From assembly GCA_036497565.1 (NCBI GenBank), contig DASXJE010000257.1, forward strand, positions 76,532 through 110,226: 33,695 bases of DNA. The letters run 5' to 3'. Below are positions 1-33,695 of this stretch, one piece after another. The DNA comes from Mycobacteriales bacterium (GTDB lineage Bacteria > Actinomycetota > Actinomycetes > Mycobacteriales > QHCD01). Both the position numbers and the translations under genes were made by a program. The stretch's first letter is position 1, and each line of letters opens with the position of its first letter. The notes beneath the pieces were generated by a model. The model had not been told where the DNA came from, did no database searches, and saw only the letters and a list, made by a program, of their open reading frames with translations.

Positions 1-171
1 GCGAAGGTCCGACGGCGCAAGGCGCGGGTCAATGCGCAGATCCGGATCGGCGATCCGGATGTCATCTCCGAGACGCTGCGTACGGCCATCGCGGCGCGAC
101 TCCGCCAGTTGCCCCTGCAGAACCCGCCCGAGGTACGGATCCACGTCTCCGGGCCGCGGAGGCGGACATGA
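1..171 (+). CDS. C-terminal fragment of a DUF6286/Asp23-type envelope protein
   Basis: Reading frame 1 is open from the window edge to the TGA at 169-171 and gives 56 residues ending in PRRRT. The text (basic start, then a short alpha/beta pattern with ISETLRTAIAARL and PEVRIHVSG) resembles the C-terminal domain of actinobacterial DUF6286/Asp23-operon proteins, which are predicted envelope-stress proteins. The start lies outside the window. The stop overlaps the next start by four bases (ATGA at 168-171), the usual sign of translational coupling with the AmaP-like gene. The family call rests mostly on that neighbour and on the domain pattern; a divergent Asp23 protein is an alternative. Confidence 0.6.
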   Translation, partial: AKVRRRKARVNAQIRIGDPDVISETLRTAIAARLRQLPLQNPPEVRIHVSGPRRRT

Positions 172-743
172 GAAACCGCACCAACCGGCTCAACCGCGTG
201 GTGTTGACCGTGATCGGGGTGATCCTGCTGCTCGCCGGGGTGGGGGCGGTGCTGCTGAGCACCGGGATCTTCGGGGCCGACCGCGCGCACCGCGCGGTGG
301 TCGACCACGCGACGACCCAGACCGTCTACCGCAGCGCCGGCTGGCTGTGGCCGACCGTCGGCGCGGTGGGGTTCGTACTCGGCATCCTGGCGCTGTACTG
401 GCTGATCGTGCAGCTGCGGGTCGAACGGATCCGCTCGATCGCCATGGAGCGGGCCCAGTCCGGCGACCTCGTACTGACCGGTTCGGCGCTCACCGATGCC
501 GTCCGTGAGGAGACGACCGCGGTACCCGGCGTCGGGCGGGCACGGGCCCGGTTGACCCGGGACGTGACCGACCCCGAGCTGGTGCTCACGGTCTGGCTGC
601 GGCAGGCGGCCGACCTCGGCGAGGTGAGCCGGCAGCTCGACGACGACGTGATCGCCCACGCCCGGCGAGCCCTGGCCCGCGACCAGCTCACCACCTGGTT
701 GCGGATCGAGGTCGACGCGGACGACCGGCAACGCGTCCGCTGA
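168..743 (+). CDS. amaP: AmaP-like alkaline shock response membrane anchor protein
   Basis: 191 residues. Two hydrophobic segments, about residues 11-31 and 60-82, are separated by a short extracytoplasmic loop and followed by a soluble cytoplasmic domain of about 105 residues. This is the layout of AmaP, the membrane anchor for Asp23-family proteins in the envelope-stress operon. The C-terminal part resembles the small Asp23-like alpha/beta fold (for example VPGVGRARARLTRD and LRIEVDADD). The ATG at 168 overlaps the stop of the upstream gene by four bases, so the pair is probably one transcript. The anchor function is inferred from the family; only the two-TM topology and coupling are seen directly. 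Confidence 0.72.
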   Translation: MRNRTNRLNRVVLTVIGVILLLAGVGAVLLSTGIFGADRAHRAVVDHATTQTVYRSAGWLWPTVGAVGFVLGILALYWLIVQLRVERIRSIAMERAQSGDLVLTGSALTDAVREETTAVPGVGRARARLTRDVTDPELVLTVWLRQAADLGEVSRQLDDDVIAHARRALARDQLTTWLRIEVDADDRQRVR

Positions 744-766
744 CCCGCACCCCCGTGGTAATTCCA

Positions 767-818
767 TGATCGTGATCGGATAAAGCCGCGACACGCCGTA
801 CAAATCCGATCACGATCA
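767..818. repeat. 15-bp perfect inverted repeat, possible terminator or REP-like element
   Basis: TGATCGTGATCGGAT at 767-781 is matched exactly by its reverse complement at 804-818, with a 22-base loop. It sits in the 116-base gap between the AmaP-like gene and ligC. There is no T-tract, so a classical intrinsic terminator is not proven. It could be a bidirectional hairpin terminator or a dispersed palindromic repeat. Confidence 0.7.
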
Positions 819-847
819 AGAGGTCCGCGGATCGGGGCACCGCGCGG

Positions 848-853
848 CATGAT
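848..853 (+). promoter_or_regulatory. Candidate leaderless -10 (CATGAT) for ligC
   Basis: CATGAT lies exactly six bases before the ATG at 860. The spacing equals that of five other genes in this window. It matches the A at position 2 and T at position 6 of the actinobacterial -10 consensus TANNNT. It supports ATG 860 over the GTG at 854. No Shine-Dalgarno sequence is visible. Confidence 0.45.
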
Positions 854-859
854 GTGCGG

Positions 860-1924
860 ATGGACCTGCCCGTCTCGCCCCCGATCGCCCCGATGCTCGC
901 CCGCGCCGTGAAGACCATTCCGGACGGGACCGGGCTGACCTACGAGCCGAAGTGGGACGGCTTCCGCTGCATCGCGTTCCGGGACGGCGACGAGATCGTG
1001 CTCGGCAGCCGCAACGAACGGCCGCTCAACCGCTACTTCCCGGAGGTCGTCGACGCGCTGCTCGCCAACCTCCCGCCGCGCTGCGTCCTCGACGGGGAGA
1101 TCGTCATCGCCCACGACGACCGGCTCGACTTCGAGGCACTGCTCAACCGCATCCATCCGGCCGACTCACGGGTCCGGATGCTGGCCGAGCAGACACCGGC
1201 GTCGTTCGTCGCGTTCGACCTGCTCGCGCTCGGCGACGAGTCGATGCTGACGACGCGCTACGCCGAGCGCCGGCGTCGGCTCGCCGACGCGCTGGCCCCG
1301 GCCCGGCCGCCGGTCTACCTGACCGCCTGCACCGACGACTCCGCGCTGGCCCGCACCTGGTTCGACCAGTTCGAAGGCGCCGGGCTCGACGGGCTGGTCG
1401 TGAAGGCCCACGAGCTGCAATACCAGCCCGGCGAGCGGTTGATGCAGAAGGTCAAACACGAACGCACCGCCGACTGCGTCCTGGCGGGCTTCCGGTGGCA
1501 CAAGTCGGGGCCGATCGTGGGATCCCTGCTGCTCGGCCTGTACGACGACGCCGGTGCGTTGCAGCACGTCGGCGTCGCGGCGTCGTTCCCGATGGCCCGC
1601 CGCAAGGAGCTGGTCGAGGAGCTCGAGCCCTACCGGATGGCCGACCCGGACGGGCATCCGTGGGCGGAGTGGGCCAGCGCCCAGGAGGCCGAGCCGCAGC
1701 GGATGCCTGGTGCGACGAGCCGGTGGAACGCCGGCAAGGACCTGTCCTGGCAGCCGCTGCGCCCCGAGCGGGTGGTCGAGGTGCGCTACGACCACATGGA
1801 GGGGACCCGCTTCCGGCACACCTCCCACTTCGTCCGCTGGCGACCCGACCGCGACCCCGCGTCGTGTACCTACGCGCAGCTGGAGGAGCCGGTCCGCTAC
1901 GACCTGGCCGAGGTCCTGCAATGA
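860..1924 (+). CDS. ligC: ATP-dependent DNA ligase, LigC family
   Basis: 354 residues, the usual length of mycobacterial LigC. It seals nicks in DNA through an enzyme-AMP intermediate. Nucleotidyltransferase motif I is EPKWDGFR, with the adenylated lysine at about residue 31. Later motifs are GSRNERP, LDGEIVI, FVAFDLLALG, EGAGLDGLVVK and MQKVKHERTADCVLAGFR. The C-terminal OB-fold part includes RPERVVEVRYDHMEGTRFRH. The N-terminus MDLPVSPPIAPMLA matches how LigC proteins normally begin, so ATG 860 was chosen over GTG 854. In mycobacteria LigC acts with Prim-PolC in short-gap base excision repair; a Prim-PolC-like gene lies at 8068-9135. The stop overlaps the next gene (ATGA). Confidence 0.93.
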   Translation: MDLPVSPPIAPMLARAVKTIPDGTGLTYEPKWDGFRCIAFRDGDEIVLGSRNERPLNRYFPEVVDALLANLPPRCVLDGEIVIAHDDRLDFEALLNRIHPADSRVRMLAEQTPASFVAFDLLALGDESMLTTRYAERRRRLADALAPARPPVYLTACTDDSALARTWFDQFEGAGLDGLVVKAHELQYQPGERLMQKVKHERTADCVLAGFRWHKSGPIVGSLLLGLYDDAGALQHVGVAASFPMARRKELVEELEPYRMADPDGHPWAEWASAQEAEPQRMPGATSRWNAGKDLSWQPLRPERVVEVRYDHMEGTRFRHTSHFVRWRPDRDPASCTYAQLEEPVRYDLAEVLQ

Positions 1925-3303
1925 CCGTCCTCGGCCGCGCCGCGGAGCTGGCCGGCGACTGGTTGGACTCCCTGCCGGGTCGCCGGGTGGGTGCGACCGA
2001 CGATCCGGACGCGGCCCGGGCCCGGTTCGACGGGCCGTTCCCGGAGCACGGCACCGACCCGGAGCAGGTCGTCGAGGAGCTCGCGGCGGCCGCCGAACCC
2101 GGTCTGATCGCCAGCCCCGGGCCGAGATACTTCGGGTTCGTCGTCGGCGGGAGCCTGCCCGTCGCGGTCGGCGCCGACTGGCTGGTGTCCAGCTGGGACC
2201 AGAACGCCGGGCTGGTCGCGCTCTCGCCGGCGACGGCGGCGATCGAGGGCACCGCCGGCCGCTGGGCGCTCGAGGCGCTGCGCCTGCCCCGGGACGCGAC
2301 CGTGGGCTTCGTCACCGGCGCCACCACCGGCAACGTCGTGGGGTTGGCGGCCGCCCGCCACCACGTGCTGGCGGAGGTCGGCTGGGATGTCGAGGCGAAC
2401 GGGCTCACCGGGGCGCCCCCGGTCCGCGTGCTGGTGGGCGAGGAGGTGCACGTCTCCGCACTCGGCGCGCTCCGGCTGCTCGGCTTCGGCTCCGAGCGGC
2501 TCACCCGGGTCGAGGTCGACGCCAACGGCGCGATGCGACCCGACGCCCTGAAGCGCGCGCTCGACGCGGGCACGGGGCCGGCGATCGTCTGCGCCCAGGC
2601 CGGCAACGTCAACACCGGGGCGGTCGACCCGCTCGCCGACATCGTGGCCGCGGGCCGGGCGCACCGGGCATGGGTGCACGTCGACGGCGCGTTCGGCCTC
2701 TGGGCCGCTGCCAGCCCGCGGTTCGCCCACCTGACCCAAGGACACGACGGCGCCGACTCCTGGGCGGTCGACGCGCACAAGTGGCTCAACGTGCCCTACG
2801 ACAGCGCCCTGGCGATCGTGGCCCGCCCCGACGCGCACCGGGCGGCGATGAGCCGTACGGCAAGCTACCTGCGGGCCAGTACCGACGACCCGTTCAACTT
2901 CGTGCCGGAGATGTCCCGGCGGGCCCGCGGAGTACCGGTCTACGCGGCGCTGCGTGCCCTGGGACGCGACGGCGTGGCCGATCTGGTCGAGCGGTGCTGC
3001 GGCCACGCCCGGCGGGTCGCCGAGGCCGTCAGGGACGATCCCGGCGTCGAGGTGCTCAACGACGTGGTGCTCAACCAGGTCCTGCTGCGGTTCTCCGACG
3101 ACGACGCGGTGACCGACGACGTCGCCGACCGGGTGAGTCGCGAGGGTGCGGCCTGGCTCGGGGGGACCACGTGGCAGGGCCGGCGGGCGGTGCGGGTGTC
3201 GGTCTCCGGCTGGATGACCGGCACGGCCGACATCGACCACCTCGTCACCGCCCTGCGCCGGGCCCATTCGGCGGCGGATCCGCGGCCCACGCAACCCGCC
3301 TGA
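1921..3303 (+). CDS. PLP-dependent decarboxylase (group II, aromatic amino acid/glutamate type)
   Basis: 460 residues, fold-type I PLP enzyme of the pyridoxal-dependent decarboxylase family. Motifs in order: TGATTGNVVGLAAARH (cofactor phosphate region), EEVHVSALGALRLLG, HVDGAFGLWAA (Asp contacting the pyridine nitrogen) and VDAHKWLNVPYD with the Schiff-base lysine at residue 287. The C-terminal small domain ends near LVTALRRAH. The substrate cannot be told from sequence; tyrosine/tryptophan/DOPA-type or cysteine-sulfinate-type decarboxylases and non-decarboxylating relatives are possible. The ATG at 1921 overlaps the ligC stop by four bases, so the two genes are probably co-translated although they have no obvious shared pathway. 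An open frame upstream of this start is only the shadow of ligC. Confidence 0.88.
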   Translation: MTVLGRAAELAGDWLDSLPGRRVGATDDPDAARARFDGPFPEHGTDPEQVVEELAAAAEPGLIASPGPRYFGFVVGGSLPVAVGADWLVSSWDQNAGLVALSPATAAIEGTAGRWALEALRLPRDATVGFVTGATTGNVVGLAAARHHVLAEVGWDVEANGLTGAPPVRVLVGEEVHVSALGALRLLGFGSERLTRVEVDANGAMRPDALKRALDAGTGPAIVCAQAGNVNTGAVDPLADIVAAGRAHRAWVHVDGAFGLWAAASPRFAHLTQGHDGADSWAVDAHKWLNVPYDSALAIVARPDAHRAAMSRTASYLRASTDDPFNFVPEMSRRARGVPVYAALRALGRDGVADLVERCCGHARRVAEAVRDDPGVEVLNDVVLNQVLLRFSDDDAVTDDVADRVSREGAAWLGGTTWQGRRAVRVSVSGWMTGTADIDHLVTALRRAHSAADPRPTQPA

Positions 3304-3362
3304 GCGGGGCGTCGCGGCCAAACCGCCGGATTCCGGTGATCGGTTGGTTAGCGTTAGGTGTC

Positions 3363-3386
3363 GGACGTCCTTCACGTACGACGTCC
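3363..3386. promoter_or_regulatory. Possible operator upstream of the persulfide-dioxygenase-like gene
   Basis: GGACGT at 3363-3368 and ACGTCC at 3381-3386 form a 6-bp inverted repeat with a 12-base spacer in the 97-base intergenic region. A TANNNT-type hexamer (TAGCGT) lies just upstream at 3349-3354. A repressor site downstream of a promoter is plausible but short GC-rich palindromes also arise by chance. Confidence 0.25.
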
Positions 3387-3400
3387 CGGGAGGACCGGCC

Positions 3401-4789
3401 ATGGCCACGATCGTCGCGATCGACACCCCCACGCTGGGAGACCGGAGCTACCTCGTGCACGACGGGCGGGTCGCTCTGGTCGTCGACCCACAGCGGGACA
3501 TCGACCGGGTGCTCGCGCTCGCCGGCGACGCCGCGGTCGAGATCGTGGCCGTCTTCGAGACCCATCTGCACAACGACTACGTCACCGGCGGGCTGGCGCT
3601 GGCGCAGGCCACGGGGGCGGCGTACCACGTCAACGCCGAGGACGACGTGGCCTTCGACCGGATCGCGGTCCGCGACGGCGACGTGGTCGAGGTCGGTCCG
3701 GACATGCGGGTGCAGGTGCTCGCCACCCCGGGCCACACCTTCACCCACCTGTCCTACGTGCTCGAATCGCCCGGCGAGCCCGCGGTGGTCTTCACCGGCG
3801 GCTCGTTGCTGTTCGGCTCGACCGGTCGCCCCGACCTGCTCGGCCCCGAACACACCGCCACGCTGGCCCGCCTGCAGCACGAGTCGGCGCATCGGCTGAG
3901 CGATCGGCTCGCGGGGCGGACCGCGATCCTGCCCACCCACGGGTTCGGGAGCTTCTGCTCGGCCACCCAGTCCGACGTGACCTCGTCCACCATCGAGCAG
4001 GAGCGGCGGTCCAACCCGGTGCTCACCGAGGAGCGGGAGCGCTACGTCGCCGACCTGATCGCCGGTCTCGACGTCTGGCCCGCCTACTACGCCCGCATGG
4101 GCCCGATGAACGCCGCCGGTCCGGCGCCCGCCGACCTGAGCCCGCCGCAGCCGGCCGATCCGAGCGAGATCCACCGGCGGATCGACCGCGGCGAGTGGGT
4201 CGTCGACCTGCGTGGCCGGGTCGCCTTCGCCGCCGGGCACGTGCGCGGCAGCCTGAACTTCGGCATCGACGGCAAGATGTCGACCTACCTCGGCTGGCTG
4301 ATCCCCTGGGGCACGCCGTTGACGCTGCTCGGCGACACACCCGAGCAGGTCGCCGAGGCCCAGCGCGAACTGATGCGGATCGGGATCGACCGGGTGGACG
4401 CGTCCGCGACCGGCGGGCCGCAGGACTGGACGGAGGGCCGGCTCGACACCTTTGCGCGCGCCACCTTCACCGACCTGACCGCGGTGCGTCACCACCGCCC
4501 CGTCGTGATCCTCGACGTACGCCGCGAGCTCGAGTGGCGCGAGGCGCACATCGACGGCGCCGTGCACGTGCCGCTGCACGAGTTGCCCGGCGGGCTCGGC
4601 CGGGTGCCGGCGGGCGAGGTGTGGGTGCACTGCGCCTCCGGATACCGCGCGTCGGTCGCCGCGTCCTTCCTCGCCGCCGCCGGCCGCGAGGTGATCGCCG
4701 TCGACGACGACTTCGACCGGGCCGCCGCCGCCGGGTTGGGAATGCGGCCGTCCACGGTCATGGCGGCCGGCAGCCCGGTCACCGGCTAG
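3401..4789 (+). CDS. MBL-fold persulfide-dioxygenase-like protein fused to two rhodanese domains
   Basis: 462 residues. The N-terminal metallo-beta-lactamase domain (about 1-250) has HLHNDYVTGG (H55, H57, D59) and GHTFTH (H112), as in ETHE1-type persulfide dioxygenases and their relatives, followed by TGRPDLLG. The usual metal-ligand Asp of the TGD motif is replaced (TGGS, residues 132-135). Two rhodanese domains follow. The first (around DLRGRVAFAAGHVRGSLNF) shows no active-site cysteine; the second has the CASGYRAS loop with Cys411. A role in persulfide or sulfane-sulfur handling is inferred. ATG 3401 is chosen because GGGAGG at 3388-3393 is a good ribosome site; an upstream GTG at 3344 has none. 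Confidence 0.85.
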   Translation: MATIVAIDTPTLGDRSYLVHDGRVALVVDPQRDIDRVLALAGDAAVEIVAVFETHLHNDYVTGGLALAQATGAAYHVNAEDDVAFDRIAVRDGDVVEVGPDMRVQVLATPGHTFTHLSYVLESPGEPAVVFTGGSLLFGSTGRPDLLGPEHTATLARLQHESAHRLSDRLAGRTAILPTHGFGSFCSATQSDVTSSTIEQERRSNPVLTEERERYVADLIAGLDVWPAYYARMGPMNAAGPAPADLSPPQPADPSEIHRRIDRGEWVVDLRGRVAFAAGHVRGSLNFGIDGKMSTYLGWLIPWGTPLTLLGDTPEQVAEAQRELMRIGIDRVDASATGGPQDWTEGRLDTFARATFTDLTAVRHHRPVVILDVRRELEWREAHIDGAVHVPLHELPGGLGRVPAGEVWVHCASGYRASVAASFLAAAGREVIAVDDDFDRAAAAGLGMRPSTVMAAGSPVTG

Positions 4790-4794
4790 GTCCG

Positions 4795-6372
4795 ATGAGG
4801 ACAGCGGGCCGGGCGGGTGCCGTCGCGGCGGTCGCGGCCACACTGATGCTCAGCGCGTGTACGACGTCGACCGGCGGCCGCCCCACCGCGGCCTCCTCGG
4901 CCCCCTCGCCGACGGCGGCCGGGTCCGGGCAGCCGACCCCCGCAACGCCATCCATCGGCCTGATCCAGTTCGTCGACTGCACCTCGGCGATCAAGAAGGC
5001 GATCGGTCACCACGGCGGGAGCAGCCGGCCGCTGCAGTTCGGCTGCGGCCGGATGCGGGTGCCCCTGGACTACCGCCACCCCGACGGCGCCACCGTCACG
5101 CTCACCGTCGTCCGCGCCCACTACGAGCGCCAGCACGACCGGATCGGCTCGCTGATCATCAATCCCGGCGGCCCGGGCGGGTCCGGCCTCGACGCCGCAG
5201 TCGGCTCCAGCCTGAGCCTTCCGATCAGCATCCTGCAGCGGTTCGACATCGTCGGGTTCGACCCGCGCGGGATCGGCGCGTCCGGAGCGCTGCACTGCAT
5301 CCCGGCGGCGCTGAAGGACAAGACGGTCGCGGCCGATCCCGACGCGCGCACCGCCGCCCAGTTCGCGGCGCAGATCCGGCTGGCCAAGGAGATCGCCGAG
5401 GGCTGCCGGGCGGCGTACGGCGCGAAACTGCCGCTCTACGACACCGAGGAGACCGCACGCGACCTCGACCTCGTCCGGCAGGCCGTGGGCGACTCCAAGC
5501 TGAACTACCTCGGCTATTCCTACGGGACGCTGCTCGGCGCGGTCTACGCGCAGCTGTTCCCGCACCGGATCCGTGCCATGGTGCTCGACGGCGCGGTGGA
5601 TCCCCGGCAGAGCGACGTCTCCGCCGCCGAGTCGCAGGCCCGCAGCTTCGAGGCGGCGTTCGACCAGTACGCCGCGGACTGCCGCGCCCACGACTGCCCG
5701 ATCGCGCCGCACCCGCGACAGTTCGTCACCGGTCTGCTTGCGGACGCCCGACGGCATCCGATCCCGACCAGCAAGGCCGGCGACCCACGCCGGGCCACCG
5801 CCGGCAACGTCGAACTCGCGGTCGCCTCCGCCCTCTACAGCCAGAGCGACTGGCCGAAACTCTCGAAGGCGCTCTACGCCGCGGCGCACGGCGACTCGCG
5901 GAAGGTGCTCGCCCTCGACGACCAGTACACCGAGCGGATGGGCAACGGGCACTACAGCAACCTGCTCGACGCCAACGTGGTCATCAACTGCGGGGACACC
6001 TCGCCACGGGCGACGGTGGCGACGGCCCGCGCGAAACTGCCTGTCTGGCGGGCGAAATACCCGCTGTTCGGCGCCAGCCAGGCCATCGGCCTGCTGGGCT
6101 GCGCCGAATGGGAGGAGCCCGCGAACCGCTATCCGACCGTGCATCCGGCCGGTGCCCCGCCGATCCTCGTCGTCGGCACTCTGCACGATCCAGCCACGCC
6201 GTACGCCGCCGCGCAAGCCCTGACCGGTCAGCTGGGCTCCGGCGTACTACTGAGCTGGAACGGCGAAGGGCACACGGCGTATCCGCAGACGGCGTGCGTG
6301 CGCCAACACGTCGACGCCTATCTCATCGACCTCACACTGCCCCCTCGAGGGACGGTCTGCCCCCGGTCCTAG
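4795..6372 (+). CDS. Secreted lipoprotein alpha/beta hydrolase, TAP (tripeptidyl aminopeptidase) family S33
   Basis: 525 residues. The N-terminus is a lipoprotein signal with lipobox LSAC and lipidated Cys22, then a Ser/Thr/Pro/Ala-rich linker to about residue 55. The hydrolase has the oxyanion stretch NPGGPGGSG, the nucleophile elbow GYSYG (Ser242), Asp465 in GTLHDPATPY and His493 in EGHTAYP, a complete catalytic triad. The C-terminal TAP-like domain and conserved cysteines match secreted tripeptidyl/prolyl aminopeptidases of actinomycetes (the SlpD/SlpE type). It probably releases amino acids or short peptides at the cell surface. It begins six bases after the upstream stop, so may be read from the same transcript, though the functions differ. 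Confidence 0.88.
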   Translation: MRTAGRAGAVAAVAATLMLSACTTSTGGRPTAASSAPSPTAAGSGQPTPATPSIGLIQFVDCTSAIKKAIGHHGGSSRPLQFGCGRMRVPLDYRHPDGATVTLTVVRAHYERQHDRIGSLIINPGGPGGSGLDAAVGSSLSLPISILQRFDIVGFDPRGIGASGALHCIPAALKDKTVAADPDARTAAQFAAQIRLAKEIAEGCRAAYGAKLPLYDTEETARDLDLVRQAVGDSKLNYLGYSYGTLLGAVYAQLFPHRIRAMVLDGAVDPRQSDVSAAESQARSFEAAFDQYAADCRAHDCPIAPHPRQFVTGLLADARRHPIPTSKAGDPRRATAGNVELAVASALYSQSDWPKLSKALYAAAHGDSRKVLALDDQYTERMGNGHYSNLLDANVVINCGDTSPRATVATARAKLPVWRAKYPLFGASQAIGLLGCAEWEEPANRYPTVHPAGAPPILVVGTLHDPATPYAAAQALTGQLGSGVLLSWNGEGHTAYPQTACVRQHVDAYLIDLTLPPRGTVCPRS

Positions 6373-6406
6373 CCGACCTCGATCCGGCGGTAGGACGCCC
6401 GTTGGG

Positions 6407-6712
6407 ATGATGACGGGCGTGACGACATCCGATGAGCTGCTGGCAGCGCAGGACGAACTGCAGGCCGAAGCGGTCGTGGTGCACGCCGACCTGCAGCTGG
6501 GTCCGTTGCTCGGCAAGATCGGCGAACCGACGATGCCCGCCCGGCTCGACCCGGACTCCCGCACGGCGATCCTGCAGATCAAGCATGCCTGGGCCGGCCG
6601 CGACGACTACGGCACCAGCGTCCGCAGCTACGACGTCTACCGGTCGGTGCTCGACCACGGCGTGCGTACGCCCGAGCAGTTCGACCTGTGGCGGGAGTCC
6701 CTTCCCCATTAG
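6407..6712 (+). CDS. Small hypothetical protein, about 100 residues
   Basis: I do not recognise this protein. It is soluble, with no signal peptide or membrane segment. It begins with a helical stretch (SDELLAAQDELQAEAVVVHADLQL) and ends in EQFDLWRESLPH. The start is uncertain: ATG at 6407 or 6410, or GTG at 6419 (VTTSDELL). No ribosome site is visible for any of them; GATGAT lies seven bases before the GTG, which would suit a leaderless start. The frame is convincing because it is convergent with, and overlaps by four bases, the next gene's stop (TTAG at 6709-6712) and its codon use is like that of its neighbours. Confidence 0.6.
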   Translation: MMTGVTTSDELLAAQDELQAEAVVVHADLQLGPLLGKIGEPTMPARLDPDSRTAILQIKHAWAGRDDYGTSVRSYDVYRSVLDHGVRTPEQFDLWRESLPH

Positions 6713-7917
6713 GACAACCCGAAGATCGACACCGTCCTGCCGGCGCCGGAGGAGATCAGCCGACCGTTGGCGATGATCACCGACGTGGCCGCGGCGGGGT
6801 AGCCGGTGACGGCGACGTGTGCACCGGTGTTGGCGAGCAACGGTCCGCCCGGCGCCGGGTACACGAGGTCGGAGGCGACCGCCACATGCGTCGGGGCGAC
6901 GTTCGCCTTCCAGAGCCGGGCTCCGCCGGCCTTGGGGAGGGCACACAGGGCCGTGCCGTTGCAGGAGATGTAGAGGCGCTTCTTGCCGACCGCCAGCGGG
7001 GCGCCGGTCTCGGACGTGGACGTCCATTTCACGGCACCGGTCGCCGGTGCGAGGTCGGTGAGGTGACCCGACGGGTTGTCGGCGTAGAGGTCCGCGGCGC
7101 TGGTCGCATCGGTGTCACCGCGCAGGTTCGAATAGATCCCGGCCTTGCTCCAGGCCTGCGCCCCGTTCGCCAGCGACAGCGCGTGCAGGGTGCCCTTCCC
7201 GTTCAAGTCCTCGGAGCAGAAGATGACGTGTCCCCGCGACACGACGGTGGTGGTGAAGAACCCGGCGCAGCTGCTGTCGTAGGTCTTGTTCCAGACCTTC
7301 TTGCCGGTCGCCGGATCGAGGACGTTGATCGTTGCGCCGGACCCCACGGTGGAGCCGGTGGTGACGACCTTGCCGTTGCTCACCGCGATGTCCGCAGCGG
7401 CTCCGAGGGTCCCGACGTTCCACTGCTGACTTCCGGTGGTGGCGTTGAAGGCGCGGACGAATCCGTTGGGGTCGCTCTGCGACTCGCAGTCCACGCCACC
7501 GACGAAGACCCGACCGCCGACGACCGCGAGGCCGACGTAGATCGACGATCCGGCTGCGTCGAGCGCGTGGTTCCAGATCCGGGCGCCGGTGGTCACGTTG
7601 TAGGCCGAGACGCTGTTGGCGCCGCCGTTGACCAGGTAAAGGACGTTGCCCACCTCGGCTGGGAAGGCCGGGCTGGACCCGCCGCACCCGCCGGAGCTGG
7701 ACCTGGCCAGCGTCACGGTGTGCTGCAGGTGCAGGCCGTGGATCGAGGTCGACGACAGCGCCGTCTCGGCGGCGTTGAGCCCGCTGCGGGCGGCGTCGTG
7801 GTCGCCCATCGGCCACGGTGATGCCGGCGCCGCCGCCGATGCCGCGGCACCGCTCCACAGCAGCAGGACGGACGCTGCCGCCGCCAGAATGCCCGACGAG
7901 CGAGCGAATAGTTTCAT
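6709..7917 (-). CDS. Secreted PQQ-binding-like beta-propeller protein
   Basis: 402 residues. A Sec signal peptide is clear: MKLFARSS, a hydrophobic core, then ASAAAP (cleavage near residue 28). The mature protein starts WPMGDHDAARSG, typical of PQQ-like/pyrrolo-quinoline-quinone-type repeat proteins. Repeats of the form VSAYNVTTGARIWNH, VRAFNATTGSQQWN, INVLDPATGKKVWN, LHALSLANGAQAW and LTDLAPATGAVKW build a beta-propeller. No catalytic residues of a quinoprotein dehydrogenase can be claimed, so it is more likely a structural or binding protein. Several cysteines could form disulfides outside the cell. A GGGGGG stretch on the coding strand precedes ATG 7917. Confidence 0.82.
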   Translation of the reverse strand: MKLFARSSGILAAAASVLLLWSGAAASAAAPASPWPMGDHDAARSGLNAAETALSSTSIHGLHLQHTVTLARSSSGGCGGSSPAFPAEVGNVLYLVNGGANSVSAYNVTTGARIWNHALDAAGSSIYVGLAVVGGRVFVGGVDCESQSDPNGFVRAFNATTGSQQWNVGTLGAAADIAVSNGKVVTTGSTVGSGATINVLDPATGKKVWNKTYDSSCAGFFTTTVVSRGHVIFCSEDLNGKGTLHALSLANGAQAWSKAGIYSNLRGDTDATSAADLYADNPSGHLTDLAPATGAVKWTSTSETGAPLAVGKKRLYISCNGTALCALPKAGGARLWKANVAPTHVAVASDLVYPAPGGPLLANTGAHVAVTGYPAAATSVIIANGRLISSGAGRTVSIFGLS

Positions 7918-7932
7918 GTCGGCCCCCCATAC

Positions 7933-7944
7933 CCCTGATCAGGG
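7933..7944. promoter_or_regulatory. 12-bp perfect palindrome in the leader of the beta-propeller gene
   Basis: CCCTGATCAGGG is a perfect 12-bp palindrome, 15 bases upstream of the ATG at 7917. Upstream of it on the coding strand is an A/T-rich patch (GTATTTAACG, around 7954-7963) that could be a -10 element. The position suits an operator or a 5' UTR hairpin near the ribosome site. No regulator can be assigned. Confidence 0.35.
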
Positions 7945-8067
7945 AGTCCAGCGTTAAATACGCCGTTCGACGGATCTCCCCGACATCTCCTGGCCGAACT
8001 CCGCGGCGAGCGTACCCCCGGCAGCGCATACGCAACACCGATGATCGCGGGTTCCCGGGGTGCGTCG

Positions 8068-9135
8068 TTACGGAGTGGTGTTGTCGCTGGTCAGCGGCCT
8101 GGCCCGGGACGGCTGGACCCGCATCGGCTCGCCCGGCATCTTCGGATAGTCCGGCGGGTACGGCAGATCGCCGGCGCCGTGGTCACGCTCGTCGCGTGCG
8201 GCGAGGTCGAGCAGCGGCTCGAGGGAAAACGCCTCCCCGGCCAGCCCGGAATGCAGGTCGCCGACCGCGGCGAACCGCGGCGGCATGGTGAAGACGTCGA
8301 AGTCGTCCGGCCGGATGTCGTCGATGTCTTCCCAATGGACGGGAGCGGAGACCAGCGCCTTCGCGGTCGGCCGGATCGAATAGGCCGAGGCGATCGTGCG
8401 ATCACGCGCGGCCTGGTTGTAGTCGATGAAGATCTTTTCGCCGCGCTCCTCCTTCCACCACTTGATCGTCGCCCGGTCGGGCATCCGGCGTTCGAGCTCG
8501 CGCCCCACGGCGATGAGGGCCCGGCGTACCTGGGTGAAGGTCCAGCGCGGCTGGATCGACACGTAGACGTGCAGCCCGCGCCCGCCGGAGGTCTTCGGGT
8601 GCCCGACCAGCTGGTACTCGTCCAGGACGTTCCGGAGCTCATGGGCGACCCGGACGGCGTCGGAGAAGTCGGTGCCCGGCTGCGGGTCGAGGTCGATCCG
8701 CATCTGGTCCGGGTGGTCGACGTCGACCCGGTTGACCGGCCAGGGATGGAAGGTGAGGGTCCCGAGGTTGGCGGCCCAGGCGATCACCGCCAGCTCGGTG
8801 GCACACACCTCGTCGGCGAACCGGCCGCTGGGAAAGGCGATGCGGGCCGTCTCCACATACTCGGGGGCGCCCTTGGGGATGCGCTTCTGGAAGAAGGCGT
8901 CGCCCTTGTTGTCCTGGCGGGTGGACAGCTTCGCCCCCTCGAAGACGCCGCCTGGCCAGCGCTCGAGCGTGGTCGGGCGGTCACGGAGGGCAGCGAGGAT
9001 CCCGTCGCCGACCGCGAGGAAGTACTGCACGACGTCGAGCTTGGTGATCCCCCGCTCCGGGAAGTAGAGCTTGTCCGGGTGGGAGACGCGGACCACCCGG
9101 GGCCCGACCTCGATCTCCGCGGCAGCTGCTGGCAT
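8068..9135 (-). CDS. Stand-alone LigD-type polymerase/primase domain protein (Prim-PolC-like)
   Basis: 355 residues with only the LigD polymerase (archaeo-eukaryotic primase) domain; the ligase and nuclease domains of full LigD are absent. Catalytic metal-binding residues are in MRIDLDPQ (D148 and D150) and in the later IFIDYNQ; the [10 protein letters not shown] stretch binds the nucleotide phosphates. Length and text fit the mycobacterial Prim-PolC family (Rv3730c type), which fills short gaps with ribo- or deoxynucleotides for LigC. ATG 9135 ([22 protein letters not shown]) is chosen because TACCGT lies exactly six bases upstream on the coding strand and because the sequence before it is low-complexity. 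No ku gene is present nearby. Confidence 0.87.
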
Positions 9136-9141
9136 GCCGCC

Positions 9142-9147
9142 ACGGTA
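9142..9147 (-). promoter_or_regulatory. Candidate leaderless -10 (TACCGT) for the Prim-PolC-like gene
   Basis: On the minus strand TACCGT is followed by six bases (GGCGGC) and the ATG at 9135. It fits the TANNNT consensus and the same hexamer and spacing occur before msrB. There is no purine-rich Shine-Dalgarno sequence. Confidence 0.5.
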
Positions 9148-9231
9148 GGCGATCACGCGCTCCGGCCGGGCCGAATAAGACATCGCGACCGGGCATTTCC
9201 GACGTCGCTGGCCCACGGCGCCCCGCTGCGT

Positions 9232-9237
9232 CACACT
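9232..9237 (+). promoter_or_regulatory. Candidate leaderless -10 (CACACT) for the small membrane protein gene
   Basis: CACACT is followed by six bases and ATG 9244. It keeps the A at position 2 and T at position 6 of TANNNT. It is weaker than the other examples and rests mainly on the identical spacing. Confidence 0.35.
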
Positions 9238-9243
9238 CAACGG

Positions 9244-9507
9244 ATGGGCACCGCGAACGAGGACCGGGCCCGGGCCACGACGGAGGCCTATGTGCGCTTC
9301 GTCGAGCCGGGGCAGGAGCGGCGGCCGTCCCCGTACAGCGTCGAGGGCTACATCGCCGGTGTGGGCGATTTCGCCGTCGGCGCGGCGCGGGCGCGCGGCT
9401 GGCGCCGGCTCGTCGCCAAGGTCGTGGTGGTCGCCCTGCTGCTGCCCCTCGCGGTCGCCGTGGTCGAGGGCGTGATCACCCTGCTCGGCCTGCTCCTCGG
9501 CAATTGA
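9244..9507 (+). CDS. Small single-pass membrane protein (87 aa)
   Basis: Not recognised. The first 55 residues are hydrophilic and helix-prone ([17 protein letters not shown]), followed by an Arg-rich GWRRL and one hydrophobic segment at about residues 58-85 ending at the C-terminus. This suggests a tail-anchored or single-pass inner-membrane protein with its N-terminus in the cytoplasm by the positive-inside rule. It is divergent from the Prim-PolC-like gene. A longer open frame reaching back to 8041 is antisense to that gene and not coding. Start ATG 9244 is supported by the leaderless -10 spacing. Confidence 0.65.
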
Positions 9508-9533
9508 GCCTGCCGGCCACTGGCGGGCCGCCG

Positions 9534-9539
9534 TACCGT
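9534..9539 (+). promoter_or_regulatory. Candidate leaderless -10 (TACCGT) for msrB
   Basis: TACCGT at 9534-9539, then six bases, then ATG 9546. The 15-base string is nearly identical to the one before the Prim-PolC-like gene on the other strand. No Shine-Dalgarno is present. Confidence 0.5.
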
Positions 9540-9545
9540 GGTGGC

Positions 9546-9947
9546 ATGGAGACCGTGAAGAAGACCGAGGACGAGTGGCGCGCCCAGCTGACGCCGGAGC
9601 AGTACGCCGTGTTGCGTGAGGCGGACACCGAGCGCCCGTTCACCGGCGAATACGTCGACACGAAGACCGTCGGCGTCTACCGGTGCCGGGCCTGTGGCAC
9701 CGAACTGTTCCGCAGCGACACGAAGTTCGACTCCCACTGCGGGTGGCCGTCGTTCTTCTCCCCGCTCGCCGAGGACCGCGTCAAGCTGATCAAGGACCGC
9801 AGTCTGGGCATGACCCGCACCGAGGTGCGCTGCGCCACCTGCGACTCCCACCTGGGGCACGTGTTCGACGACGCACCGCAGACGCCGACCGGCGACCGCT
9901 ACTGCATCAACTCGGTCAGCCTCACCCTGGAGCCGGCCGAGGCCTGA
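9546..9947 (+). CDS. msrB: Peptide-methionine (R)-S-oxide reductase
   Basis: 133 residues, the normal MsrB length. It reduces methionine-R-sulfoxide in oxidised proteins in the cytoplasm. The structural zinc is held by two CxxC pairs, C47/C50 (CRACG) and C96/C99 (CATCD). The catalytic cysteine is C120 in RYCINSVSL, and C65 in SHCGWPSF is a likely resolving cysteine. GHVFDDAP is also typical. ATG 9546 fits the family N-terminus; an in-frame upstream ATG at 9504 would add 14 low-complexity residues and lacks a signal. It is convergent with hemQ, the two stops 15 bases apart. Confidence 0.95.
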
Positions 9948-9962
9948 GCCGACGGTGCCCCG

Positions 9963-10667
9963 CTACGGCAGGGCGGTGACCAACTCACTCAGCGGCTTGC
10001 GGGTGCCGGTGAAGAACGGCGTCTCCTCGCGGGTGTGCCGACGCGCGGCGGCGCCCCGCAGGTGCCGCATCAGGTCGACGATCCGGTGCAGCTCGTCGGC
10101 CTCGAACGCCAGCACCCACTCGTAGTCACCGAGCGCGAACGACGCGACCGTGTTGGCCCGGACGTCGGGGAATTCGCGGGCCATCACGCCGTGCTCGGCG
10201 AGCATCGAGCGCCGCTCCTGGTCGGGGAGCAGGTACCACTCGTACGAGCGCACGAACGGATAGACGCACACGAACCGCTTGGGCTCCTCACCGGCGAGGA
10301 AAGCCGGCAGGTGGCTCTTGTTGAACTCCGCCGGCCGGTGCAGGGCAAGTGCCGACCACACCGGCTCGCTGGCCCGCCCGAGCCGGGTCCGCCGCAGCCG
10401 CGCGTAGGCCTCCTGCAGGTCCTCGGCGCGCGGCGCGTGCCACCAGATCAGGTAGTCGGCGTCGGCGCGCAGGCCGGAGACGTCGTAGCTGCCGCGCACC
10501 ACCACGTCCTTCGCGCCGATCTGCTCGAACAGCGCGTCGACCTCCTCCGCGACCTGCCGGCGGTCGTCGTCCGGCAGCCGCTGAGCGTCGGTGCGGGCCC
10601 GGAACACCGACCACATCGTGTAGCGCACCTGGGCGTTGAGTTCGCGCGCCTTCTTTCCGTCAGCCAT
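9963..10667 (-). CDS. hemQ: Coproheme decarboxylase (HemQ/ChdC)
   Basis: 234 residues, the actinobacterial ChdC size. It converts coproheme to heme b, using peroxide to remove two propionates; it belongs to the chlorite-dismutase superfamily. [12 protein letters not shown] holds the likely radical tyrosine (Y136) and EHG the likely proximal heme ligand (H159), by correspondence with Corynebacterium ChdC (Y135/H158). The C-terminus has the usual [17 protein letters not shown]. Its ATG lies inside hemG: the genes overlap by eight bases (10660-10667), so it is translationally coupled and last in the hemE-hemG-hemQ operon. It identifies this as the coproporphyrin-dependent heme route. Confidence 0.94.
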
Positions 10668-12054
10668 GTTCTGATTGTCGCTCGACGGCGAGGTGGGCGA
10701 GCACCCGGGACGCGGCCTGCCGTCCCGTGCGGATGCAGGCGGGCACCCCGACCCCGTCGTACGCCGCGCCGCAGACCGCCAGCCCCGGCACCCGGTCGAC
10801 CTCGGCCCGGATCCGGCGCACCCGGTCCAGGTGACCGACCGCGTACTGCGGGAGCGCCCCGCCCCAGCGGGTGACCCGCATCTCGGCCGGCCGGGTCACG
10901 ACCCCGGTCAGCGCCGCGACGTCGGCGATGACGAGGTCGGCCAACTCGTCGTCGGGGCGCTGCAACACCCGCTCCTCGCCGTGCCGGGCCACCGAGGCGC
11001 GGACGATCGCCGGCCCGCCGGCGAGGTGCGCCCACTTCTGCGAGCTGAAGGTGAGCGCCTTGACCGCCCGATTCTCGGTGGGTGCGACGAGCACGCCGCT
11101 GCCGGCCGGCCACCGCTCCGCGGCGGGGTAGGCCAGCGTGACCAGGGCCGTGCTGGCGTAGTCGATCCTGCTGAGCTCGTGCGCCGCCCACGCCGTGAGG
11201 TCCCCGAGCATCCCGGCCGCCTTCTGCGCCGGGACCGCGACGATCACGGCGTCGGCGTCGAGCACGGTCGGGTCCGGCACCGGCCCCAAGACGACCCGGA
11301 AACCGGCGCCGGTGGCCTGGATCTGGCGCACCGGGAGGCCGAGCAGAAGCCGTGCGCCGGACGCGCGGGCCACCGCCGCCGGGAGCGTCCCGAGACCGGT
11401 GCGCAGCGTCGCGAAGACCGGGCCGTCACGCCGTGGCGTGGCTGCCAACGCGGCGCGGGCCGCGGCGACGACCGATCCGTGGTCGCGCATCGCGCCGGCG
11501 AGGGTGGGCACGGTCGCCTGCAGCGAGAGCACGCCCGCCCGGCCGGCGTAGACACCGCCCAGCAGCGGGTCGACGAGCCGGTCGACCACCTCGGTCCCGA
11601 GGCGGGACCCGACGAGGTCGCCGACGGACACGTCGTCGGTCACCGGCTCACCCGGATGCTCCGGCTCGGCGGACACGGCCCGCATGGCGGCGGCGGTGAG
11701 CACCCCGGCAGCGGCAACGGCTGCCAGGTCGGCCGGCACGCCCATCACCGTGCCGCCGGGAATGGGCCGCAGGCCCCCGTCCACCGCGAGCGACGCGGAC
11801 CCGGTCGCCGGGTGGACGATGTCGTCGCCCAGCCCGACGGCGCGGGCCAGCTCGACGCCCTCGGGCGCGCGGGCCAGCATCGCCTCGGCACCGGCGTCGA
11901 CGACGGTCCCGCCGATCTCGCCCGCGGTCAGCTTGCCGCCGATGCGGCGGGCCCCGTCGACGACGGTGATCTCGATGGCCGGATCGTCCTGCGCGATCGC
12001 GTAGGCGGCCGAGAGCCCGGCGATCCCCGCGCCGACGACGACGACGTGAGCCAT
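10660..12054 (-). CDS. hemG: Coproporphyrinogen III oxidase (HemG/HemY/CgoX type)
   Basis: 464 residues. FAD-dependent oxidase of the protoporphyrinogen-oxidase (HemY) family. The N-terminal dinucleotide fold has [13 protein letters not shown] (GxGxxG at 8-13), then RIGGKL. The C-terminal FAD contact is around [19 protein letters not shown]. Because the operon encodes HemQ, the physiological reaction is most likely oxidation of coproporphyrinogen III to coproporphyrin III, although annotation pipelines often call it protoporphyrinogen oxidase. ATG 12054 shares one base with the hemE TGA. A longer open frame continuing to 13140 in this frame is only antisense-free shadow of hemE and not part of this protein. 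Confidence 0.93.
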
Positions 12055-13130
12055 CAGCGTGTCGTGACCTCGTGCACCAACTCGACGACCCGGGTCAGCA
12101 CCTGCGGATCGGTCTCGGGGAGTACGCCGTGGCCGAGGTTGAAGATGTGGCCGGGCGCCGCACGGCCCTCGTCGAGGACCCGGCGTACCTCCCGCTCCAC
12201 GACGTCCCAGTCGGCCAGCAGGAGCGCCGGGTCGAGGTTGCCTTGCAGCGCGTGGCCCGGGACCCGGCGGGCGGCCTCGTCGAGCGGGATCCGCCAGTCG
12301 ACGCCGACGACGTCCGCGCCGGCCTCCGCCATCGCGGGCAGCAGCTCGCCGGTGCCGACCCCGAAGTGGATGCGGGGTACCGGCAGGTCGGCCAGGCCGT
12401 CGAGGACCTTGCGGCTGTGCGGCAGGACGAAACGCCGGTAGTCGGCGTCGGAGAGCGCTCCGGCCCAGGAGTCGAAGAGCTGCACCACGGCGGCACCGGC
12501 CTCGACCTGCGCGCGCAGGGACATCAGCGCGGTGTCGGCCAGTCGATCGAGCAGGGTGGCCCACAGTTCGGGCTCGCCGTGCATCAGCGCCTTGGTCCGG
12601 GCGTGGGTTCGGGATGGACCGCCCTCCACGAGGTAGCTGGCCAGCGTGAACGGCGCACCGGCGAAGCCGACCAGCGGGATGCCACCGAGGTCGCGGACCA
12701 CGAGGCGGACCGCGTCGGCGACGAACCCGATCTCCTCGGGGTCGGGCGGACGGACCCGCACCAGATCGGCCCGGGTACGGATCGGATCGGCCAGTACCGG
12801 CCCCACCCCTGGCGCGATCTCGATGTCGAGTCCGCTCGCGACCAGCGGCACCACGATGTCGGAGAACAGGACGGCGGCATCGACCCGGTGCCGGTGCACC
12901 GGTTGCAGGGTGATCGTCGCGATCAGGTCGGGTCGCCGGCACGCCTCGAGCATCGGTATCCCGTCCCGTACGGCGCGGTACTCCGGCAACGACCGGCCGG
13001 CCTGCCGCATGAACCAGACCGGGGTGGTCGACGTCGGCTCGCCGCGGGCGGCCCGGAGCAGCGACGACTCCTGGACGGCCGGCGGGGTGGCGGGCGCGGC
13101 GGCGGCGCCGGTTCGCGGGCTGGGGACCAT
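12054..13130 (-). CDS. hemE: Uroporphyrinogen decarboxylase
   Basis: 358 residues. It removes four carboxyl groups from uroporphyrinogen III to give coproporphyrinogen III in the cytoplasm. Family signatures are clear: [16 protein letters not shown] (R42, R46), the catalytic Asp91 in [26 protein letters not shown] and [25 protein letters not shown]. The first 20 residues are an Ala/Pro-rich extension, common in actinobacteria. It is first in the operon and its stop shares a base with the hemG start. No clear Shine-Dalgarno or TANNNT element at six bases is seen before ATG 13130, so the exact start is less sure than the identity. Confidence 0.95.
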
Positions 13131-13239
13131 GACGACTCATCGTCGCATGCAGGCTCCGACACGCCGCGGCGCCTACGCGAAACCGTCACCCGCCCGTGGC
13201 ACCGTCGCCGGTGGGACCAGTGAGGAAGGTGAGGACGCG

Positions 13240-13440
13240 ATGTTCACGACGTCGCTGACCTGGCGTCACTGCGCGATATGCGGGCAACACGAGGCGTTCG
13301 AAGTCCCACCGTGTGTCGACGGGCACGGCGCGGACTGCCCAGACCTGGTGTGCGTGGGCTGTGGTGCGCTTGTCACCGCTGTCACTCGCGACACTGCGAC
13401 CACACCGGCCACGGAACGCACTGTGCACGTGGCCGCGTGA
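13240..13440 (+). CDS. Small Cys-rich (zinc-ribbon-like) protein, 66 aa
   Basis: Starts MFTTSLTWRHCAICGQ. Cysteines at 11 and 14 (CAIC) and 38 and 41 (CVGC) could form a zinc ribbon, with further cysteines at 25 and 33. No family name recognised. The start is well supported: GAGGAAGGTGAGG just upstream contains strong ribosome-site sequences. It is divergent from hemE, sharing a 109-base intergenic region. Open frame upstream of the ATG overlaps hemE antisense and is not coding. Confidence 0.65.
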   Translation: MFTTSLTWRHCAICGQHEAFEVPPCVDGHGADCPDLVCVGCGALVTAVTRDTATTPATERTVHVAA

Positions 13441-13484
13441 GCGTTCATCCGGCGCGCCGGGCCTCCCGGGCCCGCAGGCAGCCG

Positions 13485-13490
13485 TAGGCT
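13485..13490 (+). promoter_or_regulatory. Candidate leaderless -10 (TAGGCT) for the DUF3000 gene
   Basis: TAGGCT matches TANNNT exactly and is followed by six bases and the GTG at 13497. There is no ribosome site. It is one of the clearest of the six examples in this window. Confidence 0.55.
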
Positions 13491-13496
13491 CGACTC

Positions 13497-14081
13497 GTGG
13501 CCGGGTCTCATCGGAGTGCTGCGGCGCCCATCGAGTTCGCGCGTGCTGTCGCCAGCCTCGCATCGTGCGCGTTGCGTCCTGAGGTCGTCCTCGAAGAGAT
13601 CAGTCCGCCGCAACGGCTCGCCCCGTGGTCGCACGCGATCACCGCGGAAGTCGAGCTCGGCACCGACGTTCCGGCCAGCGGCCGGCTGGTGCTGCTCGGC
13701 GATCCGGACAGCGTGGGCGCCTGGGGCGGCACGCTGCGCCTGGTGACCTATGCGAGCACCGAGCTCGACACCGAGATGGCCAACGATCCGCTGCTTGCCG
13801 AGGTCGCCTGGAGCTGGCTGGTCGAGTCCCTCACCGACAAGGGCGCCCGCTATACCGCCGCGGGCGGCACGGTGACACAGACCGCGTCCGCGCGGTTCGG
13901 CGACCTCGCCGGGCCGGCGCACACCGTCGGCGTGGAGATCCGCGCATCCTGGACCCCGCTGGATTCCGACCTGCGTCCGCACCTGTCGGCGTGGGCAGAT
14001 CTGTTGTGCACCGCCGCCGGTCTCCCGCCGTCCGGAGTGGTGAGCCTGCCGGGCCGCGCCGGGATCGCGCGCCAGCCCTAG
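13497..14081 (+). CDS. DUF3000 domain-containing protein
   Basis: 194 residues. Matches the actinobacterial DUF3000 family of unknown function: an N-terminal FARAVASLASCALRPEVVLEEISPPQRLAPWSHAI, then a central GRLVLLGDPDSVGAWGGTLRLVTY and the AWSWLVESL stretch. DUF3000 genes usually sit beside hemE and RNase D in actinomycetes, as here. Start GTG 13497 is supported by the TAGGCT element exactly six bases upstream. Its stop is shared with the convergent kinase gene through CTAG at 14078-14081. Confidence 0.88.
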   Translation: MAGSHRSAAAPIEFARAVASLASCALRPEVVLEEISPPQRLAPWSHAITAEVELGTDVPASGRLVLLGDPDSVGAWGGTLRLVTYASTELDTEMANDPLLAEVAWSWLVESLTDKGARYTAAGGTVTQTASARFGDLAGPAHTVGVEIRASWTPLDSDLRPHLSAWADLLCTAAGLPPSGVVSLPGRAGIARQP

Positions 14082-15160
14082 GGCAGCTCGCTCGAGGTGG
14101 TGATGCGCCCGGGATCGCGGGTGGGTGACTGCGGGGTGAGCGAAAGCCGGAGCGTCAGCACCGTCCCCTGGCCGATGGCCGAGGTGACCACCAAACTCCC
14201 GCCGGCCAGGCGGGCCCGCTCGCGCAGCAGACCGAGCCCCACGTGCCTGCCCCCGGTGGACTGCACGGCGTCCGGATCGAAGCCGGGACCGTCGTCGGTG
14301 ACCCGGGCGATCAGGTAGTCGCCCTCGATCGCCAGCGAGGCATGCGCTTCGTCGACATCGGCGTGCTTGACCACGTTGAGCAGGGCTTCCTGGAAGAACC
14401 GGTAGATGGTCACGGCCGACACCAGGGGAAGCGGGTAGGGCTCGGTCGGCCATCTCAGCGATACGTCGAGCAGGTAGCGCGCCGCCATCTCCCGCCGCAG
14501 GCCCGCGACCGCGGACGCCAGGTCGCCGTCGCGGAGTTCCGGGGGCCTGGTCCTGGCCATCGCCGCCCGCAGTTGCTCCTCCGCGTCCTCCACGAATTCG
14601 CGTACCCGCTCCCACGCCCCGGGCTGACCCTCCGGGTTCCCGAGCAGGGAGCGGGCCGCCATCAAGGTCTGGGCGACGGTGTCGTGCAGATCGGCCGAGA
14701 GCTGTCCGCGGGTGGCCTCCTCGGCGGCGACCAGCCCGGAGAGTAGCTCGAACATCCCGGCACCGGCGGTGTGCGCCGAACGCTGCGCCTGCTCGGCCAT
14801 CTCCTCGGCGACGCGGGCCCGCAACTGCAGCGCGTCGAGCAGCCGCCCCATCTCCTGCAGCTCGCTGATCCGCTCGGCGGCGACGGAGAGACCCCGCGGA
14901 TCGGCCGGGGACGACCGGTGCACCGCGGAGGCCGCCAGCCGGCGGATGTCGAGCCCGATGCCGTGCGCGACAAAGGCTCCGGCGGCGGTGATCAGCAGCC
15001 CGACACCGAGCCCCGCGGCGAGCGCCGCGACCAGGGACCCGTTCCCGCCGAGGCGAAGGATGACCCCCACGACGACGAGCACCGCGAGGATGGTCGTGAA
15101 GAGGACCACCGCCACCCAGGCAGGCAGCGGCAACAGCCGCGGTCGACCCCCGCGGCTCAC
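14078..15160 (-). CDS. Sensor histidine kinase, HisKA_3 (NarL-type) family
   Basis: 360 residues. Two transmembrane segments (about 14-34 and 42-66) with almost no extracytoplasmic loop, a coiled cytoplasmic linker (about 90-150), the phosphorylation site ADLHDTVAQTL (His159), and a C-terminal HATPase with N-box FFQEALLNVVKHA, D-box DDGPGFD and G-box GLGLLRERARLAGG. It should phosphorylate a LuxR-type regulator, most likely the divergent gene at 17013. With so little outside the membrane, sensing may depend on the neighbouring GAF protein. I chose GTG 15160 because it forms a GTGA overlap with the upstream stop; a GTG at 15199 would add 13 residues and overlap by 43 bases. Confidence 0.88.
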   Translation of the reverse strand: MSRGGRPRLLPLPAWVAVVLFTTILAVLVVVGVILRLGGNGSLVAALAAGLGVGLLITAAGAFVAHGIGLDIRRLAASAVHRSSPADPRGLSVAAERISELQEMGRLLDALQLRARVAEEMAEQAQRSAHTAGAGMFELLSGLVAAEEATRGQLSADLHDTVAQTLMAARSLLGNPEGQPGAWERVREFVEDAEEQLRAAMARTRPPELRDGDLASAVAGLRREMAARYLLDVSLRWPTEPYPLPLVSAVTIYRFFQEALLNVVKHADVDEAHASLAIEGDYLIARVTDDGPGFDPDAVQSTGGRHVGLGLLRERARLAGGSLVVTSAIGQGTVLTLRLSLTPQSPTRDPGRITTSSELP

Positions 15161-16578
15161 CGGGTCTCGACTGCGTCGAGCCGTCCTGTCGTCGTCCACT
15201 CGGAGTCGGTGCCCACCGTGGGGGCGCGATGATGGTCGGCGGGGCCGATCAGCTCGGGTTCGCTGGTCAGGGCCACCGCACCGAGCAGGGACGCGACGGC
15301 GCGTTCGACCGCGTGCAGCTCATCGACGATGTCCCGCACAGGATCGGGGCCGGTGAAGGAAAAGGCGAGTCGGGACAGCCGTTCGGCCGACTCACGCAGG
15401 ACGACGAGCGCGGGCGCCGTATAGGCACCCAGGTCGCCGAGCGCACGGGCGGCGTCACCGTAGGCTTCGACCTGCCCGATCGCCACGTCGTGTCGGGCGG
15501 CCAGATCCGCGACCGACAACCAGGCCTCGGCCTGGCCGACGAGCACCTGGGCGAGCCGGGCATCGAGCCGCTCGAATCCGCCGGCCCGCTTCGGTCGCCG
15601 GGCGATCAGCACCGCAAGGGGCCGGCCCGGATCGCCGAGCACCGCCGAGCAGAAGGGACGATCGGCGTCCACGCCGGTGAGCACGCCCCGGGCGCCCATC
15701 GTGCGCAGCACCCACGGGGCGGCGAAGGCGCTGCTGTCGACCCGCTCCCTGCGGATGACGCCGTGCTCGTCGCCGACATACCGAACCGGTCCGTCGGGGT
15801 GCCGGAGCAGCATCTCGACCTCGGCCCCGCCGAAGAGGCGGGCCGCCGCGGTGAGCAGGACGTGTGCCGACGTGTCGACCGAGGTGGCGGCGATCTGCTC
15901 GCGGCCGCGGGCCAACTCCGCGAAGAGTCTCGCCTCGGCCGTGCGCTCCGTCTGCTGGCGGTAGGACCACCACAGCAGCACCAGCGGAACGACGAGACCG
16001 AGCAAGCCGAGGGGCGCGTTCTCGGCCAGCCAGGCGGCGAGCAGGCCGAGGGAGATGTTGCCGGCGACGTGGATCATGCCCAGGCCGCTGGTCTCGGCGA
16101 CGACCGCGGCGTAGGGACGGTGGGCGGTGATCGCGATCGGAATCGCGACCAGCAGGTAGTTGAGGCAGGCGAAGACAACCAGGCCGACCGCGGCCTGCGC
16201 TATCCCGCTGCCGAGGGTCTGGGTGACCAGCAGCCCGGCCGCGATGGCGCACGGGTACTGGGTGAGGTTGAAGACCAGCTTGATCCACGGCGACCGCCGG
16301 GCGTTGGCCAGCAGGAACGCCAGCAACACCCCGAGCGGGATCCACGCACCGGGGGCGAGGACGAAACCGATCGCCACGAAGGCGTCGGTCAACGCGACGG
16401 AATACCCCTGCCGGCCGATCACCATCCGGACGGTGGCGAATTCGGCCGCGGTCACGGCCGCGACGAAGGCGGGGAGTGCCCACCACGCCGGCGAGCCCCA
16501 GCCGAGGCGCACGCACAGGACCGCAGCAGCGGCCCCGAGCAGCCCGGCTGTCAGCAGGATCTTCTGCCGAGAGTTCAC
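15157..16578 (-). CDS. Polytopic membrane protein with GAF-like sensory domain
   Basis: 473 residues. About six or seven hydrophobic segments fill residues 5-210 (for example WWALPAFVAAVTAAEF, IPLGVLLAFLLA, AAVGLVVFACLNYLLVAIPIAI, LGLLGLVVPLVLLWW), like the N-terminal membrane modules seen on actinobacterial HD-GYP and sensor proteins. A GAF-like domain follows (about 215-350, with ILLTAA-type helix, VEMLLRHPDG and PLAVLIARRPK), then a helical C-terminus. No kinase, HD-GYP or GGDEF motif is present, so it is a sensor or scaffold rather than an enzyme. It overlaps the peptide gene (GTGA at 16575-16578) and the kinase gene, placing it in one operon with both. Confidence 0.75.
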   Translation of the reverse strand: MNSRQKILLTAGLLGAAAAVLCVRLGWGSPAWWALPAFVAAVTAAEFATVRMVIGRQGYSVALTDAFVAIGFVLAPGAWIPLGVLLAFLLANARRSPWIKLVFNLTQYPCAIAAGLLVTQTLGSGIAQAAVGLVVFACLNYLLVAIPIAITAHRPYAAVVAETSGLGMIHVAGNISLGLLAAWLAENAPLGLLGLVVPLVLLWWSYRQQTERTAEARLFAELARGREQIAATSVDTSAHVLLTAAARLFGGAEVEMLLRHPDGPVRYVGDEHGVIRRERVDSSAFAAPWVLRTMGARGVLTGVDADRPFCSAVLGDPGRPLAVLIARRPKRAGGFERLDARLAQVLVGQAEAWLSVADLAARHDVAIGQVEAYGDAARALGDLGAYTAPALVVLRESAERLSRLAFSFTGPDPVRDIVDELHAVERAVASLLGAVALTSEPELIGPADHHRAPTVGTDSEWTTTGRLDAVETR

Positions 16579-16760
16579 CGCCGGTCCGCGGGTCCCCAGA
16601 CGTGCGGCTGCTGGACCGTGGAGAAGCTCCAGGACGAGCCGGCAAGGCTCCAGGACGATCCGTCGGCGGGCCGTACCGCATGCCCACCGGTCACCGCGAT
16701 GCCCACGGCGAGCCCAAGGGCCGCCAACGTCGCCGTAATCCGCGCTATCAAGCGCCGCAT
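16575..16760 (-). CDS. Small secreted peptide precursor with SSW repeats (61 aa)
   Basis: A typical signal peptide covers residues 1-28: RRLIAR, a hydrophobic core, then GHA with cleavage likely after Ala28. The remaining 33 residues contain two copies of GSSWS (G34-S38, G41-S45), seven residues apart, plus a third Trp at 55. The repeat is also visible in DNA: GCTCCAGGACGA occurs at 16626-16637 and 16647-16658, a 21-base period. I do not recognise a family. Start ATG 16760 has AGAGG on the mRNA nearby, and CCTCT directly before the ATG could pair with it. Its stop overlaps the GAF gene start by four bases. A peptide signal for the adjoining sensor is inferred; a wall-associated small protein is the alternative. 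Confidence 0.68.
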   Translation of the reverse strand: MRRLIARITATLAALGLAVGIAVTGGHAVRPADGSSWSLAGSSWSFSTVQQPHVWGPADRR

Positions 16761-17012
16761 AGAGGCACCTCTTTTCTCAAGCGGCGCCCGCGTCTCGCCG
16801 ATCGAACGCGGTGAGCCGGTCTCGTCCACCTCGTGGTCCGTGGAGTTCTCATGCCCACGCAACCCCCGCACAAAATACCCCGAACGGAGTAGCATTCCTA
16901 GTGGTCAACGGGATCATCGTGGCCGTTCCATATGGACCGATCGTACGGCGTTCGACACACGCCGGGGATCGAAGACACTGCCGGCGGACGGCACGGACAG
17001 GGAGGACCCAGG
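16761..17012. other. Divergent intergenic region between the peptide operon and the response regulator
   Basis: This 252-base region must hold the promoters of both units. A/T-rich patches stand out: AAAATA at 16872-16877 (TATTTT on the minus strand, -10-like for the peptide operon) and TAGCAT at 16890-16895 on the plus strand. CCATATGG at 16928-16935 is an 8-bp palindrome. I find no convincing -35 at normal spacing for either, so exact promoters stay unassigned. Confidence 0.4.
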
Positions 17013-17720
17013 GTGGTAGTAGAGAACGCCAGCGGTCAAACAGCCGAGGCGACCCCGATGCCCGTGACGTCGCCACCGTTCACCGGCGACCAGTTCACCG
17101 CCCTCGTCGTCGATGATCACCCTCTTCTCCGGGAATCGATCATCACGCGCCTGCAGACCATGGGTGCTTCCCAGGTCTATGAGGCGGCGAGCATCTCCGA
17201 GGCCCGGGCGCGAGCCCACTCCACCGGTCCGCTGGACCTGTGTGTCCTCGACCTCGGGCTCCCGGACGGCAACGGGTTGGACCTGCTCGGCGAGCTGCGC
17301 GAGGCGGGCTGGACCCGCCTGGTCGTGCTGTCCGCCGCCGACGATCCCTACTCCGTCCGCGCGGCATTCGTCGCCGGCGCCCAGGGCTATCTGCTCAAAT
17401 CCGCGTCCCCATCCGTGGTCGCCGACGGGGTCCGGCGGGTCCTCGACGGCGGCGTCTACGCCGATCCCTCGGTGGCTTCCCTCCTGGCCGCCGGTCTGCG
17501 CGGCGGCCGGAGCGACTCGGGCGTGTCCGACCTGTCGGCCCGCGAGGTCGAAGTGCTCCGACTCGTCGCCGACGGCAAGTCCAACAAGGAGATCGGCGAC
17601 GCCCTGAGCCTGTCTGCACTGACGGTCAAGAGCCACCTGGCCCGGATCGCCCGCAAGCTCGGGACCGGTGACCGGGCCGAGATGGTGGCCCTGGTGATGC
17701 GCGCGGGGGTCATCCGCTGA
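17013..17720 (+). CDS. LuxR/NarL-family response regulator
   Basis: 235 residues. The receiver domain has the acidic pair D34/D35 (VVDDHP), the phosphoacceptor Asp80 (CVLDLGLPDG), LVVLSAADD and the conserved lysine in YLLKS. The GerE/LuxR HTH domain is at the C-terminus: LSAREVEVLRLVADGKSNKEIGDALSLSALTVKSHLARIARKLGT (shown by its key motifs EVEVLRLVADGKSNKEI and TVKSHL). It binds DNA as a dimer when phosphorylated. This regulator is part of the conserved DUF3000-RNase D neighbourhood of actinomycetes. GTG 17013 is chosen because GGGAGGA at 17000-17006 is six bases upstream. It starts divergently from the peptide-GAF-kinase operon. Confidence 0.9.
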   Translation: MVVENASGQTAEATPMPVTSPPFTGDQFTALVVDDHPLLRESIITRLQTMGASQVYEAASISEARARAHSTGPLDLCVLDLGLPDGNGLDLLGELREAGWTRLVVLSAADDPYSVRAAFVAGAQGYLLKSASPSVVADGVRRVLDGGVYADPSVASLLAAGLRGGRSDSGVSDLSAREVEVLRLVADGKSNKEIGDALSLSALTVKSHLARIARKLGTGDRAEMVALVMRAGVIR

Positions 17721-17722
17721 CG

Positions 17723-18994
17723 TTGGCTGCCGAGCCCACCCCGACCGACGCCCCGTCCGCACCACCGGTACCGGTGTTGCATGCGCCACGGGACGGTGTG
17801 CCTGATCCGGTGACGACCGCTGCCGGCTTGACGGCTGCGTGCGAGCGGCTGGCCGCGGGCACCGGACCGGTCGCGGTCGACGCCGAACGCGCCTCCGGCT
17901 ACCGCTACGGCCAGAGCGCCTATCTGGTGCAACTCCGACGTGCCGGCGCCGGGACGATCCTCATCGACCCGCTCGGCTGCCCGGACCTGTCCGAGCTCGA
18001 CCGGGCGCTGGCCGATACCGAGTGGGTGATCCACGCCGCGAGCCAGGACCTCCCCTGCCTCGCCGAACTCGGTGCCCGGCCGCGCACCCTCTTCGACACC
18101 GAGCTGGCCGGCCGGCTCCTGAACTACCCGCGGGTCGGGCTGGCCTCGATCCTCGAGCGGGTTCTCGGGATGAGCCTGGAGAAGGGCCACGGGTCGGCGG
18201 ACTGGAGCACCCGGCCGCTCCCCCACGACTGGCTGGTCTACGCCGCACTCGATGTCGAGTTGCTCGTCGAGCTCCGCGACGGGCTGTACGCCGCGCTCGT
18301 GGCGGCCGACCGGCTGAACTGGGCGACCCAGGAGTTCGCCGCCCTCGTCGCCGCACCCCCGGCGGCGCCGCGCACAGACCCCTGGCGCCGCACATCCGGG
18401 ATCCACAAGATCCGCAACGCCCGCGCGCTCGCGACCGTCCGCTCGCTGTGGTTCACCCGCGACGAGATCGCCCGACAGCGGGATCTGGCGCCCGGCCGGG
18501 TGCTCCCCGACTCCGCGATCATCGCGGCGGCGCTGGCGGATCCGGCGTCGGCCGAGGAACTGCGGGCACTGCCGGTCTTCTCCGGGCGTGGCAACCGCCG
18601 GCTCCTCGAACGTTGGTGGCACGCGATCGCCGAGGCTCGGGACCTGCCGGCGGCCGACCTCCCGCCGACGACCCCGGTCAACGATGCGGAGACTCCGCCG
18701 CCGAGCAACCGGTGGGCCAACCGCGATCCGGAGGCGGCCGCCCGCCTGGTCGCGGCCCGGGCCGCGACCACCGGCCTCGCCGAGCACCTCGCCATCCCGA
18801 CCGAGAACCTCGTCGCGCCCGACGCCGTACGCCGGCTGGCGTGGCGCCCGCCCGAGCCGCTCACCGCGGACGCCGTCGCGGCGGTGCTCCGGGACCGGGC
18901 CGCGCGGCCGTGGCAGATCGACCTCACCGCGGCACCACTGGCGGCGGCGCTGGACGCCGCGCAGCACAGACAGCAGCAGGGACAGCAGTCGTGA
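17723..18994 (+). CDS. rnd: Ribonuclease D-like 3'-5' exonuclease with HRDC domain
   Basis: 423 residues. The DEDDy exonuclease core has D53 and E55 in VAVDAERASG, the HAASQDLPCL motif, and YAALDVELL with the final Tyr and Asp. An HRDC-type region follows (about 235-315, RSLWFTRDEIARQRDLAPGRVLPD), then a C-terminal domain typical of actinobacterial RNase D. It trims 3' ends of structured RNA such as tRNA. The start at TTG 17723, two bases after the regulator's stop, is unusual and uncertain; GTG or ATG codons near 17775-17780 are alternatives that would drop the Pro/Thr-rich first 18 residues. It is probably co-transcribed with the regulator. Confidence 0.88.
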   Translation: MAAEPTPTDAPSAPPVPVLHAPRDGVPDPVTTAAGLTAACERLAAGTGPVAVDAERASGYRYGQSAYLVQLRRAGAGTILIDPLGCPDLSELDRALADTEWVIHAASQDLPCLAELGARPRTLFDTELAGRLLNYPRVGLASILERVLGMSLEKGHGSADWSTRPLPHDWLVYAALDVELLVELRDGLYAALVAADRLNWATQEFAALVAAPPAAPRTDPWRRTSGIHKIRNARALATVRSLWFTRDEIARQRDLAPGRVLPDSAIIAAALADPASAEELRALPVFSGRGNRRLLERWWHAIAEARDLPAADLPPTTPVNDAETPPPSNRWANRDPEAAARLVAARAATTGLAEHLAIPTENLVAPDAVRRLAWRPPEPLTADAVAAVLRDRAARPWQIDLTAAPLAAALDAAQHRQQQGQQS

Positions 18995-19110
18995 CCACCG
19001 GGCCCCAGGCCGGGTCGACCGGGAACGGCCGGGCACAGGACGTCGGCTGGTGCTTCCTGTTCGCCGCGGTGGCGATCGGCCTCTTCCTCGTCTTCCGGTT
19101 CGTGCTGTGA
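18991..19110 (+). CDS. 39-residue single-pass membrane peptide
   Basis: Starts with GTG at 18991, overlapping the RNase D stop by four bases (GTGA). About 17 polar residues (VTTGPQAGSTGNGRAQ) precede one hydrophobic segment from about residue 18 to the C-terminus (WCFLFAAVAIGLFLVFRFVL). No family recognised. The coupled start, the abrupt polar-to-hydrophobic pattern and the stop soon after support a real small protein. It may be a missed annotation. Confidence 0.55.
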   Translation: MTTGPQAGSTGNGRAQDVGWCFLFAAVAIGLFLVFRFVL

Positions 19111-19190
19111 CCTGTCCCGAACCGGGCCGGCCGGCTCGCTACTGACCGGTAACATCGGCTCTGCCCGCCGTTGCCCACCCGGGAGGGTCC

Positions 19191-20393
19191 ATGCTCGCCA
19201 GCCGGCGTGAGGTCGTCTTCGTCGACGGCGCCCGTACCCCCTTCGGCAAGGCCGGCCCGACGGGCCTCTACGCCGAGACCCGCGCGGACGACATGATCGT
19301 CCGGGTCATCCGTGAATTGCTGCGCCGCCATCCCGAACTGCCGCCGAAGCGGGTCGACGAGGTGGCCGTCGCGGCCACCACGCAGACCGGCGACCAGGGC
19401 CTCACGATCGGCCGCACGGCGGCGCTTCTGGCCGGCCTGCCGGCCTCGGTGCCCGGCTTCGCGATCGACCGCATGTGCGCCGGCGCCATGACAGCCGTGA
19501 CGACCGTCGCGAGCGGAATCGCCGCCGGTGCCTACGACGTCGCCATCGCAGGCGGTGTCGAGCACATGGGCCACCATCCGATGGGCGACGGCGTCGACCC
19601 CAACCCGCGGTTCCTCGCCGAACGGCTGGTCGATCCGTCGGCGCTGGTGATGGGACAGACCGCGGAGAACCTCCACGACCGGATGCCGGGCATCACCCGC
19701 GCCCGGGCGGACCGGTTCGCGGCCGCCAGCCAGGCCAAGCTCGCCAAGGCCTACGCGGACGGCAAGATCGAGCCGGACCTGGTCTCCGTGGCGGTCCGGT
19801 CGGCCGCGCTCGGGTGGGGGCTCGCAACCGTCGACGAACCGCCACGTCCAGGTACGACGGTCGAGGATCTGGCCGCGCTGCCGACGCCGTTCCGGCCGCA
19901 CGGCCGGGTGACCGCCGGCAACTCCGCCGGCCTCAACGACGGCGCCGCCGGCTGCATCGTCGCCGGTGAGGACACGGCCCGCGAACTCGGGCTCCCGGTG
20001 GCGATGCGCATGGTCGGCTTCGGCTACATCGGCGTCGAGCCGGAGGTGATGGGCGTCGGCCCGATCCCGGCCACCGAACGCGTCCTGGCCCGCACCGGCC
20101 TGTCCCTCGACGACATCGGTCTGTTCGAGCTCAACGAGGCGTTCGCCGTTCAGGTGCTGGCCTTCCTCGATCACTTCGGGATCGCCGACGACGACCCGCG
20201 GGTCAATCTCTACGGCGGCGCGATCGCGGTGGGGCACCCGCTGGCGTCCTCCGGCGTACGGCTGATGACCCAGCTCGCGCGGCAGTTCACCGACCACCCG
20301 GAGGTGCGCTACGGCCTCACCGCCATGTGCGTCGGCATCGGGATGGGCGGCAGCGTCATCTGGGAGAACCCGCACTGGAAGGGGCAACAGTGA
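19191..20393 (+). CDS. fadA: Thiolase, acetyl-CoA C-acyltransferase
   Basis: 400 residues. It cleaves 3-ketoacyl-CoA with CoA in the last step of beta-oxidation. The nucleophilic cysteine is C96 (DRMCAGAM). NEAFAVQ, GGAIAVGHPLASSG (catalytic His) and MCVGIGMG (second catalytic Cys) complete the thiolase signatures. ATG 19191 has GGGAGGG at a proper distance upstream. TAACAT at 19150-19155 is a possible -10. The stop overlaps the fadB-like gene start by four bases (GTGA at 20390-20393), giving the two-subunit beta-oxidation pair. Confidence 0.93.
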   Translation: MLASRREVVFVDGARTPFGKAGPTGLYAETRADDMIVRVIRELLRRHPELPPKRVDEVAVAATTQTGDQGLTIGRTAALLAGLPASVPGFAIDRMCAGAMTAVTTVASGIAAGAYDVAIAGGVEHMGHHPMGDGVDPNPRFLAERLVDPSALVMGQTAENLHDRMPGITRARADRFAAASQAKLAKAYADGKIEPDLVSVAVRSAALGWGLATVDEPPRPGTTVEDLAALPTPFRPHGRVTAGNSAGLNDGAAGCIVAGEDTARELGLPVAMRMVGFGYIGVEPEVMGVGPIPATERVLARTGLSLDDIGLFELNEAFAVQVLAFLDHFGIADDDPRVNLYGGAIAVGHPLASSGVRLMTQLARQFTDHPEVRYGLTAMCVGIGMGGSVIWENPHWKGQQ

Positions 20394-22510
20394 CGACGGC
20401 GGACTCCGCGACCTCCCTGGCCGGGTCCTGGCCCGACGAGGTGGTGACCGAAGCGCGGGTGCGCTATCTCGACGTTCCCGGCGTGCCCGCACCGGTCGCC
20501 CTGATCACCCTCGACAACGGCCGTGACCACACCCGTCCGGCGACCTTCGGTCCGGGCGGCCTGGCCGCACTCGACGCCGCCGTCGACGAGATCGAGGCGC
20601 ACTCCCCCGGTGTGGCGGCGATCGGCGTCACCGGCACGCCGTTCATCTTCTCCGCCGGAGCCGACCTCGACGGCGCCGCCCGGGTGACCGGCCGCGAACA
20701 GGCACGCGACGTCGCCCGGTTCGGGCACCGCGTCTTCCGGCGTTTCCGCGAGAGCACCGTGCCGACGTTCGCGTTCGTCAACGGCGTGGCGCTCGGCGGT
20801 GGACTCGAACTCGCCCTGGCCTGTCATTACCGCACGCTGTCCTCGGGCGCGGGCGCGCTGGCGTTCCCGGAGTGCTTCCTCGGCATCGTGCCCGGCTGGG
20901 GCGGCTGTTGGCTGCTCCCCAACCTGATCGGCGCCGACGGCGCAGTGCGGGTCATCGTCGACAACGCGCTCGCCAACAACCGGATGCTCAAGCCGGCACA
21001 GGCGCTCGAGCTCGGCATCGCCGACACCGTGTTCGATCCGGCCGACTTCCTGGAGCGGTCGCTGGAGTGGGCGGCCGGCATCCTGCGCGGCGACCACCAC
21101 GTCGATCGACGCGCCGTCGACCGCGGTCCCGGGTGGGACGACGCAGTACGTCGAGGTCGGGCCGGTGCCGACGCGAAGCTGCACGGAGCGGCGCCTGCGC
21201 CGTACCGTGCGCTCGACCTGATCGCCGCGGCCCGCGCATCGACCCTCGACGAGGGCTTCGCGGCCGAGGACGAGGCGCTGACCGACCTGATCATGAGCGA
21301 GGAGTTCCGGGCCGGGGCCTACGCCTTCGATCTGGTGCAGCGACGGGCCCGGCGCCCGGTCGGCGCACCGGATCGGGCACTGGCCCGGCCGGTGACGAAG
21401 GTCGGGATCGTCGGAGCGGGCCTGATGGCCTGCCAGCTCGCCCTGCTCTTCGTCCGGCGGCTGCGGGTGCCGGTCGTGCTCACCGACGTTGACGCCGCAC
21501 GGGTCGAGGCGGGGGTCGCGGCAGTCCATTCCGAGATCGAGAAGCTCCAAGCGTTGGGTCGGGTGGGCGCGGACGAGGCCGCCCGGCTGACCGCACTGGT
21601 CAGCGGCTCACCGGACCTGCGACCGTCCTTCACCGACGCCGATCTCGTGATCGAGGCGGTGTTCGAAGATCTCGAGGTCAAGCAGAAGGTCTTCGCCGAC
21701 GTCGAAGGTGTCGTCTCCCCGACCTGCCTGCTGGCGACCAACACCTCCAGCCTGTCGGTGACCCGGATGGGCGCGGGCATAGCGCACCCCGAGCGGCTCG
21801 TCGGGCTGCACTTCTTCAATCCGGTCGCCGTTCTCCCGTTGGTCGAGGTCGTTCGCACGCCGGCGACCGACGATGCGTCCCTGGCGACGGCACTCGCGGT
21901 CGGGCGCGAGGTGAAGAAGTCGTGCGTGCTCGTCGCCGATGCGCCGGCGTTCGTGGTCAACCGGCTGCTGACCAGATTCCTCGGCGAGGTGATCGCGAGC
22001 GTCGACGAGGGAACGCCGATCGAGGTCGCCGACGGGGCGCTCTCACCGCTCGGCCTGCCGATGACGCCGTTCGTGCTGCTCGCTCTCGTCGGGCCGGCGG
22101 TGGCGCTGCACGTGGCCGAGACCCTGCACACCGCGTTCCCCGACCGCTTCGCGGTCAGCGACAATCTCGCCCGCGTCGTTGCCGCCGGCAAGAACGGCAT
22201 CTATCTCTGGGCGGACGGCGTTCCGACGGTCGACCCGGAGGTCGCCGCCCTGATCGAGCAGGGCGGCGACCCCAGCACCGTCGAGCAGCTACGCGCCCGC
22301 TCGCTGGACGCGCTCGCCGAGGAGATCGGCTTGATGCTCGACGAGGGCGTCGTCGCGGCGCCGGCCGACATCGACCTGTGCCTCATCCTCGGCGCGGGCT
22401 GGCCGTTCCACCTCGGCGGGATCACGCCGTACCTCGACCGGACCGGCGTCTCGGAACGGGTACGCGGCAGGCGTTTCCAGCAATCCGGCGGGGCGAGCGT
22501 GCCCGCCTAG
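20390..22510 (+). CDS. fadB: Bifunctional enoyl-CoA hydratase / 3-hydroxyacyl-CoA dehydrogenase (FadB-like)
   Basis: 706 residues. The N-terminal crotonase domain (about 1-300) has FSAGADLDG (oxyanion hole) and GGGLELALA plus FPECFLGIVPGWGG, with the two Glu positions of hydratases present. The dehydrogenase follows from about residue 335: VGIVGAGLMACQLA (NAD fold, third Gly of GxGxxG replaced by Ala), ATNTSSLSVT and HFFNPVAVLPLVEVV. Two C-terminal 3HCDH_C-type segments end the protein. It hydrates enoyl-CoA and oxidises the 3-hydroxy product for FadA. GTG 20390 overlaps the thiolase stop. Its own stop is shared with the convergent MFS gene (CTAG, 22507-22510). Confidence 0.93.
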   Translation: MTTADSATSLAGSWPDEVVTEARVRYLDVPGVPAPVALITLDNGRDHTRPATFGPGGLAALDAAVDEIEAHSPGVAAIGVTGTPFIFSAGADLDGAARVTGREQARDVARFGHRVFRRFRESTVPTFAFVNGVALGGGLELALACHYRTLSSGAGALAFPECFLGIVPGWGGCWLLPNLIGADGAVRVIVDNALANNRMLKPAQALELGIADTVFDPADFLERSLEWAAGILRGDHHVDRRAVDRGPGWDDAVRRGRAGADAKLHGAAPAPYRALDLIAAARASTLDEGFAAEDEALTDLIMSEEFRAGAYAFDLVQRRARRPVGAPDRALARPVTKVGIVGAGLMACQLALLFVRRLRVPVVLTDVDAARVEAGVAAVHSEIEKLQALGRVGADEAARLTALVSGSPDLRPSFTDADLVIEAVFEDLEVKQKVFADVEGVVSPTCLLATNTSSLSVTRMGAGIAHPERLVGLHFFNPVAVLPLVEVVRTPATDDASLATALAVGREVKKSCVLVADAPAFVVNRLLTRFLGEVIASVDEGTPIEVADGALSPLGLPMTPFVLLALVGPAVALHVAETLHTAFPDRFAVSDNLARVVAAGKNGIYLWADGVPTVDPEVAALIEQGGDPSTVEQLRARSLDALAEEIGLMLDEGVVAAPADIDLCLILGAGWPFHLGGITPYLDRTGVSERVRGRRFQQSGGASVPA

Positions 22511-23835
22511 TTGGTTCCCGCCTTCGCACCCTCGCGGGTGTCGACGGCGACGACGCCACCGTCCCGGTCGCCGCGGCGACCCACCCAGATCATCACCAGG
22601 CCGGCGAGGAACAGGGCGACGGCGAGCACGAGGGACGTGGCGAAGAAACTGCCGCCGGTCCGATCCTGCAGCCAGCCACCGAGATACGGGCCGGCAAAGC
22701 CGCCGAGGTTACCCAGCGCGTTGATCAGACCCATGGCGCCACCGGCGAGAGCGACCGGTACGGCGCGGGACGCGCTGGCCCAGAACGGGCCGTCGTAGGC
22801 CAAGGCTCCCATCATGGCGAAGCTCAGGAACAGGATCGACACAGCGGCGATGTTGCCGACGCCGACCGACAGGACGAGCGCGACCGAGCCGACCACCATC
22901 GACACGAACACGTGCAGGCGGTAACGACCGTTCCGGTCCGCGGCGCGGCCGTTGATCCACAGACCCACGATCGCGAAGACGTACGGCACCGCGGTCAGGA
23001 ACCCGACCGCCACAGATCCGCCCCCGGTGACCTGCTCCACCTCGTGCGGCAGCCAGAGATTGAGGCCGTAGAAGCCGATCTGGATCAGGAAATACACGCC
23101 GACCAGTTTCCACACGACGCTGCTGCGCAGGATCTGCCGATAACCGGCGTTGGCCGGCTGGCCGGCGTTGTCCGCGGCCAGCGACGTCTCGATGTAGTCC
23201 CGCTCCTCCCGGCTGCACCAGGCGGCGTCACTCGGCCGGTCCGCAGCGAACCAGAACCACAGCGGCGCCGCGATCAGGAACGGGAAGATCCCCTCGACGA
23301 CGAACAGCATGCGCCAGTCGCTGAAGGACAGAATCCAGCCGGACAGCGGCGCGGTGATGATCGACGAGATGGCGATGTTCATGATCCAGAATGCGTACGC
23401 CCGGGCCCGCTCCCGGGCCGGGAACCAGTGGCTGATCAGCACGAGGATCGCCGGCCAGATACCGCCCTCGGCGACACCGAGCATGAATCTGACGATGAGC
23501 AACTGTGTGTAGTCCTGCACCAGGCCGGAAAGAACGGCGAAGACGCCCCAGACCAGGATCATGATGCCGACGAACTTCTTCGCCGACCAGTGCTCGGCCA
23601 AGTGTCCGCCGGGCAACTGCATGACGAGATAACCGATGAAGAAGATTCCGCCCGCGAGTCCCTCGGCTCCGGCGGAGACGTGGAGATCCTTCCCGATCCC
23701 GTCGAACGCGAAGCCGATGTTCGTCCGGTCCATGAAGGAGATGATGTAGACGACGATGGCGATCGGGATCAGTCGCGTCCATCTCGTGCGCCCCGCTGGC
23801 GCTTCGTGGGCACCGGTCTCGACGTTGGTCGTCAT
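22507..23835 (-). CDS. MFS transporter, anion:cation symporter (ACS) family
   Basis: 442 residues with 12 hydrophobic segments. FMDRTNIGFAFDGIGKDL is the ACS-family signature; LGVAEGGIWPAILVLISHWFPARERARA is the characteristic loop after TM4. ACS members import organic anions and sugar acids by proton symport; substrate is not predictable. ATG 23835 has AAGGAG at a good distance. It is transcribed away from the GH106-like gene, sharing a 318-base promoter region, so the two are probably one regulon. It is the first gene of the accessory module after the conserved fadB gene. Confidence 0.88.
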   Translation of the reverse strand: MTTNVETGAHEAPAGRTRWTRLIPIAIVVYIISFMDRTNIGFAFDGIGKDLHVSAGAEGLAGGIFFIGYLVMQLPGGHLAEHWSAKKFVGIMILVWGVFAVLSGLVQDYTQLLIVRFMLGVAEGGIWPAILVLISHWFPARERARAYAFWIMNIAISSIITAPLSGWILSFSDWRMLFVVEGIFPFLIAAPLWFWFAADRPSDAAWCSREERDYIETSLAADNAGQPANAGYRQILRSSVVWKLVGVYFLIQIGFYGLNLWLPHEVEQVTGGGSVAVGFLTAVPYVFAIVGLWINGRAADRNGRYRLHVFVSMVVGSVALVLSVGVGNIAAVSILFLSFAMMGALAYDGPFWASASRAVPVALAGGAMGLINALGNLGGFAGPYLGGWLQDRTGGSFFATSLVLAVALFLAGLVMIWVGRRGDRDGGVVAVDTREGAKAGTN

Positions 23836-24153
23836 GAAGGCTCCTTCCGTCGCGGGCGGATGACACTTCGGCGGGCGTCACGCAGCCCGCGACCGGCGAG
23901 TATGCCGAGGTATCCGCAGACCGGCATCTCGGGAGGTGACGTGGTGTGCACATCCTCGGTCGATACCCCGCGCAATATCACGCGCAGTCACCGAATGATC
24001 GGAAAGCGATTTCCCCCGGGGCCGGCGATGATCTCGGCCGGGTAACACTTACCTCGACGCCGGCCGCCGGGTCTGCGTCAGGCATGCTGGCCTGCGGGCA
24101 CACCCTCGACACAGCTCAGCCGGACCGCCACGCCTTCGCAAAAGGACAACACC
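23836..24153. other. Divergent promoter region of the MFS and GH106-like genes (318 bp)
   Basis: No gene is supported here; a plus-strand open frame from 23946 to 24167 overlaps the GH106 start and lacks a ribosome site. The region contains a LacI-like operator (24001-24014), TAACAC in GGTAACACTTACC near 24041-24053 as a -10-like patch, and AAAGGA at 24141-24146, the ribosome site for ATG 24154. The base composition is less GC-rich than surrounding coding sequence. Confidence 0.5.
24001..24014. promoter_or_regulatory. LacI/GalR-family-like operator
   Basis: GGAAAGCGATTTCC: arms GGAAA and TTTCC with four bases between. The inner 12 bases GAAAGCGATTTC differ at one position from the ideal LacI-type GAAAGCGCTTTC. 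It lies between the divergent MFS and GH106-like genes. No LacI regulator is encoded in the window. Confidence 0.5.
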
Positions 24154-27141
24154 ATGACGATCGATGACCTCAGCCGTTCGCTACGACGTCCCTCGATCGA
24201 GTACCGCCCTGAGGTGCGGTGGTGGCTGGCCGAAGGCCTCCACACCGACGCCACGCTGCGGCATGAGATCGACACCGCGCACCAACTGGGCTTTGGCGGC
24301 ATGGAGTTCCTCGCCATGGATGAGGAGAACATCGACCACGCCCGCTACGGGTGGGGCTCCGAAGAATGGGTCCACGATTCCCAGATCGTCGTCGAGGAGA
24401 CGACCAGACGCGACATGTCGGTGAGCTTCACCTCGGGCACCAACTGGTCGAACGCGAATCTCCCCACTATCGGTCCGGACCATCCGGCGGCGGCCCAAGA
24501 ACTCGACGTCGCCATCGAACACCTACCGGCCGGCGCCTCGCGCGACGGCGCGCTGACCCGGGTCGACCCGAACGCCAGACCGGAGACCAGCATGATCCCC
24601 GGAGAGCGCGGCCCCATCCAGGCACTGACATTTGTTGCCGTCGTTGCCGCTCGTGTCGTCGAGGAGACAGCCACCGGAGCGATCCTCGACGCCGGGTCGG
24701 TGATCGACCTGACGGACCAGGTGCACGGCGAGTCGCTGAACTGGACGGCCCCCGAGCCCGGCAGGTGGCGGCTGTTCACCTACTGGATGCACGGAACTGG
24801 TCAGACCGCCTCTCCGTCGGCGTCCGTCAACTACACGGTGAACTACCTCGACCCGGACGGGGCGGAAGCCGTCATCGACTACTGGAACACCGTTGTGCTC
24901 ACCCCGGCACTGCGCCGACAGATCAGCCGCAACCCGCGGGTCCAGATGTATATGGACTCTCTGGAGCTGTCGACGTTCGGGGCTGCAGGACTGTTCTGGG
25001 GACGTACCGTCCGCGCCGAATTCCAGCGTCGCCGCGGATACGACATCGGCCCGTGGCTGCCCTTCCTCGCCAGAACCGTGCCGAGCATGGCCGCCGGCAC
25101 GGTCTATCACAACCAGGCGCTCGAGGAGCAGCGTGGCGAGGTGGAGAAGGTGCGGTTCGACTACGTCCGCACCCTCACAGACCTTTACATCGAGAACATG
25201 CTGCGACCCTTCGCGGCATTCCTGCACGCCAACGGCATGGGGCTTCGTTCCGAGATCAGCTACGGACTGCCGTTCGAGCTGACCCGGCCCGGTCCGGAGG
25301 TCGACGGAATCGAGACGGAATCCCTCGAATTCGGCTCCCAGATCGACGCGTACCGGCTGATGGCCGGTCCCGCTCACCTGTTCGGCAAGCAGTACTCGTC
25401 CGAGACCGGCGCGACGACCCGCAACCACATCCTCGATCACAGGTTTTACGACCAGATCATCGCAACTCAGCTCGCCGCGGGGATCACCAAGACGGTCCTG
25501 CACGGATGGGCCAGCACCGCCGGCGCCGAAGGCACGACCCAATGGCCAGGTCACGAGGGCATGTGGCCGATGTTCTCCGAGCGTTTCGACACCCGACAAC
25601 CGTCCGCGGAGTTCTACCCGCTGTGGACCGCGGCCGTCAGCCGCTACCAGTACATGCTCCGCCAGGGAAAACCACGGGTCGACGTCGGTATCCTGCGCAC
25701 CGACCACTTCACCGACAACATGTCGGGCTTCGCCTTTCTCGATCACGAGGGCAATCGGGTCCCTGACGAAGATGCCTACGGTCGTTGGTGGATGCGGAAT
25801 CGGCAGAACCACTGGTGGCAAGACCTGGGCATGCAGGACGCCGGATGGACCTACGAATTCTTCGATGGAACGCTGCTCCTGCGCGACGAGGTGTCCTTCG
25901 CCGCCGGGCTGGTTCAACCGAACGGCCCGGGTTATCAGGCGCTGATCGTCTTCCAGAGCGAACTCGACGCCGACGCGGCAGGAAGGGTTCTCGAGTGGGC
26001 CCGCCAAGGCTTGAAGGTCGTCATCGTGCACGGGGCCCGCGAGTTGAAGCAGCTGTTCGACGGGCAGTACTGGCACCATGACCATGCCGCTGCCCGCACA
26101 CCGGGCCTCGACGGGCGCGACGGCGAGCTCGCCGAAACGATGAAAGCGCTGACTGCGCTTCCCACGGTTGCTGAGATCGATGATCCGAGCGGCACTGTCG
26201 CCACACTCAGAAGCCTCGGCGTGATCGGACGAGCTGAGTTCACCAGCGACAACCCCAATGTGCTGTCCCACCTGCGCGAGGACGGGGACCTTCTGCACCT
26301 GTACCTCTACCACTTCCGCTACGAAACCGGCGAGCCGACCACGGTCCAGGTAGCTCTCCCCGGCGCCGGAGCGGTCTACCGAGTCGACGTATGGACAGGT
26401 GCCATCCTTCCGCATACCGGCAGCGTCGAGCAGACGCAGGGCCGAAGCATCGTCACCGTCGACCTCGCACCCGGGGAGACGGCCCTGTTCACTCTCGACC
26501 GCTCGGTCCCCGGCCACTCTGATCTCAAACCGGCTCGGAGCGAGACCCTGGCGGAACTCTCCGAGTGGGCCATCACCGTCGAGAGCTGGGACGCCGGCGA
26601 CCGCGAGCTGATCACCGAGGACCGCGGACTCGGCTACGTGACCCGCGAAACACGACCGACCACCCGCATCACCCGTCTGGACGGCGGTAACGGCAAACTG
26701 CGCCCCTGGCAGAGTATTTCGACGATCGGGCCCGACGTATCCGGAATCGGCGAGTACACCGCCAGCCTGCCGCTCGAGCACGGACCACAGGAAGGAGAAC
26801 GGTACGTCCTGGAGCTCGGCTCGACCGGCGGCGGTCTCGGCGCGGCAAGCGTCAACGATGGCGACCCGATCGGGTTCGACACCTCGCGCCCCATCGTCGA
26901 TGTCACCAGCGAGATGCACGCCGGCATCAACACAGTGACGATCCGAGTCGCAAGCTCGTTGAACAATCGGCTGCTAGCGCGCGGTTACTACGAGAACTTG
27001 GACGACGTCGGGGCACGCATCCTCGGCAAGCCACCGACCATGCAGACGACAGCCGTCCACGACCACGGCCTCCTGGGACCCGTGCGACTCCTCCGTGAAA
27101 CGAGCATGAACCAACCGACGCCCGGCAATCCGGAGGAGTGA
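24154..27141 (+). CDS. GH106-like glycoside hydrolase (putative alpha-L-rhamnosidase), cytoplasmic
   Basis: 995 residues. The N-terminal part (PEVRWWLAEGLHTDATLRHEIDTAHQLGFGGMEFLAMDE) opens a barrel domain like GH106 rhamnosidases; later conserved-looking stretches are MYMDSLELSTFGAAGLFW, LRSEISYGLPFEL and GKQYSSETGAT with HGWAS. A beta-rich C-terminus (about 830-970) ends in a galactose-binding-like jelly roll (YVLELGSTGGGLGAASVND to NTVTIRVASSLNNRLL). There is no signal peptide, so it should act on a glycoside imported by the divergent MFS transporter. I cannot name the catalytic acids with certainty. By eye it uses more A/T-ending codons than its neighbours. Start ATG 24154 has AAAGGA seven bases upstream. 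Rhamnose specificity is inferred from the family. Confidence 0.75.
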   Translation: MTIDDLSRSLRRPSIEYRPEVRWWLAEGLHTDATLRHEIDTAHQLGFGGMEFLAMDEENIDHARYGWGSEEWVHDSQIVVEETTRRDMSVSFTSGTNWSNANLPTIGPDHPAAAQELDVAIEHLPAGASRDGALTRVDPNARPETSMIPGERGPIQALTFVAVVAARVVEETATGAILDAGSVIDLTDQVHGESLNWTAPEPGRWRLFTYWMHGTGQTASPSASVNYTVNYLDPDGAEAVIDYWNTVVLTPALRRQISRNPRVQMYMDSLELSTFGAAGLFWGRTVRAEFQRRRGYDIGPWLPFLARTVPSMAAGTVYHNQALEEQRGEVEKVRFDYVRTLTDLYIENMLRPFAAFLHANGMGLRSEISYGLPFELTRPGPEVDGIETESLEFGSQIDAYRLMAGPAHLFGKQYSSETGATTRNHILDHRFYDQIIATQLAAGITKTVLHGWASTAGAEGTTQWPGHEGMWPMFSERFDTRQPSAEFYPLWTAAVSRYQYMLRQGKPRVDVGILRTDHFTDNMSGFAFLDHEGNRVPDEDAYGRWWMRNRQNHWWQDLGMQDAGWTYEFFDGTLLLRDEVSFAAGLVQPNGPGYQALIVFQSELDADAAGRVLEWARQGLKVVIVHGARELKQLFDGQYWHHDHAAARTPGLDGRDGELAETMKALTALPTVAEIDDPSGTVATLRSLGVIGRAEFTSDNPNVLSHLREDGDLLHLYLYHFRYETGEPTTVQVALPGAGAVYRVDVWTGAILPHTGSVEQTQGRSIVTVDLAPGETALFTLDRSVPGHSDLKPARSETLAELSEWAITVESWDAGDRELITEDRGLGYVTRETRPTTRITRLDGGNGKLRPWQSISTIGPDVSGIGEYTASLPLEHGPQEGERYVLELGSTGGGLGAASVNDGDPIGFDTSRPIVDVTSEMHAGINTVTIRVASSLNNRLLARGYYENLDDVGARILGKPPTMQTTAVHDHGLLGPVRLLRETSMNQPTPGNPEE

Positions 27142-27170
27142 CCGCGAGCTTCCGCCCGCCGATGAACCGA

Positions 27171-27947
27171 TCAGTCGGGAAGGCAGACGCCGGTCAATCG
27201 GGCACAGGCGTCGAGCAGTTCGTTTTGGAATTCGTGGTCCCGGATCGCGTAATGCGCTGGGGCCGCCTCCATGTGGAAGTAGTAGTCGCCGCTGCACTGC
27301 GCCTCGAGATCGACCGCCCCGGCCAGCCAAGCCTGGGTGACGTGGCCAAGCGTGAGGTCGTCCGGGGCGCCAGGGCCGCCCATCCTGGTGGGCACCCAGC
27401 CCGGCTCGACGGCGTTGGACAGCACCTGCGCCCACCGGCGGGCCAGCGCCATCGCCAGGGTCGCGTCGAAGAGCTTGCTGTCGGCATAGGCCTGGAATCC
27501 GTTCCAGGCGCGGTGGGCCCAGTCGATGTCATCGACCGAAGCATCACCGTCGCGATGCAGCCCGGAGCTGAGCCAGACCAGCCGCTGGGTTTTCGGCAGC
27601 AACGCCGTCAGCAGGTACGGCGCGAGGACGTTGACCTGCAGTACGTGAGCGTGGCCGTCCACGGTCTCGATGCGACACCGCTCCCGATACCCGACTCCGG
27701 CGTTGTGGATGATCGCCTGTAAGGCTCCACGGTCGGCCAGCGTGGCGGCCATGGCGCGGACCTCGTCGAGCGCAGCGAAGTCGGCGATGACGACGTCGTC
27801 GAGATCGGGCACCTGGGCCCGCAGCTGTGCGGCGCGCGCGGAGTTCCGGGCGTGCCCTATTACCGCATAGCCGTCGGCGACCAGCTCGCGAGCAGCGGCG
27901 AGGCCGAGTCCGTCGGCCGAACCCGTGACAAGGATCGAGCCGTTCAC
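27171..27947 (-). CDS. Short-chain dehydrogenase/reductase (complete active site)
   Basis: 258 residues, single-domain SDR. The cofactor motif is TGSADGLG (8-15), HNAGVG gives the NAG motif (82-84), and the active site has Ser127/128 and YADSK (Y154, K158). HARNSARA after the second strand suggests NADP preference. It resembles the retinol-dehydrogenase/oxidoreductase-like SDRs; substrate unknown. GTG 27947 overlaps the stop of the upstream SDR by four bases (27944-27947), so the two SDRs form one operon. It ends 29 bases from the convergent GH106-like stop. Confidence 0.87.
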   Translation of the reverse strand: MNGSILVTGSADGLGLAAARELVADGYAVIGHARNSARAAQLRAQVPDLDDVVIADFAALDEVRAMAATLADRGALQAIIHNAGVGYRERCRIETVDGHAHVLQVNVLAPYLLTALLPKTQRLVWLSSGLHRDGDASVDDIDWAHRAWNGFQAYADSKLFDATLAMALARRWAQVLSNAVEPGWVPTRMGGPGAPDDLTLGHVTQAWLAGAVDLEAQCSGDYYFHMEAAPAHYAIRDHEFQNELLDACARLTGVCLPD

Positions 27948-28663
27948 GCCAGCACCGTCCCGCCGTCCACGGTGATGACGATGCCAGTGCCGTGAACCTG
28001 CTGCATCGCGTAGACGTAGGCCAGCGCCACGTCCTCGACCTCCGCCACCCGGCCCAGCGGTGTGGCGGCGGCGACGTCGTCGTACATCGCGGCGCGGTCC
28101 TGCTCGGACATGCCCGCCCACAGCGGGCTGCGCACCACTCCCGGCGCTACGGCGTTGACCCGCACCGGGGCGAGTTCGACGGCGAGGGCACGGGTCAGGG
28201 CACTCATCGCCCCGCACACGCTCGCCCCGAGGGCCCAGCCCGCCCCCGGACGATCGCCCGCCGTGCCACTCGTCAGCGTGATGGAAGCACCGGCCCGCAG
28301 CAGCGGAGCAACGGCGCGTACGACGGCGATCGCGCCGAGGAAACGTGTCTCGAAGAAGGACCGGACGATGTCGGGGGTGAGGTCCCGCAATGGGACGAGT
28401 TCCAGCGGCTCGCCGGCGGTGTAGACGACATGATCGAGCGGCGCGTGTTGCTGCACCAGCGCCATGACGGATGCCTCGTCGGTGAGGTCGACCGTTGCGC
28501 CTTCGGCCTTCTCGGGGAGGGCCGCGAGCGCGGTGTCGACGCTGGCCGGGCGCCGCGAGGCGACGATCGGGGTGGCGCCGCGTTCGACCACGGCCGTCGC
28601 GACAGCGAGCCCGATGCCTGACGTGCCGCCGACGATGAGAACACGGGATCCGGAGATACTCAT
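27944..28663 (-). CDS. Divergent SDR-family protein lacking the catalytic Tyr and Lys
   Basis: 239 residues. The Rossmann motif GGTSGIG (12-18), ASRRP (NADP-type) and the C-terminal VNAVAPGVVRSPLW and DVALAYVYAMQQVHGTGIVITVDGG are all SDR-like. The catalytic YxxxK is missing: in the aligned stretch GASVCGAM, Gly146 takes the Tyr place and Cys150 the Lys place; Ser132 remains. So oxidoreductase activity by the usual mechanism is doubtful, although SDRs with this pattern occur as a family and may bind NADP. ATG 28663 has GAAAGG upstream; an in-frame ATG at 28729 would put 22 poorly conserved residues before it. First gene of the SDR pair, divergent from the LysR gene. Confidence 0.83.
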   Translation of the reverse strand: MSISGSRVLIVGGTSGIGLAVATAVVERGATPIVASRRPASVDTALAALPEKAEGATVDLTDEASVMALVQQHAPLDHVVYTAGEPLELVPLRDLTPDIVRSFFETRFLGAIAVVRAVAPLLRAGASITLTSGTAGDRPGAGWALGASVCGAMSALTRALAVELAPVRVNAVAPGVVRSPLWAGMSEQDRAAMYDDVAAATPLGRVAEVEDVALAYVYAMQQVHGTGIVITVDGGTVLA

Positions 28664-28750
28664 TGCTGAATGCCTTTCGCTGGTGATCGTCGAAGTCCAC
28701 TCTCGGCGCACGCCGGACGTTTCGTCCAAGACCTGTCCGGTCGTGATCGA

Positions 28751-28763
28751 TACCCGGCGGGTA
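28751..28763. promoter_or_regulatory. LysR-type T-N11-A palindrome overlapping a leaderless -10
   Basis: TACCCGGCGGGTA is a perfect 5-3-5 inverted repeat with the T-N11-A spacing of LysR boxes. It lies between the LysR gene and the SDR operon. Its last two bases are part of TATGGT (28762-28767), the probable -10 of the regulator, so binding here would repress the regulator itself. Confidence 0.55.
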
Positions 28764-28767
28764 TGGT
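28762..28767 (+). promoter_or_regulatory. Candidate leaderless -10 (TATGGT) for the LysR gene
   Basis: TATGGT matches TANNNT and stands exactly six bases before GTG 28774. No ribosome site is present between them. Confidence 0.55.
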
Positions 28768-28773
28768 CGATGT

Positions 28774-29670
28774 GTGCCGAGCGACCTCGACGTGCGCAAA
28801 CTGCGCTACTTCGTCGCGGTCGCCGAGACTGGCAACCTGACCCGAGCGGCAGAGCAACTGCACATCGCCCAGCCGGTGCTCACCCGCCAGATCCGAGCGC
28901 TGGAGGCGGAACTGCACGCAACGCTGTTCACCCGCTCGGCGCGGGGCACGGACCTCACCGCGGCCGGGCGGCAGCTGTTGGAGGACGCGCGTCCCGTTCT
29001 GCAGGCGGCGATTGCCCTGCAGCGACGGGTTCGGATCGCCGAACGTGGGACTTCGCGGTTCACGATCGGTTTCATGCCGGGACTGGTCGTGACGACCGCG
29101 GCGCGGCGGTTCCGCGAGCGGCACCCCGGCATGGACATCGACGTCCTGCGCACGTCGTGGGCCGATCAGACCGATGTCGTGCACGACGGCCGCGTCGATG
29201 TCAGTTTCGTGCGTGCACCGTTCGACGAGCGCAATCTCTCGCAGCTTCCGCTGTTCACCGAGGACCGGATGGTCGCGCTGCCCGCCGGGCACCCCCTCGC
29301 GGTCCGGCACTCGCTTCCGGTGGCCGAACTGGCCGACCTGCATCTGCTCGAGGCTCCCGAGCTCGTGCCCGAGTGGAGGGCTGTCGCGACCGAGTTCCGC
29401 AGCGGCGCTCCGGTGCAGCGACGAGCGATCGGCAGCATGGAGGAGAAGCTTGAACACGTGGCCGCGGAGCGCGGAATCGCCATCATCCCGCGCTCGACCG
29501 CGCTCTACTACGTCCGCGCGGACGTCGTCTACGTACACGTCCCGGACGTTGCACCCAGTCGAGTGGTGCTCGTCTGGGCGAAGGGCCGCAGACGCGAGGA
29601 CATCGAGGATTTCACGCAGATCGCCCGGGCCGCGGTAACACCGCCCACAGCCGCCGACCCCGCACCATAG
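28774..29670 (+). CDS. LysR-family transcriptional regulator
   Basis: 298 residues. N-terminal winged HTH (about 6-65): LRYFVAVAETGNLTRAAEQLHIAQPVLTRQIRALE. An effector-binding domain of the periplasmic-binding type spans about 95-290 (FTIGFMPGLV to the C-terminus). It usually controls the divergently transcribed genes, here the two SDRs, and represses its own gene. A T-N11-A palindrome sits between them. Start GTG 28774 fits the family N-terminus and the leaderless -10 spacing. Effector not predictable. Confidence 0.92.
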   Translation: MPSDLDVRKLRYFVAVAETGNLTRAAEQLHIAQPVLTRQIRALEAELHATLFTRSARGTDLTAAGRQLLEDARPVLQAAIALQRRVRIAERGTSRFTIGFMPGLVVTTAARRFRERHPGMDIDVLRTSWADQTDVVHDGRVDVSFVRAPFDERNLSQLPLFTEDRMVALPAGHPLAVRHSLPVAELADLHLLEAPELVPEWRAVATEFRSGAPVQRRAIGSMEEKLEHVAAERGIAIIPRSTALYYVRADVVYVHVPDVAPSRVVLVWAKGRRREDIEDFTQIARAAVTPPTAADPAP

Positions 29671-29673
29671 GCC

Positions 29674-30141
29674 TCACCCTGACCGCGCCGCGGCGACGAC
29701 ATCGGACATGCTGAGCAGAAATCGGCGTACGGTCGCCAACTCGGCCTCGTCGAACGACGTCATCGCGGTGACCATCGCCGCGATCAGCGGCCCGAAGAAC
29801 GACCAGCCGAGCTCGACGGCTTGATCCTCGACGACGAGGATCACCCGGCGCCGGTCGGCGGTGTCCCGCACCCGCCGGATGTGGCCGAGCCGTTCCATCC
29901 GATCGACGAGCGCCGTGATCGACGCGGAGTTCAGGCCCAGTTGCTCGCCCAGCCAGCCCGGAGTCGCCGTGATGCCGGATCGGCCGGCGTCCAGCAGGTG
30001 GATCAGCGCGCGCAGGTCCGTGGTGTGCAGCCGGTGCAGGTGGGCGAACTCCGCCCCGAAGAGGTCGAGTTCGACCGTGAGGCCGCGCAGCAGATGGACC
30101 AGCCCGGTCGCCGGGTCCTCATCCTGCCTACCCGGGTTCAC
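29674..30141 (-). CDS. MarR-family transcriptional regulator
   Basis: 155 residues. Winged helix with recognition region WLGEQLGLNSASITALVDRMERLGHIRRVRDTADRRRV; RDTADRRRV is the MarR wing signature. Helices at both ends provide dimerisation. GTG 30141 is chosen because GGAGGGG at 30148-30154 is a good ribosome site; an ATG at 30174 would lie inside the palindromic operator and is less likely. Divergent from the alpha/beta hydrolase, with two palindromes between, so it probably represses both and responds to a small ligand of the hydrolase. Confidence 0.88.
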   Translation of the reverse strand: MNPGRQDEDPATGLVHLLRGLTVELDLFGAEFAHLHRLHTTDLRALIHLLDAGRSGITATPGWLGEQLGLNSASITALVDRMERLGHIRRVRDTADRRRVILVVEDQAVELGWSFFGPLIAAMVTAMTSFDEAELATVRRFLLSMSDVVAAARSG

Positions 30142-30163
30142 CGCATCACCCCTCCGAGGTAAT

Positions 30164-30199
30164 ATCTCGACCATCGAGATTATCGACGACCGTGATAAT
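30164..30199. promoter_or_regulatory. Double palindrome, probable MarR operators
   Basis: ATCTCGA-CCA-TCGAGAT (30164-30180) is a perfect 7-bp inverted repeat. Overlapping it by two bases is ATTATC-N9-GATAAT (30179-30199). The two share a degenerate TATC..GACGACC / CTCGACCA-type core, and the A/T-rich ends stand out in this GC-rich DNA. They lie between the divergent MarR and hydrolase genes, with the hydrolase ATG 20 bases beyond. Confidence 0.6.
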
Positions 30200-30218
30200 A
30201 CCGTGACGGGAGAGACCA

Positions 30219-31115
30219 ATGGCCGACGATTCGCCGTCGGGTTCCACCGCGACGCACACCTTCGCCACGACACCGGCCGGGACCGCGTTCTTCGCGGCCT
30301 ACGACGCGGTCCTCGGGCAGTGGCCGGTCGCCGTCGAGTCGCGCGACGTGCCCTCGCCCTACGGCAGCACCCACGTGCAGATCGCCGGCCCGGCGGACGG
30401 GGTGCCGTTGGTCCTGCTCTCCGGCGCCGGCTCGACCTCCACCGTCTGGTTCGGCAACGTCGCGGACCTGACCCGCAGGCACCGGGTCTACGCCGTCGAC
30501 ACGATCGGGGACGCCGGGCGGAGCATGCACGACGGCCGGCCCATCCGCCGGCTCGCGGACCTGATGGACTGGCTCGACGGGCTGTTCGACGGCCTCGGCC
30601 TCGCCCACGCGGACCTGTGCGGGCACTCCTACGGCGGCTACCTCGCGCTCAACTACGTTCTGCATGCGCCGCACCACATCGGCCGGCTGGCGTTGCTCGA
30701 CCCCAACCAGTGCTTCGCCGGGACCAGCCTGCGATACCTCCTGCGGGCCGTGCCGCTGCTGGTCCGGCCGACGGCCGCCCGCGAGCGCTCGTTCGTCGAG
30801 TGGGAGACCGGTGGTCTGCCGGTGGACCCGGCATGGCTCAGGCTCGCCTCGCTCGGGGCGGCCGACTTCCCCAAGTCCAAGGTGGTCATGGCCCGGCGGC
30901 CGGCAGCAGGGCGGTTGCGCGATTGCACCGTGCCGACGCTGGTGCTGCTCGCCGGCCGGAGCAGGACGCACGACGTCGGCAAGGTGGCGGCCAACGCCGT
31001 ACGGTTGCTGCCGGACGTCGTCACCGACACCCTCCCGGCGGCCTCACACCACTCGCTTCCGGAGGTCGACGCCGCGCCGTTGAACCGCGTCCTGGTCGAC
31101 TTCCTCGGCGGCTAG
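30219..31115 (+). CDS. Alpha/beta hydrolase
   Basis: 298 residues. Ser137 in GHSYGG is the nucleophile, LLSGAGSTSTVWF forms the oxyanion region, Asp252 (RTHDV) is the likely acid and His277/278 (ASHHSLP) the catalytic His. No signal peptide, so cytoplasmic. Substrate unknown; esterase, lactonase or epoxide-type activity are all possible. ATG 30219 has GGGAGAG upstream. It is controlled from the divergent MarR region. Its stop is shared with the convergent ABC gene (CTAG, 31112-31115). Confidence 0.88.
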   Translation: MADDSPSGSTATHTFATTPAGTAFFAAYDAVLGQWPVAVESRDVPSPYGSTHVQIAGPADGVPLVLLSGAGSTSTVWFGNVADLTRRHRVYAVDTIGDAGRSMHDGRPIRRLADLMDWLDGLFDGLGLAHADLCGHSYGGYLALNYVLHAPHHIGRLALLDPNQCFAGTSLRYLLRAVPLLVRPTAARERSFVEWETGGLPVDPAWLRLASLGAADFPKSKVVMARRPAAGRLRDCTVPTLVLLAGRSRTHDVGKVAANAVRLLPDVVTDTLPAASHHSLPEVDAAPLNRVLVDFLGG

Positions 31116-32047
31116 CGTGATTCGCGGGAGCTGACCGACGCGGGCGATTCCTGCTCCTCGTCACCGGCCACGATGCGCGGTGGCCCGTCCCCGGGCACCA
31201 TGCGCGGTTCGCCGGTGGACAGGTCGACCCGGTCGGTCCAACGCTGGTCGGGATCCGGTGTCGGCACCGAGGCGAGCAGCAGTTTGGTGTAGGCGTGGCT
31301 CGGCCGGGTCATCACCTGCTCGACCGGACCTTGTTCGACGAGCCGGCCCTTGAAGATGGTCGTCATGTCGCCGCCGACGTAGGCGACCGTCGAGAGGTCG
31401 TGCGTGATGAACAGCGTCGTCATGCCGTAGGTCTGCTGGAACTCGATCATGATGTCCAAGAAGTGCTTACGTACCTGGGCATCGAGCATCGACACCGGCT
31501 CGTCGGCGATGACGAAGGAAGGCTGCAGCATGTGCAGCCGGGCCAGCATCAACCGCTGGCGCTGGCCGCCGGAAAGCTGGTGGGCATACCGGCCGAGGAC
31601 CTCGCCGGGCTTCAGCCGGACCGCCGTCAGGGACCGCTCGATCAGTGCCTCGGCGTCGGACTTGCCGTCGACCAGGTGGAACTTCTTGATCGCCTTCCAC
31701 AGCACCCGGTCGACCCGATAGTAGGGATTGAAGATCGAGTACGGGTCCTGGAACACCGGCTGCACGTCCCGGCGGAACTGGTCACGCTCGCGGCGGGAGA
31801 GCTTGAAGATGTCCTTGCCGCAGTAGGTGACCCGGCCGGCCGTCGGCTTCTGCAGGCCCAGGATCATCCGGGCCAGGGTGCTCTTGCCGCTGCCGCTCGC
31901 CCCGACCAGGCTGCTGATGGTCGCCGGCTCCGAGGACAGCGTGAAGCTGACGTTGTCGACCGCCCGCACCTTGACACCGAGCCGCCCCGGAAACATCTGG
32001 GTGACGTTCTCGACCGCGATCTTCTTGGGCGTCGCGTCCCCGCTCAC
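31112..32047 (-). CDS. ABC transporter ATP-binding protein, OppF/DppF type
   Basis: 311 residues. Walker [10 protein letters not shown] (49-57), Q-loop near [17 protein letters not shown], signature LSGGQRQR, Walker [13 protein letters not shown] and H-loop THD. The C-terminal oligopeptide-transporter-type extension ([16 protein letters not shown]) marks it as the second ATPase of a peptide/nickel importer. The last 30 residues are an acidic tail. Its start overlaps the upstream ATPase stop by four bases (32044-32047). Confidence 0.9.
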
Positions 32048-32898
32048 TGGCTCACCACCTCGATCGGACTGGCGGGCGTCGGCTGCCGCCGCACCTCGAG
32101 GGTGGGGATCGACCCGATCAGGCTCCGGGTGTAGTCGTGCGCCGGCTCCTTGAACACCTGCCGCACGTCTCCGATCTCCACCACGTCCCCGGCGTACATG
32201 ACGGCGACCCGGTCGTCGAGCTGCGCGTGCACGCCCATGTCGTGGGTGATGACGAGCAGCGTCACGCCGTGCCGCGCGGACAGATCCGCGAGGTTCTGGA
32301 TGATCACCCGCTGGATGGTGACGTCGAGCGCCGTGGTCGGCTCATCGGCGATCAGCAGGTCGGGGTTCAGCGACACCGCCATCGCCATCAGCGTCCGTTG
32401 CTTCATGCCCCCGGACAGCTCGTGCGGATACATCTCCGCTACGGCGGGCTCCAGTCCGACCTCGCCGAGGAGCTCGACGATCCGGTTTCGCATCCGCGCG
32501 TTGTCGCTCTCACCGTGTTCGCGCATCACGTCGACGAACTGGTCACGGATCCGGGCCACAGGATTGAGCGAATTCATCGACGCCTGCGGCAGATAGGAAA
32601 GCTTGCCCCACCGGATGGTCCGCAGCTCCCGCTCGGGCATCTTGAGCAGGTCGACCGGCTCGCCCCCGTCGGGATGGAAGATCACCTCGCCCCGGACGAT
32701 GTAGCCCGGCGCACGGATCAGCCCGAGGATGGCGATGGCCATCGTGCTCTTCCCGCAGCCGGACTCGCCGGCGATGCCGAGGATCTCGCCCCGGTTGACG
32801 GTCAGGTTCACGCCGTCGACGGCCGCGACCTCGCCGCGGGTCGTCCGGTAATGGACGACGAGGTCGCGGATCTCCAGAACTGGGGATGTCTCAAACAC
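32044..32898 (-). CDS. ABC transporter ATP-binding protein, OppD/DppD type
   Basis: 284 residues. Walker [10 protein letters not shown] (44-52), signature LSGGMKQR, Walker [13 protein letters not shown] and H-loop THD. The C-terminal [15 protein letters not shown] belongs to the oligopeptide-transport ATPase family. It powers import together with the OppF-like subunit and the adjacent permease. Start GTG 32898 overlaps the permease stop by eight bases, so all three are one operon. The solute-binding protein and first permease must lie beyond the right edge. Confidence 0.9.
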
Positions 32899-33694
32899 CG
32901 GCGACCTTCCGAAGACGGGGGTTGTAGGCCTCGTCGAGCCCGACGTTGATCAGGTTCAGCGCGAAGAACAGGATCGTGATGAGCAGGATCGGCGCCACGA
33001 AGATCGGCCACGCGCCGAGGCTCAGGGCGCCGCTCGACACGGCGGTGTTGATCAGCAGCCCGAGGTCGACCAGGCCGCTGGGCCCGAGCCCGATGATCTC
33101 CAGGCCGACCAGGCCGAAGATCGAGCCGATCGCCGCCAAGGCGAGGCCGAGCGCGATGTAGGGAAGCATGTTCGGCAACAACTCGAAGACGATCACCTCC
33201 ATGTCGCGCGCCTTGGTGACCTTCGCCAGGTCGATGTAGGGGCGGCTGCGCAGGCTCAGCACTTGCGACCTGATCGCCCGCGCCGCGCCCGCCCAGCTGA
33301 AGACCGCGAGGATGATGCCGATCTCCAGCAGGCTGACTTTCTTCGCGAAACCCGAGAAGGCGATCAGCAGCGGGAAGGTCGGGATGACCAGGAAGAGGTC
33401 GGTCACCGAGGCCAGGACGGAGTCGAACCAACCGCCCTTGTACGCCGCGAGAAAGGCGATGATCACCCCGATGACGGTGGACAGCACTCCCGCGAGCGCA
33501 CCGATCTTCAGCGACGTCCACAGGCCCGTCACGGTCAGCGCAAGTACGTCCCGCCCGACCGAATCGGTGCCGAGCGGGTGGTCGACGCTCGGAGTCATCC
33601 AGCGCTGGGCGAAACCGATCGCCATCGGGTCCTGGCCGCCGCCGAGGATGCTGACGATCGGTGAGTGCAGCGCCCCGAACACAACGACCAGGAA
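32891..33694 (-). CDS. ABC transporter permease, OppC/DppC type (5'-truncated by window edge)
   Basis: Open through the right edge, so the N-terminus is missing; the frame continues upstream of the GTG at 33682 with FLVVV, the end of the first membrane helix. The visible part has [27 protein letters not shown], the typical DppC start of the permease domain, about five hydrophobic segments, and the EAA-like loop [26 protein letters not shown] that contacts the ATPases. The family moves di-/oligopeptides or nickel; substrate unknown. Confidence 0.9.
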
Positions 33695-33695
33695 C

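Follow-up and report, generated by a model that had tools for sequence, protein, structure and literature searches.

The window, namely the entire 33,695-nucleotide stretch of Mycobacteriales DNA that was analyzed, contains a unit of four genes (Table 1), flanked by ribonuclease D, thiolase and 3-hydroxyacyl-CoA dehydrogenase genes on one side and a DUF3000 gene on the other. The smallest of the four encodes a 61-residue precursor (MRRLIARITATLAALGLAVGIAVTGGHAVRPADGSSWSLAGSSWSFSTVQQPHVWGPADRR, followed by the stop codon) in which a basic n-region, a hydrophobic core and small residues precede the mature part. As the preliminary description had reported, the precursor has a predicted signal peptide, here judged by eye, two GSSWS motifs and a third Trp. 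The GTGA overlaps that it noted are likewise present, and couple the peptide gene to the gene for a polytopic GAF protein (16575..16578) and the latter to the kinase gene (15157..15160).

Table 1. Features of the Trp-peptide locus in the window
Feature	Coordinates	Strand	Basis
Small secreted Trp-motif precursor, 61 aa	16575..16760	-	Sequence and positional equivalents in relatives
Predicted signal peptide, residues 1-28	16677..16760	-	Judged by eye from sequence
Shine-Dalgarno-like AGAGGTG ahead of the peptide ATG	16766..16772	-	Sequence
Trp motif 1, GSSWS, residues 34-38	16647..16661	-	Sequence; motif class as in protease tails
Trp motif 2, GSSWS, residues 41-45	16626..16640	-	Sequence
Trp motif 3, HVWG, residues 53-56	16593..16604	-	Sequence
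Polytopic membrane protein with cytoplasmic GAF domain	15157..16578	-	Sequence, predicted structure, Foldseek
MASE9-like membrane sensor domain, residues 1-210	15949..16578	-	Domain searches and predicted structure
GAF domain, about residues 234-370	15469..15879	-	Predicted structure and Foldseek
NarL-type histidine kinase (HisKA_3 / HATPase_c)	14078..15160	-	Pfam domains
Divergent response regulator (receiver + LuxR/GerE); GTG start 17013, alternative ATG 16932	17013..17720	+	Pfam domains

In the AlphaFold model of the GAF protein (pLDDT 80), a membrane part of about seven to eight helices precedes a C-terminal domain, which in Foldseek matches many GAF structures with a probability of about 1.00 and a best E-value of only 1.5e-3. 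By predicted structure, a GAF fold is present in this membrane protein, and the GAF label given to it earlier is right, being one that Pfam and NCBIfam do not reveal. When aligned members of the membrane domain were compared with Pfam MASE9 (PF20972), 8 of 33 matched weakly, with one marginally over the cut-off (24.4 against 24.3 bits), and because the resemblance is of this weak order we term the domain MASE9-like. It resembles MASE9 in being a polytopic N-terminal sensor of signaling proteins, but the window protein itself has no match to any Pfam or NCBIfam family. The kinase shows a HATPase_c match and a weak HisKA_3 match slightly below the cut-off, while the regulator matches Response_reg and GerE, in keeping with the original assignments of a histidine kinase and a LuxR-type regulator; the two constitute a NarL/FixJ two-component pair.

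Orthologs of the GAF protein were found in uncultured and other Actinomycetota, and the longer loci retain the order of RNase D, divergent regulator, a variable gene, GAF protein, kinase and DUF3000. The locus was seen in about 30 genomes, in which the variable slot alternates between an S8 protease with a Trp tail and a Trp peptide. The proposed unit of peptide, GAF protein, kinase and divergent regulator is thus conserved together at orthologous loci. Most often the slot is filled by an S8 subtilase whose catalytic Asp, His and Ser motifs are intact and whose C-terminal tail bears a Trp at every fifth residue. The pentads of the tails (ASSWS, ANSWS, AATWS, ANAWA, ARMWG, ARNWT and others) are fairly uniform within a protein and differ among genomes, and the units of a single tail vary widely in their codon versions. 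In six genomes, that of the window among them, a short secreted peptide with a Trp near its C-terminus fills the slot, with endings such as ...GSSWSLAGSSWS..HVWG.. in the window and SVVWLGSDT, TTTGVHWE, NGSAWD, SGAWE and TSTWG in the relatives. In the neighborhood of six other GAF-kinase orthologs neither a Trp-tailed protease nor a Trp peptide was detectable.

Within the window's clade the short peptides have little in common except the signal peptide and the Trp, and a homology search with the 61-residue peptide recovered, apart from itself, only one weak match, adjoining the GAF gene of another genome. Conservation of the peptide beside orthologous GAF and kinase genes, which the preliminary description had proposed as a check, holds in so far as the slot is kept as a secreted Trp-motif product, but the closest relatives do not retain the exact GSSWS repeat in their short peptides (VVW, VHWE, SAWD, GAWE, STWG). 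The position is occupied by a short secreted Trp ORF in five other genomes and by a Trp-tailed subtilase in most of the others, which is more than would be expected by chance. In the GAF tree, where one long-branched locus is of unsure placement, five of the six short-peptide loci fall in a single clade (support 99/98), as expected if protease and peptide had been swapped once; the tree is unrooted, and the exchange would have run from protease to peptide. At E 1e-15, no homolog of the tailed S8 was found in four genomes, namely that of the window, that of its family relative and two more, and a general S8 search of the window's genome gave one strong match, in a frame of 1144 residues. The window peptide, which lies immediately upstream of the MASE9-like gene, is devoid of an S8 catalytic domain and retains both the Trp motif and the sensor partner. 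Since the window's clade lacks the protease and keeps just the peptide with the motif, it is likely that the sensor needs the motif rather than the protease.

When the phylum was searched with the tailed S8 alignment, 34 of the 396 genomes had matches with E under 1e-60, and Trp tails were present in nearly all of the S8 matches examined. These tailed relatives have a complete S8 domain (PF00082) with intact active-site motifs. In each of the 20 extended loci, the tailed S8 gene is followed on the same strand, directly or after a second tailed S8, by a gene with the window-type membrane domain, and in the ten loci examined the outputs behind this domain are GGDEF-EAL or histidine kinases. In a wider set, the domain lies downstream of 34 of the 38 S8 genes with a tail and of none of the 11 without one (Fisher p about 5e-8); a few loci are counted twice in this comparison, and the p-values assume an independence among loci that does not fully hold. 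Since the membrane domain is common to differing outputs, namely GGDEF-EAL, HisKA kinases and GAF, the Trp motif has its constant partner in this domain of the GAF protein and not in the kinase. One of the small residues A, G, S and T occupies position -3 relative to the Trp in all of 101 tails and also in most of the short peptides. Paralogs in four genomes have their own Trp unit in each surveyed tail (e.g. ARQWS, GNAWT, GQSWY), and such tail-specific units within one genome are what separate channels would need. The tailed S8 proteins score far below the mycosin cut-off (TIGR03921), and the combination of a Trp-pentad tail with sensor pairing belongs neither to the S8 subtilases nor to the mycosins. 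One further S8 Trp tail seems to shift frame midway and ends in repeated ATGRRATGPP instead of Trp pentads. A β-helical pentapeptide-repeat reading of the tails was rejected, as it found a weak match, below the cut-off, for one tail only and is impossible for the short formats.

A survey was also made starting from the MASE9-like genes, which were sampled twice, from the order and from the class. A Trp tail lies upstream of 59 of 122 such genes versus none of 58 control windows, leaving about half of the surveyed genes untailed. Small ORFs were scored near untailed genes if preceded by a Shine-Dalgarno sequence, bearing a Trp in the last three residues and lying within 600 nt of the MASE9-like gene. 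Such ORFs were present at 14 of 58 untailed genes, compared with 3 of 284 windows taken at random and 4 of 104 distal ones, by criteria fixed after the first arrays (see below) had been seen, with the class sample fetched later. The other 44 of the 58 untailed genes tested, many of them from one genus, had no qualifying Trp small ORF within 600 nt. Secreted Trp small ORFs occur at 7 of the 58 versus 0 of 388 control windows. A single genus (g16) contributed 19 of the 122 surveyed genes, none of which is tailed, and two loci of this genus have a single possible mini-ORF, MRGNDWL, with a weak Shine-Dalgarno sequence. Among the secreted proteins are four built like the window peptide, with four copies of GAVWN, four of SNGWQ, four of [GA]ATWN and three of GTSWH, respectively, all ending in W-x-stop.

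In several genera, MASE9-like GGDEF-EAL genes are preceded by mini-ORFs, up to ten in tandem at a spacing of about 60-105 nt, each array member with its own Shine-Dalgarno sequence. Their products (MRGATWG, MQLDGTHWG, [MV]SNGWG and a pair of RGTHWG, each running directly into the stop codon) have no export signal, and six loci have tandem arrays of 6-10 mini-ORFs for near-identical peptides of 6-9 residues ending in WG-stop. The ratios of synonymous to nonsynonymous codons among copies are 34:0, 61:0, 49:0, 9:0, 45:11, 30:16 and 10:4, with the variation in the 45:11 and 30:16 arrays lying in the N-terminal residues, whereas the flanks of the copies are only about 30-45% identical. The synonymous differences, taken together with the unrelated flanks, indicate that the peptide sequence is the conserved part of the mini-ORFs. 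Thus, the Trp motif occurs beside the domain across Actinomycetota in three formats, namely tailed S8 proteases, small secreted Trp-repeat proteins and mini-ORF arrays. The likeness of the motif between these formats is suggestive; the motif is short, and homology is not thereby proven.

The window's own genome has three MASE9-like genes, one of them within the window, and a Trp peptide lies beside each, with two small secreted versions and one mini-ORF array. The second gene, an open frame of 889 residues, lies downstream of a secreted peptide ending in NSHKWY-stop, while the third adjoins five divergent mini-ORFs of the form MRGWHWTR/K-stop.

Given that a motif of the form small residue-x-x-W-x recurs beside one domain type irrespective of carrier and output, the simplest reading is that the domain recognizes the motif. 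We accordingly regard it as moderately probable that the four genes make up a sensory unit and that the MASE9-like domain has the secreted Trp-motif peptide as its ligand or as a dedicated extracytoplasmic partner. The precursor would be exported by Sec, and its Trp motif would be presented outside the membrane, either intact or following proteolysis, and bound by the MASE9-like domain. The state of the latter might then be relayed through the GAF domain to its partner kinase, and transcription would be altered by the divergent NarL-type regulator. In most relatives the motif would arrive as a tandem-pentad tail on the S8 protease, which could itself release or display it. The evidence is comparative throughout: it establishes the gene structure, the synteny, the association of peptide and sensor, the conservation of the mini-ORF peptides and the use of one slot by either protease or peptide, and from it we infer the export, processing, binding and signaling of the Trp peptide, as well as the direction of the response.

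The nearest competitor, which we consider unlikely, is that the Trp-motif protein is no signal but a permanent structural part of the sensor complex, as a subunit or "lid", while the sensor reads something else, such as the state of the envelope, a ligand or the cleavage of this lid by a protease. The pairing is near-obligate, the genes are coupled stop-to-start and the tailed form carries the motif on a large protein, all of which would suit such a subunit; however, the arrays, with 5-10 near-identical peptides of 6-9 residues, and the secreted proteins, with 3-4 spaced copies of the motif, resemble dosage or precursor formats more than a single subunit. Trp-rich repeats elsewhere bind envelope polymers, and the repeats could instead attach the protein to the cell envelope or direct it there, with the neighboring sensor monitoring the anchored protease or the envelope itself. 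This is improbable. While the tails are borne by secreted proteases with intact active-site motifs, and one of them weakly resembles pentapeptide repeats, formats with one to four motifs and peptides of seven residues would make poor anchors and yet have the same domain partner; moreover, a tail is predicted to be disordered (pLDDT under 50, from a shallow alignment). We give equally little credence to the window peptide being a functionless, decaying remnant of a lost S8-tail gene, for its open frame, signal peptide, Shine-Dalgarno sequence and GTGA coupling are all present, and the short form has been maintained through one deep clade and is found independently at other MASE9-like genes, even though an S8 gene fills the slot in most orthologous loci and the exact peptide sequence is poorly kept among relatives. 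That the mini-ORFs are leader peptides controlling the downstream gene by translation (attenuation), with the Trp irrelevant to any ligand, would suit their shortness, their position upstream of a sensor gene and the Trp near the stop, but is very improbable in view of the up to 7-10 separate copies with a Shine-Dalgarno sequence each, the divergent orientation in the window's genome, the lack of an Rfam match for the mini-ORF regions and the window, the conservation of the entire peptide and not of the Trp codon alone, and the similar motif in secreted proteins.

A broader version of the ligand or partner reading, which we hold tentatively and at somewhat less than even likelihood, is that the MASE9-like domains form a phylum-wide receptor family, each member reading its own short Trp peptide supplied in three interchangeable gene formats, and each paralog providing a separate channel to a kinase or to c-di-GMP turnover. 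MASE-type membrane sensor domains stand before c-di-GMP enzymes and kinases, and the literature searched contained no partner, ligand or partner peptide for MASE9; a Trp peptide accompanying the domain whatever its output would provide a testable candidate ligand across Actinomycetota. The open-licence PMC papers searched contained nothing on Trp-pentad tails, their pairing with a membrane sensor or the mini-ORF arrays. Within the scope of Pfam, NCBIfam, Rfam and this one paper library, the above points to a previously undescribed mode of peptide sensing. As tandem mini-ORFs are smaller than gene finders usually call, such peptides may be overlooked generally.

Among known systems, the preliminary description had drawn a loose analogy with ComX-ComP. 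In Bacillus, the Trp of ComX is prenylated by ComQ. The window does have a Trp-containing peptide adjoining a membrane-sensor two-component system. However, no isoprenyl transferase (ComQ) or ComX-like modification enzyme is encoded among the window genes on both sides of the peptide, in agreement with the earlier remark that no modification gene is adjacent, the sensor is a different one and no search linked the sensor domains, so that kinship with ComX-ComP is not supported. The yeast alpha-factor is a eukaryotic multi-copy prepropheromone, to which the four secreted repeat proteins are similar in having several spaced copies of a short motif in a secreted precursor; the latter are bacterial and carry a Trp motif, and the comparison is one of analogy only. 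The ComRS system of streptococci, with its double-Trp peptide pheromone (ComS/XIP), shares with the present loci a very short gene-encoded peptide, with a conserved Trp motif in its mature form, that is encoded beside the gene for its regulator (PMC5131902). It differs in that ComR is a cytoplasmic Rgg-type receptor, whereas the partner here is a polytopic membrane domain, and in that the peptides here are protease tails, secreted repeats or tandem arrays. Membership of the RRNPP/ComRS class was rejected, as no cytoplasmic Rgg/RNPP receptor is adjacent and the regulator is of the receiver-GerE type.

Elsewhere in the window, positions 24154-27141 encode a large protein matching alpha-L-rhamnosidase (GH106), which is unconnected with the Trp peptide.
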